Assembly: GCA_029248745.1 (NCBI GenBank)
Contig: JAQWIT010000004.1
Location: forward strand, 84,792 to 148,791
Reading direction: 5' to 3'
Origin: Gammaproteobacteria bacterium
Lineage (GTDB): Bacteria > Pseudomonadota > Gammaproteobacteria > Nitrosococcales > Methylophagaceae
Length of the DNA stretch: 64,000 bases
This document shows positions 1 through 64,000 of the stretch, in pieces. How positions within the stretch are numbered: the stretch's first letter is position 1; each line of letters starts with the position of its first letter. Both the position numbers and the translations under genes were made by a program. A model generated the notes under the pieces. It saw only the letters and a list, made by a program, of their open reading frames with translations, was not told the DNA's origin and ran no database searches.

Positions 1-362
1 TAAGCAACAATACCGGATAAAAATCCTGTTAACGCTTCAATGATAGGATAACGAATAGAAATACGAGCCTGACAACCACGACATTTTCCACCCAGAAAGA
101 GGTAACTAACAATAGGAATATTATCCATCGCCGTAATCGCATGCTGGCAATGGGGACAGGCCGAACGGGGGTGGCTCAGTGTAAAGGGGGTAAGCTCATG
201 ATTTTCAATACCATTAAGCTCATCACATTGCGCTTGCCATTCACGTTCCAACATGATCGGCAGGCGATAGATGACCACATTCAAAAAGCTGCCGACAAGT
301 AAACCAAGTACGCTGACAATCGTAATAAAAGCAAAAGAAGAGTGTTGTAGTAATTCAACCAT
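1..362 (-). CDS. pilD: Prepilin peptidase/N-methyltransferase, N-terminal part (runs off the window)
   Basis: This is the first ~120 residues of the inner-membrane aspartic protease that cleaves type IV prepilin leaders and methylates the new N-terminus. The translation starts [12 protein letters not shown], has a first hydrophobic segment ending in the family motif [12 protein letters not shown], and then two Cys pairs (CPHC and CRGC) that form the zinc-binding domain of PilD/GspO. The region after that ([14 protein letters not shown]) also fits the family. The aspartate active sites lie beyond the window edge. It sits directly downstream of a PilB-derived fragment, but the expected pilC between them is missing. 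The family call is safe; whether the rest is intact cannot be seen. Confidence 0.9.
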
Positions 363-411
363 GAATATTTAAGTTAGTATGATGAGAGGAATAAGGCCTG
401 ATGGAGAAGAT

Positions 412-726
412 CTAAATTTCGCTTAGAAGGCAAGGACGGCCAACACCATAACCTTGGGCATAATCGACACCAATATCATGCAAAGCAGTGAGGATATAGT
501 CATTTTGGACGTATTCCGCAATCGTCTTTTTGCCCATTATTTGCGCGATATAATTAACCGACTTGACCATTGCATAATCAATCGGATCTGTTAAACAACT
601 AGCAAAGGCGAGATCAGCCTCTTTTGCTGCGAGTTGAGCTCTCTCAGCTTCATCTTCAGAGAGTGAACCGTCATTGACTAGACGTTGTGCTAAACCACTT
701 AGCCGAACGGATGTCGCATTTGCCAT
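412..726 (-). pseudogene. Chimera of PilB N-terminus and EAL-domain C-terminus
   Basis: The 104-residue frame joins two unrelated proteins. Residues 1-45 (MANATSVRLSGLAQRLVNDG and on to FASCL) match the start of the type IV pilus extension ATPase PilB. Residues 46-104 (DPIDYAMVKSV, GKKTIAEYV, GVDYAQGYGVGRP) match the last part of an EAL cyclic-di-GMP phosphodiesterase. The join is near 589-594 and stays in frame. The ATPase core and pilC are missing, as are the EAL signature and most catalytic residues of the phosphodiesterase. A plausible ribosome site (AAGGTGG) precedes the start. pilD follows on the same strand, as expected for a pilB-pilC-pilD cluster that lost its middle. I read it as a deletion scar, possibly expressed as a short chimeric peptide. 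An assembly error is the alternative. Confidence 0.75.
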
Positions 727-876
727 TATTTGATAGCCACCTTGAAAGGCGCGAAATTTATAAAATCAAATTCTTATAGTATAAAAGTTAAAAAAGAATT
801 TCTAGTATTGTCTGAATGGCGGATCAGAACATTAATCGCTATACTGCACAACGAATCGAGACTAGGATGAAACCTA

Positions 877-1005
877 ATGCAGCAATTAAATAAAAGAATA
901 CGACTAACCGCACTAGTCTTTCTATTGAGTTTAGCCAGTGCTTGTGGACAAAAAGGTGATTTATATCTGCCCGAAAATACAATTAAATATGTGAGTATTG
1001 GATAA
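877..1005 (+). CDS. lptM: LPS-assembly lipoprotein LptM (YifL family)
   Basis: This is a 42-residue lipoprotein. It has a basic start, a hydrophobic stretch, and a lipobox-like end (SLASAC) placing the lipidated Cys at residue 23. Directly after it comes the family signature CGQKGDLYLP. Family members help maturation of the LptD/LptE outer-membrane translocon. It lies 8 bp upstream of lysA, its usual position in gammaproteobacteria. The mature part is only 20 residues, which is normal for this family. The -3 residue is Ala rather than Leu, a tolerated variant. Confidence 0.85.
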   Translation: MQQLNKRIRLTALVFLLSLASACGQKGDLYLPENTIKYVSIG

Positions 1006-1013
1006 CAACAAAG

Positions 1014-2264
1014 ATGGACCATTTTGATTACCAGGCAGACCAATTATTTGCTGAGGACGTTGCGTTGTCTGATATCGCACAACAAATCGGTTCACCCACA
1101 TATGTGTATTCGCGCGCAACAATAGAACGGCATTGGCGGGCATTCGATGACGCTTTTGCAGGCTTACCTCATTGTGTTTGTTATGCTGTAAAAGCAAATT
1201 CAAATATAGCAGTTTTGAATGTGTTGGCAAGATTGGGTTCAGGATTTGATATCGTTTCTGGCGGGGAACTTGCCCGTGTTTTAGCGGCTGGTGGGAGCGC
1301 AGATAAAGTTGTTTTCTCAGGTGTAGGCAAAACAAAAGCGGAAATTAGCGAAGCGTTACAGAAAAAAATTCGCTGTTTCAATGTCGAGTCATTACCCGAG
1401 CTGGGTCGTATTAACGAGGTTGCTACTGAACTAGGTATGATAGCGTCGATATCGATACGCGTTAACCCCGATGTCGATGCGCAAACGCACCCTTATATCT
1501 CGACAGGCTTAAAAGAGAATAAGTTTGGTATCGCGATTGAAGAAGCAGAAGACGTATATCAACAAGCCCAGCAGATGTCTAATATTGAGATCACTGGAGT
1601 GGATTGTCATATTGGATCACAATTGACTTCTGTTGAACCATTTGTTGATGCATTAAAGCGCGTATTAGCCCTAATCGATCATCTAGCAACACTAGGGATC
1701 AACTTGCATCATCTTGATGTGGGAGGCGGTTTAGGCATCACTTATAAAGACGAGACGCCACCAACACCAGCAGAATATGCAGAAGCATTAACCGGTCTAC
1801 TTGAAGGTAGGGAAATAGAGGTATTGATGGAACCAGGCCGAGCAATAGTAGGAAATGCTGGGGTATTGTTGACAAAAGTGGAATACCTAAAGCCGACAGA
1901 AGATCGTCATTTTGCCATCATTGATGCGGCGATGAATGACCTACTACGCCCAGCCTTATACCAGTCTTGGCAGGATATTGTGCCTGTACAGCGCGATAGA
2001 ACAGAACCAGTGGAACAATACGATATTGTTGGACCGGTCTGTGAAACCGGTGATTTCTTAGGAAAAGATCGGGCTTTATCTATACAAGAAGGTGATTTAT
2101 TAGCGATTAAATCAGCAGGTGCATACGGTTTCACAATGAGTTCAAATTATAACTCTCGTCCACGAGCGGCAGAAGTCATGGTCGATGGTGATGTGATGCA
2201 CTGCATCCGTGAGCGTGAAAACATTACATCGTTATATGCAGGTGAACAGGTTTTACCGAAATGA
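1014..2264 (+). CDS. lysA: Diaminopimelate decarboxylase
   Basis: This PLP enzyme converts meso-diaminopimelate to L-lysine, the last step of lysine synthesis. The protein has 416 residues, usual for the family. The PLP lysine is K60 in CYAVKANSN. The glycine-rich phosphate-binding stretch (DVGGGLGI), the EPGRAIVGNAG motif and the substrate-site CETGDFLG and GAYG motifs are all present. It follows lptM closely and overlaps dapF by 4 bp (ATGA), so the two diaminopimelate enzymes are translationally coupled. The ATG start leaves no room for a longer N-terminus because lptM ends just before it. Confidence 0.97.
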   Translation: MDHFDYQADQLFAEDVALSDIAQQIGSPTYVYSRATIERHWRAFDDAFAGLPHCVCYAVKANSNIAVLNVLARLGSGFDIVSGGELARVLAAGGSADKVVFSGVGKTKAEISEALQKKIRCFNVESLPELGRINEVATELGMIASISIRVNPDVDAQTHPYISTGLKENKFGIAIEEAEDVYQQAQQMSNIEITGVDCHIGSQLTSVEPFVDALKRVLALIDHLATLGINLHHLDVGGGLGITYKDETPPTPAEYAEALTGLLEGREIEVLMEPGRAIVGNAGVLLTKVEYLKPTEDRHFAIIDAAMNDLLRPALYQSWQDIVPVQRDRTEPVEQYDIVGPVCETGDFLGKDRALSIQEGDLLAIKSAGAYGFTMSSNYNSRPRAAEVMVDGDVMHCIRERENITSLYAGEQVLPK

Positions 2265-3124
2265 GTTTGCACTTAACATTTAGCAAAATGCACGGATTAG
2301 GCAATGATTTTGTCATCATAGACACGATTAATCAGGCTTGGTCAGAACTAACAGTATCTCAACGTCAATTCATAACAGATCGCCAACGAGGGATTGGCTG
2401 CGATCAATTATTGTTAGTCGAATCGGCCACGCAGCAAAATGTGGATTTTAAATATCGCATTTTTAATGCGGATGGTGGCGAAGTCAGTCAATGTGGCAAT
2501 GGCGCGCGGTGTTTTGCACGGTTTGTTTTTGAACAGGGTTTGACGACTAAAACTGAGGTTGCGGTGGAGACAGCATCAGGCATCATGACCTTAACGCTAA
2601 AAGAGGATGGCAAAGTCGTGACAGTGAATATGGGCGAACCGCGGTTTACGCCTGCAGACATTCCTTTTGAGCAAGATCAACAAGCCGATGTGTATGCATT
2701 GGGATTGGATAATGGCGATGAAATAGCATTAGGGGCTTTATCGATGGGTAACCCGCATGCGGTTTCAATAGTGGATAATATTGAAAAAGTTGATGTGTCA
2801 ATGTTGGGGTCGATGATCGAATGTCATCAACGTTTTCCAGAACGGGTCAATGCGGGTTTTATGCAAATTATCACTGAAAATGAGATAAAGCTGCGTGTTT
2901 TTGAACGAGGTTCAGGTGAGACACAAGCCTGTGGTTCAGGGGCCTGTGCCGCAGTTGTCAGTGGTATTCAGCGCGGTTTATTAGCAAATGAAGTGAAAGT
3001 ACATTTAACGGGTGGCGATCTTGATATAGTGTGGCAAGGTGAACAAACGCCAGTATGGATGACAGGAACGGCAACACATGTTTTTGACGGGGAAATCGCA
3101 TGGGCGACGATAGGCAAACACTGA
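2261..3124 (+). CDS. dapF: Diaminopimelate epimerase
   Basis: This cytoplasmic, cofactor-free epimerase interconverts LL- and meso-diaminopimelate, supplying peptidoglycan and LysA. The protein has 287 residues. Both active-site cysteines are visible: C78 in SQCGNGARC and C224 in ETQACGSGACA, which act as the acid/base pair in this family. It overlaps lysA by 4 bp at its start and the DUF484 gene by 25 bp at its end. This tight packing is typical of the lysA-dapF-DUF484-xerC operon. Confidence 0.97.
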   Translation: MSLHLTFSKMHGLGNDFVIIDTINQAWSELTVSQRQFITDRQRGIGCDQLLLVESATQQNVDFKYRIFNADGGEVSQCGNGARCFARFVFEQGLTTKTEVAVETASGIMTLTLKEDGKVVTVNMGEPRFTPADIPFEQDQQADVYALGLDNGDEIALGALSMGNPHAVSIVDNIEKVDVSMLGSMIECHQRFPERVNAGFMQIITENEIKLRVFERGSGETQACGSGACAAVVSGIQRGLLANEVKVHLTGGDLDIVWQGEQTPVWMTGTATHVFDGEIAWATIGKH

Positions 3125-3807
3125 CCGAATCACAAATAAGAGCCTACTTACTTGAGCACCCAGATTTCTTTGCCCATAACCCCGAGGTGTTAGAAAAGAT
3201 TGAACTGGCGCTAGCACCAGGAGGCACGGTGTCTCTAGTACAGAGGCAAATTGCTAGGCTTAATGCCAAAAATAGTCAGCTGCAAGAACAATTACAATTA
3301 CTTATTGATAATGCTCGGCAAAATATGCAGTTGCAGGCAAGAGTGCATGATTTGTGCCTACGACTGATGGACGCTCATGACCTAAAGGCGCTGTTACCCA
3401 TCTTATTCAATACTTTAAAACAACGGTTCAGTGCGGATGAAGTAGCGCTGAGATTGTTTTATGGTGAATCAGAACATCCTTTACTTCCAAACGACGAAAA
3501 CTTGTCACAACTGCATATCGATGATGAGAGCTTAAAAGCCTTTGATAAAGTCTTGGAGAAACATGAACCCGTTTGTGGCCGCTTATCGAATGCACAAAAA
3601 AATATGCTATTCCCAGCCTCTAGCGATAAAATCGCATCGATAGCGTGTTTACCTATAGGTCATGATCCTTGCGGTGGTTTATTGGCAATAGCCTGCTACG
3701 ACGAGGGTCGTTTCCACGCCAATATGGCAACAGATTATTTGGCATTTCTCGGGGAATTACTAATGCGGTTACTCAGAACCCATTACCATATCGAACATGG
3801 CGAATGA
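3100..3807 (+). CDS. DUF484 family protein (YigA-like)
   Basis: This 235-residue cytoplasmic protein has the DUF484 layout. It has an N-terminal helix with the typical YLLEHPDFFAHNPEVL stretch, a predicted coiled coil (about residues 45-85, rich in Q, L and N), and a GAF-like C-terminal domain. The biochemical role of the family is not established. The position between dapF and xerC, with overlaps on both sides (25 bp and 11 bp), is conserved in gammaproteobacteria and supports the call. The ATG lies inside dapF, so translation is probably coupled. Confidence 0.85.
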   Translation: MGDDRQTLTESQIRAYLLEHPDFFAHNPEVLEKIELALAPGGTVSLVQRQIARLNAKNSQLQEQLQLLIDNARQNMQLQARVHDLCLRLMDAHDLKALLPILFNTLKQRFSADEVALRLFYGESEHPLLPNDENLSQLHIDDESLKAFDKVLEKHEPVCGRLSNAQKNMLFPASSDKIASIACLPIGHDPCGGLLAIACYDEGRFHANMATDYLAFLGELLMRLLRTHYHIEHGE

Positions 3808-4696
3808 GTTAATCCCCCCAATTGATCAATTCATTCTGCATCTAGAGCAGGAACGACGCATGTCCGAGCATACCGTCTCAAATTATCAACGAGATCTTAA
3901 ACGCTGCGCGACCTTCTTATTAACTAAAGATATTAATCAATGGCCCCGTTTTAAAACAAAACATGTGCGACAATTCATTGCCGAGTTAAACCGAGAACAA
4001 TTGTCAGCTCGCTCAATCCAGCGCCATCTATCATCAATAAGAAGCTTCTTCAGATATCTGATTCGTGAAGGGTTGGCGAATGAGAACCCAGCAAAAGCAA
4101 TACAAGCGCCTAAAGCCCAAAAACGTTTACCGGCGACATTAGATGTCGATCAGATATCAGGTTTACTAGACCGTATTTATCAAGACACATTTATCGGTTG
4201 TCGTGACAGAGCGATGATGGAATTATTCTATTCATCGGGTCTGCGTTTAGCAGAATTAGCGCAGTTGAATTGTCGAGATGTCGATTTAGCCGATCAGCTG
4301 GCTTATGTCACAGGTAAAGGGAATAAAGAAAGGGTGGTTCCTATTGGAAGCCAGGCGATAACGGCAGTTAAAGTTTGGTTACAGCGCCGAGAAGAATATA
4401 AATCCTTGCATGAAACAGCATTGTTTATTTCGAAACGTGGTGGCCGTCTCGGGGTACGTTCCATTCAACAGCGTTTGCAATATTGGGGAAAGAAACAAGG
4501 CATATCTGATCGTGTCCACCCCCACCGGTTGAGACATGCATTCGCTTCCCATATGCTAGAAGCCAGCGGCGATCTAAGAGCAGTTCAAGAATTACTAGGC
4601 CATGCGGATATTTCGACAACGCAAATATACACCCATGTTGATTTTCAGCACTTAGCCTCGGTCTACGATACCGCGCATCCACGCGCTAAAAAATAA
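3797..4696 (+). CDS. xerC: Site-specific tyrosine recombinase XerC
   Basis: XerC acts with XerD at the dif site to resolve chromosome dimers. The 299-residue protein has an N-terminal SAM-like DNA-binding domain (about 8-95) and a C-terminal catalytic domain. All catalytic positions are seen: R150 (SSGLRLAEL), K174 (TGKGNKERV), H243 and R246 (HPHRLRHAF), H269 (LLGHADIS) and the nucleophile Y278 (TTQIYTH). It is the last gene of the lptM-lysA-dapF operon. It could be confused with XerD or an integrase, but the operon context and length favour XerC. Confidence 0.95.
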   Translation: MANELIPPIDQFILHLEQERRMSEHTVSNYQRDLKRCATFLLTKDINQWPRFKTKHVRQFIAELNREQLSARSIQRHLSSIRSFFRYLIREGLANENPAKAIQAPKAQKRLPATLDVDQISGLLDRIYQDTFIGCRDRAMMELFYSSGLRLAELAQLNCRDVDLADQLAYVTGKGNKERVVPIGSQAITAVKVWLQRREEYKSLHETALFISKRGGRLGVRSIQQRLQYWGKKQGISDRVHPHRLRHAFASHMLEASGDLRAVQELLGHADISTTQIYTHVDFQHLASVYDTAHPRAKK

Positions 4697-4730
4697 CTAG
4701 GCTTGTCTCTGGCAGAGGAATAGACCTAGT
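4696..4730. terminator. Possible two-way stem-loop between xerC and polA
   Basis: Between the convergent xerC and polA genes there is an outer inverted repeat ACTAGG (4696-4701) with CCTAGT (4725-4730), and an inner hairpin CTCT-GGC-AGAG. There is no long T run on either strand, so a terminator role is only suggested by the position and symmetry. Confidence 0.3.
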
Positions 4731-7461
4731 GTGCCACTTCCCAATTAATGCCAGTCCCTATACCTACCTCTAAAGGCACGGCTAAGTCAGCCGCTCTTTC
4801 CATGTAGCCTTCGATAGTTTCTTGGGCAGTGCTGAGTTGTTCAGTAGGCACTTCGAACACTAATTCATCATGCACTTGCATAATCATGCGGATATCCGTC
4901 GGCTCGGAAGCTAGCCACGTTTGAATGGCAATCATGGCTCGTTTAATAATATCGGCTGCGGTGCCTTGCATAGGGGCATTAATCGCGGTTCTTTCAGCAT
5001 ACTGTCGCCGCATCCCATTACTGGAATTGATTTCAGGCAAATAAAGCCGACGACCAAATAAAGTCTCAACATAGCCATCATGTTTCGCTTGATCACGCGT
5101 GGTGTTCATATAGTTTTTGACACCTGGATAGCGCTCAAAATAAACATGCATATAATCTGCCGCTTGAGTGCGATCGATACCTAATTGTTTAGATAAGCCA
5201 TGCGATGACATACCGTAAATCAAACCAAAGTTAATCGCCTTGGCACTACGACGTTGATCATCCGTGACATCATCTAGGTTGACGTTGAATATTTCTGAAG
5301 CGGTATGGCGATGAATATCTTCCCCTGCAGCAAAAGCAGATAATAAACCGGCATCTTGTGATAGATGGGCCATGATCCGTAATTCAATTTGAGAATAATC
5401 CGCTGCTAGGATGGTGTAGCCTTCAGGTGCGACAAAAGCCTCACGAATTTTACGCCCTTCCTCGCTACGAATAGGAATATTCTGCAAATTAGGATCGGAA
5501 GAGGAAAGGCGCCCTGTTGCCGTCACCGCTTGGTGATACGAAGTATGAATACGACCAGTTGATTTATTAACCTGTTCAGGCAAACGATCCGTATAAGTAG
5601 ATTTAAGCTTGCTCAAACTACGGTAGGCCATGATCACTTGCGGTAATTCGTATCCATCATCAGCTAAATCTTGTAAGACAGACTCGGCAGTTGAAGGCTG
5701 GCCTTTCGGGGTTTTTTTCAATATAGGTAGTTCAAGCTTATCGTATAAAATAGCACCAAGTTGTTTAGGCGAGCCTAAATTAAAGGTTTCTTCTGCAATA
5801 GCGTGAGCCTGCTGTTCGGCCTTGTTAATTTGATGGGCTAATTGATCACTCTGCTGCTGAAGCATCCAAATATCAATATTGACGCCATTGCGTTCTAAGG
5901 TATTGATGACAGGCAATAATGGTATTTCTAAAGAGCGATAAACTGAAAGTAGCGTCGGAGTGGCTTCTAATTGTGGATACAAGGTTTGATGAAGCTGTAT
6001 AGTAATGTCGGCATCTTCAGCGGCATAAGGGCCGGCTTGTTCAAGATCAATTTCATTAAAGGTCAGTTGTTTTTTACCCTTGCCCGCAATATCTTCAAAA
6101 TGAATGGTGGTTCGGCCCAAGTGTTTTTCAGCTAAAGAATCCATATCATGGCGTGTCGCTGTGCTATCAAGCACATAAGATTCCAACATCGTATCGTGTT
6201 CGATACCTTGTAAATCGATGCCATGATTGAGCAAAATATGGCGATCATATTTTAAATTCTGACCTACTTTATGCTGTTCGGAATCTTCTAAGAGTGGCTT
6301 AAATAAGCTTAACGTATTATCAAAATCTAATTGTTCTGGTGCGCCAATATAATCATGGACTAAGGGTAAATAGGCAGCGGTACCCGGTTCAATCGCAAAT
6401 GAAAGCCCGACCAATCGTGCATCTAAATAGTTAAGGCTGGTGGTTTCGGTATCAAAGGCAAATAAAGGTGCGGCCTTCAAGGCTTCTAGCCAATATTGCA
6501 AACGATCTTCAGTCAAAATCGTTTCGTAATGTTGTTCTGTTACGATAGGAGCTGCCGGCACTACGCCAGTTGATTCAGCGCTATTGGATAATTCAGTTAG
6601 CCAGCTCTTAAACTCAAACTGGCTAAATAAAGCATGGAGCGCATCAATATCACGTGGTTGATTAATCAGTTCATCAACTGTGACATCTAACACAACGTTA
6701 CACTTAATGGTGGCTAACAAATAACTCAGATCAGCCATTTCCTTATTATCAGCGAGTTTTTCAGGCATTGTTTTGGCGCCCCTGAAAGCCAGAGTGCGCA
6801 CCGCTTCCAAATCTTCGTAGATAGCGTTAATACCGCCTAAATTTTGCAATAAGGCCAAAGCTGATTTTTCGCCGACACCCGGTACACCTGGAATATTGTC
6901 GACTTTATCCCCCATCAAAGCTAGGAAATCGATAATGAGTTCAGGCGGAATACCAAATTTTTCTTTCACGCCAGCAATATCCAACGTGGTTTCAGTCATG
7001 GTATTGACCAATGTGACATGCTCATTGACCAACTGAGCCATATCTTTATCACCGGTACTGACCACAACATCAATGCCTTTTTCTGTGGCTTGTTGGGTTA
7101 AGGTGCCAATCACATCATCTGCCTCAACGCCATCAATAATTAATAATGGGAAGCCCATGGCATTGATAATGTCGTAAACAGGCTGGACCTGAGAACGTAA
7201 ATCATCCGGCATTGGCGGGCGTTGAGCTTTGTAGTCACTGTATATATCATCGCGAAAGGTTTTACCTTTAGCATCAAATATAACCGCAATTTGGCTATTG
7301 GGGTAATCTTTTTCGAGTCGTTTTAACATGGCAATAACACCGCGAATAGCACCAGTAGACTCACCGGCACTATTACGTAAATCAGCCTTAAACATGGCGT
7401 GATAAGCACGGTAAAGGTATGAAGAACCATCAACAAGAACAAAAGGACTAGATTGCGTCAT
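4726..7461 (-). CDS. polA: DNA polymerase I
   Basis: This is the repair and Okazaki-processing polymerase. In order it has a 5'-3' exonuclease domain ([15 protein letters not shown] at the start, then [11 protein letters not shown] and DKDMAQLV), a 3'-5' exonuclease domain that keeps the FDTETTSL aspartate/glutamate pair, and a family A polymerase domain with [12 protein letters not shown] (motif A), [14 protein letters not shown] (motif B) and [10 protein letters not shown] (motif C). From the ATG at 7461 the protein has 911 residues. A TTG at 7479 would add six residues, but it has no better ribosome site, so I chose the ATG. It is divergent from the DUF2782 gene. Confidence 0.97.
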
Positions 7462-7556
7462 AAGATTATTATTTTTCAAAAATTCGGTTAAAAAGGGTTT
7501 GCTTTTATCATCGTAATGGAAATGCTATCTTTATACGAAAGTTTAGGGAGAAAGTT

Positions 7557-7886
7557 ATGTTTAACAAGTTGGTTATTGTATGCTCAGTTGCGTTATTAAT
7601 GTCAGCTAATGTGTGGGCGGAGCCAGATTATCTAAAGCCACCGGTCATTCCTGAACCATTGATGGATGGCGAGAGTATCGAGCCCGATATTAATATTATC
7701 CAAAAACAAGACCGCACAATCCAAGAATACCGCATGAACGGTAAGCTTTATATGATTAAAGTGGTCCCTACAATAGGCCGGCCCTATTTTCTAATGGATA
7801 CAGATGGCGACGGTTCTTTAGACACGACACAACATGAACTTGATTCTGGTTTATTAATCCCTAGTTGGATTCTGCTCGAGTGGTAG
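7557..7886 (+). CDS. DUF2782 family periplasmic protein
   Basis: The 109-residue protein has a clear signal peptide (residues 1-21, ending NVWA) and a small C-terminal domain with YRMNGKLYMIKVVPTIGRPY, which fits the DUF2782 family. The family has no known function but is usually encoded next to polA or thrB in gammaproteobacteria, exactly as here. A DTDGDGSLD stretch looks like a calcium-binding loop, but this is only a resemblance. A GGGAGAAAG ribosome site precedes the ATG. Confidence 0.8.
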   Translation: MFNKLVIVCSVALLMSANVWAEPDYLKPPVIPEPLMDGESIEPDINIIQKQDRTIQEYRMNGKLYMIKVVPTIGRPYFLMDTDGDGSLDTTQHELDSGLLIPSWILLEW

Positions 7887-7925
7887 ACTATACCGTTTAG
7901 TCTCTAATCAATATCTAAATTATTT

Positions 7926-8873
7926 ATGTCAGTTTATACAGAAGTCGAGCGCTCGGAATTAGAAGCGCTTATAAGCGATTATGCGGTAGGTGGACTCGTG
8001 TCTTATGAAGGCATCAGTGACGGCATAGAAAACACCAATTATTTCGTCACCACAGAGCAAGGTCAGTTTGTATTGACTCTATTTGAACAACATGATTTTA
8101 ATGAGATGGATTATTTTCTTGAAGTCATGACGTTTTTCTATCAACATGGCATTCCATCAGCACACCCCGAAGCGGATAAAAAAGGTCATTACCTCAAAAC
8201 CTTATCTGGTAAACCAGCAGCCTTAGTAGGACGGTTAGGTGGAGAGGGAGTGAGTGGCATTGCAAGTGCAGTACAATGCCAAGTAATTGGTGAAGTACTC
8301 GGGAAAATGCACGTTGCAGGTCAACAGTTCAAAGGACGACGACTAACCGAACGCGGTGCAGATTGGCGTCAAAAATCGGCAGAACGTGTATTACCAAAAC
8401 TAGATGCAGAATCAAATAAAGCAATGACGGCAGAATTGGCATTTCAAGCACAGTACTCAGAATTAAATTTACCTTCCGGTCTGACACATTCTGATCTGTT
8501 TAGAGACAATGCTCTATTTGAAGGTGATGAACTCAAAGGCATTATCGATTTTTATTATGCCTGTGATGAATACCTACTTTATGATCTCGCCGTCACCGTG
8601 AATGACTGGTGTATAGACGAGTCAGGTTTGTTAGAAACAAGTCGTTATCAAGCACTGATGACTGCGTATACCCAAGAGCGTGAACTCACAACAGCAGAAA
8701 AAACGCATTGGAACACAGTGTTACGCACTGCTGCCATGCGTTTCTGGTTATCACGCTTGCAAGACAAGCATTTCCCCCGTGAAGGTGAATTAACACAAGT
8801 AAAAAACCCTGATGCTTTTTTTAAAATACTCCGTCAACATCAAGAACAACCCTTGATGGTGAATGCGGCATAA
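7926..8873 (+). CDS. thrB: Homoserine kinase (phosphotransferase-fold type)
   Basis: This 315-residue cytoplasmic kinase of the APH/choline-kinase fold phosphorylates L-homoserine in threonine synthesis. It is the type found in Pseudomonas, not the GHMP-type ThrB of E. coli. The N-terminus has the family stretch GLVSYEGISDGIENTNYFV. The catalytic loop is LTHSDLFRDNALF (Asp and Asn in place) and the metal-binding motif is GIIDFYYA. The order DUF2782-thrB after polA is common in this group. The next gene, waaC, begins 11 bp downstream, so thrB may be cotranscribed with LPS genes. Confidence 0.9.
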   Translation: MSVYTEVERSELEALISDYAVGGLVSYEGISDGIENTNYFVTTEQGQFVLTLFEQHDFNEMDYFLEVMTFFYQHGIPSAHPEADKKGHYLKTLSGKPAALVGRLGGEGVSGIASAVQCQVIGEVLGKMHVAGQQFKGRRLTERGADWRQKSAERVLPKLDAESNKAMTAELAFQAQYSELNLPSGLTHSDLFRDNALFEGDELKGIIDFYYACDEYLLYDLAVTVNDWCIDESGLLETSRYQALMTAYTQERELTTAEKTHWNTVLRTAAMRFWLSRLQDKHFPREGELTQVKNPDAFFKILRQHQEQPLMVNAA

Positions 8874-8884
8874 GCACAAATAGC

Positions 8885-9922
8885 ATGCGTGCTTTAATCA
8901 TTAAGCTGACCTCAATGGGTGATTTGATGCATGCCTTACCGGCATTAACCGATGCCGCAGCAGCCATACCGGGTATCGAATTTGATTGGGTCGTCGATAA
9001 AAACTTTTCAGCAGTGCCTTTGTGGCATCCTGCGGTTAAAAACGTGATTACAACGGCTCACCGTCAATGGAAAAAAAGCTTTATCCGGACTTGGCGAACG
9101 GGTGTTTTCAAAGACTTTAAACAACAGCTTAACCAAGGCGACTACGATCTCGTTATCGACTTACAAAACAATATGAAAAGCGCGACAGTTTCTTGGTTTT
9201 ATGACGGTGAGGTCCATGGTCTAGATAAAGGCTATTGCCGTGAAAAATTTGCCTATAAGGTTTATAAGCACCGTTATCAAGTACCAGAAAAACAGCATGC
9301 GATAGATCGTATCCGACAAATTTTATCGCAAGCACTGAATTATTCAATGCCGGACACTAAACCAGATTATGGCGCTGATTTTTCACAGTATGATTTACCA
9401 ACATTAGACTTCGAGCTACCCGATAAGTATTTAATTTTTGTACACAATGCCAGTTGGGTCAGTAAATTATGGCCATTACCATCATGGAAGCAATTGGTGA
9501 CAATAGCGGCTGAGCAGGGCTACAGCATCTTATTACCCTGTGGTAATGATGAAGAGTATCAGCGCGCAGAGGATATTGCCGCAGTCAGTGAACAGGCCTA
9601 TGCCTTACCTCGTCTATCACTCAATGAAGTTGCTGCATTGGCTCATAAAGCCAAAGGCGCAGTATGTAGTGATACTGGCCTAGCGCATCTCGGCGCAGTG
9701 TCAGGACTGCCAGCCCAAACCATTTATGGCTCAACAGCGACGGCCTTAATCGGGACTGTTGGCAATCATCAGCACCATATCGTCAGTGATTTTGATTGTG
9801 CACCTTGTTATAAAAGAACCTGCCCGAAACCTGAAGCTATCAACGGTGAACCCGTTTGCATGGCAGACATCAGTGCTGAAACGGTTTGGCATAGACTTGA
9901 AGCTGTTTTACAAGCACAATAA
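8885..9922 (+). CDS. waaC: LPS heptosyltransferase I
   Basis: This GT9 enzyme adds the first L-glycero-D-manno-heptose to Kdo2-lipid A at the inner membrane. The 345-residue protein starts with the GT9 signature (IIKLTSMGDLMHALPAL) and has the sugar-nucleotide site near the C-terminus (CSDTGLAHLGAVSGLPAQTIYG). The acceptor-side residues in the first Rossmann domain look normal. It is followed by hldE, which makes its ADP-heptose donor precursor. Compared with the second GT9 protein (28205-29242), the N-terminal TSMGDLMH favours heptosyltransferase I. Confidence 0.92.
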   Translation: MRALIIKLTSMGDLMHALPALTDAAAAIPGIEFDWVVDKNFSAVPLWHPAVKNVITTAHRQWKKSFIRTWRTGVFKDFKQQLNQGDYDLVIDLQNNMKSATVSWFYDGEVHGLDKGYCREKFAYKVYKHRYQVPEKQHAIDRIRQILSQALNYSMPDTKPDYGADFSQYDLPTLDFELPDKYLIFVHNASWVSKLWPLPSWKQLVTIAAEQGYSILLPCGNDEEYQRAEDIAAVSEQAYALPRLSLNEVAALAHKAKGAVCSDTGLAHLGAVSGLPAQTIYGSTATALIGTVGNHQHHIVSDFDCAPCYKRTCPKPEAINGEPVCMADISAETVWHRLEAVLQAQ

Positions 9923-9961
9923 ACATTTTGTCGATTTGTTCAAAGGCATAAGATAATCCTT

Positions 9962-11410
9962 ATGAAAACCTCTTTTCCGAACCTACAAGGCCATCAAGTA
10001 CTCGTTATCGGTGATGTGATGTTAGATAGTTTTTATCACGGCAAGGCGAATCGCATTTCACCCGAAGCCCCCGTGCCTGTTGTGAATGTCGAACGCGTAG
10101 AGGACTTACCAGGTGGGGCAGCAAATGTAGCAATGAACATTGCATCGCTTGGTGCAAGCTGCAAAATAAGCGGTATCACCGGACAAGATGCAGCAGCAGA
10201 AACCTTAGAACAGCGCCTTAATTCCGTCGGTGTTGATTGCGCTTTTCATCGTGCAGAAAATAGGGACACCATCATCAAACGCCGCGTGATCAGCAATCAT
10301 CAACAACTGCTGAGGATGGATTTTGAAAAGCCGTTTGAGATACAAGAATGGCAAGCTATGCAGCCGATAGTTGAATCATTATTAGCCAAATCAAAAGTAA
10401 TGGTGTTATCGGATTACAATAAGGGCACCTTAGCAGATCCCCAGTATTGGATTAACTTAGCGAAGAAACAATCCGTACCCGTCTTAGTTGATCCGAAAGG
10501 GAATGAATTTGAAAAATACCGTGGCGCCGACCTAATTACACCTAATATGACGGAGTTCGAGGCTGTTGTCGGTACAATAACGTCAGAAGCTGACCTAATC
10601 GAGAAAGCACAACACTTAATTAAACATCTCGACATCAAAGCGATCTTAGTCACACGCAGTGAAAATGGTATGTCATTGATCAGACAAGACCTACTTGAAT
10701 TTCACTTGCCTGCCATCGCCAAAGAAGTCTCCGATGTCACAGGTGCCGGAGATACTGTTATTTCAACCTTAGCGGCCGTATTAGCTGCCGGCGAAAGTTT
10801 AGAAACAGCCGTGACGCTAGCCAACGTTGCAGCCAGTATTGTTGTCAGTAAGCTAGGCACGGCGACAATCAGTGAATCCGAGCTTAAAACCGAATACCAA
10901 CGTCATCAAGGCGATAATAATACCGATCACAGTATTGCCGGTGTGGTCACTGTTGAACAACTTAAACTCGCAGTGCAACAAGCAAAAAACCGTGGTAAGA
11001 AAGTGGTGTTTACTAATGGCTGTTTCGATATTCTTCATGCTGGACATGTCAGCTACCTCGAACAAGCCAGAGCAGAGGGTGATTGCCTTATCCTTGCTAT
11101 CAATACCGATGAATCTGTCACCAAACTCAAAGGCCAAGGGCGTCCGGTTAATACAGCCAGTCGTCGTTTAGCTGTCCTAGCAGGTCTCGCCTCAGTTGAT
11201 TGGGTGACGTGTTTTGATGGGGATACACCAGAAGCTTTATTAAAAGAAGTCCAACCCGATATTTTGGTAAAAGGTGGCGACTACGATAAAACGGGTGTTG
11301 TTGGTTGGGAAATTGTTGAAGGTTATGGCGGGGAAGTCCGAGTGATGGGACTAGTGGAGAACTGTTCTACCACGGCGATTGTTGAGAAGATTGGAAGGGA
11401 CTCTAGTTAA
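9962..11410 (+). CDS. hldE: Bifunctional heptose-7-phosphate kinase / heptose-1-phosphate adenylyltransferase
   Basis: HldE carries out two steps of ADP-heptose synthesis. Residues 1 to about 320 are a ribokinase-type domain (GDVMLDSFYHG at the start, GGAANVAMNIASLG, and DVTGAGDT with the catalytic Asp). Residues about 345-482 are a nucleotidyltransferase domain with TNGCFDILHAGHVSYL (the HxGH site). Length (482) and order match E. coli HldE. It follows waaC on the same strand and cooperates with gmhA at 18386-18949. The accessory patch starts right after its stop. Confidence 0.96.
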   Translation: MKTSFPNLQGHQVLVIGDVMLDSFYHGKANRISPEAPVPVVNVERVEDLPGGAANVAMNIASLGASCKISGITGQDAAAETLEQRLNSVGVDCAFHRAENRDTIIKRRVISNHQQLLRMDFEKPFEIQEWQAMQPIVESLLAKSKVMVLSDYNKGTLADPQYWINLAKKQSVPVLVDPKGNEFEKYRGADLITPNMTEFEAVVGTITSEADLIEKAQHLIKHLDIKAILVTRSENGMSLIRQDLLEFHLPAIAKEVSDVTGAGDTVISTLAAVLAAGESLETAVTLANVAASIVVSKLGTATISESELKTEYQRHQGDNNTDHSIAGVVTVEQLKLAVQQAKNRGKKVVFTNGCFDILHAGHVSYLEQARAEGDCLILAINTDESVTKLKGQGRPVNTASRRLAVLAGLASVDWVTCFDGDTPEALLKEVQPDILVKGGDYDKTGVVGWEIVEGYGGEVRVMGLVENCSTTAIVEKIGRDSS

Positions 11411-11484
11411 TCTTATATAAATCATGGAAATTATCAGGTACATGGAAAAAATCACCAGTTAGACAGTATGAGAAGCCTACTGAT

Positions 11485-12296
11485 TTGGCTAGATTGACAT
11501 CTCTAGTAAAAACACAATCAGCAGAAATAGCTGGGCCAATCATGATGCCGCTTGGAGAGGAAATTGATTTCGAAGACAAGAAAAATAAGTATAAAGGCAA
11601 CGAATCAGTAGCCGAAGTAATAAAGGAAATTTATCTTACGGTTAGAATCTATACAGGTACAATCACAGAGCTTGAGGGATTTGGCGGCCATGCAAAAATT
11701 AGTTCTTTACCAATCCTACGTGGGGTTGTTGAAGGATGTATTAATGCAACTTATTTTATGTCTGTTGGAGAGGGTGCAGCGAAGGATGCGCATTATCGTG
11801 CAATTGCAATTGCAAAGGCATACCATAATACCGATAGAACGGCTGTAAGAGATTCTTAAGCTATTAACGTCAAAAGAAACCCACACGTTACATTGACAGA
11901 AGAACTTTAAGAAATAGTTGCTAAGTTTACATCTAGAAAAGGACGACCATTGATTGGACAAATCACTCTGTAAGTGAACGTATAGCTAACCTAGGAAAGC
12001 ACTTTAACAAAAATATTGCTATTCAATTAAATGCATCTAATTTGATTATATAACGATGCATCAGAGGTGATTCATGGTAGTTATTTAGGCTCATTAATGA
12101 CTCATGGAAGAGATCCTCTTTCCTCATTTTCATACATGGAAGGACATTTCAAGATGTTCATGATCATCATTATGAAAGTTCATTGTTAGCTGCATTTTTA
12201 TCTATTTATTCGATATTGGAAGCCTTTTGCCAATATTCAAAAGTGGTTAGCGACCCTTTTGGACCAAAAATAACCTTAATGAGTTTTCAGAAATAA
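11485..12296 (+). pseudogene. Decayed hypothetical gene, DUF5677-like
   Basis: A coherent protein can be read through this stretch only by crossing stops and frame changes. The first piece (11485-11859, TTG start) contains LPILRGVVEGCINATYFMSV. The same frame continues past TAA at 11857 and further stops. Another frame then gives DWTNHSVSERIANLGKHF, a third gives ASEVIHGSYLGSLMTHG, and a fourth gives LLAAFLSIYSILEAFCQY up to the TAA at 12294-12296. The helical pattern and the SEVIHGSY motif resemble DUF5677-type proteins. No function is known with confidence. The 5' frame stays open back into hldE without an ATG, so the true N-terminus is probably lost. Confidence 0.55.
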
Positions 12297-12832
12297 TTTT
12301 GGCAAAATGAATCAATGTTATAGTTTAACTGCGTTTTTGTTGATTTATTTTGCGTGGCCAAAATAAACAGAACCAAACAAAAGGTCAGCCCATACTTGCC
12401 CTTCGGGTTCCCTCGTTTCTGAAAATGATTTGGGTGTGATAGAAACTAGCTTCGCTCAAACAGCTATCCCACTATTCCATATAATTTTGCCGAAGCTCGG
12501 CTTCGCATCAAGGACCCATTGGGATTCTTTTCGAGACGGGGTTTTTGTCCCGGATCCCCATTTTGTACTGATGAGGAATGGGTTTAAATAAGCGTTCAGT
12601 GAGTTCAGTTTTTGAGCGTAGCGAGTTTTGAACGAACCGCGTATTTAAATTTATGACGAATGGAGCTGTAGGCCAGTACCAGGGGTGGCCTAGGGTTGTT
12701 AGGGAAATGGCCACGTATTTCCTAACTCGACCTTAGTCGAAATAAACGGAAACAAGGTCAATACTGAAAATGACCCTAGGAGGTTTATATAGAAGGTAAA
12801 ACTTTAGATTTATATGGAAGTAAATAGAAGCT
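12297..12832. other. Non-coding stretch with repeat copy and several hairpins
   Basis: I see no convincing gene in this gap. It contains one copy of an interspersed repeat (listed separately), a perfect hairpin CGAAGC-TCG-GCTTCG at 12491-12505, a further TTTGAGCGTAGCGAGTTTT copy at 12611-12629, and an inverted repeat GTTAGGGAAAT/ATTTCCTAAC at 12698-12726. An antisense open frame around 12508-12714 is made of these repeats and does not look like a protein. The stretch resembles the short structured intergenic repeats scattered in many gammaproteobacterial genomes. Confidence 0.6.
12345..12466 (-). repeat. Interspersed repeat, copy 1
   Basis: Read on the minus strand, this ~120-bp unit runs GTTTGAGCGAAGC, CACACCCAAATCA, GGGCAAGTATGGGCT, TTTGTTTGGTTCTGTTTATT and ends GGCCACGCAAAATAA. 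The same landmarks, in the same order, occur on the plus strand at 62714-62901. Identity is partial, so both are old copies. I see no encoded transposase or clear terminal repeats. Confidence 0.65.
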
Positions 12833-13183
12833 CTATTTACTAATAGACTTCACACAATTGATCGCCCGGGTTAAACGATTAAAAAACTGTTTTTTTACAT
12901 CACCTTCACTATGCATATAACGCTTCTTAAGCGCTTTCTTGACTTCCCAAGTGCCTTTATAGCCTAAAGGGAAAGTGACCAAATCACCCGCTTTAAACGT
13001 AGTGGGTGCACCACCATCTTCAGGTGTTATTTCACATTCACCTTCTAAAATCAGGGCTATTTCTGTCGTAACAAATTCCCACGGAAAAGTAGAAACTTCT
13101 TTTTCCCATGTTGGCCAATATGCGGCTCCGATGTCTTTTAAATGCGCGTCACTGGGGCTGCTGTCTACGGTAATGTCTTTCAT
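12833..13183 (-). CDS. Cupin-domain protein (cupin_3/DUF861-like)
   Basis: The 116-residue protein has a single RmlC-type cupin barrel with the run ALILEGECEITPEDGG followed by FKAGDLVTFPLGYKGTWEV, typical of the DUF861 (cupin_3) family. The C-terminal ~30 residues (KKRYMHSEGDV onwards) are a basic extension. Family members are small cytoplasmic proteins of mostly unknown role. It stands alone between repetitive DNA and a sulfotransferase gene. Nothing nearby fixes its substrate. Confidence 0.7.
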   Translation of the reverse strand: MKDITVDSSPSDAHLKDIGAAYWPTWEKEVSTFPWEFVTTEIALILEGECEITPEDGGAPTTFKAGDLVTFPLGYKGTWEVKKALKKRYMHSEGDVKKQFFNRLTRAINCVKSISK

Positions 13184-13298
13184 TTCTGTCCTAAAATTGA
13201 AGTTGCGTTCAAATGTTGATTAATATTGATCTGGGTAAAAGTTGGTGAAATCAGATTGATAACGTTGTTGTATAAGTGTTTTGTTCCTGTTACTTACT

Positions 13299-13892
13299 TC
13301 ATAGCGTTTTTTCAGTGGCATTGCGGTGAGTTATTTCAGGTAAATCAAATTGATTACTCATGGTTTTCCAGTCTTTTTGTATTGTCTCGAGTTTACCAAC
13401 AAAGTTCGGTATCACAGTATCCCCATTCATTAAAAACCAACTTTGAGAACGAAAATCTCTGTCTGCTTCGGAGTCAGGTATTTCACAAATTTTGTCTACA
13501 AAAGTATCAAAATTATCTTGCAGAGAAATATTATGGCAAGCAAAAAGATTTTTCGTTATCTTCGTACTAGATATTTTATTTTTATAGCATGACCAAATTC
13601 TTTGGTAAGGATGGCGTACAAAAGAGAAAATAAAAGCTTTAGAGGTCTGATTAAAAATATCACTTTGTGAAATATGCGAAGAATACACATTAGTATATTT
13701 TTTAATTTCTTCTTTGCTGAAATTTGAAGCATCTTGACTGCTGAGGTGTGAAATAAGAGCTATGCGTATTGAACGTGATGCTACTTTTGGTATCTGTATA
13801 TAACCCAAGCCATCTTTTGGTAAGTGCCAGTAATCGGGCTTCTCACGACGTATTTTTCTTAAATGTTTGAGATGTTTTATTTTAGTTAACAT
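13299..13892 (-). CDS. Sulfotransferase family protein
   Basis: The 197-residue protein has the two PAPS-binding signatures of the carbohydrate sulfotransferase family. The 5'-phosphosulfate loop is at residues 33-42 (QIPKVASRSI) and the 3'-phosphate motif at 91-101 (FVRHPYQRIWS). A basic N-terminus precedes the first motif, with no clear membrane anchor. It is short but has both binding motifs and a natural end. Its place beside the LPS core locus suggests sulfation of a surface glycan, but the acceptor is unknown. Its AT-richer sequence and the neighbouring decayed DNA suggest acquisition by transfer. Confidence 0.7.
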   Translation of the reverse strand: MLTKIKHLKHLRKIRREKPDYWHLPKDGLGYIQIPKVASRSIRIALISHLSSQDASNFSKEEIKKYTNVYSSHISQSDIFNQTSKAFIFSFVRHPYQRIWSCYKNKISSTKITKNLFACHNISLQDNFDTFVDKICEIPDSEADRDFRSQSWFLMNGDTVIPNFVGKLETIQKDWKTMSNQFDLPEITHRNATEKTL

Positions 13893-14154
13893 GTGATTGC
13901 TTCGTGTAAAGCTTGTTTGCCTTTATGTAATTTATTTTCATTAGTACTGAAGGATGTAAGTATGAAATAAATCTAGTAATTTGAACAGAAGACTTTTTAA
14001 AGCTCAACTTCAGTTACCCTGAAATATCTCCGTAGTTATCACGGATAATCAAAGAAGTGGTCAGTTAGAACAGGAGTAAAAGTAAGTTTTTTCACTTTTA
14101 TTGCTGTGATACACTTTCAATCCTAATTTTATAAACTCAGGTTTATCGTCAATT

Positions 14155-16383
14155 TTGAACCCGCGTACCCGATACTACTTGCGTTCAGCAAAACATATTT
14201 CCCAATCGATTATTAGTTCCGGATTCTGGGCCAAACATTCGCCGAAGATTCAAGCCGGTGTGTCGGTCGAAAATGACTTCTTTGGTATTAATATCGCGCC
14301 GGGTGCTGACCCCATGGTCGACGACTTTATTATTGAGCGTCTACAAGAACTAGGTTTACAGCACGTCCGCATGAATTTTACCTACGATTCATTGGATGGT
14401 TATGCTGAAAGGTTATTAAAGCGCGTGCTAGACGCTAACTTTAAAGTATTGCTTGATCTGATACCACCCTTTGAAGATGCCAAAACGTTTACGATGGCAG
14501 CACAACAGCGTTGGATTGATTTCCTCAATACTATCGCAGATAAATACGGCGACAAAGTTGCGTGTATTGAGATTGGCTCTACACCTAACCGTGGCCGTTG
14601 GTCAGGGTTTGAGCCAATGGATTATTTAATTGCTTGGCGTATTGCCAACGAACAATTAAAAACAAGAGGTATTGTATTAGCCGGCCCTAATGTCTCCGAC
14701 TTTGAGCCATTGTGTAGCATTCAATTACTGAGTGAGATGCAATTACAGGGACATGCCCCCGATATTTACACCAATAACCTGTTTGTTGAGCGGGTGATCC
14801 AACCGGAAGCATTCGACCATCGTGCATTGGGTAAAGCCATGACTAGTATCATGAAATTGAATTTGGTTAAAAAAGCGCGGGTGATGAAAGCAATTGGCCA
14901 TGAGTATGGTGTTGATAACATCATTTGTACGTATAAATGTTGGTCTAGTAAACGTTTACGTCGTTGGTCGGTAACACCAGAACAAAAAAAATCGGATTAT
15001 TTAATCCGGTATTTGGTGATTGCTGCATCGACAGGCGCATTGGGTCAGGTTTATTGGGGACCGTTAATCTGCAGCAGAGATGGCCTGATCAATGATGGTT
15101 CAACCGGCTACCCGGTCATTGATAATGTGACATTTTATAAGCAAATCCGAGGTGATTTATCGGGTTTTGAAATTCGAGAAGCCTTTTATGCTTATGCGAA
15201 TATTATTAAACTTTTGGCGGGAAGCACGTGTGTTCAAGCGGTCAATGCAGATAAAGGCTTGCACCACTTTATTTTTGAAACCAAAGAGCAAAAACAACTG
15301 CATATTGTATGGACACAAGATCGGGGCTGCGTTAATGCGGAGCAGTTGTATAGCCGAGAGCACCTGGAGCAAGCTGAGATAATGAATGCACTAGGCGAAG
15401 CAGTGACAGAATCGGTATTGAGCTTCACCGAACGTCCACTATTCTTACGATTTGAGCAGCCCACATCATTACAACAGAATGAGAAACAACTTGCCGACAT
15501 CCAACCAAGACCTGAAAAAGTAAATTTTGGGATAACAGGTGAGATACGGTATCTACCATGGACCGAAGGAAAGTGGCACGGAGCGGTTGCTGTTAAGCCA
15601 GGTGAAGATGCAAAGGAAAAAGCACAAGCGCTATTGCCAGAAAAACTATTGAGTGCGACGCAGTTATCTCTCCATCGAGATCAACGTAATAAAGTGTGGA
15701 GTATTCAACATCCGTTGGCTTCAAACGATACCGTTGTAGTGAAAGAAAACCGGGCACGTGGAATTAAAAAAATCACATACCGGTTTAAAGCCAGCAAGGG
15801 CCAACGTCACTGGGATAATGCATGGGAAATGTTACGTCGGGGTGTGAAAAGCCCGATGCCAGTCGCGTATTACGAACAAACTGAAAATACTGGCATTACC
15901 CACAATTACTATGTCTGTGAATACGTCGATGCTGCTTTTTCTGTCAGACAAGCTTTCACAGCCTTTGGTGACGGACAAGACAGCTTTGGTGGTTTTAGCA
16001 AAGAGCAAATTATTAAGGGAGTCGCAGATTATGCCTGCAATATGCATGATGAGAAAATCATCCACCATGATTTAACCGGTGGAAATTTGTTAGTCACGAC
16101 AGAAAATGATGAGATTAATATTACGGCGATTGATATTGGCCGAGCGACGATATACATCAAACAAAATGTCACAGAGCAGCAGCGTTTACTCGATCTGATG
16201 CGCTGCTGCTATAAGCTCAACTGGCCAAATCGTGAATTATTCATGGAATATTATTTTGAAGCTTACGGCCGCCAATTTGCACAACGCTGGAAAACATCGC
16301 TTAGCTATTATGATTGGAAATTAACAACAAAGAAAAAGCTTAAACGCCTTTTGAAAGGAAAGTGGAAAAAAGCAAAAAACTAA
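14155..16383 (+). CDS. Glycosidase-like barrel fused to a Kdo-kinase-like domain (LPS locus)
   Basis: The 742-residue protein has two parts. About residues 35-435 resemble a clan-A (cellulase-like) TIM barrel. It has an acid candidate E139 in CIEIGSTPN and a possible nucleophile E250 in AIGHEYG. About residues 455-715 are a Kdo/heptose-kinase-like fold with catalytic loop HHDLTGGNLL (D639, N644) and metal-site AIDIGR (D660). The very basic tail (KKKLKRLLKGKWKKAKN) could help membrane contact. The start is a TTG, because an in-frame stop at 14107-14109 leaves no upstream ATG or GTG. It overlaps the aldo/keto reductase gene tail-to-tail by 4 bp. A role in core sugar phosphorylation or trimming is inference. 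Confidence 0.65.
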   Translation: MNPRTRYYLRSAKHISQSIISSGFWAKHSPKIQAGVSVENDFFGINIAPGADPMVDDFIIERLQELGLQHVRMNFTYDSLDGYAERLLKRVLDANFKVLLDLIPPFEDAKTFTMAAQQRWIDFLNTIADKYGDKVACIEIGSTPNRGRWSGFEPMDYLIAWRIANEQLKTRGIVLAGPNVSDFEPLCSIQLLSEMQLQGHAPDIYTNNLFVERVIQPEAFDHRALGKAMTSIMKLNLVKKARVMKAIGHEYGVDNIICTYKCWSSKRLRRWSVTPEQKKSDYLIRYLVIAASTGALGQVYWGPLICSRDGLINDGSTGYPVIDNVTFYKQIRGDLSGFEIREAFYAYANIIKLLAGSTCVQAVNADKGLHHFIFETKEQKQLHIVWTQDRGCVNAEQLYSREHLEQAEIMNALGEAVTESVLSFTERPLFLRFEQPTSLQQNEKQLADIQPRPEKVNFGITGEIRYLPWTEGKWHGAVAVKPGEDAKEKAQALLPEKLLSATQLSLHRDQRNKVWSIQHPLASNDTVVVKENRARGIKKITYRFKASKGQRHWDNAWEMLRRGVKSPMPVAYYEQTENTGITHNYYVCEYVDAAFSVRQAFTAFGDGQDSFGGFSKEQIIKGVADYACNMHDEKIIHHDLTGGNLLVTTENDEINITAIDIGRATIYIKQNVTEQQRLLDLMRCCYKLNWPNRELFMEYYFEAYGRQFAQRWKTSLSYYDWKLTTKKKLKRLLKGKWKKAKN

Positions 16384-17189
16384 GCTAACGCTTTAATCGC
16401 TTTCTTAACATTATCATGCAAATGTTCTGGTGTGATGGTACCCACAATGATGCTAACAACAGCCGGTGCCTGATAGATAAAGTCAAAATTAGCTTGAACG
16501 GGATCAGTTTCTGCAGTTGAGGAAGCTAAATGACCACTGCTCAACGCTTTCTTAATAAAGATCGCTTTGTTTTCATTGGCGGCGGTATCAATGACAGCCT
16601 GTTCATCTTGATAGCTTAGATTGTGCATCACCATTGCAACATCTGACTGCTGTATCGCTAACAAGCCACCTTCGACGGTTTTGGTCGACATGCCAGTTGC
16701 ACGAATTAGACCTTGTTGTTTTAGATTGTTTAAAACATCCAATGCGCCGTATTGCTCAATAATCGTTTTGTCTTGGCCATCAGAGTGAATTAACACAATA
16801 TCAAGTACATCACGTCTCAGGTTCTTTAAACTAGTCTGAACACTACGTTGGATAAATTCAGGGGTAAAATTGTAATCAGATTCAGCGCTAGCAGGGTTAA
16901 ATGTTTCTCCAACTTTGGTGGCAATAACCCAATCGTGATCGAGTTTAGGCAAAAGATCCCCCAAGCGTTGTTCGCTAGTGCCATAAGCAGGTGCGGTATC
17001 AAGGAAATTAATGCCTAAATCCCAGGCTTGATTCAGTAAAGCCATGGCCTGTTGGTCATTGGGGATACTAAAAGCGGTAGGGTATTTAACGCCGGTGTCA
17101 CGCCCTAGCTTGACTGTACCTAGGCCGAGAGGAGAGACGGAAAGCCCCGTTTGAGCAATGGCGTTTCGGTTAGATAAAAATAAGCTCAT
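16380..17189 (-). CDS. Aldo/keto reductase family protein
   Basis: The 269-residue protein has the AKR barrel features: LGLGTVKLGRDTG near the start, INFLDTAPAYGTSEQRLGDLL with the catalytic Asp and Tyr, an ATKVGE strand carrying the usual Lys, and LDIVLIHSDG. It would reduce a carbonyl with NAD(P)H in the cytoplasm. It overlaps the upstream FAD oxidoreductase by ATGA, and together with gmhA the three form one minus-strand operon. That placement suggests a sugar-related substrate in core synthesis, but nothing in the sequence identifies it. Confidence 0.8.
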   Translation of the reverse strand: MSLFLSNRNAIAQTGLSVSPLGLGTVKLGRDTGVKYPTAFSIPNDQQAMALLNQAWDLGINFLDTAPAYGTSEQRLGDLLPKLDHDWVIATKVGETFNPASAESDYNFTPEFIQRSVQTSLKNLRRDVLDIVLIHSDGQDKTIIEQYGALDVLNNLKQQGLIRATGMSTKTVEGGLLAIQQSDVAMVMHNLSYQDEQAVIDTAANENKAIFIKKALSSGHLASSTAETDPVQANFDFIYQAPAVVSIIVGTITPEHLHDNVKKAIKALA

Positions 17190-18379
17190 TGAAAAGCGCT
17201 ATCCCAAAGTGGATCACCGAAGGGGGCTGGGGCCAGCAGTGCTTGTTCATTATGTTGATGTTTGACAAGACCTTGTTTTTGTAGCTTTTTGATGGCTTTA
17301 TCGACTAAATCAGGTGCTAAGGCTAATTTAGTGGGCCAAGCAATATGGACATTGCCTTTAGATTCAACAAAAGCGCTATCAGGACGGCTTAAAGCAGACT
17401 GTTTAGGCTCAGCACGTTCCACAGCATGTGCAGCCCATTCAAGCTCAGGTAAAGTCGCCCAAGGCAGTATCTCAGTTAATAAAGTACGCGCTTCTTCAGC
17501 CAAGGTAGCAAGAGATTTACCAACCCCATTTTCAGCAATATTGCCACCGATATACCAGACGATATTACCCGACTTATTTTGATGACTAGTAATGGTCGCA
17601 ATGGGTTTTGAACCTGATCCCAAGCTATGTGCGTATAGCGTAGGAAGAGATTGACTAGGATCTTTAGATTTACATAGCACCATTTGTAATGGCCGACGTT
17701 GCATAGCGGGTTTCTTAATATTAAGGGAATTTAAAAGTCCTTCATTACCTTCACCCGCAGTGAGTACAAATTGTTGGGCCTCAATAGTAATATCGCCGAT
17801 GTTTAAGCTGTTGATATGCTGACCATTTTGTTGCCAAGACAACGCCTTTTCTGGGTTAGCGTACAAAATACGATCTTGATAAGGTGTTGCAATGCTTTTT
17901 AAAACTGAAGGAATATCGAGTACGGGTTCGTCAAGCTGATAGAGTGATCCTTTAAATCCATGTGACTGGAAAATGTCAGGTCGTTCAGGATCAGGTACAG
18001 GCTGCATGCGACTAGCCAATGCCTTACTGGCAAAAAAGGACAGCATCTTAGAAGAGAGTTGACCCTTTGACCACATCAATTGGTGATTGGCGAGAACTTT
18101 AACTGAGCTTAAGTCAATATCACCGTGACCAGCTAAACAAGCTTGCCAACGAGCTGGCATATCACCAATTGCTTGGGTTGCTTTTGAAAGGATGCCGTTC
18201 AAGGCGTATTTAGCACCACCATGAATAATGCCTTGTGCGCTTAGCGTTTGTGCATTGCCGATGGCTTTGTTTTCTAATAAAAGGGCATGAACACCCATTT
18301 TATTCAGGCGATGGTGCAGCCATAGACCAGCAATACCGGCACCAATAATTACTACATCCGTCGAAAGGGTTTTTGACAT
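17186..18379 (-). CDS. FAD-dependent oxidoreductase (DAO family)
   Basis: The 397-residue protein begins with a Rossmann dinucleotide site (VVIIGAGIAGLWLHHRL) followed by the acidic ribose-binding end LLLENKAIG. It then has an SAQGIIHGGAKYALNG stretch like that of L-2-hydroxyglutarate oxidase/glycine oxidase relatives, and an FVLTAGEGN motif typical of the DAO fold. The substrate is not evident. It lies 6 bp downstream of gmhA and overlaps the aldo/keto reductase, so the three are probably one transcript. A redox pair next to a heptose isomerase is unusual. Confidence 0.75.
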   Translation of the reverse strand: MSKTLSTDVVIIGAGIAGLWLHHRLNKMGVHALLLENKAIGNAQTLSAQGIIHGGAKYALNGILSKATQAIGDMPARWQACLAGHGDIDLSSVKVLANHQLMWSKGQLSSKMLSFFASKALASRMQPVPDPERPDIFQSHGFKGSLYQLDEPVLDIPSVLKSIATPYQDRILYANPEKALSWQQNGQHINSLNIGDITIEAQQFVLTAGEGNEGLLNSLNIKKPAMQRRPLQMVLCKSKDPSQSLPTLYAHSLGSGSKPIATITSHQNKSGNIVWYIGGNIAENGVGKSLATLAEEARTLLTEILPWATLPELEWAAHAVERAEPKQSALSRPDSAFVESKGNVHIAWPTKLALAPDLVDKAIKKLQKQGLVKHQHNEQALLAPAPFGDPLWDSAFQ

Positions 18380-18385
18380 AATCGA

Positions 18386-18949
18386 TTACTGAGCGGAGAT
18401 CGCTTGATCTAGAGCCTCACAAAGCCAATGACCGATAATGATGTGGCCTTCCTGAACACGTGCTGTTTCCTGCGATGGCACTTGAATACAACTATCTGCT
18501 TGAGTCAACAATTGGCCTCCGGATTGTCCTGTAAAAGCGCAGGTCCAACACCCAGCAGCTTTAGCGACTTTAAAACCGTTGATGACGTTATCACTGTTTC
18601 CTGAAGTGGAAAGTCCAATTGCAATATCTCCAGGTTTGGCTAATGCTTCGATCTGGCGATCGAAAATGGTGCTAAAGTCATAGTCATTACCATGTGCCGT
18701 TAGGATAGAGGTATCTGTTGTTAACGCAATAGCAGCATAGGGTTGCCGATGTTCTTTATAGCGGACGACAAACTCTGCTGCCAAATGCTGCGCATCTGAA
18801 GCACTGCCACCATTACCAAAAAATAAGACTTTATTGCCGTTGGCTAATGCACTGGCAACATGTTTAATAAGCGTGTCAATTTGAGGCTCTAGGGAAAATA
18901 AGCCGTCGACCATTGCTTGGTGGCGAATAACAGTAGCTTTAAATGACAC
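18386..18949 (-). CDS. gmhA: Sedoheptulose-7-phosphate isomerase
   Basis: GmhA makes D-glycero-D-manno-heptose 7-phosphate, the first step of LPS heptose synthesis, feeding hldE. The 187-residue SIS-domain protein has FFGNGGSASDAQHLAAEFVVRY, the Ser-rich phosphate site GLSTSGNSDNV, and QEGHIIIGHWLCE near the C-terminus with the catalytic/zinc residues. It is divergent from the triple-kinase gene. The 109-bp AT-rich gap (18950-19058) probably holds promoters for both directions. DiaA-type SIS proteins are similar, but the LPS context supports GmhA. Confidence 0.88.
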   Translation of the reverse strand: MSFKATVIRHQAMVDGLFSLEPQIDTLIKHVASALANGNKVLFFGNGGSASDAQHLAAEFVVRYKEHRQPYAAIALTTDTSILTAHGNDYDFSTIFDRQIEALAKPGDIAIGLSTSGNSDNVINGFKVAKAAGCWTCAFTGQSGGQLLTQADSCIQVPSQETARVQEGHIIIGHWLCEALDQAISAQ

Positions 18950-19058
18950 GGTTTACCTCTTTATGCTGATCAGATGGTATTATTTTGTTTTATACATTAT
19001 ATATTATATGCAGGTCCGCACTATCAATTTTCAAATAGTAGAGATTTTATAGAGAACC

Positions 19059-21296
19059 ATGGCGTTATCCGATATTTACCTTAGGTTAGAACTGGGCAAA
19101 CACTGGAGTGGGCAGGATGTTTTTACAACAGTAGAACAGCTTGAAGGTGCGGTCTTTCGCCATAAAGAAGGCAGAAGAACACTACGTTTTCAACTAGCAG
19201 ATAAAAGTTATTTCTTAAAATATCACAAGGGCATTGGTTGGCTGGAAATCATTAAAAATATTTTACAGTTACGAGCGCCAATTATCAGTGCTAAAAATGA
19301 ATGGCAAGCAGTTAAGTTTCTAGAAAAACATGGCATCGAAACCATGACGTTAGCAGGCTATGGAGAACGTGGTTTAAACCCAGCGAACAAGCAATCATTT
19401 GTTATTACCGACGATTTAAACGATACCATGGACTTAGAGCGCTTGGGAGAACAGTGGCATCAAAGGCCACCGACCTTTGCGACAAAAAAAGCTCTAATCG
19501 AAAAATTAGCCACGATCAGCAAAGACATGCATGAAAATGGCATGAACCACCGCGATTTTTATTTGGTTCATTTCTTATTGGACAAACGCTTTGCCGAACA
19601 TAATACGTTTACACCTGAGACACCGCTACATCTTATTGATTTGCATCGCGCGTTAATCAATGAAGGCAAACCCGTTAAAGAACGCTGGTTGGTGAAAGAT
19701 ATTGGCAGCCTCTATTTTTCAGCGATGGATGTACCGATAACACAACGTGATTTACTACGCTTTATCAAGATCTATACAGGTAAATCATTAAGAGAGGCAT
19801 TGTCACCTCGGAATTTATTCTGGTCTAAGGTCAGACATCGCGCATTGACATTGCGTAACTCTGATAATGCCGTTGTGATTGAAAGTTTGAACCCAATTAG
19901 AAATTTTTTAAAAGGTAAAAAATTGCAACTGCCATTCACAATGGAATTGGCTGGACAATCTTATACTTGTAATAAAGTACTACGTTTATTACCAAAAAAG
20001 CGGTTAGTGGTTGAAGCGCAATCTGAACAACATCATGCGTTGATTAAGCTATTTTCAATGCAGCAAAAAGGCCGGCGAGAAATAGATCGAGAATATGATG
20101 GCCACCGTATTGCCAAACAAGCCGGTGTTAACGTACCGAAAATGTTATTTGCAGCCGGTAACCAGCAAGGGTGCCTAAGTATTGCCTATCAATATGTTAA
20201 TAAGGCTAAAACATTGTTATCAGTGTCTGTAGCCGATAGACAGGCTCAACTTCCGGCGCTATTTGAGATGATTGCCAAATTACATATTCACGGTGCTTAT
20301 CAAAATGATATTCATCTCGACAATTTTTTGTTGGCTGAAGGCAAGTTGTATCTAATCGATCTAGGTTCAATAAAAGCCCAACAAGTAGGTCAAGGCTTAA
20401 GCCCGAAGAAGAGTTTACAAAACTTGGCTCATCTCGTGTCTGAGTTCACACCTGAAGAGCAGGCAGAATTAACCCCTTATATTGAACAATACTATCGCCA
20501 ACGCCAAAGTGTGTATAACGACCATGAGAAAAAGTTTTTTGCTAAGTACTGCCAAAAAGCGTGGGATAGAAGAAAACGAAATTACCTTAAAAAGCAATTT
20601 AGAAACTGTTCTATGACACGGTATCAAGCTAATTTTTCTCAGCAGTCAGCATTTCGTAGTGAGTTTTTAAATGGTGATACAGATGCATTCACAAAAAATA
20701 TTGAACAGATTATGTCCGACGGACAATCTCTAAAACAAGGAAATTCATCAACAGTTGTTAAGGTAGAGATAGAGGGTCAGCAGCTTGTTATAAAACGTTA
20801 CAATATGAAAAGTACAAGCCATTTTTTACGCCGTTGTCTACGGCCGAGTCGTGCTGCAGTGTCGTGGCGAAATGCCAACCTATTAGAATTTATCGGCTTG
20901 CCAACCCCAAGGCCTTTGGGGTTCATTGAACAAAGGCAATTTGGTTTACGTCATCAAGCTTATTTTATTACTGAATATACTCAAGCAGAAGAATTGTCAT
21001 CTGTCTATGAACAACGTGAGCCGATAGAGACTGAAGTAGCACAAATCAACGCGATGTTTACGATATTAGAACATGAACAAATAAGTCATGGTGACCTAAA
21101 AGCCAGTAATTTTTTACTAGATGAGTCGGGTCAGATTTCATTAATTGATCTCGACGCGATGAATGGCGCGCACTATTGCCGCCATACTTTTAACAAAGCC
21201 TTTTCAGAGGATAAGAACCGGTTTCTACAGAATTGGCAGGGCAGCGAATGGACAAAGCAACTCAGTTTTGTCTCAAGACAGGGCTTATCATCATGA
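19059..21296 (+). CDS. Triple-kinase fusion: WaaP-like heptose kinase plus two WapQ-like kinase domains
   Basis: The 745-residue protein carries three kinase-fold domains. Domain 1 (about 1-265) is WaaP-like, with GMNHRDFYLVHFLL (H164-R165-D166), K54 and D194 in LIDLHR. WaaP phosphorylates heptose I of the core. Domain 2 (about 275-490) has NDIHLDNFLL (D417, N422) and LIDLGS (D434). Domain 3 (about 545-735) has ISHGDLKASNFLL (D679, N684), K579 and LIDLDA (D697). The second and third together are about as long as Pseudomonas WapQ, so this looks like WaaP fused to a WapQ-like protein. All three catalytic Asp residues are present. It overlaps waaG by ATGA and heads a plus-strand operon. Confidence 0.8.
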   Translation: MALSDIYLRLELGKHWSGQDVFTTVEQLEGAVFRHKEGRRTLRFQLADKSYFLKYHKGIGWLEIIKNILQLRAPIISAKNEWQAVKFLEKHGIETMTLAGYGERGLNPANKQSFVITDDLNDTMDLERLGEQWHQRPPTFATKKALIEKLATISKDMHENGMNHRDFYLVHFLLDKRFAEHNTFTPETPLHLIDLHRALINEGKPVKERWLVKDIGSLYFSAMDVPITQRDLLRFIKIYTGKSLREALSPRNLFWSKVRHRALTLRNSDNAVVIESLNPIRNFLKGKKLQLPFTMELAGQSYTCNKVLRLLPKKRLVVEAQSEQHHALIKLFSMQQKGRREIDREYDGHRIAKQAGVNVPKMLFAAGNQQGCLSIAYQYVNKAKTLLSVSVADRQAQLPALFEMIAKLHIHGAYQNDIHLDNFLLAEGKLYLIDLGSIKAQQVGQGLSPKKSLQNLAHLVSEFTPEEQAELTPYIEQYYRQRQSVYNDHEKKFFAKYCQKAWDRRKRNYLKKQFRNCSMTRYQANFSQQSAFRSEFLNGDTDAFTKNIEQIMSDGQSLKQGNSSTVVKVEIEGQQLVIKRYNMKSTSHFLRRCLRPSRAAVSWRNANLLEFIGLPTPRPLGFIEQRQFGLRHQAYFITEYTQAEELSSVYEQREPIETEVAQINAMFTILEHEQISHGDLKASNFLLDESGQISLIDLDAMNGAHYCRHTFNKAFSEDKNRFLQNWQGSEWTKQLSFVSRQGLSS

Positions 21297-22441
21297 AGCT
21301 GGCTGTGTGTCTATATAAATTGTTTCCTTTTGGCGGTTTAGCAAGAGACTGTGTTCGTATTTTAAGCCTGTGTTATGCCAAAGGGGCTGAGATTGATGTC
21401 TTTGTGATGCAATGTGAAGGTGAAATACCAGAAGGTTTTAACGTCGAAGTGATTAAACCGAAAGGCCTTACCAACCACAGTAAAGTAGCCAATTACGTAG
21501 CAGAAATCAAGCCGCGTTTAGCTAAAGGTAACTATGACCTAGTGATTGGTTTCAATAAAATGCCGGGTCTTGATCTCTACTATGCTGCCGATCCGTGTTA
21601 CATCGATCGCGTGAAAAAACAGTGCAATTATCCTGTTATGCAATTTAGTGGTCGAGTGAAATATTATCGTCAAAATGAAAAAGCCGTTTTTGGACCTGAC
21701 AGCCAAACGGTTGGTTTGATGATTTCTGATATAGAACGGGATAAGTTTAAGCAACATTACAATACGCCTGATAATCGTTTGGTGATGTTACCTCCGGGTA
21801 TTGATCCGAATAGAAAGCGCAGTGATGATTGGCAAACCCGCCGTCAACAATTCAGAACACAATTTCAATTAAGCGATGAAGACATAGTAATATTGATGGT
21901 AGGTAGTGGCTTTAAACGTAAAGGTGTTGACAGGGTCATTGTTGGTCTGGCCTCTTTATCATCTATATTGCGTGAAAAAACTAAGTTATTTGTCTTAGGC
22001 GAAGATACTATCCCAGCTTTTGAAAGTCAGGCAAGACAACTGGGTGTAGCAGACAATGTCACTTTTTTTGGTGGCCGTAGTGATGTACCAGAATTTCTAG
22101 TTGGAACAGATTTATTTTTACACCCTGCAAGGAAAGAAAACACTGGAACGGTGATACTCGAAGCCATAGTAGCTGGCTTACCGGCGTTTGTATCGGGTGC
22201 ATGTGGTTACGCTGGACATATTATTAAGTCTGACACGGGCTTAGTATCAGCCGAGCCTTTTGAACAACAAGCCTTTAATCACCAATTGGCCAGTATGTTA
22301 GATAAAGGTAAATTGCAGCAATGGTCCAAGAAGGCATTGCATTATGCTGAATCAGAAGATTTGTATAGCATGCCACAGAAAGTGGCTGCCATTATTGAGA
22401 CAATGGTAGAAGAAAAACGAAAAGCAGGAGACAACCATTAA
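21293..22441 (+). CDS. waaG: LPS core glucosyltransferase I-like GT4 enzyme
   Basis: This GT4 family enzyme would add a hexose to heptose II of the core at the cytoplasmic membrane. The 382-residue form starts at the ATG that overlaps the kinase stop (ATGA) and reads MKLAVCLYKLFPFGGLARD, the typical WaaG N-terminus. Further motifs are VIGFNKMPGLDLYYAADPC and the donor-site LLHPARKENTGTVILEA-like stretch near residue 280. An upstream in-frame extension would lie inside the kinase and is not credible. galE begins inside the last codons of this gene. Confidence 0.9.
   Translation: MKLAVCLYKLFPFGGLARDCVRILSLCYAKGAEIDVFVMQCEGEIPEGFNVEVIKPKGLTNHSKVANYVAEIKPRLAKGNYDLVIGFNKMPGLDLYYAADPCYIDRVKKQCNYPVMQFSGRVKYYRQNEKAVFGPDSQTVGLMISDIERDKFKQHYNTPDNRLVMLPPGIDPNRKRSDDWQTRRQQFRTQFQLSDEDIVILMVGSGFKRKGVDRVIVGLASLSSILREKTKLFVLGEDTIPAFESQARQLGVADNVTFFGGRSDVPEFLVGTDLFLHPARKENTGTVILEAIVAGLPAFVSGACGYAGHIIKSDTGLVSAEPFEQQAFNHQLASMLDKGKLQQWSKKALHYAESEDLYSMPQKVAAIIETMVEEKRKAGDNH
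22427..22439 (+). promoter_or_regulatory. Ribosome site and ATT start codon of galE
   Basis: GGAG at 22427-22430 (within AGGAG) is followed after six bases by ATT at 22437-22439. No ATG, GTG or TTG occurs in this frame between the stop at 22407-22409 and the GalE glycine motif. The first TTG (22500) lies after that motif, so it would cut off the NAD site. The ATT therefore appears to be the start. Confidence 0.65.
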
Positions 22442-23465
22442 AACAGTACTAGTAACAGGTGGAGCAGGCTATATCGGTAGCCATATTTGCGTCGAATTAT
22501 TGCAAGCAGATTATGATGTTATCGTGGCAGATAATTTGTCTAATAGTGTTGATACAGCCCTGGAACGCGTGAAAGAAATTACGGGAAAGACAGCCTTTTT
22601 TTATCAAATAGATATACGAGATAAAGCGGCATTAACGGAGGTATTTAATCAACATCCGATTGATGCCGTTATTCATATGGCAGGTCTCAAAGCTGTAGGT
22701 GAATCATGTGCTGAACCATTGATGTATTATCAAAATAATTTAGATGCGAGCATGATTCTATTTGAAGTAATGCAATCATTCTCGGTTAATAAAGTGGTCT
22801 TTAGCTCTTCAGCAACAGTCTATGGTGACCCTGATACGGTACCAATAACAGAAGATTTTCCATTACGTATGATGAACCCATACGGCAGAACTAAATATAT
22901 GGTTGAGGAAATGCTTCGAGACATTACATTAGCATCTAATATGCAAGCTGTTTTATTACGTTATTTTAATCCAATAGGTGCACATGACAGTGGGTTAATC
23001 GGTGAAGATCCCCATGGCATACCAAATAATTTAATGCCTTACATTGCACAGGTGGCGATCGGTCAACGTGAAAAATTGTCTGTTTTTGGTGGTGATTACC
23101 CTACGGTAGATGGAACGGGTGTCAGGGACTACATTCATGTTGTAGATTTGGCAAAAGGGCACGTTAAAGCACTGGAAAGAATAGCTGAAACAGAAACAAA
23201 ACAAGGGCAATGTTTGACCTATAACTTGGGTACTGGCCGTGGTAGTAGTGTAATAGAAGTCATTAATGCTTTTGAAAAAGTTTACGGCGATAAAATTAAC
23301 TATGAGATAGTTGAGAGGCGTCCTGGGGACGTACCTGAGTATTTCGCCAATCCGCAATTAGCCAATGAGGAAATGGGCTGGAGAGCAGAAAAGTCGCTAG
23401 ATGACATGATGACTGATACATGGCGTTGGCAGAGCCAGAATCCAAATGGCTATAAAGATGATTGA
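22437..23465 (+). CDS. galE: UDP-glucose 4-epimerase, apparently ATT-initiated
   Basis: GalE interconverts UDP-glucose and UDP-galactose, supplying core or O-antigen sugars. Read from ATT at 22437, the protein starts KTVLVTGGAGYIGSHICVELL after the initiator, the complete NAD-binding motif. It then has SSSATVYGDP (catalytic Ser), NPYGRTKYMVEEML (Tyr and Lys of YxxxK) and RYFNPIGAHDSG. The 342-residue length fits the family (E. coli GalE has 338). It overlaps waaG by 5 bp and the next kinase gene by 8 bp. Starting at the first conventional codon (TTG at 22500) would remove the NAD site, so ATT initiation or a recent start-codon mutation is likely. Confidence 0.9.
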   Translation: MKTVLVTGGAGYIGSHICVELLQADYDVIVADNLSNSVDTALERVKEITGKTAFFYQIDIRDKAALTEVFNQHPIDAVIHMAGLKAVGESCAEPLMYYQNNLDASMILFEVMQSFSVNKVVFSSSATVYGDPDTVPITEDFPLRMMNPYGRTKYMVEEMLRDITLASNMQAVLLRYFNPIGAHDSGLIGEDPHGIPNNLMPYIAQVAIGQREKLSVFGGDYPTVDGTGVRDYIHVVDLAKGHVKALERIAETETKQGQCLTYNLGTGRGSSVIEVINAFEKVYGDKINYEIVERRPGDVPEYFANPQLANEEMGWRAEKSLDDMMTDTWRWQSQNPNGYKDD

Positions 23466-24066
23466 ACTTCAACCTGAAGCAATGGTAGGTAAAGGGCTGC
23501 ACCGAGAGTGTTATGTCCATCCAGATAATCCGGACCGTTGTATTAAGGTGGTTGTTTTACGCGGAGAAGAAGAAACGCGTCGTGAGCAAGCGTACTATAA
23601 ATTTTTACAGAAACGCCAAATCACTTGGGAAATGCTACCCCAGTTTTATGGTGTAGAGCCAACTTCAATGGGCCCTGGAGCCGTCTTTGATTTAGTCAGA
23701 GATACAGATGGTCAAGTTGGTAAAACATTTGAATACTATTTCGAGTCTACTGAGCTAACAGAGCAGAATATTGAAGGCTTAATTACGGCGCTACAAGCAC
23801 TAAAAACATATTTGTTTAATCAAAATATAATAACGATGTCGATCAAGCCAAAAAATATCATTTATCAAAGGCAAAATGAGCAGAAGGGAACGGCTGTTAT
23901 TATTGATAACATCGGCAACTCAGATGCTATTCCAATAGCAAGCCATTGCCGCGCTTTTGGCAAAATAAAAATGACCCGCAAGTGGAATAAGTTTATTACG
24001 CTATTAAAAAGAGATTACCCAGAAAATGGTCGACTACAGGCCGAAATCAGTAAGCTAAAAAATTGA
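23458..24066 (+). CDS. YrbL-family kinase-like protein
   Basis: The 202-residue protein matches the YrbL family (PhoP-regulated network kinase-like proteins): MVGKGLHRECYVHPDN with K30 downstream in CIKVVV, and a C-lobe with MSIKPKNIIYQ and IIDNIGNSDAIPI. The residue where the catalytic Asp is expected reads Ser (S128), while N133 and the metal-site D150 remain, so activity is uncertain. It is the last gene of the operon of the triple kinase, waaG and galE. The ATG at 23458 overlaps the end of galE; an ATG at 23446 is an alternative start. Confidence 0.7.
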   Translation: MIELQPEAMVGKGLHRECYVHPDNPDRCIKVVVLRGEEETRREQAYYKFLQKRQITWEMLPQFYGVEPTSMGPGAVFDLVRDTDGQVGKTFEYYFESTELTEQNIEGLITALQALKTYLFNQNIITMSIKPKNIIYQRQNEQKGTAVIIDNIGNSDAIPIASHCRAFGKIKMTRKWNKFITLLKRDYPENGRLQAEISKLKN

Positions 24067-24068
24067 CT

Positions 24069-25793
24069 TTAAACCTTTGAGACTAAAATATCCTCCATAA
24101 CAAGGTATTCTAAATCCGAGCCAAAAAACATATTCAAAGCATCAGTAGGGCTACAGACCATAGGCTCACCACGACGGTTTAACGAGGTGTTCAAAACGAC
24201 GCCATTACCATTTAATCTTTCCATTTCTTGGAGTAATTGGTAATAACGTGGGTTGGTCGCTTCCGTGACAATTTGAGCCCGTGCAGTTCCATCTTCATGA
24301 ACAACTTCAGGAATGCGTGATTTCCATTCCTCAGCGACATCAAAAGTGAATGTCATATAGGGACTTGGGTGATCTGTTTGTAAAATACTGGGGGCAACTG
24401 TATCCAACATACTTGGACAAAAGGGACGCCAGCGCTCGCGGTATTTAATTTGAGCATTAATGCGGTCAGCAACGCCAGAATGGTTAGGGCTACCGAGAAT
24501 ACTACGGTTACCCAATGCGCGTGGACCGAATTCCATTCTACCTTGGAACCAAGAAACAGGATTACCATGGTTAAGTATTTCTGCGGTTTGTCTACAAACA
24601 TCATCTAGCTTGGTCCAGTTAACCTCCTGCTCATGAGCATGACAGGCAGAGATACATTCTTCGGTTGTGTAAGAAGGACCAAGGTAGACATGCTCCATTT
24701 TTTCAACAGCAATACCGGCCATTTGTGAGGCATAGCTAGCGGCACCAATAGCGGTACCCGCATCACTGGCAGCGGGTTGTACGAACAACTCTTTCACGCC
24801 ATCCATCGCGATAATGCGCTGATTTAGCTTCACATTTAGTGCAACACCACCTGCAAAACAGACTTTGCCTGTTTCACGAATGATATCGCCAAGGTGATAA
24901 TCGATAAGATGTAATGCCGTTTTTTCTAATAAATCCTGAATACTGGCAGCATAATCGATGTAAGGATCGTCAATTTCATCCCCATCCCGCATTGGGCCGA
25001 GCCATTCCAACAGCTTTTTACTGAAAAAATAACCTTTACCGTCTTTTTTGTAACGTCGTGTGCCTAAAGTATTGACGAGTTCAGTATTAACTTTAAATTC
25101 ACCATCGCCAAATTCGATCAATTGTGAGAAGTCGAATCGGGTCGGATCACCGTAAGGTGCCATACCCATCACTTTGAACTCACCGTCTAACATTTCAAAG
25201 CCGAGGAATTCGGTCAAAGCACCGTACATACCTCCAAGAGAATCAGGGTCATAAAATTCTTTGATTTTATGGATTTGGCCATCTTCACCATAACCCAAAA
25301 AGGTTGTGGCATACTCACCTTTACCGTCAATACCAATAATAGCTGTTTTTTCTTTAAAGCCACTTAAGTGATAAGCACTACTTGCATGCGCTAAGTGATG
25401 TTCAACAGGTACAAATTTGACGCGATCAGCACCAATGCCGAGATCATCGAGTAATTTCATCACGGCATCGTGGTTACGCTTATAACGGCGATTACCATTC
25501 AAGAGCGCGGTCAACCCACGATCTGGTGCATACCAGTAGCGTTTTGCGTAATGCCATCGAGCGGGTGACTTAAGATCTATCTCAGAATACGGAAAAGCAA
25601 CAATATCAATATCTTTTGGCGTGATACCAGCCTCTTTAATGCAGAACTGAGTAGCGTGATAAGCCATCCGACCTTTAGCATGTTTATCCCGCAGAAAGCG
25701 CTCTTCTTCCGCCGCGGCAATGAGTTTTCCATCAATATAAAGTGCTGCCGAAGCATCGTGGTTTACGGCACCTGATAAGCCTAATACGATCAT
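24069..25793 (-). CDS. Carbamoyltransferase (NodU/CmcH family), probably LPS core-modifying
   Basis: The 574-residue protein has a Kae1-like N-terminal domain with NHDASAAL (H12), EERFLRDKHAKGRM, the HHLAHASSAYH metal/ATP motif (H132, H136) and GIDGKGEY. Its C-terminal YrdC-like part has the family motif GRMEFGPRALGNRSIL. Such enzymes transfer carbamoyl from carbamoyl phosphate through carbamoyl-AMP to a sugar hydroxyl. In Pseudomonas aeruginosa a homologue in the core locus carbamoylates heptose II, and the surrounding kinases make the same role likely here. It is the last gene of the minus-strand waaF operon and meets the YrbL-like gene tail-to-tail with 2 bp between. Confidence 0.85.
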   Translation of the reverse strand: MIVLGLSGAVNHDASAALYIDGKLIAAAEEERFLRDKHAKGRMAYHATQFCIKEAGITPKDIDIVAFPYSEIDLKSPARWHYAKRYWYAPDRGLTALLNGNRRYKRNHDAVMKLLDDLGIGADRVKFVPVEHHLAHASSAYHLSGFKEKTAIIGIDGKGEYATTFLGYGEDGQIHKIKEFYDPDSLGGMYGALTEFLGFEMLDGEFKVMGMAPYGDPTRFDFSQLIEFGDGEFKVNTELVNTLGTRRYKKDGKGYFFSKKLLEWLGPMRDGDEIDDPYIDYAASIQDLLEKTALHLIDYHLGDIIRETGKVCFAGGVALNVKLNQRIIAMDGVKELFVQPAASDAGTAIGAASYASQMAGIAVEKMEHVYLGPSYTTEECISACHAHEQEVNWTKLDDVCRQTAEILNHGNPVSWFQGRMEFGPRALGNRSILGSPNHSGVADRINAQIKYRERWRPFCPSMLDTVAPSILQTDHPSPYMTFTFDVAEEWKSRIPEVVHEDGTARAQIVTEATNPRYYQLLQEMERLNGNGVVLNTSLNRRGEPMVCSPTDALNMFFGSDLEYLVMEDILVSKV

Positions 25794-25863
25794 AAAAAAG
25801 GTCTTTTAGTATAAGTAATGTCAGTTAAGGATGAACAGTATAACAAGGGATAAAAATTTGAGA

Positions 25864-26640
25864 CTATTTTGATTTGTTTAACACACGGTCTTGAATTTGA
25901 TACCAAAGCTTTTTCGACTTTGGCGAGAGTTTTGTTTCATTCACATAAGCTTTAAAGAAGGTCATTTGTTCTTTAACTGTCCAATCCAAAGTATGGCGTC
26001 GTAAAGTGCCAAGATCTCTTAAGATCGCAGTTCGTTTTAATAGTCGACGTTTTGCTTTCTCTAAGTCAATAATTCTGATATCCCAGTCATTATTAACTTT
26101 TTTAGCAAAAATATGTTTGGGGTAAAGGCTATTATGTTGGATATTATGTTGATGCATTCGGCTAAGCACTCTCGCCGTGGCAATAAGTAAAGACCGTTTA
26201 GTTTTCCAATTATCTATAGTGCCCAAGTCTGAACTTGGAAGTAATGTATCCAGTGGAAAATAACCTGCTAAATCTTGTGTTGCAATAATGGCCTGTAGAT
26301 TACCATTGTATGTTCTTGTCCCAAAATAGACGAGCTCCAATGTAGGGATATGGTAATGGTGAAAACGTTTGATGTTTTCATATTCTTTTTGGAACGTTGC
26401 GATACCTGAAAGAGGGTGCCTCCATGTACGACTTGTATGGTTTTCTTGACGTTTGATAAATATATAACTGGGTTCATCTTTCCCGTTTTTCAGTGGAATT
26501 TTGACGACACCGCTCCAGCCACCACGTCGGATATTGGGTTCTTCAAACCAATCGGCTTGTAACTGCCATAAAGTGTTAAAAGAGTATAGTGAGTTTTGTT
26601 TTAGGGCCAACGGCCAATTATTTCCAAAGAACTCATACAT
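25864..26640 (-). CDS. InaA-like LPS kinase family protein
   Basis: The 258-residue protein has the InaA/Kdo-kinase-like fold: RRGGWSGVVKI near the start, IFIKRQENH with K63, EYENIKRFHHYHIPTLELVYFG, and a C-lobe with IQHNSLYPKHIFAK and IRIIDLEKAKRRL (D192). The place of the catalytic Asp is Ser (S171) and that of the metal Asn is His (H176). Related InaA proteins often deviate here, so it could still act in a modified way. It lies 2 bp after the GT-C-like gene and 70 bp before the carbamoyltransferase in the waaF operon. Confidence 0.75.
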   Translation of the reverse strand: MYEFFGNNWPLALKQNSLYSFNTLWQLQADWFEEPNIRRGGWSGVVKIPLKNGKDEPSYIFIKRQENHTSRTWRHPLSGIATFQKEYENIKRFHHYHIPTLELVYFGTRTYNGNLQAIIATQDLAGYFPLDTLLPSSDLGTIDNWKTKRSLLIATARVLSRMHQHNIQHNSLYPKHIFAKKVNNDWDIRIIDLEKAKRRLLKRTAILRDLGTLRRHTLDWTVKEQMTFFKAYVNETKLSPKSKKLWYQIQDRVLNKSK

Positions 26641-26642
26641 GT

Positions 26643-28199
26643 TTATTTAACTACTTTGTAAACTGATGCCCCGTCATTTAGGCGTTCATTTTCGTTGTAG
26701 AGAACCCGTTCTAAATTGAGCGTTTTCAAAAAACCAATAAGTTCTGGGTACCGCTCTTTCTCCACTACGATCATATAGTCATATTGTTTATAGTCGCTGG
26801 ATTCAGGAGTGCTACATGGGCCATGAAGATAGGGCATTTTATGGTGATATTCGCGAAGAAAATCTATCCGTCGAAAGATTTTTTTTGCGCAGACAGTCGA
26901 AGTGGTTTTTTCCCTCTCAAAGTAATAAAGCATAAATTCATCATCCGTCATAACAAGGCTTCTTTCAGGAATATTATGTGCTGCCCATAATGCAGTGTCT
27001 TTAATATAGGTCTTAGAACTTGATGATGTTGCGGTATCTGCGACATTGTAAAAAAGGCACAACCCTACAATTGTCATTAAGAGTGTCTTTTTTTCAAGCC
27101 AAAGAGATTCTAAACCATTGCAAAGCCGAGACTGGAAGAGTAGAAGCAAACTGATAAGGGCTAAAACAGTATAACGACTAGAAATAAAATAAGCATTAAA
27201 TAAGAAAGTGCAGAGAATAAAGATATTAATCAGAAAGAAATAAAGTAAGAGCTTTTGTAATCTAGGATGAAGGTGTGTATTCGCACTTGATGTGGAAATA
27301 ACGTAAATAATAATGTAGCTAATGGAAAATGTTTTTAGTAGCTTATAAGCTAACATGGCGAGTAAACCAGCAATCAAGATGAGATGTGCATACTCATCCG
27401 AATACTTGTTTAAAACTTGTTGCTCCAAGACAAATGAAGCATTTCCTAATTTTTCTATATAAGTGTCGAAATTAAGATATTGAAGGATAGATTCGAATTT
27501 GCCAAAAGCATCGCTTAGTTCAGCTTGACTAGCCAAAGTTAATAAAGCCAGTATGGCAGCTGCAATAGCTAAATACAGAGACTGTAAAAAATACCCAACA
27601 GCTGACAAAGTTGGAAATGTAAAGAACAAATAAACGGGTAGTGCTAATAATAAAACACTCCCTTCTATGCGAAATAAAACTGCCGTTACGATAAAAACTT
27701 GCCAGAGTGTTGCTGAGAAGTAATTCGGATTTTTGGTAAACTGCATAAAGTGATACAGGGCTATACTAGAAAAAGCCCAATAGCCAGGATCTCTCAGAAT
27801 AAAATCACGATACTCATTAATCGGAACAAAACAGAGGATTAAAGCGGCGGCAATAGTTAGTTGTTGACGTGTTTTAATTAGTAAACTACTAATTAAAACT
27901 AAAGCATCAGTTAAAACAATGAAGAAAAAGCTATTGAGAATAAAGCCACAACTTTCGAGGGGGAGAGTAGTGAATTGGTGTAACCATGCAATCAAAATCG
28001 AAAAGACTGGCCAGTCGTAAATAGCTTTTGCTGCAGCAAGCCCACCAGATAAATACGCTTCTGACATTTGTAAATACATAATGCCATCGCGATTGATAAT
28101 ATCGTCGAAGTAAACAGCTTGTAGTGAAAGTAATAAGCTCGCGAAAGCAGTAAAGAATCGAATACGCGTAATATCGAGATTAGACGGCTGCATATCCAT
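26643..28199 (-). CDS. Multi-pass membrane protein, GT-C glycosyltransferase-like
   Basis: The 518-residue protein has about ten hydrophobic segments. A first extracytoplasmic loop carries DDIINRDGIMYLQMSEAYLSGG, with the DGxxY-type acidic pattern of lipid-linked GT-C enzymes (ArnT/PMT relatives). A second loop around residues 135-145 has a DFILRDPGYWAF stretch. The C-terminal ~110 residues are soluble and probably periplasmic (SLVMTDDEFMLYYFERE). Such enzymes transfer sugars from polyprenyl-phosphate donors. The operon context suggests core or lipid A glycosylation. The exact activity is unknown. Confidence 0.6.
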   Translation of the reverse strand: MDMQPSNLDITRIRFFTAFASLLLSLQAVYFDDIINRDGIMYLQMSEAYLSGGLAAAKAIYDWPVFSILIAWLHQFTTLPLESCGFILNSFFFIVLTDALVLISSLLIKTRQQLTIAAALILCFVPINEYRDFILRDPGYWAFSSIALYHFMQFTKNPNYFSATLWQVFIVTAVLFRIEGSVLLLALPVYLFFTFPTLSAVGYFLQSLYLAIAAAILALLTLASQAELSDAFGKFESILQYLNFDTYIEKLGNASFVLEQQVLNKYSDEYAHLILIAGLLAMLAYKLLKTFSISYIIIYVISTSSANTHLHPRLQKLLLYFFLINIFILCTFLFNAYFISSRYTVLALISLLLLFQSRLCNGLESLWLEKKTLLMTIVGLCLFYNVADTATSSSSKTYIKDTALWAAHNIPERSLVMTDDEFMLYYFEREKTTSTVCAKKIFRRIDFLREYHHKMPYLHGPCSTPESSDYKQYDYMIVVEKERYPELIGFLKTLNLERVLYNENERLNDGASVYKVVK

Positions 28200-28204
28200 G
28201 AGTA

Positions 28205-29242
28205 TTATCGATGTTCTGTATTTTGTAAAAGATAAAGGGATGTTAGCACATCAACACTAGTTATACCTTGCATACATTTATGATGTTGTTTGGGGCATGT
28301 TCTCTGAAAGCACGGGCCACACTCGACATCAATTTGGAGGAAGTGTGCGTTCTGAGATAGCGGTGGCGTAAAGGTAGGCGAAGTAGGGCCATAAATAACA
28401 ATCAATGGTTTTCGTAAGGCAGAGGTAATATGCATCAAACCTGAGTCATTGGAGATAACAGTATCCGCAGTGTCTAGTAAGTCTATGGCTTCATTTAAAG
28501 CTGTTTGGCCACATAAATTAAATAGCATAGCTTCATCTTTGTTTGATACCAAGTTTTCTATCTTATCAGCGATGGTTTTATCGGCCTCTGATCCTAGAAT
28601 GACAACTTGCCAATTTTGTTCAATCAGAGCAATCGCAACTTCAGCGTAAGATTGTGCAGGCCATTGTTTGGCAGGCCCAAACTCAGCACCAGGGCAAAGA
28701 ATCAGCCTTTTTTGTACTGATTTTAATGGTGATATTTCGAAAGCGCCTGTCTTAGCGATCATTTTAGGGATTGGGCAATCAGGCGCAAGTTGAGATTGCT
28801 CAGAAGGATTTGCCAAGGAAACAAAGCGTTGGACCATCATAGGCAAAGTTTGTTTATCCAGTGTCCGGAGATCATTTAACAGGCCGTAACGAACTTCCCC
28901 TTTCCACCCTGTCCGTTTTGGAATATTGGCAAACCAGGGAATCAAAGCTGATTTCCAAGAATTAGGTAGAACAATAGCTTGGTCATATTGTCTGCTTTGT
29001 AGCTGTTGACCTATAGCACGCCGCATTTTTAGGCCCAGAACACCATGATTAATCGGCATTGGAATGGCTTCATTAACCTCGGGCATGCGATCTAAAAGAG
29101 GTTTCGTCCATGCTAAAGCTAAGACATCAATAATGCAGTCTTTGTGTTTAGCCTTAAGGGCAATAAACAAGGATTGGGCCATAACCATATCGCCAATCCA
29201 AGATGGACCAACGATGAGAACCTTATATGACGCAATGGACAT
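28205..29242 (-). CDS. waaF: LPS heptosyltransferase II
   Basis: This GT9 enzyme adds the second heptose of the LPS core. The 345-residue protein starts KVLIVGPSWIGDMVMAQSLF, the typical WaaF N-terminus (compare TSMGDLMH of WaaC). It has the donor-site segment VISNDSGLMHITSALRKP and the CGPCFQRTCP cysteine cluster near the C-terminus seen in WaaF. It lies 6 bp after the ZIP gene and 5 bp before the GT-C-like gene, in one minus-strand operon that continues to the carbamoyltransferase. Confidence 0.92.
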   Translation of the reverse strand: MSIASYKVLIVGPSWIGDMVMAQSLFIALKAKHKDCIIDVLALAWTKPLLDRMPEVNEAIPMPINHGVLGLKMRRAIGQQLQSRQYDQAIVLPNSWKSALIPWFANIPKRTGWKGEVRYGLLNDLRTLDKQTLPMMVQRFVSLANPSEQSQLAPDCPIPKMIAKTGAFEISPLKSVQKRLILCPGAEFGPAKQWPAQSYAEVAIALIEQNWQVVILGSEADKTIADKIENLVSNKDEAMLFNLCGQTALNEAIDLLDTADTVISNDSGLMHITSALRKPLIVIYGPTSPTFTPPLSQNAHFLQIDVECGPCFQRTCPKQHHKCMQGITSVDVLTSLYLLQNTEHR

Positions 29243-29248
29243 AAAGTT

Positions 29249-30043
29249 TTAGTGCAGCGTACTGTGTGTGATGAAAATAAAAATGGTACCTGCCGAAATA
29301 AGTAGGACTTGTTGCAAGGTTTCTGAGGGTTTAACTTTATTGTGTAATCCAGGAATTAAATCAGCAACAGCGATATAGATAAAACTAGCCGCAGCAATGA
29401 CTAAAATATAAGGCAATACATGGTGCAGCCCATCCAGTGCAAAATAGGCTAATAAAGCTCCGATGACGGTACCTAAACTGGAAAGGATATTATAAAAAAG
29501 TGCTTTTTGTTTGGTGAATCCACTACTTAATAAAATAACGAAATCACCAAGCTCTTGTGGGATTTCATGGGCAGCTATCGCCAAAGCGGTTACAATGCCT
29601 AGATGAATATCAGTCATGAAGGCTGCGGCAATCAAAATACCGTCAATGAAGTTATGAATGGCATCTCCAACTAAAATCAAGGTGCCAGCGGCCCGGTTAT
29701 TTTGATGTTCTGTTTGCTGATCATCCTCGGGAAGATGGCCATCACAATGATCATGATGACAATGTCGCCACAGCACCAGTTTTTCGAGTAGGAAGAAAGT
29801 GAGTAAGCCAAGTAAAAGTGTTAGACCAATATCGTGGGGGTCAATGGCATGCTGATGCGCAAGTGCATGCGGTAACAAACCAAGAAAAGCTGCGCCGAGT
29901 AGCGCACCTACAGCAAAACTAACGAGGTGGGGAACAGTGAACGTGCGTGCATTTTCTGACAGGAGGAGAAAACTAGAAGCCAAAACAACACTGGCAATAC
30001 CGCCTAACAGGCTAAAACCGATAATCCAGAGCAATAATTCCAT
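29249..30043 (-). CDS. ZIP family metal transporter
   Basis: The 264-residue inner-membrane protein has about eight hydrophobic segments and the two ZIP signature helices: GDAIHNFIDGILIAAAF (HN..D) and AIAAHEIPQELGDFVILLSSG (HE..E). A cytoplasmic-type loop rich in His (WRHCHHDHCDGHLPEDD) lies between helices 3 and 4, as in other ZIP zinc or iron importers. It precedes waaF by 6 bp and follows pgeF by 74 bp. The metal cannot be told from sequence; zinc is most likely. Confidence 0.88.
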   Translation of the reverse strand: MELLLWIIGFSLLGGIASVVLASSFLLLSENARTFTVPHLVSFAVGALLGAAFLGLLPHALAHQHAIDPHDIGLTLLLGLLTFFLLEKLVLWRHCHHDHCDGHLPEDDQQTEHQNNRAAGTLILVGDAIHNFIDGILIAAAFMTDIHLGIVTALAIAAHEIPQELGDFVILLSSGFTKQKALFYNILSSLGTVIGALLAYFALDGLHHVLPYILVIAAASFIYIAVADLIPGLHNKVKPSETLQQVLLISAGTIFIFITHSTLH

Positions 30044-30117
30044 AGATGGTTAAACACAAAAATTAATCTCAGAATTATACCTTATTTGAAAGAACAATAG
30101 GCTCTCTTAAAGCAGTG

Positions 30118-30858
30118 TTACGAGGGCGCTATCCATATCAATGATGCCATTCGGCCTGTAACGTTATCACGTCGATAAGAAAAGAATTGTTCGGAATCAC
30201 CAGCAGTGCAATGTTCACCGCCAAAAACAGTATCAATGCCCAAGGCCTTAAGGCGTTGGCGAGCTAATAAGTAGATATCAGCGATCATTTGACCATTACT
30301 GAGGGGTGTGAAAGCGGTTTCAGCTTCGGGCATATGGTTTGTGAAAGCAGTAACGACATCTTGGCCCACTTCAAAGTGTTTAGGACCAATGGCAGGTCCA
30401 AGCCAAACTAAAAGATCATGCCTTTGAGAGGTAAATTGCGTAACAGCTCGCTCAATAATCCCATCGGCTAAGCCGCGCCAGCCAGCATGAACGGCAGCGA
30501 CTTCCAAGCCTTGCCTGTCACAAATCAAGACGGGTAAGCAGTCAGCAGTCATAGCAACGCATACATGGTTTTCCGCTGATGAGAATAAGCCGTCTGCGGG
30601 CATATCTTCAATCCAGTCAAGACTGTTAATGACATCAGTGCTGTGATGTTGTGTTAACCACCGAGGTGACTCGGGAAGTTGTGCACTTTGTACCAAAATC
30701 TGCCGGTTTTGTTCAACATGTTGAGGATTATCATCAACATGGTTGGCCAAATTAAAACTATCATAGGGTGCAGAACTAATACCACCGGTGCGCGTGGTGC
30801 AGAAAGCATGTACATGCTGGGGGGCTGGCCAATCTGGTTGTATAAAAGGAAGTATCAT
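30118..30858 (-). CDS. pgeF: Purine nucleoside/polyphenol oxidase family protein YfiH (PgeF)
   Basis: The 246-residue protein belongs to the YfiH/LACC1 family, linked to peptidoglycan editing and purine nucleoside phosphorolysis. It has FCTTRTGGISSAPYDSFNLA near the start, QHHSTDV, MTADCLPVLICD (copper/zinc-site Cys), VHAGWRGLADGI (His) and a C-terminal HCTAGDSEQFFSYRRD. In many gammaproteobacteria it follows rluD; here that gene is not in the window. The ATG is the first candidate and gives the usual N-terminus. Confidence 0.9.
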   Translation of the reverse strand: MILPFIQPDWPAPQHVHAFCTTRTGGISSAPYDSFNLANHVDDNPQHVEQNRQILVQSAQLPESPRWLTQHHSTDVINSLDWIEDMPADGLFSSAENHVCVAMTADCLPVLICDRQGLEVAAVHAGWRGLADGIIERAVTQFTSQRHDLLVWLGPAIGPKHFEVGQDVVTAFTNHMPEAETAFTPLSNGQMIADIYLLARQRLKALGIDTVFGGEHCTAGDSEQFFSYRRDNVTGRMASLIWIAPS

Positions 30859-30889
30859 GGCTCGTCTTTAAAGGTGGAATGAAGTGATT

Positions 30890-31054
30890 TCAAGATAATG
30901 CGGAGTCTAGGTGGGATTGTAGTAGTAAATTTGTTTCTGTCAGGATACCGTTGTCCGCTTTATAATGACGGACGGCCACACTAATATGAGGTAAGCGTTT
31001 GGCGTCGCCAATATAAGTAATAATGTGTTGAATAGTCACGATATCAATCAGCAT
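30890..31054 (-). CDS. Possible 54-residue protein of unknown function
   Basis: A short frame starting MLIDIVTIQHIITYIG and ending LLLQSHLDSALS lies 31 bp upstream of pgeF on the same strand. It shows a plausible helix-strand pattern but no ribosome site and no family I recognise. It fills most of the gap before rsmE. It may be a chance frame. Confidence 0.2.
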   Translation of the reverse strand: MLIDIVTIQHIITYIGDAKRLPHISVAVRHYKADNGILTETNLLLQSHLDSALS

Positions 31055-31141
31055 GATTTGAGTATAAAGGAAGATGCTTCACTTCCCCAAATGGACGACA
31101 TTTTTGAGAATAACCATGAAGATATTACAAATGAGGCTTGA

Positions 31142-31870
31142 ATGCGAATTCCGCGATTTTACTGTCCAGAGTTGAATAAGAATCATGAACTGCTTAATCT
31201 GCCGCCACAAGCACATCGTCATGCTATACAGGTATTACGATTAAAAGAAGGCGCTAGAATTAATTTGTTTGATGGCAAAGGGCTTGAAGTTAGTGCCGAA
31301 TTACAAAAGGTCAGCAAGCGTGAATCTTTTGCGAGTATCAGCAGTCAAATAAACGAAAAAAATGAATCTCCCCTGCCAGTGAGACTTATCCAAAGTGTTT
31401 CCCGTAGCAACAGAATGGATTACACCCTACAAAAAGCGGTGGAGTTGGGTGTGACGGAAATTGTCCCAGTTATCACAACACGGTGTAATGGTCAGTTCTC
31501 TGGGCCACGTGCCGATAAAAAGAGAACACATTGGGAAGGCGTGATCATTAGCGCATGTGAACAAAGTGGGCGTAATGTGGTGCCTACTTTGGCTGATATT
31601 CAAGATTATGAAGAGATGCTAGCGCGTTACAATCAAGGGACACGACTTATTCTAGAGCCGCAAGCAGGAGAGGGTTTTAAGAATTTACAACTACAATCGG
31701 AAGTGAGTTTATTAATCGGCCCAGAAGGAGGCTTTAGCGACGAAGAAGTACAACAGGCCATCAGTTCAGGGTTTCAAGTAGTAAAGTTTGGACCAAGAAT
31801 TTTGAGGACTGAGACAGCAGCGATATCCGCGATCGCCGTCATACAAACATTGTGGGGGGATTTAGGCTAA
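31142..31870 (+). CDS. rsmE: 16S rRNA m3U1498 methyltransferase
   Basis: RsmE methylates U1498 of 16S rRNA in the 30S subunit. The 242-residue SPOUT protein starts RIPRFYCPELNKNHELLNL and has the N-terminal PUA-like domain (LRLKEGARINLFDGKG). Its C-terminal knot has the SAM-binding LLIGPEGGFSDEEV and FGPRILRTETAAISAI. Length and motifs match E. coli RsmE. Its stop overlaps the start of the DUF3301 gene (TAATG). Confidence 0.95.
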   Translation: MRIPRFYCPELNKNHELLNLPPQAHRHAIQVLRLKEGARINLFDGKGLEVSAELQKVSKRESFASISSQINEKNESPLPVRLIQSVSRSNRMDYTLQKAVELGVTEIVPVITTRCNGQFSGPRADKKRTHWEGVIISACEQSGRNVVPTLADIQDYEEMLARYNQGTRLILEPQAGEGFKNLQLQSEVSLLIGPEGGFSDEEVQQAISSGFQVVKFGPRILRTETAAISAIAVIQTLWGDLG

Positions 31871-32178
31871 TGGACAATGGCCTAACATTATTACTCATTC
31901 TAGGACTATTATGGTTTTGGTGGGACAGCCGAGGCGTGGCCGAAATAGCCATTAAAGCAGCAAGAAGAAAATGTGAGCAAACAGAACTAACATTTTTAAA
32001 TGATACAGTGGGTCGGAAAAAATTGAGACTACAACGTAACCGGCAAGGGAGGCTGCAACTGCAGCGTACATATTTCTTTGAATTTGCTAGTGATATGGCT
32101 GAGCGCTACAAAGGTGAAATAGTCATGTTAGGACAACAGGTCACTCAGATTAAGATGGAAGTGCACCGTGTCAAATAG
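31870..32178 (+). CDS. DUF3301 family membrane-anchored protein
   Basis: The 102-residue protein starts with a single hydrophobic segment (LTLLLILGLLWFWWDS), then a basic cytoplasmic domain with VGRKKLRLQRNRQGRLQLQRTY, the DUF3301 pattern. The function is unknown. I chose the ATG at 31870, which overlaps the rsmE stop and puts the membrane segment at the very start. An earlier TTG at 31852 inside rsmE is less likely. The next gene downstream is a wrecked response regulator. Confidence 0.8.
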   Translation: MDNGLTLLLILGLLWFWWDSRGVAEIAIKAARRKCEQTELTFLNDTVGRKKLRLQRNRQGRLQLQRTYFFEFASDMAERYKGEIVMLGQQVTQIKMEVHRVK

Positions 32179-32192
32179 CCGGTAATAACCAG

Positions 32193-33158
32193 ATGCAGGG
32201 GTTGATAGTTGATGATTCCCGTGTTGCACGGATGTCCTTAAAAAAAGCATTAGCCCTCCATGACATTGATGTGGCTGAAGCCAATAGTGCAGAAGAAGCC
32301 TCAATTATATAGAAACAAGTCAGCGAAATTCAGACATTATTTTTATGGATGTCATGATGGATGGGCTGGATACCGATAATGCCCTTGCAGTTAGTGCGAT
32401 TTCTGTTTTAAATAAACCACCTCAAACAGGTTTGGTTGATGACATTATGACGGCATTAAAACAACAAGCGGAAAGCGTGCCCAAGCAACAATCTTTCGTG
32501 GTTAAAGTGGATAAAGCGACGATGACGGCGAAAGTGGTTGAGATTATTGAGCAAAAATTGTTACCGAAGTTTTAAACAACAAGCACAACAGGTCGCAGTA
32601 GACGTATCTCAGCAAATGAGCCAAAATACGCAGTAGCTATGAGAACAAATACAAACAGAAGTTGAGCAAGCTTTACCTTCAATAAAAGAACAATTATTGG
32701 CCACAATTCTGCCAGTGGTATTGAGCAGTCTAGAGCCTAACATAGAGAGACGAGTCACTGACTCAGTTACCATGCATGCCAAGCAAGCAGTTGAAGAAAT
32801 GACAGCAAATAGTGACGTATCAAAACAAGCCTCAGATGCACTCGCGATACAGGCACAGACCCTGTTGGCTAAACAAGAGCATAAAATGCAAGTTGAATTA
32901 GGTATGCAGATTGGCCCCAAAGTGATGGCTGCTGTTGAACAATATCTCGATAATTCATTGTCGGCCATGATAGCGCCGTTAGTTACATTACAAGTTGATA
33001 AGCATTTAGCGAGTTATGAGCAACCAACGGATATCACAACAAACGATGATAACGATGAAAAGTTGACACAAATGACCAAACGCATTGGGCAGTTGAACCC
33101 GGTCGTGATTGGTTTGGCTACTGCTGTTGTTGTACTAGCTATCTTTGTGCTGATCTGA
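32193..33158 (+). pseudogene. Broken response-regulator gene with C-terminal membrane anchor
   Basis: The first 39 codons (LIVDDSRVARMSLKKALALH) are the start of a CheY-like receiver, ending at TAG 32310. Another frame then gives SDIIFMDVMMDGLD, containing the phospho-acceptor Asp, but it jumps straight to AISVLNKPPQTGLVDDIM, so the middle of the receiver is deleted. A helical linker follows with in-frame TAG and TGA codons near 32633-32641. The last part (open from ~32642; a TTG at 32697) encodes a long amphipathic segment and a final membrane helix (PVVIGLATAVVVLAIFVLI). At least one deletion, one frameshift and three stops show it is dead. A membrane-anchored receiver is an unusual ancestor. 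Confidence 0.75.
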
Positions 33159-33175
33159 GTATTTAAAAACAATTT

Positions 33176-34006
33176 ATGAAGATCGATCAAGCCTTAAAAA
33201 CAGGCAAACAATCCTTATCAAATTCAGAAAGTCCCGAAATCGATTGTACCGTTTTACTATGTCACGTACTGAAGTGTAATCCAACTTATTTGCACACATG
33301 GCCAGATAAAGCATTAACGGATACACAGCAGCAGACTTTTTCGACTTATCTAAAACAACGTCTAGAAGGGCGCCCTGTCGCACATATAACTGGCCAAAGA
33401 GGGTTCTGGACATTAGATTTGAGAGTCACGCCTGATACGTTAATTCCACGTCCCGATACCGAAGTATTAGTGAGTGTAGCATTAGAAAAGATAAGCCCAA
33501 ACATGTGCATTGCCGATTTGGGGACGGGGACAGGTGCGGTTGGTCTAGCGCTGGCATCAGAAAGGGCAGATATTTCCGTTATCGCAACAGATTATTATGC
33601 AGCGGCCTTAGCAGTAGCAAAACAGAATATAACGCAAATGGCACTTGATAATGTGATTTTATGGCAAGGTGATTGGTTATCAGGTATTGCAAAGCACAGC
33701 TTGGATATGATTATTAGTAACCCGCCCTATATTGAGGTGAATGATCCACATTTACAGCAAGGGGATGTAGGTTTTGAACCGCTTTCAGCACTGGTTGCCG
33801 GAGCAGATGGATTGGATGATATCCGTACCATTATTGAGCAAACACAAGATTGCTTAAAGCCAAAGGGTTGGTTGATGATAGAACATGGCTTTCAGCAAGC
33901 AAAAGCAATCAGGGACTTGTTTCAGCAAGCAGGCTTAGAAGAAATTGAAACGCGCAAAGACTTTGGTAATAATGATCGGGTCACCCTTGGTCGCCAAACG
34001 GTATAA
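33176..34006 (+). CDS. prmC: Release factor glutamine methyltransferase
   Basis: PrmC methylates the GGQ glutamine of release factors RF1 and RF2. The 276-residue protein has an N-terminal helical domain and a SAM-binding domain with ADLGTGTGAVGLALA (113-127) and the catalytic ISNPPYIEV (NPPY at 182-185). IPRPDTEVLV also matches the family. The usual upstream partner prfA is not here. moeB-like follows after 33 bp. Confidence 0.95.
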   Translation: MKIDQALKTGKQSLSNSESPEIDCTVLLCHVLKCNPTYLHTWPDKALTDTQQQTFSTYLKQRLEGRPVAHITGQRGFWTLDLRVTPDTLIPRPDTEVLVSVALEKISPNMCIADLGTGTGAVGLALASERADISVIATDYYAAALAVAKQNITQMALDNVILWQGDWLSGIAKHSLDMIISNPPYIEVNDPHLQQGDVGFEPLSALVAGADGLDDIRTIIEQTQDCLKPKGWLMIEHGFQQAKAIRDLFQQAGLEEIETRKDFGNNDRVTLGRQTV

Positions 34007-34039
34007 TAGTAGGATGAATGTGACACAACGTATCCAAAA

Positions 34040-34786
34040 ATGAACGACGAACAGTTGCTCCGCTATAGTCGGCAAGTGATGTTGCCCCAAATGGACTTTG
34101 AAGGACAACAACGTTTGCTAAATAGTCATGTTTTGGTGATTGGCCTAGGTGGCTTAGGCTCTCCAGTTGCGCTTTACCTTGCAGCTGCTGGTGTTGGGCA
34201 ATTGACCTTGGTCGACAACGATGAGGTGGAATTGTCAAATTTACAGCGTCAAATTATCCACCGAGAACAATCGCTGGGCCAGGAAAAAGTAACGTCAGCA
34301 GCAGAGACTATCGCCACGCTTAATAAAGAAGTTACCGTCAACATAATCGCACAGCGTTTAGATCAAACAGCACTGGAGCAGCAGGTGTCGATGGTAGATG
34401 TTGTTGTTGACTGTAGTGATAATTTTGAAACCCGCTTTTTGCTTAATGCCGTCACGCAGAAAATGAACATGCCATTAGTATCGGGTGCGGCCATAAGAAT
34501 GGAAGGCCAAGTGACCGTCTATGATCCAAGACAAGAAGGCAGTGGTTGCTACCGATGTCTCTATCAAGATGAAGGCGAATTACAGCAAACCTGTTCTGAA
34601 GTCGGTGTATTATCGCCATTATTAGGTGTGATTGGCAGTATTCAAGCAGTCGAAACAATAAAACTACTCAGTAACATAGGCCAATCATTGGCGGGGCGTT
34701 TATTAATATTAGATGCCTTTACGATGCAATGGCGAGAAATAAAGTTAAAACCCAATCCAAACTGTCCCGTTTGTCAGTCACATTAA
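34040..34786 (+). CDS. moeB: MoeB/ThiF family E1-like adenylyltransferase
   Basis: The 248-residue enzyme adenylates the C-terminal Gly of MoaD or ThiS for sulfur transfer. It has RYSRQVMLPQMDFEGQQRLL, the nucleotide-binding GLGGLGSPVALYLAAAG, DNDEVELSNLQRQIIH, and zinc-binding Cys pairs CYRC and CPVC. The prmC-moeB order is known in gammaproteobacteria. ThiF or HesA remain possible, because no moaD or thiS is nearby to decide. Confidence 0.85.
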   Translation: MNDEQLLRYSRQVMLPQMDFEGQQRLLNSHVLVIGLGGLGSPVALYLAAAGVGQLTLVDNDEVELSNLQRQIIHREQSLGQEKVTSAAETIATLNKEVTVNIIAQRLDQTALEQQVSMVDVVVDCSDNFETRFLLNAVTQKMNMPLVSGAAIRMEGQVTVYDPRQEGSGCYRCLYQDEGELQQTCSEVGVLSPLLGVIGSIQAVETIKLLSNIGQSLAGRLLILDAFTMQWREIKLKPNPNCPVCQSH

Positions 34787-34822
34787 AGCGACAGACTTAA
34801 ACTTATTACTTATGGAACGAAA

Positions 34823-36151
34823 ATGACAAATTCTGTAAATCCAGCAGCATTACAGCGTGCAGCAGAAATGGTACTAGAGCAAGCAAAACAACAAGGGGCA
34901 ACTGCATCAGAGGCAGGTGTCAGCCATAGCAAAGGGCTATCTGTCACAGTCAGACAAGGGGATGTTGAGACATTAGAATACAATAATGATACAAGCCTGG
35001 GCTTAACCGTTTATTTTGGAGACAGCAAAGCGTCAGCCAGTACATCGGATTTATCTGAGCAAGCCATTAAAGATGCAGTCACTGCGGCATGTGGTATAGC
35101 AAAACACACAGAAGAAGATGCCTGTGCAGGACTAGCGGACAAGGCCCTAATGGCAACAGACTTCCCCGATTTATCAACCTACCATCCATGGGATGTGACG
35201 GCAGAACAAGCAATAGAAATAGCAACAGAATGTGAACAAGCCGGTTTTGACGTTGATAAACGGATTAGTAATTCCGAAGGGGGCAGCGTTTCAAGTCACC
35301 AGGGCGAGCGAATTTATGCCAATAGCCATGGTTTTATGGGTAGTAGTACCGGAACAAGGCATAGCGTGTCGTGTACTTTAATCAGTGAAGATGACAAAGG
35401 TATGCAACGAGATTATTGGTATGATTTAGCCCGCGATGCAAAAGACCTTGATGCCGCAAAACTTATCGGTCAACGCGCGGCAGAAAATACATTAAATCGC
35501 CTCAACCCACAAACGGTTACAACGGGTCATTATCCAGTTGTATTTGCGGCAGATATTGCACCGACATTATTTGGACAATTTATTTCAGCGATTCGGGGTA
35601 GTGCTTTATACCGCCAATCTTCATTTTTAGTGGACCATTTAGGGAAACAAATTTTCCCTGATTTTATGCATATCCATGAGCAACCACATCTAATTAAAGG
35701 CTTAGGCAGTGCCTCATTTGATAGCGAAGGTGTTGCCACGACACCAAGAGATGTCATCCGCGACGGTGTTTTACAATGTTATGTATTAGATAGCTATTCA
35801 GCACGCAAATTAAATATGACAACAACCGGCAACGCTGGTGGCACTCATAATTTAACAATTGAACATAGTGATATTAGTTTTGATGAGATGTTAAAACAGA
35901 TGGACACGGGTGTTTTAGTAACCGAAACCATGGGTATGGGCGTTAATATTTTGACAGGTGATTATTCTCAGGGTGCTGCTGGTTTTTGGGTTGAAAAAGG
36001 TGAGATTCAATATGCCATTGATGAATTCACAATTGCCAGTAACTTAGGCGATATGTTTATGGGTATCGAAGCGCTAGCAGACAACATTGAAACGAGAAGT
36101 AGCACCAGAACGGGGGCGGTCTGGATCAACAATATGATGGTAGCCAGTTAA
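34823..36151 (+). CDS. pmbA: Metalloprotease-like protein PmbA/TldE
   Basis: PmbA (TldE) pairs with TldD to mature peptides such as microcin B17 and to degrade antitoxins. The 442-residue protein has an N-terminal domain with GVSHSKGLSVTVRQGDVETLEYN and a C-terminal domain with NAGGTHNLTIEHSD and TGDYSQGAAGFWVEKGEIQ, all family landmarks. TldE itself lacks the HExxxH zinc motif that TldD carries, and I see none here, which supports TldE. tldD is not in the window. Confidence 0.93.
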   Translation: MTNSVNPAALQRAAEMVLEQAKQQGATASEAGVSHSKGLSVTVRQGDVETLEYNNDTSLGLTVYFGDSKASASTSDLSEQAIKDAVTAACGIAKHTEEDACAGLADKALMATDFPDLSTYHPWDVTAEQAIEIATECEQAGFDVDKRISNSEGGSVSSHQGERIYANSHGFMGSSTGTRHSVSCTLISEDDKGMQRDYWYDLARDAKDLDAAKLIGQRAAENTLNRLNPQTVTTGHYPVVFAADIAPTLFGQFISAIRGSALYRQSSFLVDHLGKQIFPDFMHIHEQPHLIKGLGSASFDSEGVATTPRDVIRDGVLQCYVLDSYSARKLNMTTTGNAGGTHNLTIEHSDISFDEMLKQMDTGVLVTETMGMGVNILTGDYSQGAAGFWVEKGEIQYAIDEFTIASNLGDMFMGIEALADNIETRSSTRTGAVWINNMMVAS

Positions 36152-36157
36152 AGTTGT

Positions 36158-37180
36158 TTATTTGATGTAAACGGCTTCAATTATGGGCGTGATATCAGTT
36201 AAGTCGCCCACGGCAAATAAGCTTTGTAACACTTCTCTAATCCGGCGAATTTGATGAGGGCTATGCCGGCGTAGATGAGATAGCTGTTGCTCCAAATTAG
36301 GTTCTTGTTCGATCGATGTATTTTTAATGGCCGTTAGGTCGCAATGGAAAAAGCGGTATTTGTCGGCTAGCAAAGTAGGATTAATAAAAACAGATTTTTG
36401 CTTTTTTGATACAAAATCACGCTCAGTTTGTAATAGCCATTGCTGGTTTTTGTCTTGATAACAATAAATGCCAAAATCAGTAATAGGCGTAAAGTCATCC
36501 AATGTCACGCGTACCCACTCAGCCATATTGGAGGCTAACTCACCGATAGTCTGCCATAAGCTCATATCATGTATCGCCTGATTTGCCTGAGTATTAGCAA
36601 TAGCTTGAATAATGCGTTTATTGTCATTATCACGCCCAAGATAGAAAGGCAGATTAGGCATCAGATGGGTTAATTGACTGCCTAATATTTTGGAATCTTG
36701 GATAACAAAGCGGTCACGACTATCCAATGCCAATTGGTCTTTATTCTCTTCAATGGCTTGGATGAAAAACTTATTCAATTTTTCACCACATGCGAGTACA
36801 TTACGTTCTAAGCCAAGGGAAGGCGTTCCTTCCCAATATTGCATGCGGCGAACAACGAAAGGCACTTCGTTTAGTTTTACTTTGGATGTTTTATTTTACC
36901 AACGAATAAAATTAATGCGGAGTATTGTGCCTTCAGTGACTGGGAAATGGCCTGCCACTTCAAGTGACAACCCTGTTTCTGAAACATCATTAGTTGAGAC
37001 TGTCAGATGCTCATTCATTAAATAGAAAAAGACATCAGACTGTTCAATTAGCGGTTTTGCTAGCAAGTAACCACGGTCATCAAGATAATGTGTTACACCG
37101 CCAAATTGATAAGACTGACATTCTCCTTTAACTTTATTACGCAAATCAATCGCCAAGCTAGAAAGCTTGCTCATTCTCAA
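36158..37180 (-). pseudogene. PilZ-domain-like gene interrupted by one in-frame TAA
   Basis: The first 94 codons (37180 to 36899) end in TAA at 36896-36898. The same frame then continues without a break for another 246 codons to TAA at 36158-36160, giving 341 codons in all. The N-terminal part carries VSTNDVSETGLSLEV, a PilZ-type DxSxxG motif, though I see no clear RxxxR before it. The later part (RMQYWEGTPSLGLERNV, HLRRHSPHQIRRIREVL) has no known match to me. A GTG at 36865 or ATG at 36844 could start a separate 228-235-residue protein, but one mutated gene is simpler. Confidence 0.65.
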
Positions 37181-37253
37181 GCGTTCCTGTTGCTATAAAA
37201 AAGCTTTGTTTGGGGTTAAACGAGAATTTGATTCGGCCATATTGTGAATGTAA

Positions 37254-37514
37254 TTAGGTTTCCTGTGGCGTTTTCGCTTGAATGCTCAGCGCATGAATAT
37301 CTCGTTTCATTAAGGTTGCAGCCGCATCATAAACTAAGCGGTGACGTTTGAGCAGAGAAAGGTGCTCAAAATGAGAACTAACAATGGTTACCGTGTAATG
37401 ACCACCCCCTGTATTGCCAGCATGACCAGCATGCAGTGCACTATCATCTTGAATGATAAGACGTTGTGGTTCAAGGCAAACCAAAGCAAGTTCTAACTTC
37501 TCGACAGTCGTCAT
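37254..37514 (-). CDS. BolA family protein
   Basis: The 86-residue protein has the BolA fold landmarks: [45 protein letters not shown] (with the FxxxxxxxRH helix) and a final [11 protein letters not shown]. BolA proteins bind glutaredoxin through an Fe-S cluster and influence cell shape and iron homeostasis. It overlaps the yciI-like gene by 4 bp in the yciB-yciI-bolA minus-strand operon. Confidence 0.9.
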
Positions 37515-37813
37515 GGTAAAACGTGTTTAAAAGGTTTGATAGTGACACGGGCATAGACACCTGCAGCGACATAAGGGTCAGTATCTGCCCAAGCTTGTGC
37601 GGTTGCAAGATCAGCAAACTCAGCAACGATAAGGCTGCCACTAAAACCTGCTTCGCCAGGGTCATTACTATCAATTGCGGGGTGGGGGCCAGCTATGACT
37701 AATCGACCTTCGGCCTGTAGGAGCTGTAATCGTGCTAAATGCGCCGGGCGTGAAGCTAAGCGTAAAGGTAAGCTATTCGGCACATCCTCACTAATAATGG
37801 CGTAACGCATCAT
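37511..37813 (-). CDS. yciI: YciI-family protein
   Basis: The 100-residue protein shows the YciI ferredoxin-like fold: [26 protein letters not shown], the conserved His and Asp pair (RPAHL and [12 protein letters not shown]), and [17 protein letters not shown]. The enzymatic role is unclear in most members. It overlaps bolA and yciB by 4 bp on each side, so it is translationally coupled to both. Confidence 0.9.
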
Positions 37814-38409
37814 AACTGACCTTCTTCTTTAGCTTCAATAGGCTCAATGAGATGTTTACTCAAATATAAAGACTGATCAATAATAAAAATAATGGCTAAG
37901 GCAAGGAGACCAAGGAGTTTAAAGTTGACCCAGGTTGCTTCATCAAAATTAAAAGCGACGTGAAGATTGGCCACACCTGATAAAATAAAGAACAGAACCC
38001 AAGCCGTATTTAAGCGTGACCAAACCAGAGCAGGCAGTTGTATATGCTCGGCCATCATTCTTTCTAGTAACGATTTATGAGTGAATAACTGGGTACCAAG
38101 AAAACCAGCTGCAAATAACCAATTAACGACTGTTGGCTTCCACATGATAAAGTTCGGATCTTGAAGCCATAATGTCGCACCGCCAAGAATGACAACTAAA
38201 ACCAATGTGATTAAGTGTGACATTTCAAGCTTGCCATGGCGAAACCAAGAATAAGCATTTTGGAGAAGTGTGGCGATAATCATGACGGTTGTAGCAGCAT
38301 AAATACCCTTCATATCATAGTCTTGACCGTCAAATTGATAGGTGCCGCCACCGAACTTATATGCTACAAAAAACAAGACGATAGGCAAAAAGTCAAAAAA
38401 GAGTTTCAT
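37810..38409 (-). CDS. yciB: Inner membrane-spanning protein YciB (septation protein A family)
   Basis: The 199-residue protein has five or six membrane segments and the family start [45 protein letters not shown] is also a YciB landmark (split here only by length). YciB contributes to envelope integrity and septation. It is first in a minus-strand operon with yciI and bolA and is divergent from the PHP-domain gene; the 53-bp gap (38410-38462) must hold both promoters. Confidence 0.92.
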
Positions 38410-38462
38410 AAGATCCTGGCTTGATACGATATAAGCGGCTATTCTAACGTAAAATAGCGCTT

Positions 38463-39290
38463 ATGACTTGTTATGACTTACATACACACTCGACGGCATC
38501 TGATGGTAGTTTACGGCCTGAAGAAGTCATTGCACGTGCTATCGAACACGGTGTTGATGTTTTGGCGCTGACTGATCATGATGGCACTGAAGGCATATCA
38601 CAAGCGGAATTGGCTGCAAATGACACGTCATTGAGCGTTATTCCTGGTGTAGAAATATCTGTCACTTGGGGCAGTAACACGGTACATATTATTGGTCTGA
38701 ATGTTGACAAAAACAATACAAAGTTACAACAGGGATTAGTTGAAATACGAGATTATAGAAAGGAACGTGCTGTTAAAATTGCAGAACGGCTAGAAAAATC
38801 AGGGATAAAAGGTGCTTATGAGGGGGCGAGTCAATATGCCTCACCTGTGATGCTAGGCCGCGTTCACTTCGCTAAATTTTTAGTAGAAGCAGGCCATGCA
38901 AAAAGTATTGGAGATGTGTTCAAGCGATATATGGTCCGCAATAAACCCGGTTATGTATCAGGCGAATGGGCGAGTCTAGAACAGGCTGTCACGTGGATTA
39001 ACGGCGCTGGTGGACAAGCGGTTATTGCACATCCGGCTCGATACAAGATAACGGCAACCAAATTAAGGCGCTTGGTCACTGAGTTTAAGCACTTAGGGGG
39101 AGCGGGGATTGAGGTCGTATCTGGTCGCCAACATCCAGAAGAGATAAATAACTTAGCCAAACTGGCCAATGATTTTGAATTATTAGCGTCACGTGGCTCA
39201 GATTTTCATTCACCCGATAACGCTTGGGTCGAATTAGGGCGCATTCCAGATTTGCCGACCAATGTAACGCCAATATGGCAATCTTGGTAA
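38463..39290 (+). CDS. rnm: PHP-domain 3',5'-nucleotidase / RNase AM (YciV-like)
   Basis: The 275-residue protein starts with the PHP metal motif YDLHTHSTASDGSL and continues with ALTDHDGTEGI, GVEISV, IAHPARY and a final ASRGSDFHSP, covering the four PHP motifs. Family members remove 5' nucleotides from RNA and hydrolyse 3',5'-bisphosphonucleotides. It lies next to yciB on one side and yciO on the other, a gammaproteobacterial neighbourhood. Confidence 0.88.
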   Translation: MTCYDLHTHSTASDGSLRPEEVIARAIEHGVDVLALTDHDGTEGISQAELAANDTSLSVIPGVEISVTWGSNTVHIIGLNVDKNNTKLQQGLVEIRDYRKERAVKIAERLEKSGIKGAYEGASQYASPVMLGRVHFAKFLVEAGHAKSIGDVFKRYMVRNKPGYVSGEWASLEQAVTWINGAGGQAVIAHPARYKITATKLRRLVTEFKHLGGAGIEVVSGRQHPEEINNLAKLANDFELLASRGSDFHSPDNAWVELGRIPDLPTNVTPIWQSW

Positions 39291-39376
39291 GCCTCTGTTA
39301 ATAAGATAATTTACCTAAAGATAGGTGGCCTGTGTATCATGCGATCGTTCTTTATTACTAATTCGACAGTGAGACG

Positions 39377-40003
39377 ATGAGCCAGCGTTTTCAAATTCAC
39401 CCAGAAAACCCACAGAAACGATTGATTAATCAAGCGTGCGACATTATTCGTCGAGGCGGTTTGGTTGTCTACCCAACGGATTCGGGTTACGCATTGGGCT
39501 GTCATTTGGGCGATAAAAGTGCAATGGATAAAATTCGCCGTCTACGTCAATTAGATGATGATCATAACTTCACCTTAGTTTGCCGTGATTTATCTGAAAT
39601 ATCACTCTATGCTAAAATTAATAACGCGGTTTTTAGAAGTATAAAAGCCAACACACCAGGCGCATACACTTTCGTTTTACCCGCAACAAAAGAAGTGCCT
39701 CGCCGTTTACAGCACCCAAAACGTAAAACCATTGGTTTACGTATCCCTGATAATAAGATTGCATTAGCCTTATTAGAAGAATTAAATGAACCCCTGATGA
39801 GTTCAACTCTTATCTTACCAGGTGAAACAGTACCAATGACAGATGTTGATGACATTGTTGACCAACTGGGTAAGCAAATCGATTTGGTTTTAGATGCCAA
39901 TTATTGTGGTAGTGAACCAACGACAGTGGTTGAATTTATTGATGATATGCCAGAAATCATGCGTACAGGGCTCGGTGATCCGACGCCATTTGAAATCGAC
40001 TAA
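39377..40003 (+). CDS. yciO: Threonylcarbamoyl-AMP synthase-like protein (YciO/Sua5 family)
   Basis: The 208-residue YrdC-fold protein has GGLVVYPTDSGYALGCHLGD, IRRLRQLDDDHNFTLVCRDL, TPGAYTFVLPATKEVPRR and TIGLRIPDN. This is the YciO branch, whose members resemble TsaC but may not make threonylcarbamoyl-AMP for tRNA. It overlaps the next gene by 1 bp (TAATG). Whether a separate tsaC exists elsewhere cannot be seen. Confidence 0.9.
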   Translation: MSQRFQIHPENPQKRLINQACDIIRRGGLVVYPTDSGYALGCHLGDKSAMDKIRRLRQLDDDHNFTLVCRDLSEISLYAKINNAVFRSIKANTPGAYTFVLPATKEVPRRLQHPKRKTIGLRIPDNKIALALLEELNEPLMSSTLILPGETVPMTDVDDIVDQLGKQIDLVLDANYCGSEPTTVVEFIDDMPEIMRTGLGDPTPFEID

Positions 40004-40668
40004 TGCTTTGGTTTGTATTTGGACTGGTATTTCTACTCGCCTCATTACCTTATTTCGGTCTCCGTGCAGCTAAAGTAAACTGGCAACATAAAGGGATTAA
40101 CTGGGTCGATGGACTCGTGCGTTTATTGTGCAAACATGTCCATGGTTTGGATGAAACACAACAAATCCCATTGCCAGAGACAGGCCCAGCGATTGTGGTG
40201 GCAAATCATGTATCGGGTTTAGACCCCTTCCTATTAATTACGGCTTGTAGGCGGCCGCTGCGTTTTTTAATTGCGAGGGAAGAATACGAACGGCCTGGTT
40301 TAAATTGGCTTTTCAAAGCATCAGGCTGCATCCCTGTCGACCGTGCAGGAAGACCAGAAAAAGCATTACGTCAAGCATTACGTGCTCTAGAACGGGGCGA
40401 AGTCATCGCCTTATTTCCCCATGGCAAAATCCATTTAGACAGTGACCCACCTTTAAAAATAAAAGGGGGTGTTGCAAGGTTAGCGGCATGGTCGGAATCT
40501 GCCATTTATCCTGTTCGTATCACTGGCGTGAAGGGAGAAGGACATGTGGCATTGGCGCCATTAATGCCAAGCCAAGTACACCTTTTGATGCATTCATCTA
40601 TCCGGTGCAATGTCACTGAAATGAAAGCCTGTTTAACTAAGGTAAGTCAGGCTATTTCAGCTAAGTAA
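40003..40668 (+). CDS. 1-acyl-sn-glycerol-3-phosphate acyltransferase-like protein
   Basis: The 221-residue protein has an N-terminal membrane segment (LWFVFGLVFLLASLPYFG) and a PlsC domain with VANHVSGLDPFLL (the NHxxxxD catalytic motif), GCIPVDRAGRPEKAL and LFPHGKIHLDSDPP (where FPEG is usual). It would acylate a lysophosphatidate-type lipid at the inner membrane. The H in FPHG is a small deviation. It is coupled to yciO. Confidence 0.8.
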   Translation: MLWFVFGLVFLLASLPYFGLRAAKVNWQHKGINWVDGLVRLLCKHVHGLDETQQIPLPETGPAIVVANHVSGLDPFLLITACRRPLRFLIAREEYERPGLNWLFKASGCIPVDRAGRPEKALRQALRALERGEVIALFPHGKIHLDSDPPLKIKGGVARLAAWSESAIYPVRITGVKGEGHVALAPLMPSQVHLLMHSSIRCNVTEMKACLTKVSQAISAK

Positions 40669-40679
40669 TAGACAAGTGA

Positions 40680-40708
40680 CTTGATTTTTGGTCATATTCC
40701 CCCCATCT
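40680..40708 (+). promoter_or_regulatory. Probable sigma-32 (heat-shock) promoter of clpB
   Basis: CTTGATT at 40680-40686 and CCCCATCT at 40701-40708 match the sigma-32 consensus CTTGAAA / CCCCATNT, with a spacer of 14 bases (11-16 expected). The -10 box lies 34 bp before the clpB start. This agrees with heat-shock control of clpB in other gammaproteobacteria. Confidence 0.7.
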
Positions 40709-40742
40709 GTAAATCACGTACTTTTTGTAGGGGAGGCTAGTC

Positions 40743-43316
40743 GTGCAAGCCGATAAATTAACCAGTAAATTTAATGAAGCCTTAGGTGACGCCCAAAGCA
40801 TCGCCATAGGGCGTGACCATCAGTTCATCGAACCAGCTCACCTTATGCTAGCGTTGTTAGAGCAGCAAGGCGGCACGGCTAAACCATTGCTAAAACAAAG
40901 CGGTGTCGATGTAACAGCTTATCAATCAGAACTTGAAAAACAACTGAGCCGCTTGTCACAAGTTGAAGGTGGTAATGGGGATATCCATATTTCACAAGAC
41001 TTGAACCGCTTATTTAATCAGGTAGATAAGCTGATGCAAAAGCGCCAAGATCAATATGCATCAAGTGAATTATTTGTATTAGCTGTCATTGAAGATAAGG
41101 GTCAGGCGGGTGATAGTTTAAGGGAAAGTGGCGCCAATAAAAAAGCCATTGAATCAGCGATTGAACAAATACGAGGTGGGGAAAACGTGACTGACCAAAA
41201 TGCTGAAGAGAAGCGCCAAGCATTAGAAAAATACACTATTGATCTGACAGAGTATGCAGAAAGGGGAAAATTAGACCCCGTGATTGGTCGTGATGATGAA
41301 ATACGTCGTACCATTCAGGTGTTGCAGCGACGTACCAAAAATAACCCTGTTTTAATCGGTGAGCCAGGCGTTGGTAAAACGGCTATCGCAGAAGGTCTTG
41401 CCCAAAGAATTATCAACGGCGAAGTCCCTGAAGGGATGAAACACAAACGTTTATTATCGTTAGATATGGGTGCGTTGATTGCGGGTGCCAAATTTAGAGG
41501 CGAGTTTGAAGAGCGTCTAAAAGCGGTGCTGAAGGACTTGTCCAAGCAAGAAGGTCAAATCATCTTATTCATTGATGAAATCCATACGATGGTGGGTGCC
41601 GGGAAAGCGGAAGGAGCAATGGATGCAGGTAATATGCTTAAACCGGCGCTAGCAAGAGGTGAATTGCATTGTATCGGCGCCACAACCTTAGATGAGTATC
41701 GCCAATATATAGAAAAAGATGCCGCTTTAGAGCGACGCTTCCAAAAAGTATTGGTGGGTGAACCGACGGTAGAAGACACGATAGGTATTTTACGTGGCTT
41801 AAGTGAGCGTTATGAAGTGCATCATAGCGTTGATATTACCGACCCTGCCATAGTTGCAGCAGCTACATTGTCACACCGTTATATTAGTGATCGGATGTTA
41901 CCAGACAAGGCTATTGATCTGATTGATGAAGCGGCGAGTCGTATTCGCATGGAAATGGACTCAAAACCAGAATCGATGGATCGTTTAGATAGACGTTTGA
42001 TTCAATTAAAAATTGAACAAATTGCCCTTGAGAAAGAATCAGATGAAGCATCCAAGAAGCGGCTAACAACCTTAGAGAATGAAATTACCTCACTTGAGCG
42101 TGAATTGTCCGACTTGGATGAAGTATTAAAATCTGAAAAAGCCATGATGCACGGTAGTCAGGACATTAAGGAAAGTCTAGAAAAAGCGAGGATGGAACTC
42201 GAGGTCGCAACACGTAATAACGAATTAGAAAAAATGTCTGAGCTCCGTTTTGGTGTGATTCCTCAGCTAGAAAAACAGCGCGATATGGCTGAACAAGTCG
42301 ATACACAAGACTTCACCTTATTAAGAAATAAAGTCGGAGAAGAAGAGATTGCTGAAGTGGTTTCGAAATGGACAGGGATCCCCGTCTCCAGAATGTTAGA
42401 AGGGGAACGCGATAAATTACTGAAAATGGACGAAGCATTACACCAGAAAGTGGTCGGACAAGAAGAAGCGGTTAATTCTGTTTCGAATGCGATTAGACGT
42501 GCTCGTGCTGGTTTATCCGACCCAAACAGGCCAAATGGCTCCTTCCTATTTTTAGGGCCAACGGGCGTAGGTAAAACAGAGTTATGTAAAGCTCTGGCAA
42601 CGTTCTTATTTGATACCGACGAAGCGATGGTACGTATTGATATGTCGGAGTTCATGGAAAAACACAGCGTCGCGCGATTGGTGGGTGCACCTCCAGGCTA
42701 TGTTGGATATGAAGAAGGAGGATATCTAACGGAAGCTGTTAGACGGAAACCTTATTCTGTGATTTTATTGGACGAGGTTGAAAAGGCGCATGCAGATGTC
42801 TTTAATATTTTATTACAAGTGTTAGATGATGGTCGTTTAACGGATGGCCAAGGCCGCACAGTTGATTTTAGAAATACCGTTATTGTTATGACATCTAACC
42901 TAGGATCTGATGTGATTCAGGCCTTAGCGGGTGGAGAACAATATGATCAAATGAAGTCATCTGTGATGGAGATTGTTGGACAACATTTCAGACCAGAATT
43001 TATCAACCGAGTCGATGATGTTATGGTATTTAATCCATTGGAGCGAGAGCAAATTCACGCCATAGCGAAAATCCAGTTAGGACAGCTGAAACAACGTTTG
43101 CTGGAACATGAAATGGGATTCGAGATCAGTGATGCAGCGTTAGATTTAATCGCACAAGCCGGGTTCGATCCAGTTTATGGAGCAAGGCCCTTAAAGCGGG
43201 TCATTCAACAGCAATTGGAAAATGTTTTGGCACAAGATTTATTATCTGGCGTATTTAAGGCTGGCGATAAAATAAAAGTTGATGTGCAGAATGATGAACT
43301 GATATTTGGAGCCTAA
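40743..43316 (+). CDS. clpB: ATP-dependent chaperone ClpB
   Basis: ClpB rescues aggregated proteins with DnaK. The 857-residue protein has an N-terminal Clp repeat domain (1-145), a first AAA+ module with GEPGVGKT at 206-213 and [12 protein letters not shown], a coiled-coil middle domain (about 400-525), and a second AAA+ module with [16 protein letters not shown] and [14 protein letters not shown]. Start is GTG at 40743 with a strong GGGGAGG ribosome site. The length equals E. coli ClpB. A sigma-32-like promoter lies just upstream. Confidence 0.98.
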
Positions 43317-43341
43317 CCAATGTACTGTCGAGGAGCAGAGG

Positions 43342-44172
43342 TTATCCATCGGAGACTTTAGACAAAACCCAGTCTAAAGCACGGTGTGGCAACAATCGTT
43401 TCAAAGTGGCAAACAAATAAGTTGGAAAAGTGACGTAATAACGAATCTTAGGCCGCTTGCTTTCGATGACGTGAATCAACTTATCGACGACAGCCTCGGC
43501 AGGCAATGTGAAAGGTGCCGCCGGCCCGTCTTTGGTCAGTCGCTTTTCCATCGCTTCATAAGTGTCACGGTGTGCGCTGCTGCTTTTATCAATATTTTGT
43601 TGGTATTTAACAAAAGCATTAGCGCGAAATTGGCTTTCAATTGGGCCTGGTTCGATAAGGCTGACATGAATGTTACTACCCTGTAACTCGAGCCGCATCG
43701 TATCAGCTAAGCCTTCTAAGGCATATTTACTGGCATTATAAGCGCCGCGATATGCCAGTGAGATAATGCCTAAAATAGAACTATTGTAGGCAATTCTGCC
43801 ATGTCCTTGCTGGCGCATTTGGGCAATGACTAAATTGGTCAATTCTTGCGTACCAAAAACATTGGTTTCAAACTGTTCCCGTAGGACGGAACGGGACAAA
43901 TCTTCGACCGCCCCTGGCTGCCCAAAAGCCCCATTATTAAACAATACGTCAATGCGACCGTTAAACTGTTCACAGACGAAATTAAAGGCAGAAAGAATGG
44001 ATTCGCTGTCAGCTAAATCAAGTAAGGTAGAAGTAATACCTTGTGCTTCTAATATTTGCGCATCTTCATGTTTTCTAACGGTAGCGATGACTTGGTAGCC
44101 TTTTTGATGCAGGAGTGAGGCAGCACTATAGCCGATGCCCGTTGAGCAACCAGTAATAAGGATGTTTTTCAT
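43342..44172 (-). CDS. Short-chain dehydrogenase/reductase
   Basis: The 276-residue protein has the classical SDR features: ITGCSTGIGYSAASLL (NAD(P) site), FNNGAFGQPGAVED, the active-site Ser in IAYNSSILGI and YNASKYALEGLADTMRL (YxxxK). The C-terminal part has RPKIRYYVTFPTYLFATLKRL, seen in SDRs active on bulky or lipid substrates. The substrate is unknown. It sits after the truncated DUF4126 start on the same strand, and faces clpB tail-to-tail. Confidence 0.85.
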   Translation of the reverse strand: MKNILITGCSTGIGYSAASLLHQKGYQVIATVRKHEDAQILEAQGITSTLLDLADSESILSAFNFVCEQFNGRIDVLFNNGAFGQPGAVEDLSRSVLREQFETNVFGTQELTNLVIAQMRQQGHGRIAYNSSILGIISLAYRGAYNASKYALEGLADTMRLELQGSNIHVSLIEPGPIESQFRANAFVKYQQNIDKSSSAHRDTYEAMEKRLTKDGPAAPFTLPAEAVVDKLIHVIESKRPKIRYYVTFPTYLFATLKRLLPHRALDWVLSKVSDG

Positions 44173-44239
44173 GATTTATAAGCTCTTTCTATGTCAAGCG
44201 AATGCCTAAATAACCTAAGTGATTGAAGATCTACTATAC

Positions 44240-44326
44240 TCACAACAATAATATTGTGGCATAGAGGTTGATACCGCTTGCCCAGGCAGCGCCCATGCTG
44301 AGCGCGATAATACTCGCTACTTCCAT
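44240..44326 (-). pseudogene. Truncated DUF4126 gene (first 28 codons)
   Basis: A well-placed ribosome site (GAGGACAAGCAA) precedes an ATG and the run [20 protein letters not shown], the typical DUF4126 membrane-protein N-terminus. The frame stops at TGA 44240-44242, after 28 residues, within the first membrane helix. No further DUF4126 sequence follows before the SDR gene. It looks like a gene whose remainder was deleted, leaving promoter and start. Confidence 0.6.
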
Positions 44327-44383
44327 TTGCTTGTCCTCAGTTTTGTTATAGTGACAGTTTTATTGGCTGCGGATGATGCGATC

Positions 44384-45142
44384 ATGATAACGCGAACGGA
44401 GTTTATATCCCATATTGAGACCTTATTAGAGCTAGCAAGGTTCCATGATTACTGCCCTAATGGCCTGCAAGTTGCGGGAAATGAACAAGTCAAACACATA
44501 GTCTCAGGAGTCACAGCGAGCCAGGCACTAATTGATGCTGCTTTGGATTGCGGGGCCGATACTATTCTTGTTCACCATGGCTATTTCTGGCGAGGTGAAG
44601 ACCAACGCATTATTGGTATTAAGCAGCGCAGACTTAAACAGCTCTTGCTCAATGATATTAATCTTATCGCCTATCACTTGCCGCTGGATGCCCATCCAAC
44701 TTTGGGGAATAATGCACAAATAGCAGAAAAGTTATCGATAGAAATCAATGGCAGAATTTCGGGAACAGGCGATCCCGCTATGGGGATGTGTGGTTGCTTT
44801 TCCTTACCAAAAACCGTGCCGGAATTTGCTGACGAACTCAGGCAAAAAATAGGACGCGAACCGATGGTAATCCAAGGACATAACCGGCCAATGACGACGA
44901 TCGGTTGGTGTACAGGAGCTGCACAAGGTTATATTGAACAAGCAGCAGGGTTAGGTTTAGATGCTTACTTGAGTGGGGAAATATCTGAACAAACTGCACA
45001 TTTAGCCAGAGAATTAGGCATTAATTACTTTGCTGCAGGCCATCATGCAACGGAACGATATGGTGTTGCCGCTCTAGGTGAACATCTAGCAATGCATTTT
45101 GGTGTCACACATCAATTTATTGACATTGATAATCCAGTATAG
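44384..45142 (+). CDS. Nif3-like dinuclear metal-centre protein (YbgI family)
   Basis: The 252-residue protein is a YbgI/NIF3-family member, often annotated as a GTP cyclohydrolase I type 2 homologue. It has [20 protein letters not shown], metal-site [10 protein letters not shown] and [18 protein letters not shown], and the C-terminal [17 protein letters not shown] and [11 protein letters not shown] chose the ATG at 44384, which gives the usual [15 protein letters not shown] start. The longer frame begins in hydrophobic sequence antisense to the DUF4126 stub. The function of the family remains uncertain. Confidence 0.88.
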
Positions 45143-45184
45143 TGACAACACAACATTAAAAGATAAAGACTGGCAATAGCTGTA

Positions 45185-46516
45185 ATGGACTTCATGACAA
45201 AATTAAAACAATTCTTCCAAGTGACACTATGGCAAGAAACAGCTGAGCAAACAAATGCGCTTCGTAAGGCCATTAAAAATACCCTGAGAGTAAGTTATAT
45301 CATCGTCAGAGAGTTGGCAAAAGGGGAATTAAACTTACGGGCAATGAGCCTAGTTTTCACAACATTACTATCGTTAGTGCCATTAATCGCCGTGGCATTT
45401 TCAGTATTAAAAGCTTTTGGCGTGCATAATAAAATAGAACCTTTCCTGTTGGGCGCGCTTGAGCCATTAGGTCCAAAAGGCCCGGAAATAACAACCAGTA
45501 TCATTGGTTTCGTCCAAAATGTAGATGTTCGTGTATTAGGAACACTAGGGATAGCCATATTGTTCTACACCATTATTTCCTTAATACAAAAGATTGAACA
45601 TGCTTTTAACTTTGTATGGAAAGTAAAAAGAGCCAGAACGCTAGCAAGACAGTTTACCGATTACCTGAGCGTTGTAATGATTGGTCCTGTCCTGGTCGTT
45701 GCTGCAATGGGGGTGGCAGCAACTGTACTCAACCATAATGTCGTTTTAACGCTCCAAGCCATTGAGCCCTATGGAATGCTGATTTTAACTGCGACCAAGT
45801 TATTGCCTTATTTGATGATTATTACGGCATTTACCTTTTTGTATAAATTTATTCCTAACACCAATGTGAATTTTGGTCCTGCATTGATGGGGGCCACAGT
45901 AGCAGGTATTTTATGGATTGGAACGGGTACACTGTATGCTTCATTTGTGGCTTCATCTTCAAATTACACCGCTATTTATTCTAGTTTTGCCATTTTGTTC
46001 TTCTTTATGATTTGGCTTTATTTAGCGTGGTTTATTTTACTAACAGGCTCGCAAGTTGCTTTTTATTTGCAGCACCCGAAGCGGGTGAGCTACGGTGGCG
46101 AGCAATATGAGCTAAGTCCAAGGTTACGTGAAAAAGTAGGTATGAACCTGATGGCAAGTATTGCAAAACGGTTTTATGGGCAAAAAACCGCTCTTACTGT
46201 CAATGAATTAGAGGCAGAAACAACCTTGACCAATAGCATTTTGCAAGATTTGTTAGGCAAACTGGAACAAGGCGGTCTATTAGTTGAGCTGCAAGGAGAC
46301 GAGCCCCGTTATCAGCCAGCGCAAGATATTGCGAACATCAAGGTGAGCGAAGTTTTAACCTGTTTGCGAACAGCTGAGGAAGCCCAGAGTATATGGGGGG
46401 GAATTGATATCGCCCACAACGTCAATACATTATTAGATGAACTTGAGCAGGTCCAGCAGTCGACGTTAAAAGACATCAATCTCAGAGAACTAATTGCTGG
46501 AACAGAAAAAGTATGA
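45185..46516 (+). CDS. YihY/BrkB family inner-membrane protein
   Basis: The 443-residue protein has six hydrophobic segments in the YihY arrangement, with LRAMSLVFTTLLSLVPLIAV, the conserved IEHAFNFVWKVKRARTLARQ and NTNVNFGPALMGATVAGILW. The C-terminal ~130 residues form a soluble winged-helix-like extension (TLTNSILQDLLGKLEQGGLLV) found in longer members. The old name RNase BN does not apply to this family. It overlaps coaBC by 4 bp. Confidence 0.88.
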   Translation: MDFMTKLKQFFQVTLWQETAEQTNALRKAIKNTLRVSYIIVRELAKGELNLRAMSLVFTTLLSLVPLIAVAFSVLKAFGVHNKIEPFLLGALEPLGPKGPEITTSIIGFVQNVDVRVLGTLGIAILFYTIISLIQKIEHAFNFVWKVKRARTLARQFTDYLSVVMIGPVLVVAAMGVAATVLNHNVVLTLQAIEPYGMLILTATKLLPYLMIITAFTFLYKFIPNTNVNFGPALMGATVAGILWIGTGTLYASFVASSSNYTAIYSSFAILFFFMIWLYLAWFILLTGSQVAFYLQHPKRVSYGGEQYELSPRLREKVGMNLMASIAKRFYGQKTALTVNELEAETTLTNSILQDLLGKLEQGGLLVELQGDEPRYQPAQDIANIKVSEVLTCLRTAEEAQSIWGGIDIAHNVNTLLDELEQVQQSTLKDINLRELIAGTEKV

Positions 46517-47727
46517 CGGAACAAACACCGCTAGACGGTAAAAAAATTGTATTAGGCGTGACAGGAAGCATCGCAGCTTACAAAGCCGCGGATTTAGTAC
46601 GTTTGTTGATAAAAGAGGGCGCGGAGGTCAAAGTTGTGATGACCCAAGCAGCAAGTGAATTTATTACACCGCTGACCATGCAAACATTAAGTGGTAGTCC
46701 TGTGGCCATGACATTGCTCGACGCTGATGAAGAATCAACGATGGGGCATATTCAATTAGCACGTTGGGCTGATTGGGTTTTAATTGCACCAGCCAGTGCC
46801 AATACCCTTGCTGGCTTAGCGCATGGCAGAACAGAAGATTTATTAACGGCTTTGTGTTTAGCTACAACAGCACCGATTGCTGTCGCGCCGGCAATGAATA
46901 ACAAAATGTGGTCAAACGAGGCGACACAAAACAATTTAGCAACGATTGCCGACAGAGGTGTACTGGTATTAGGTCCAGCTACTGGGGAGCAAGCCTGTGG
47001 TGAACATGGGGAAGGGCGCCTACTTGAGCCAGAACAATTAATCACTGAGTTGTTGCACCTTATCCTGCCGACTAAGTTAAGTGGTAAACGGGTTGTAGTG
47101 ACTGCAGGGCCAACACATGAGCCAATTGACCCAGTTCGGTTTATTGGCAATCGCAGCTCTGGGAAAATGGGCTTTGCCATCGCGACAGCGGCTGCCCAAG
47201 CAGGCGCAGAAGTGATTCTAATAACCGGTCCAGTGGCGTTAGCAACACCACCAGAGGTGCAGAGAGTGGATGTCGAAACAGCGCAACAAATGTTCGAAGC
47301 GATTGAAAAAATCGAACAAATAGATATTTTTATTGGCTGTGCGGCAGTCGCAGATTATCGCCCCGAGCAGTACTCTGAGAGTAAGCTTAAGAAAGCAGTG
47401 GAGACACAGCGCGCGATTCAAGTCACTGAAAACAAGGATATCATTGCTGCAGTGGCACAAAGGCAAGTCAAACCTTTTATCGTAGGTTTTGCGGCGGAAA
47501 CGGACGATATTATCAACTATGCCAAAGATAAAATGGAACGAAAACAACTTGATATGATCGCCGCGAATCTGGTGGGTAAAGGTCTTGGCTTTGGTGTCGA
47601 TACAAATACATTATATGTGTTTTGGCAGCAAGGTGAGGCCTTACTGCCACTCGCGTTAAAAAGCCACTTGGCAAGAGATTTAATGAGACTTATTATTGAC
47701 CGCTATGACGCAAAAAATTCAGCTTAA
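46513..47727 (+). CDS. coaBC: Bifunctional phosphopantothenoylcysteine decarboxylase / phosphopantothenate-cysteine ligase
   Basis: CoaBC makes 4'-phosphopantetheine in coenzyme A synthesis. Residues 1 to about 185 are the flavin-dependent decarboxylase ([38 protein letters not shown] with the catalytic His, [21 protein letters not shown]). The rest is the CTP-dependent ligase ([38 protein letters not shown]). It overlaps yihY by 4 bp and dut by 23 bp. The coaBC-dut-algC-argB-slmA order is conserved in gammaproteobacteria. Confidence 0.97.
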
Positions 47728-48160
47728 AATTTTAGATAACAGATTGGGTGATTCAATTGAACTACCGAATTATGCAACAACAGGATCGGCAGGTTTGGAC
47801 TTACGCGCTTGCCTTGATGGAAAACTGACCATTGCCCCACAGGAAACGGTATTGATACCGACAGGTATTGCCATATATATCGGTGACCCAAATTTAGCGG
47901 CTGTAATACTACCGCGTTCTGGCCTAGGTCATAAACACGGCATCGTATTAGGTAATTTGGTAGGTTTAATCGACAGTGATTATCAAGGACAACTTTTTGT
48001 CTCATGCTGGAATCGAAGCCAAGCAGCATTTGATATTGATGTGGGAGACAGAATTGCCCAAATGGTGTTTGTGCCAGTTGCTCAAGTGGATTTCGAACAA
48101 GTGGATGACTTTTCGTTATCTGAACGGGGGCAAGGTGGCTTTGGCCATACAGGAAAGTAA
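47705..48160 (+). CDS. dut: dUTP diphosphatase
   Basis: Dut hydrolyses dUTP to dUMP, keeping uracil out of DNA. The 151-residue trimeric dUTPase has all five motifs: [46 protein letters not shown] and the C-terminal [13 protein letters not shown] chose the ATG at 47705 ([10 protein letters not shown]), which matches family starts; a TTG three codons earlier is possible. It starts inside coaBC. Confidence 0.97.
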
Positions 48161-48163
48161 TAA

Positions 48164-48946
48164 ATGAAGGGATTAGCAAAATTGATGGGCAACCCAGCTA
48201 TCGCTACTTTAGTGATGTTTTTTAGTTGCCTAGCGATATTTGCTGGCTTTCTTTGGCAAAACCAACATATTTCTCAACAACACCAACAAGCAATAGAGCA
48301 AAAACAGCGTTATATCGTAGGCATTATTCATAGTGCTGTTGAAGATAAAATTGCTGCGTATAGTGCTCAAGTGGCCGCGGCAGCAAAATCACCACATCTA
48401 GCTACACTCATCAAGAGAGAAGATCCAAGATTAATTGCATCACAGGAACGTGCTTTAAAGCTGGTTTTTCCTCAAGCTGAGCAGGCTTGTCTTATCAATG
48501 CTAGCGTAGACGAGCCCGATGAGGATGGTTGTATACCTATTACTTCTGCAAGCTTAAATAGTTTGAGATTAGCTAAAAAAGAAGGTTCAGCACCGATAGC
48601 GGTCATGCAAACAGGAAAAGAAGATACTTATCTCTTGTTGACGCGAAGTACTGAAGATAAACAAAAAAGGGTTGTGGGTATATCAGCCATTGCCTTATCT
48701 ACAGAGATTCTCCAAACATTATTTCAACCAAGTTACAGTGTCGAAGACTATATAGAACTTCAGCAGGGTAGTAACACAGTGACGGTATTGGCGTCGCAAG
48801 GCGATCGAAAATGGCGTCAAGGACAACCACTACTTAACCGAGCCGTTGCAAACAGTCATTGGCGAATTGCCTATTGGCCGGTTAAGACAAAAGCTTCACA
48901 ATCCTACCTTGTCGCGATAGGTATTGTGTTACCATTGTTCTGCTGA
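48164..48946 (+). CDS. Membrane protein with periplasmic sensor-like domain, cut short by a frame change
   Basis: The 260-residue frame has a membrane helix at about 12-31 (IATLVMFFSCLAIFAGFLW), a ~215-residue periplasmic region with a cache-like pattern (AAAAKSPHLATLIKREDPRL, VVGISAIALS), and a second helix that starts near residue 246 but stops after LVAIGIVLPLFC. The helix continues in the next frame (LLMWLFRG). In several gammaproteobacteria a similar membrane region precedes or is fused to AlgC. So this may be the N-terminal part of a long AlgC or a partner gene. The TGATG overlap also allows translational coupling. Confidence 0.55.
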   Translation: MKGLAKLMGNPAIATLVMFFSCLAIFAGFLWQNQHISQQHQQAIEQKQRYIVGIIHSAVEDKIAAYSAQVAAAAKSPHLATLIKREDPRLIASQERALKLVFPQAEQACLINASVDEPDEDGCIPITSASLNSLRLAKKEGSAPIAVMQTGKEDTYLLLTRSTEDKQKRVVGISAIALSTEILQTLFQPSYSVEDYIELQQGSNTVTVLASQGDRKWRQGQPLLNRAVANSHWRIAYWPVKTKASQSYLVAIGIVLPLFC

Positions 48947-49175
48947 TGTGGCTATTCAGGGGATGTTCACATCGTTTTGTTTCGTTGCATGATCTCGGCG
49001 TATTGAAAGATCAGTTAGCCGGTTTGAGCCAGAGCCAATTAAAGGCTAAATACCCAACAGTTATTCCTGAAATGGATCCCATTGTCGATGAAATAAAACG
49101 TTTAGGACGAACTTTGCCTATAGCACAAAAGAGTAAAAAGCCGGAAGTTGAAACACAGCCCAAGACGAGAAATCG

Positions 49176-49179
<4 letters not shown>
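48946..49179 (+). CDS. C-terminal fragment of the same membrane protein
   Basis: This 77-residue frame starts at an ATG overlapping the previous stop. It reads MWLFRGCSHRFVSLHDLGVL, which looks like the end of the second membrane helix plus a basic cytoplasmic linker (LKDQLAGLSQSQLKAKYP, VDEIKRLGRTLP). It has no complete domain. A one-base change near 48934-48943 would join it to the preceding frame. It ends at a TGA overlapping the GTG start of algC, so the three genes are tightly packed. Confidence 0.5.
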
Positions 49180-51577
<2,398 letters not shown>

Positions 51578-52195
51578 ATGAGTGAACAGCAGAAGCCAAC
51601 ACGTGCAGAAGCGAAGTTGTCTCGCCGTCAGGCGATCCTACAAGCCCTCGCCAGCGAGTTAGAACACAATCCAGGCGAAAGAATCACCACAGCACAGTTG
51701 GCAAAAAGCTTACAAGTGTCAGAAGCGGCATTGTATCGCCACTTTCCCAGTAAAGCACGGATGTTCGAAGGCTTAATTGAATTTGCTGAAGAAACTATTT
51801 TTGGTTTAATTAACCGCATTATCCAGCAAGAAAATAGTGCTGCAGTCCGTTGTGAAAAAATCATGACCTTGTTATTACAATTCAGCGCTAAAAATCCAGG
51901 CATTAGCAGCATCCTTGTTGGGACTGCGTTGACAGGTGAAACAGAACGTTTACGGCACCGTGTTAATCAATTTTTTGAACGTTTAGAAACCCAGCTTAGG
52001 CAAATATTGCGAGAGAGAGAACTGACAATCACAGAGGCAGGAGGCCGGCCAGTTAACGAAACGGCAAATTTATTGCTTACTATCGTTGAAGGACATCTAC
52101 AACAGTTTGTCCGTAGTGGCTTTCGCCAATCACCGCTGATTGTTTGGGAAAAACAAAGGCAGTTATTGGGACCTGTTTTAAAGGTTTATAAATGA
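51578..52195 (+). CDS. slmA: Nucleoid occlusion factor SlmA
   Basis: SlmA is a TetR-family DNA-binding protein that blocks FtsZ rings over the nucleoid. The 205-residue protein has an N-terminal helix-turn-helix (ERITTAQLAKSLQVSEAALYRHFPSKARM, split here over about residues 28-56) and a C-terminal ligand-type domain with ETIFGLINRI and GTALTGETERLRHRVNQFFE. The start codon follows the argB stop directly. Its stop overlaps the start of a chemoreceptor fragment. Context (dut-algC-argB-slmA) strongly supports the name. Confidence 0.92.
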   Translation: MSEQQKPTRAEAKLSRRQAILQALASELEHNPGERITTAQLAKSLQVSEAALYRHFPSKARMFEGLIEFAEETIFGLINRIIQQENSAAVRCEKIMTLLLQFSAKNPGISSILVGTALTGETERLRHRVNQFFERLETQLRQILRERELTITEAGGRPVNETANLLLTIVEGHLQQFVRSGFRQSPLIVWEKQRQLLGPVLKVYK

Positions 52196-52383
52196 GCGCA
52201 GCGATTTCCAATGCCGCCAGTGAACAATCGACCGTCGTTGAAGATATTAACAAAGGTAGTGTAAAAATCGGCCAGGTGGCTGAACATATTGCAGAAGGGG
52301 CACATCAATCTTCAGAAGCCGTGAGCACCGTGTCTTCACTCTCTGAGCAACTACATGAAGCCGCCGGCAAATTTAAAGTTTAA
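52192..52383 (+). pseudogene. C-terminal tail of a methyl-accepting chemotaxis protein
   Basis: The 63-residue frame reads AAISNAASEQSTVVEDIN, then IGQVAEHIAEGAHQSSEAVS, and ends LHEAAGKFKV, which is the very end of a chemoreceptor signalling domain (last heptads and final strand). The rest of the receptor is absent. Its ATG overlaps the slmA stop as ATGA, so ribosomes finishing slmA could translate it. It is either a deletion remnant or an odd retained mini-protein. A good terminator follows at 52407-52442. Confidence 0.75.
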
Positions 52384-52406
52384 AGCAGAAGACGTTCGTT
52401 TATTCT

Positions 52407-52442
52407 AGGCCTAAGTCAGATAGCTGACTTAGGCCTTTTTTT
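52407..52442 (+). terminator. Rho-independent terminator after slmA and the chemoreceptor tail
   Basis: A 12-bp perfect stem AGGCCTAAGTCA / TGACTTAGGCCT (52407-52418 with 52425-52436), loop GATAGC, then a T run to 52442. It ends transcription of the coaBC-slmA operon and abuts the pyrF stop on the other strand. Confidence 0.9.
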
Positions 52443-53133
52443 ATGCAAGACTGGTTTCAATAGCTTCTAATGCTTGCATTGGGTTTTGGGCAGCCGTGAT
52501 GGGCCGACCTATAACCAAATAACTACTACCAGCATCAATGGCCTCTGGCGGTGTCATCGTCCGGTGCTGATCGCCCGTGTCACTGTGCGCCGGTCGAATA
52601 CCAGGCGTAACCAATTGAAATTGTTGTCCGTGCTGAGCCCGCAATGTTGTCGCTTCCTGTGCTGAGCAAACGACGCCATCCAATCCGCTTTGCTCTGCCA
52701 TATCGGCTAAACGTAAAACGGTTTCGCTGATTGTGCCGGTCAAACCAATATGTTGGAAAGTCTGTTCATCCATGCTGGTGAGCAATGTCACGCCAATCAA
52801 TAAGGGCCGCTGTGTATCATTGGCTAGCGCATCACGCGCAGCGGTCATCATGGCCGGTCCGCCGAGCGTATGAACATTCATCATCCAGACACCTAAATCA
52901 GCTGCAGCACGACAGGCTTTAGCGACAGTACTTGGGATATCGTGATACTTTAAATCTAAGAAAATATCAAAGCCCATTGCTGTTAATTGTTCGACGACCT
53001 GAGGACCAGATCGTGTGAATAACTCTTTACCTAATTTGAGTTTACAACGGTTTGGGTCGACCTGTTTAGCAAGTGAAATCGCTGCAGCCATTGTTGGGTA
53101 ATCAAGCGCAACAATGATTTTCGAATCAGACAT
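52441..53133 (-). CDS. pyrF: Orotidine 5'-phosphate decarboxylase
   Basis: PyrF makes UMP from OMP, the last step of de novo pyrimidine synthesis. The 230-residue barrel protein has [25 protein letters not shown], the catalytic [16 protein letters not shown] (Lys and Asp pair), VTPGIRP and [10 protein letters not shown] near the C-terminus. Length is typical. It stands alone, convergent with the slmA transcript. Confidence 0.97.
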
Positions 53134-53216
53134 GGTTCATTCCTTCATATAACATCCTGATGATCCTACCTGAACTGCCGCGATAAGATCTGAATATTTA
53201 TTTAAAAGCAGAGTAG

Positions 53217-54350
<1,134 letters not shown>

Positions 54351-54447
54351 GTGATTTGAAACTAAGTCCCTGAACTATCAAGGCCAGCACTGCTGTGTCA
54401 TAATCGTATTCTTTTTTAAATTTCAAGAGTTAAATCGAGGGAGTACG

Positions 54448-54777
54448 ATGGATTTTTTCATTTCGCCAGCATTTGCAGAAGCAGGCGCAACGGCGGGCGG
54501 GCCAGGCATGTTAGATTTTCTATTCCCTGTTGCGTTATTAGTTTTGTTCTATTTTATGCTTGTTCGCCCACAGTCAAAACGGGCTAAAGAACACCGTGAA
54601 ATGCAATCAGCATTAGCCAAGGGTGATGAAATTGTCACTGACGGCGGCTTAATGGGCAAGATTATGGATATTGGTGACCATGCAATCTTAGTGCAACTTG
54701 CTGATAATCTCGAAGTCAAAGTGCGTCGAGAAGCCATTAGCTCTGTTTTACCTAAGGGCACCCTGAAGAAACTATAA
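54448..54777 (+). CDS. yajC: Sec translocon accessory subunit YajC
   Basis: YajC associates with SecDF in the inner membrane. The 109-residue protein has one membrane helix (MLDFLFPVALLVLFYFMLV) followed by the conserved RPQSKRAKEHREMQSALAKG and GDEIVTDGGLMGKI, then a small cytoplasmic domain. A GAGGGAG ribosome site precedes the ATG. It is followed by secD after 55 bp. Confidence 0.96.
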   Translation: MDFFISPAFAEAGATAGGPGMLDFLFPVALLVLFYFMLVRPQSKRAKEHREMQSALAKGDEIVTDGGLMGKIMDIGDHAILVQLADNLEVKVRREAISSVLPKGTLKKL

Positions 54778-54832
54778 CGACGAAGGAATGCTGCTTAGGT
54801 ATCATATTTAACGGCGCTTAGGAAATCTCAAA

Positions 54833-56686
54833 ATGAATCAGTACCCCGCATGGAAAAATGCATTGGTGTTGGCAGTCATCATAATCGGTGCCTTTTTTGC
54901 CATGCCAAACTTGTTCGATAAAGATCCTGCAGTGCAGGTCTCAGCAGGTCGTTATGGCAGCATCGATCTAGCATTGATGACCAAGGTTGAAACGGCCTTA
55001 AAAGCACAAGCGATTAACTACACACGTGCTGAGCTACAAGACAACCGCTTACTGGTTCGCTTGGCCGATGCTGAAACACAGTTACAAGCTAAAGAAGTTC
55101 TCAATAATGAGATTAAGGGTGATTACACCATTGCCTTAAATCTCGCATCAACGACTCCATCATGGTTAGCATCAATGGGTGCTAAAGCGATGAATTTAGG
55201 TTTGGATTTAAGGGGCGGTGTCCATTTCTTAATGGAAGTTGATATGGATGCAGCGGTGAAGCTGGCATTAGAAAGTTTTGCCAGCGAATTCCGTGCTTTA
55301 TTACGTGACGAAAAGATTCGTTACAAGAGAATACAAGTGGAAGCCGACAAGATTGTGATTGGTTTCCGTAACATTGAACACCGCGATAATGCGACAAACA
55401 AAATCAAAGATGACTATAAAGACGTAAAGATTGTACCAGTAGAAGTCGGCACAACACCATCGCTAGCAGTTAACTTAACCGAAGCATTAATTCGGGAAAC
55501 AAAGCAAACAGCATTACAACAAAACATCACTACATTGCGTAATCGGATCAATGAACTCGGTGTAGCAGAACCGACAGTCCAACAGCAAGGCGATAGCAGA
55601 ATTGTGGTGCAACTGCCCGGTGTACAAGACACAGCTCAAGCGAAGAAAATCCTGGGAGCGACAGCCACTTTAGAATTTCGCTTAGTAGATTATGAAAATG
55701 AAGCACAAGATGCTATCAACGGCCGTGTACCGTCAAATTCAAAATTATATTACCACCGAGACGGTCGTCCTTATTTGTTGAAAAAACAAGTGATGCTGAC
55801 TGGTGAACACATCATCAATTCAACATCGACCCTTGACCCAGACTCGGGAACACCCGCGGTATCTGTGACATTAGACGGTAAAGGCTCTCGTATCTTTAGT
55901 AAGGTCACAGGCGATAATATTGGTAACCCAATGGCCGTTGTCTTTATTGAATCAAAAACAGAAACCAGAAAGATTGATGGTGAAATCGTTAAAGTCCGTC
56001 GCCAATTACCGCAGATTATCAGTGTGGCAACGATTCGTGATCAATTGGCGAAGAAGTTTCAAATCACCGGTTTAGATTCGGGTGCAGAGGCCAGTGAGCT
56101 TGCATTATTATTAAGAGCAGGTGCTTTAGCCGCACCGATTGAAATCGTTGAAGAACGCACAGTCGGCCCAAGCTTAGGTCAAGATAATATTGACCAAGGT
56201 TTCCAATCAGTGATGATTGGTTTTGCCTTTGTATTAGTCTTTATGATCATTTGGTACCGTATCTTCGGTGCAGTTGCCAATTTAGCTTTAGCTGCTAATC
56301 TCGTCTTGATCGTTGCCTTATTATCATTATTACAAGCGACATTAACTTTACCGGGTATTGCTGGGATTGTATTAACGGTGGGTATGGCGGTGGATGCCAA
56401 TGTACTTATTTTTGAGCGGATTAGGGAAGAGTTACGTGTTGGTAATACAGCTCAGGCCAGTATTGATGCAGGTTACGGCAAAGCATTTTCTACGATTGCC
56501 GATGCGAATATTACAACCCTCATTGCTGCAATTGTGCTCTTTAGCTTTGGTACAGGGTCAATAAAAGGCTTTGCTGTCACATTATCGCTGGGTATTTTAA
56601 CGTCAATGTTTACAGCGATTATGGGTACACGTGCTGCGGTCAATTTGATTTACGGCCGTAAAAGCCAAGCGAAACTGTCTATTTAA
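54833..56686 (+). CDS. secD: Protein translocase subunit SecD
   Basis: SecD, with SecF, uses the proton gradient to help release proteins on the periplasmic side. The 617-residue protein has a first membrane helix (LVLAVIIIGAFFAMPNLF), the P1 periplasmic region starting MNLGLDLRGGVHFLMEVDM, LRNRINELGVAEPTVQQQG, and five C-terminal helices with GMAVDANVLIFERIREELR (the RND-type motif). Length matches the family. The secF gene starts 9 bp after it. Confidence 0.97.
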   Translation: MNQYPAWKNALVLAVIIIGAFFAMPNLFDKDPAVQVSAGRYGSIDLALMTKVETALKAQAINYTRAELQDNRLLVRLADAETQLQAKEVLNNEIKGDYTIALNLASTTPSWLASMGAKAMNLGLDLRGGVHFLMEVDMDAAVKLALESFASEFRALLRDEKIRYKRIQVEADKIVIGFRNIEHRDNATNKIKDDYKDVKIVPVEVGTTPSLAVNLTEALIRETKQTALQQNITTLRNRINELGVAEPTVQQQGDSRIVVQLPGVQDTAQAKKILGATATLEFRLVDYENEAQDAINGRVPSNSKLYYHRDGRPYLLKKQVMLTGEHIINSTSTLDPDSGTPAVSVTLDGKGSRIFSKVTGDNIGNPMAVVFIESKTETRKIDGEIVKVRRQLPQIISVATIRDQLAKKFQITGLDSGAEASELALLLRAGALAAPIEIVEERTVGPSLGQDNIDQGFQSVMIGFAFVLVFMIIWYRIFGAVANLALAANLVLIVALLSLLQATLTLPGIAGIVLTVGMAVDANVLIFERIREELRVGNTAQASIDAGYGKAFSTIADANITTLIAAIVLFSFGTGSIKGFAVTLSLGILTSMFTAIMGTRAAVNLIYGRKSQAKLSI

Positions 56687-56695
56687 GGTCTCATC

Positions 56696-57643
56696 ATGCA
56701 ATTGTTAAAAGAAAAAACCAATTTCAATTTCATGTCAAAACGGAAAATAGCAGCCGTTTTTTCAATGTTATTAATTTTGGCATCCATTGGTTCACTTGTT
56801 ATACAAGGCCTGAATTTCGGTATCGACTTCACCGGTGGTACGATGATTGAATTGTCTTATCCGGAAGAAGCTAAATTAGAGGAAATCAGAACAAAGCTTG
56901 AGCAAAATGGCTATGCCGATGCCATCGTGCAAAATTTTGGTTCAATCCACGACATCTTGATTCGTTTACCGGTTCATGCCGCTGAAAATATGGCCGAACT
57001 AAGCAACCGTATTGTCGATGCATTACAAGCCGATCATGAAACCATCATTGATGTTCGTCGCGTGGAATTTGTTGGACCACAAGTGGGTGAAGAGCTGACT
57101 GAGCAAGGTGGCCTTGCCATGTTGTATGCATTAATAGGTATCTTGATTTATGTGTCGTTTCGTTTTGAATACCGTTTTGCTATCGGTTCCGTCGTAGCAT
57201 TAGTGCACGATGTGATTCTGACATTAGGTTTTTTCTCTGTCACACAATTAGAGTTCGACCTCACTGTATTGGCAGCAATCCTGGCAATCATAGGTTATTC
57301 ACTCAATGACACCATCGTGGTGTTCGATCGTATTAGGGAAACTTTCCTAAAAATGCGTAAAGGCACATCAGAAGAGATTGTGAATAGAGCATTAAATGAC
57401 ACTCTAAGTAGAACCTTGATGACTTCGATTACCACCTTACTCGTGGTGACATCGCTATTCATCTTCGGTGGGGAAGTGATTCATGCCTTCTCGATTGCAT
57501 TACTGATTGGTATCTTAATTGGTACTTATTCTTCGATTTATATCGCCAGTAATACGATTCTAGCAATGGGTATTAGCAAAGCTGATCTGATGCCACCTGA
57601 AAAAGATGACGAAGACGTCAATGAAGACGGTAGCGTCGTATAA
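56696..57643 (+). CDS. secF: Protein translocase subunit SecF
   Basis: SecF is the partner of SecD. The 315-residue protein has the first helix (IAAVFSMLLILASIGSLVI), NFGIDFTGGTMIELSY, RVEFVGPQVGEELTEQGGLA, IGYSLNDTIVVFDRIRE and the following helix pair. The acidic tail (PPEKDDEDVNEDGSVV) is common. It ends the tgt-yajC-secD-secF cluster, followed by a terminator. Confidence 0.97.
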   Translation: MQLLKEKTNFNFMSKRKIAAVFSMLLILASIGSLVIQGLNFGIDFTGGTMIELSYPEEAKLEEIRTKLEQNGYADAIVQNFGSIHDILIRLPVHAAENMAELSNRIVDALQADHETIIDVRRVEFVGPQVGEELTEQGGLAMLYALIGILIYVSFRFEYRFAIGSVVALVHDVILTLGFFSVTQLEFDLTVLAAILAIIGYSLNDTIVVFDRIRETFLKMRKGTSEEIVNRALNDTLSRTLMTSITTLLVVTSLFIFGGEVIHAFSIALLIGILIGTYSSIYIASNTILAMGISKADLMPPEKDDEDVNEDGSVV

Positions 57644-57663
57644 AACAGAAAAGTGAGTTATAG

Positions 57664-57691
57664 AAAAAGCCCGATTTGATCGGGTTTTTTT
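57664..57691 (+). terminator. Rho-independent terminator after secF
   Basis: Stem CCCGAT / ATCGGG (57670-57675 with 57679-57684), loop TTG, flanked by an A run and followed by seven T. It ends the yajC-secDF transcript and, through the flanking A run, may also work for the small gene on the other strand. Confidence 0.85.
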
Positions 57692-57711
57692 ATATGGGAT
57701 TGTTAGTCAAT

Positions 57712-57939
57712 TTATAGCGCCATCTGCTTATATTCAGCTCGGGCGGTAGACACGGTTTTTAATCGGTGATTACGACGAATAGTTAATTCGGTTGGTTGTG
57801 CCGTTTCGACACTTAAAATACGCATGCCACTGTAATTACTATTAAAACTTGCAAACATCGTGAATTCCTCTAACCCTTCCACAATATTGCGTGCATCGAG
57901 TTCTAGTAATTTTCTTTTGCTCGTATCATAGCTAACCAC
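57712..57939 (-). CDS. Small protein of unknown function
   Basis: A 75-residue frame with a GTG start reads VSYDTSKRKLLELDARNIVE, then FASFNSNYSGMRILSVETAQ and IRRNHRLKTVSTARAEYKQM. It has a plausible helix plus strands and a basic C-terminus, but no family I recognise and no strong ribosome site. It lies alone between the secF terminator and mpl. It may be a real lineage-specific small protein. Confidence 0.4.
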   Translation of the reverse strand: MVSYDTSKRKLLELDARNIVEGLEEFTMFASFNSNYSGMRILSVETAQPTELTIRRNHRLKTVSTARAEYKQMAL

Positions 57940-58154
57940 TTATTATAACCATTAACGGCACAAGAGATATTTTCTTGAGCAGTAATTTTGCAGCAGTGGC
58001 AGAGATAATAGCGCTATTTAGTAACAAACGACGTGACCAAAGTCTGCTTCGTGCCTGATTTATTTAGCCCATCTCAAGCAAGGGTGTGAAGTCGGCGACT
58101 TTACTTTACTATCGACTCTATGACGGATAAACAAAATAGATACAGGACCTAAAG

Positions 58155-59513
58155 ATGCACATCCATATTTTAGGTATTTGCGGCACCTTCATGGGGGGTG
58201 TAGCACTACTTGCACGAGAGCTCGGGATGACTGTATCAGGATCTGATGCCAACGTTTATCCTCCGATGAGTACGCAGTTAGAAGCAGCAGGCATTGCATT
58301 ACAAGAAGGCTATTGGGCCGAACATCTGCAGCCAGCACCGCACTTAGTGGTTATGGGCAATGCCATGTCACGCGGTAACCCAGCCGTGGAATATGTGCTT
58401 AATAAAGGCTTACCCTATATTTCAGGCCCACAATGGCTGGCTGAAAATGTATTGAAAGATCGCTGGGTACTGGCTGTGTCGGGCACCCATGGTAAAACTA
58501 CAACCAGTAGCATTTTAGCGTGGATATTAGAACATGCCGGTATGGCGCCGGGCTTTTTGATTGGTGGTGTACCCGGCAATTTTGGTGAAACAGCACGCCT
58601 AGGCAAAACGCCTTTCTTTGTCATTGAGGCCGATGAATATGACACCGCTTTCTTCGATAAACGATCGAAGTTTGTTCATTACCATCCACGCACATTAGTC
58701 GTGAACAATTTGGAGTATGATCATGCCGATATTTTTGATGATTTAGCAGCGATCCAAAAACAGTTTCATCATGTCATTCGAACCGTTCCAGCTGAAGGTC
58801 TGATTATTTCGCCGCCTGATGAAGCAGCAATTGAACAAACAATCGAGATGGGTTGTTGGACAACACGCCAAACGGTTGGTATTGAGCAAGGGGATCTTCA
58901 AGCATCCATAAGTAAATCGGATGGCAGTGAGTTTAGTGTTCATTACCAAGGTGAGCACCAAGCCGATGTCATATGGTCAATGCTGGGTGAACATAACGTC
59001 AATAATGCTTTAGCTGCCATGGCAGCAGCACGCCATGTTGGGGTGACATTCCAATATGCCGGTGAGGCCTTAGCAGAATTCAAAGGGATTAAACGACGTA
59101 TGGAATTAGTCGGTGAAGTCGATAATATCCGGCTTTATGATGACTTCGCCCATCACCCCACAGCAATAACCACGACGGTTAATGGCTTAAGAGCGAACAT
59201 AGGCGAACGCCGTTTAATTGCTATTTTAGAACCGCGATCCAATACCATGAAAATGGGCGTGCACAAAGACAGCCTCGGCGCATCCTTACAAGAAGCCGAC
59301 CAAATACTACTATTTGAACAAGGCGAAATGGATTGGTCTCTATCGTCGATTGCAGAGCAGTTGGGCGAAAAAGCATCGGTTTATCAGTCCATTGATGATA
59401 TTGTGGAGGTCGTCAGCCAACAAGCGCAATCTGGTGATGAAATTTTAGTGATGAGCAATGGTGGCTTTGGCGGTATACATCAACGAATCTTAACGGCATT
59501 AACACAACGATGA
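58155..59513 (+). CDS. mpl: Murein peptide ligase Mpl
   Basis: Mpl joins the recycled tripeptide L-Ala-gamma-D-Glu-meso-DAP to UDP-MurNAc in peptidoglycan recycling. The 452-residue Mur ligase has IHILGICGTFMGGVALLAREL (the CGTFMG start is typical of Mpl, not MurC), the ATP loop AVSGTHGKTTTSS (108-120), EADEYDTAFFDKRSKF, GEHNVNNALAAMAAA and YDDFAHHPTAI. It overlaps ubiX by 4 bp. Confidence 0.96.
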   Translation: MHIHILGICGTFMGGVALLARELGMTVSGSDANVYPPMSTQLEAAGIALQEGYWAEHLQPAPHLVVMGNAMSRGNPAVEYVLNKGLPYISGPQWLAENVLKDRWVLAVSGTHGKTTTSSILAWILEHAGMAPGFLIGGVPGNFGETARLGKTPFFVIEADEYDTAFFDKRSKFVHYHPRTLVVNNLEYDHADIFDDLAAIQKQFHHVIRTVPAEGLIISPPDEAAIEQTIEMGCWTTRQTVGIEQGDLQASISKSDGSEFSVHYQGEHQADVIWSMLGEHNVNNALAAMAAARHVGVTFQYAGEALAEFKGIKRRMELVGEVDNIRLYDDFAHHPTAITTTVNGLRANIGERRLIAILEPRSNTMKMGVHKDSLGASLQEADQILLFEQGEMDWSLSSIAEQLGEKASVYQSIDDIVEVVSQQAQSGDEILVMSNGGFGGIHQRILTALTQR

Positions 59514-60121
59514 AAACAGATGAAAAGCAAATTGCATTAGCGTTAACAGGGGCGTCAGGCGCACTCTATAGCCAACGGCTATTAGAAATACTGTTAGCAC
59601 AAGGCATTACTGTCCATGTCATGGTGTCAGCGGCAGCCAGAATCTTATTTTCCGACGAGTTGGACTGGAAACTGCCAGCACGCGCCAGTGACGTACAAAA
59701 ATTCTTAGTAGCCGAATATCAATGTGATCCTCATTTAATTCAAGTTTATGGTGAACAACAATGGAGCTCACCCTTAGCGAGTGGCTCGCACAAGGTCGGG
59801 ACAATGATAGTTTGCCCGTGCACCATGGGCACCTTATCGTCCATTGCCTGTGGCGGCAGTGATAACCTCATTAACCGTGCTTCTGATGTCATGATCAAAG
59901 AAAACCGTAAACTGATCATCGTCCCCAGAGAAGCCCCTTTTTCAGTCATTCATTTAGAAAATATGCTCAAACTAGCCAGACTAGGTGTATGTGTTTTACC
60001 ACCTAATCCTGGCTTTTATCACCGACCGACAACATTAGCCGAGATTGTCGACTTTGTGGTGGCTAAAATACTAGATCAAGCCGGCATCGAACATGATATT
60101 CAACCGCGTTGGGGTGAATAA
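59510..60121 (+). CDS. ubiX: Flavin prenyltransferase UbiX
   Basis: UbiX makes the prenylated FMN cofactor used by UbiD in ubiquinone synthesis. The 203-residue flavoprotein has ALTGASGALYSQRLLEILL, SAAARILFSDE, GTMIVCPCTMGTLSSIACG, ENRKLIIVPREAPFSVIHLENM and PPNPGFYHRPTTLAEIVDFV. The first motif corrects as the family's GASG loop. It is coupled to mpl, a known gammaproteobacterial arrangement. Confidence 0.96.
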   Translation: MKTDEKQIALALTGASGALYSQRLLEILLAQGITVHVMVSAAARILFSDELDWKLPARASDVQKFLVAEYQCDPHLIQVYGEQQWSSPLASGSHKVGTMIVCPCTMGTLSSIACGGSDNLINRASDVMIKENRKLIIVPREAPFSVIHLENMLKLARLGVCVLPPNPGFYHRPTTLAEIVDFVVAKILDQAGIEHDIQPRWGE

Positions 60122-60188
60122 TAAACACGCTATCTATTCAAAATGCCAATAGCTATAATCCATATTAAATATTATACGAAGACGAACT

Positions 60189-61859
60189 ATGTCAGATATT
60201 GAAATCGCACAACAAGCTGAAATGGCTAACATCGTTGAATTGGCACAAAGCCAATTAGGGTTAAACGACCAACAGCTCAGTACCTATGGGCGATACAAAG
60301 CCAAAGTATCCTTATCCGTCATGAATGAGTTGGCAGCCAGAGAAGATGGCAAACTGATCTTAGTCACCGCCATTAGCCCCACCCCAGCAGGTGAAGGTAA
60401 AACTACCACCACAATCGGCCTCAGCGATGCCCTAAATCGCATCGACAAAAAATCAATGGTCTGTATTCGAGAACCAGCTATGGGGCCGTGTTTTGGTATG
60501 AAAGGCGGCGCTGCAGGTGGCGGTTATTCGCAAGTTGTCCCAATGGAAGACATCAACCTCCATTTCACCGGTGACCTGCATGCCATCAGTGCAGCGCACA
60601 ACTTATTATCAGCGATGATCGATAATCATATACATCACAGCAATGTCCTAGATTTAGACGTCAGACGTATCACTTGGGGTCGAGTAATGGATATGAATGA
60701 TCGTGCCTTACGAGATATCAATGTCGGCCTCGGCGGCACACCGAATGGTTTCCCGCGCCAAGATGGTTTCGATATTGTTGTGGCGTCAGAAGTCATGGCT
60801 ATTTTCTGCTTATCGAATTCATTGAGCGAATTAAAAGACAAGCTTAGTAACATCCTCATTGGTTATTCACGTGACGGCACAGCAAGATTTGCACGTGACT
60901 TAAATGCCCATGGTGCCATGGCAACCCTATTAAAAGAAGCGATTAAACCCAACCTTGTGCAAACACTAGAAAACAACCCTGCCTTTGTACACGGTGGTCC
61001 GTTTGCTAATATCGCCCATGGTTGTAATAGTGTTATTGCCACTAAAATGGCCCTGAAGCTCAGTGATTATGTGGTAACAGAAGCCGGTTTTGGAGCTGAC
61101 TTGGGCGCCGAGAAGTTTATCGATATCAAATGCCGAAAATCAGGTCTAAAACCCGATATTGCAGTGATCGTTGCTACCGTTAAGGCCCTGAAATATCATG
61201 GTGGTATCGATGCTAAAGATTTAGCGCAAGAGAACATCCCAGCCTTAGAAAAAGGCATGGCGAATCTAGAACGCCACCTCAATAACTTACGACAGCATTT
61301 TGGTCTACGTTGTGTGGTCGCCATCAATCATTTCGACCAAGATACGGATGCCGAAGTGATGCTGATTAAAAACACCGTTGAAGGCCTGGGTGCCAAAGCC
61401 GTGATTGCCAAACATTGGGCCGATGGCGGTACGGGAGCAGAAGAGTTAGCCCAACAAGTGGTCACCATTTTGGATGAAGACAGTGATAGCTTCCAATACC
61501 TCTATGAGGATGATCAACCGCTATGGGATAAAATTACTGCTGTAGCAACCAAAATCTATAAAGCCAGTGATGTGGTTGCGGATAAAAAAGTGCTCGACAA
61601 AATTGCTGATTTTGAACAAGAATACGGCCATATCCCAGTGTGTATGGCAAAAACACCGTACTCATTTAGTGCTGATCCCAGTTTACGCGGTGCAGCATCC
61701 GATCATACCGTCACCGTCCGTGATGTCCGCCTATCGAGAGGTGCTGAATTCTTAATTATTCTCTGTGGCGACATTATGACGATGCCGGGTCTACCCAAAC
61801 GGCCTGCCAGTGAACGGATTGATATTGATGACAATGGTGTGATTAGTGGGTTGTTTTGA
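60189..61859 (+). CDS. fhs: Formate-tetrahydrofolate ligase
   Basis: This enzyme makes 10-formyl-tetrahydrofolate from formate, ATP and tetrahydrofolate. The 556-residue protein has the P-loop [15 protein letters not shown] (64-78), [53 protein letters not shown] and the C-terminal [11 protein letters not shown] and [14 protein letters not shown]. Length matches the family. A TATAAT at 60154-60159 may be its -10 box. In methylotrophs it links formate to serine-cycle or assimilatory C1 pools, which is the main reason I suspect such an organism. Confidence 0.97.
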
Positions 61860-61886
61860 GAAGTTAGAATTATAGGGAATAGGTAT

Positions 61887-62621
61887 ATGTCTGATATCGC
61901 AGCAATGGCTTTAGAAGCATTAAAGGATCATTCAAGGGGACTTCATGTTGATGAACTTGCTTTGCGGGTACTAACAAAATACCAAAACTTACAAATCGAT
62001 GCTGAGAGTTTATCTTGAAAACTATCTAACAAATTATCGACAGAGTTTAAAAATAAGAAAGCGAAATCACGCTTTTCAAAAATTAAGAATAAAAATAGGG
62101 GGTTCTAAAAGGGGTATCCATAAAGCCCGCAAGTTTAAAGAAAATGAAGCTCAACATGTGTCAATTAAAATTCCTGATACCCCAAGTTCAAATTTTAAAT
62201 ATTGCGCAGGTGAACATGTAGTTTTAAGCGATTCTTTTTAGAGGATATGATTCTGCGGTTATGACTGTAGATGAACGTATTGATGTAGTGGCTAGTAAGC
62301 ATAATCGATATTTCCATATTCAAGTAAAAACATCATCAGAATCCAGTAATAGTTTTAGCTTTAGCATAAAAAAATATATTCGAGAATAATGATCAAGGTA
62401 TTACTTTCTATGTCTTACTTTGCTGACGGTTTATGAACTCATACTTTCAACATGACTATGTAGTTTTGCCAAGTTCTGTCGTAGCAACATTTATAAATAC
62501 TGGTGGAATCAAAGAAGCTGTATCAATATCTATGAGAGTTTCAATTGATTCGGGTAAATTTATGCTCAATAAAAAGGTAGATATTAGTAATTATATAAAT
62601 ACATTTGAACTTATAAAGTGA
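61887..62621 (+). pseudogene. Decayed HARE-HTH plus PD-(D/E)XK nuclease-like gene
   Basis: Starting at ATG 61887, the first 43 codons (SDIAAMALEALKDHSRGLHV, VDELALRVLTKYQNLQIDAE) are a HARE-HTH winged helix of the kind fused to restriction-type enzymes. The frame meets TGA at 62016, continues as KLSNKLSTEFKNKKAKSRF, then shifts to SKRGIHKARKFKENEA. A further shift gives RGYDSAVMTVDERIDVVASK and YFHIQVKTSSES, a nuclease-like D...QVK core. The last piece (from 62433) is DYVVLPSSVVATFIN to the TAG/TGA near 62621. At least three frame changes and several stops show decay. It was probably a DNA-acting accessory or defence gene. Confidence 0.65.
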
Positions 62622-62966
62622 TAGTAAAATAAGGACAGGTTTATTTTTTAGGAGCTCCTCTGGCACCCATGATGCGAAGCTGAGTGTCGACAATTTATTT
62701 GGAAGACTGTGGTAGGTGTTTGAGCGTAGCGAGTTTCCACCACACCCAAATCACTTTTCGTCACGAAGGTACTCGGAGGGCAAACATGAGCTGCATAGTT
62801 TGGTTACGTTTATTTTGATTAGCTACATCCATTTAGCTCACCCTTCGGGCGCCTTCGGCGTCTAAAGTTGTTCCAGACAAATTTATGGCCACGCAAAATA
62901 AGTGAACGCCCTCGCGGTAGCGAAATCAATTAGAATAAGAAAGCCTAAATACAGTAGGAGAAAACT
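62622..62966. other. Non-coding stretch holding the second repeat copy
   Basis: No gene is visible here. The stretch consists mostly of repeat copy 2 (62714-62901) with an inner GC-rich palindromic piece (CCTTCGGGCGCCTTCGGCGTC around 62841). It ends with the AGGAGAAAA ribosome site of the small zinc-finger gene at 62967. Confidence 0.6.
62714..62901 (+). repeat. Interspersed repeat, copy 2
   Basis: It shows the same ordered landmarks as copy 1 (12345-12466, minus strand): GTTTGAGCGTAGCGAGTTT, CACACCCAAATCA, GGGCAAACATGAGCT, GTTTGGTTACGTTTATTTTG and finally GGCCACGCAAAATAA. A ~69-bp piece (62818-62886) is inserted between the last two landmarks. The two copies are in opposite orientation, about 50 kb apart. 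Confidence 0.65.
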
Positions 62967-63236
62967 ATGGCGGGTGGTTGGGCACGTGATGGTGCTGTGC
63001 AAGATCAAATCGATGCTAGTGTCGAAGACGCAATAGAGCAAGCAAGAAGTCAACTCAATATGGGCGATAGCTTAGAAGAGTGTGAGGAGTGTGAAAGCAA
63101 GATCCCACAAGCCCGCCGTGAAGCCATCCCAGGTGTACGTCTTTGCATTAATTGCCAGTCAGAGTTAGAACAACAAGAACAGACTAACTCGGCGAGTATC
63201 AATCGGCGTGGTAGTAAAAACAGCCAATTAAAATAA
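62967..63236 (+). CDS. DksA/TraR-type C4 zinc-finger protein (YbiI-like)
   Basis: The 89-residue protein starts AGGWARDGAVQDQIDASVED, typical of the small YbiI-type DksA/TraR relatives, and has a C4 zinc finger (C39, C42, C60, C63) with IPQARREAIPGVRLCINCQ. Longer DksA proteins act in the secondary channel of RNA polymerase; the role of these short ones is unclear. An AGGAGAAAA ribosome site precedes the ATG. Confidence 0.85.
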   Translation: MAGGWARDGAVQDQIDASVEDAIEQARSQLNMGDSLEECEECESKIPQARREAIPGVRLCINCQSELEQQEQTNSASINRRGSKNSQLK

Positions 63237-63293
63237 ATGAATGCTCAGTAGCAGGTATAATACGCGGCTTTCGATCACTCAGAATTAACTATT

Positions 63294-63473
63294 ATGGCCG
63301 AACAAAACATTCAAGAATTCCCGACATACATCGAAGAGCCAGCCTCATCATGCTGTAGTGATGACAGTTGCTGTGGCCCACAAACACCCGTTACACGAGA
63401 TGCGCCTAAAATAGGGCGAAATGATCCTTGTGTCTGCGGGAGTGGGCGAAAGTTTAAAAAGTGCTGTGGCTAA
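63294..63473 (+). CDS. Small Cys-rich SEC-C motif protein
   Basis: A 59-residue protein with an N-terminal part carrying two CC pairs ([11 protein letters not shown] at 18-28) and a C-terminal SEC-C metal-binding motif ([20 protein letters not shown]). The motif is found at the end of SecA and in many small zinc-binding proteins. A TATAAT lies about 33 bp upstream of the ATG. The role is unknown; it may bind zinc or interact with the translation or export machinery. Confidence 0.8.
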
Positions 63474-63485
63474 AAACCTTAAGCG

Positions 63486-63899
63486 TTAGTTAAGTCCTGC
63501 AGAAAAGGCTTCGGCACGCTTAAAATAGTTTTCAAGATAGACTTGTATTTCAATATTACGATTATTTTCTGAACTAAGATGCACTAGCTCTACAACAGCA
63601 GCCATCTTCCCTGCCGCTGCCTTTTTTTTACCTTCCATATTGTCAACAAAGTAGGCGATTGCTTTTTCAAGCGAGTAAGTAATCATATGAATATCATGTA
63701 GGTCAGCTGCATCAAACTTGGTTTTTGTTTTAATGTCGGCAGTGGTATTAGCAAACACTTGCTTGGCTTCTTGATATGAAGTTATGTCATCGACGATTAA
63801 ATGTTGAACGGGCTGTTCACCTGCGATACCAACGGTCAGGTATAGTGAAGAAAAAGCCGCCATTAGGGCTAAGAAAATAACCGATTTTAACTTTGTCAT
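63486..63899 (-). CDS. Small exported protein, DUF6746-like
   Basis: The 137-residue protein has a signal peptide (about residues 1-26, MTKLKSVIFLALMAAFSSLY to VGIAG) and a helical mature domain with LHDIHMITYSLEKAIAYFV and NNRNIEIQVYLENYFKRAEA. The pattern resembles the DUF6746 family of small periplasmic proteins with unknown function; I am moderately sure of that family. A Fur-like site lies about 31 bp before its start. Confidence 0.65.
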   Translation of the reverse strand: MTKLKSVIFLALMAAFSSLYLTVGIAGEQPVQHLIVDDITSYQEAKQVFANTTADIKTKTKFDAADLHDIHMITYSLEKAIAYFVDNMEGKKKAAAGKMAAVVELVHLSSENNRNIEIQVYLENYFKRAEAFSAGLN

Positions 63900-63929
63900 G
63901 TTGATTCCTTAAGGATCTTAAATTTTAAT

Positions 63930-63948
63930 GCAAATTATAATCATTTTA
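63930..63948 (-). promoter_or_regulatory. Possible Fur-binding site before the exported protein gene
   Basis: The 19 bases GCAAATTATAATCATTTTA match the Fur consensus at 14 of 19 positions, including the central run. It is upstream of the gene at 63486-63899. AT-rich DNA makes chance matches common, so this is tentative. Confidence 0.3.
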
Positions 63949-64000
63949 TATTAGCATTGGGGGGGGTAAAAGTGGATTTGGTGTTAGTTTCATATATCGG

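Follow-up and report, generated by a model that had tools for sequence, protein, structure and literature searches.

The WaaP kinase of lipopolysaccharide (LPS) synthesis phosphorylates heptose I of the inner core at O-4. To our knowledge, the WaaP proteins in print are single-domain, and we know of no enzyme for the di- and triphosphates of Pseudomonas cores. Inner-core phosphates support the integrity of the outer membrane and are reported, in the accessible text of two sources, to be essential in P. aeruginosa (PMC6147952, PMC8005017). Later core phosphates seem to depend on the phosphorylation of heptose I by WaaP (accessible text of PMC6147952). In Pseudomonas cores, heptose I is phosphorylated at O-2 and O-4 and heptose II at O-6; some cores have di- and triphosphates, whose attachment sites were left unresolved in that work (PMC8005017). 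Table 1 of that source gives the positions that correspond to waaP, wapP, wapQ, a two-kinase gene and a carbamoyltransferase gene as PA5009, PA5008, PA5007, PA5006 and PA5005, respectively. According to the accessible part of PMC8707732, a two-hybrid screen found that PA2576, an EamA-like transporter, is bound by a PA5006 fragment spanning residues 300–493. Neither a fusion of WaaP nor a description of PA5006 as a double kinase was found in the literature searched, which largely excluded subscription journals.

Here, we analyzed a stretch of 64,000 nucleotides (the window) from a bacterium related to Methylophaga, in which a single frame is predicted to encode a chain of three kinases that relatives make from two neighbouring genes. 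The fusion is real, and what it joins are enzymes of known kinds: a WaaP and a two-kinase protein of the PA5006 type. Its chief value lies in presenting the PA5006-type protein as a pair of kinases linked to WaaP, and it offers a single-chain reagent for testing this little-studied protein.

The fused frame and its three kinase domains

The fused gene lies at 19059–21296 on the forward strand and is open over 745 codons without an internal stop. The same single frame is present in 8 of the 29 genomes of the genus, our own genome counted, and the other seven fused proteins are 60–79% identical to the window protein. Because the frame recurs in this way, a sequencing error or a chance open frame is ruled out, and the frame that an earlier note on this DNA had read as a fusion is indeed unbroken.

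Upstream and divergent from the kinase gene is a gmhA-like phosphoheptose isomerase gene (18386–18949, reverse strand; NF010546 190.9 bits, below its cut-off of 276; TIGR00441 177.5, below 209.45). A waaG-like glycosyltransferase gene follows (21293–22441, forward; PF00534 95.7 bits), named from its position and glycosyltransferase family; no WaaG model passed for it, and no NCBIfam model matched at 1e-20. Both names depend on sub-threshold or general profile matches. The ATG of the waaG-like gene overlaps the kinase stop codon in an ATGA at 21293–21296, which suggests that the two genes are translationally coupled, and galE and a YrbL-like kinase gene come next. Within the window we also find waaC for heptosyltransferase I (8885–9922, forward; TIGR02193 276.8 bits, cut-off 185.3), waaF for heptosyltransferase II (28205–29242, reverse; TIGR02195 446.4 bits, cut-off 134.6), a WapO-like carbamoyltransferase gene (24069–25793, reverse; PF16861 227.2 and PF02543 168.1 bits), a separate WapQ/InaA-like gene in which the Asp of the HRD motif is replaced (HNS; 25864–26640, reverse; NF007383 82.7 bits, below the cut-off of 235) and, near the kinase gene, hldE. 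With waaC, hldE, waaF, the carbamoyltransferase and the WapQ/InaA-like gene nearby, the locus is an LPS core cluster of the heptose type. Downstream of the kinase gene it is 2.8 kb to the carbamoyltransferase gene and 4.6 kb to the WapQ gene; both are on the opposite strand, and neither is adjacent to the kinase gene as in Pseudomonas. A scan for promoters and terminators was uninformative (one promoter-like site, with 6.5 expected by chance), and Rfam gave no match within the window.

Domain 1 (residues 1–267; 19059–19859, forward) belongs to the WaaP/RfaP family of heptose-I kinases, as the earlier note had proposed. Taken alone, it scores 327.3 bits with the RfaP equivalog NF011703 (cut-off 170) and matches the structure of P. 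aeruginosa WaaP, 6dfl, by sequence with an E-value of 1.9e-67. A structure comparison of the model over residues 4–267 gives a Z-score of 28.0 to 6dfl, with an rmsd of 2.0 Å over 241 residues. Mutations that stop growth have been made in P. aeruginosa WaaP at K51, H161, D163, Y165, H168, D188 and R191, H168A being scored as 'no growth', while mutation of R162 within the HRD had a mild effect (accessible text of PMC6147952). In the alignment the equivalents are all present in domain 1, as K54, H164, D166, Y168, H171, D194 and R197, plus R165. The motif thus reads HRDxYxxH, with His171 at the place where domains 2 and 3 carry Asn and where P. aeruginosa WaaP likewise has His. The paired aspartates listed in the earlier note (D166/D194, D417/D434 and D679/D697) all stand, but the Asn that it gave to every domain is absent from domain 1. 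At five ACP-contact positions, taken from the accessible text of PMC6147952, domain 1 is basic at four (R230, R234, K237 and R245) and has Q229 at the fifth, where P. aeruginosa WaaP has Arg (R221); from these conserved residues, domain 1 would probably bind an acyl-ACP cofactor in its C-terminal helices. Domain 1 thus resembles WaaP/RfaP (NF011703; 6dfl) in family score, full-domain fold, HRDxYxxH, D194, R197 and most of the compared ACP-contact Arg and Lys residues, and differs in forming the first third of a 745-residue protein. Judged by profile, alignment and predicted-structure match, it would phosphorylate heptose I as WaaP does.

Domain 2 (residues 293–512; 19935–20594, forward) and domain 3 (residues 520–742; 20616–21284, forward) are predicted to have kinase folds, with K330, E345, D417, N422 and D434 in the former and G561, K579, H677-G-D679, N684 and D697 in the latter. 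Each of the three domains alone exceeds the PF06293 cut-off of 21.3 bits, at 148.1 for domain 1, a marginal 23.5 for domain 2 and 46.2 for domain 3. An AlphaFold2 model of the fused protein, built from a 58-row alignment, has a mean pLDDT of 94.2 and a pTM of 0.78, the placement of domain 1 relative to domains 2 and 3 being uncertain. When the model was compared with known structures, domain 2 matched Bud32 of Kae1-Bud32 (3en9, residues 310–500, Z 15.4) and APH(3')-Ia (4gkh, residues 296–507, Z 13.9), and domain 3 matched PRPK (6wqx, residues 523–745, Z 18.1) as well as Rio kinases. The earlier proposal of three kinase domains in one 745-residue protein is therefore borne out, both by profile matches and by separate structural matches in which each domain is predicted to fold as a kinase (Z 28.0, 15.4 and 18.1). 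When the free-standing two-kinase protein from Azomonas agilis was modelled, the pLDDT reached 95.4 and the pTM 0.90, and residues 1–230 and 251–473 of this protein each match PRPK (Z 17.9 and 17.4). The pTM of this model suggests that domains 2 and 3 form one rigid unit.

Over their full joint length, domains 2 and 3 align with a single free-standing protein that contains two kinases and is mostly 461–534 residues long; among the matches listed, longer frames with the two-kinase region are either fused frames or long upstream frames. A genome scan with the two-kinase alignment, which is not a census, returned at least 80 loci. By sequence, domains 2 and 3 correspond to a single conserved protein with two kinases, which has a gene of its own in most of the relatives seen. 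Among the matches listed, Pseudomonadaceae loci carry waaP first, then wapP and last the two-kinase gene; an InaA-like wapQ ORF lies in between in the part of the loci where it was read. The two-kinase gene is closely followed by a carbamoyltransferase gene in 32 of the 33 Pseudomonadaceae loci among these matches, the exception being Azomonas locus L099, and in 9 of the 47 loci from elsewhere, so this part of the neighbourhood is not general. We assign domains 2 and 3 to the PA5006 type because locus position and length agree, the PA5006 fragment 300–493 fitting that length; this orthology is drawn from position and length in other Pseudomonadaceae and not from the PAO1 sequence. Two kinase domains, a unit of mostly 461–534 residues, complete catalytic residues and a gene in an LPS core cluster near waaP, wapQ and a carbamoyltransferase gene are all found here. 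The protein at the PA5006 position, a putative LPS kinase of Pseudomonas, is likewise similar to domains 2 and 3 over its whole length, keeps both kinase sites and is encoded in an LPS-core cluster. It is free-standing, however, and other kinase genes separate it from waaP, whereas in the window the two-kinase part is fused directly to WaaP.

Distribution and origin of the fusion

Among the 29 genomes of the genus, eight carry the fused gene, eight carry two adjacent or overlapping genes and 13 have no match. The eight split genomes, together with the Pseudomonadaceae loci, agree with the earlier note in that the fused parts are separate genes in relatives. The fusion linker (residues 268–292; 19860–19934, forward) coincides with the place at which, in split relatives, waaP ends and the second gene starts, and the gap between the two genes in seven split pairs is −38 to +6 bp. 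In a tree of 33 rows, the eight fused rows of the genus group together (100/100); their neighbours are four split rows (87/94 for the pairing), and the other split rows fall outside. Since the fused rows form one clade beside split rows, a single fusion within the genus is the simplest account.

Matches were found in 42 of the 57 genomes of the family; the 26 of these that lie outside the genus all lack an unbroken frame over both parts, and genome G422 has the WaaP part only. The phylum scan gave matches in 23 of 398 genomes, with one match over both parts in our own genome only. In both scans, split and fused genes were told apart from separate matches and listed stops. The named relatives among the matches listed are Methylophaga species and Piscirickettsiaceae MAGs. 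In the class, 52 of 369 genomes match. Of 30 class loci, 28 were scanned for WaaP, the other two being our own genome and G011, and the remaining 22 matching genomes were judged by frame length alone (including G355, with a 676-residue frame). Two of the 28 scanned loci, in genomes G164 (727 residues) and G372 (about 800 residues), encode WaaP together with the two-kinase region in a single frame, within LPS-core clusters of other families. The same fusion, for which the earlier note had suggested a search in related genomes, is thus found both within the genus and elsewhere in the class. Trees keep G164 and G372 apart from the genus clade, and a tree of 23 rows that includes G372 places all three apart, which amounts to three changes. 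A tree that unites G164 and G372 cannot be rejected (p-AU 0.205), and the two sit on long branches, which weakens the case for three independent fusions; the fusion therefore arose at least twice, and perhaps three times. The functional reading proposed below holds without a third origin.

The fused loci listed as L074–L077 and L079 are the same cases as G012, G003, G010, G016 and G011. Two Pseudomonas loci, L121 and L126, with frames of 707 and 697 residues, were also considered as fusions; their upstream parts matched no kinase model, and for that reason they look like long upstream frames. In two other genomes (L048:1–1425 and L050:2943–4373), a GT4-type glycosyltransferase, WaaG-like by position, is fused to WaaP, which occupies residues 220–466 and 214–471 of the respective frames, both cut by the end of the locus. 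The order is reversed in L042:1486–3863 and L045, where the two-kinase gene comes before waaP. In G022 and G018, a 310-residue ORF, presumably a family 2 glycosyltransferase, follows the fused kinase gene on the other strand (L007 and L008:3713–4645, reverse), and in G022 a waaG-like gene comes after it.

Five pairs picked from the eight fused rows gave pN/pS ratios of 0.11–0.15 for domain 1, 0.09–0.19 for domain 2, 0.13–0.32 for domain 3 and 0.14–0.25 for the linker region (residues 262–292), with synonymous sites saturated in several of the pairs. Domain 3 has the highest ratio of the three domains in four of the five pairs (up to 0.32), and at 0.09–0.32 all three domains appear to be under constraint. 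These values bear on whether the waaP stop was lost neutrally, leaving the domains to act independently, an account that is compatible with the domain roles proposed below. The narrow gap in the seven split relatives fits such a loss, as do G400, G402 and G014, where the match reads through with only one or two stops; against it stand the linker-region ratios and the origin of such fusions on two or more occasions. We consider neutral fusion a possible account, though not a probable one.

Proposed role in the heptose core

To these observations of fold, family, conserved catalytic residues, fusion and fusion origin we add a functional reading, to which we give a probability of about 0.72: the protein comprises three tethered LPS inner-core kinases, with domain 1 acting on heptose I and domains 2 and 3 adding further phosphates. 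The gene joins waaP to the gene next downstream, which codes for a two-kinase protein of the PA5006 type. Domain 1 would act first, phosphorylating heptose I of the LPS inner core. Domains 2 and 3, two further small-molecule kinases of active type, would be tethered beside it in one unit and would probably add later inner-core phosphates, at heptose I O-2, at heptose II O-6, or as a second phosphate that yields diphosphates. As the papers found give no activity for PA5006 or its relatives, we infer these substrates from the neighbourhood; because the two-kinase protein has been fused to WaaP at least twice independently, it would seem to be part of WaaP's pathway. Any benefit from tethering we likewise infer: it would fix the ratio of the kinases and keep the domains on the same lipid-A–core at the membrane, and the processive or coordinated transfer that the earlier note suggested could be possible. 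A more far-reaching version would let this one polypeptide supply every kinase required for the three standard inner-core positions, with domain 1 serving O-4 of heptose I and domains 2 and 3 serving O-2 of heptose I and O-6 of heptose II, or the diphosphates there, in which case PA5006-type proteins would make the extra or diphosphate groups of Pseudomonas LPS and WapQ would not be a kinase; this we regard as speculative and rather doubtful.

Within the genus, the kinases occur only alongside heptose-core genes. All 16 kinase-bearing genomes have a waaC match (a 73-residue piece in G005 and two pieces in G018) and gmhA. At the thresholds used, waaC is missing from 10 of the 13 genomes without the kinases, and gmhA from 11. 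For gmhA the threshold was E < 1e-70, at which six weak hits (34–38% identity, frames of 242–246 residues) that are probably another protein were dropped, three of them in genomes without the kinases. Fisher tests give p = 1.4e-5 for waaC and 2.3e-6 for gmhA, values that are inflated by the relatedness of the genomes, some of which are incomplete. Three genomes, G009, G019 and G399, have waaC and no WaaP or two-kinase match. In G009, stretch L187 holds hldE-, waaC- and gmhA-like genes, and the contig ends shortly after gmhA.

Domains 2 and 3 might instead act on Kdo, another core sugar or a protein, and have been fused to WaaP merely as gene neighbours. The best curated model for domain 3 is that of the Kdo kinase KdkA, NF002475, although at 46.4 bits (27.7 for domain 2) both domains fall well below its cut-off of 142, and Bud32, Rio and APH kinases, whose substrates are varied, are among the structural matches. 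Set against this are the fusion to WaaP on at least two occasions and the frequent position of the two-kinase gene beside waaP in core clusters, and we judge a non-heptose substrate to be unlikely.

The inner-core kinase reading takes both domains to be catalytic, and the conservation of their active sites is in agreement with this. Among the matches listed, 80 two-kinase rows plus the window gave 81 rows. K330, D417, N422 and D434 of domain 2 are kept in 80 of these, the remaining row being gapped there, and the position of E345 holds Glu in 78 and Asp in two; K579, D679, N684 and D697 of domain 3 are kept in all 81. Across all nine fused rows (alignment A5), 12 of 12 checked residues are kept. 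In one of 22 diverse rows, the two-kinase protein at L057:1459–2976 (reverse), domain 3 is degenerate (K to R, HGD to HGN) and domain 2 intact, so domain 3 can be lost. This row would suit a role for one of the two domains as a scaffold or regulator, with only the other catalytic, and the binding of the PA5006 fragment 300–493 to PA2576 would fit a binding role for the domain 3 half; the complete K/D/N/D sets nevertheless make such a division of labour quite improbable.

The earlier note had identified the fusion as WaaP plus WapQ. WapQ is excluded because its orthologue is the separate gene at 25864–26640, which is 32% identical (E = 6e-41) to the WapQ-position gene of Azomonas; WapQ (PA5007)/InaA shares its superfamily and gene cluster with the fused kinase. 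In profile comparisons domain 3 is nearest to WapP (PA5008; E = 7.9e-19, against 1.8e-10 for WapQ), domain 2 is nearest to domain 3 (5.4e-13) and WapP (6.2e-12), and both match WapQ less well than WapP. A WapP query of our own genome finds domain 3 as its best match (39.5 bits), making it the nearest relative there, and neither this query nor a PF06293 search found a free-standing WapP in that genome. WapP, however, is a single-domain protein of about 244–257 residues that coexists with the two-kinase gene in Pseudomonadaceae loci, where the profile of domains 2 and 3 scores 446–486 bits end to end with the two-kinase gene and 40–61 bits with wapP, its best stretch lying over domain 3. Although all of these proteins belong to the Kdo/WaaP kinase superfamily, an identity of domains 2 and 3 with WapQ, or with WapP plus WapQ, is thus highly improbable, and they are better described as the PA5006-type two-kinase protein.

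Of 18 WapQ/InaA-like rows, 14 have a YPKH motif that can be read, L099:4228–4977 among them, and each of the 14 carries C, S or A in place of the HRD Asp; with this Asp absent, WapQ may be a pseudokinase. PF06293 matches five places in our own genome: domains 1, 2 and 3, the WapQ-like gene and the C-terminus of another composite kinase, of 742 residues, encoded at 14155–16383 (forward). The Kdo/WaaP kinase of this second protein lies at residues 511–694, and its roughly 500 N-terminal residues matched nothing in Pfam or NCBIfam and had no significant sequence similarity to PDB entries. A 730-residue protein at L135:8456–10648, with a match to the RfaP model at residues 531–679, is similar to it in layout.
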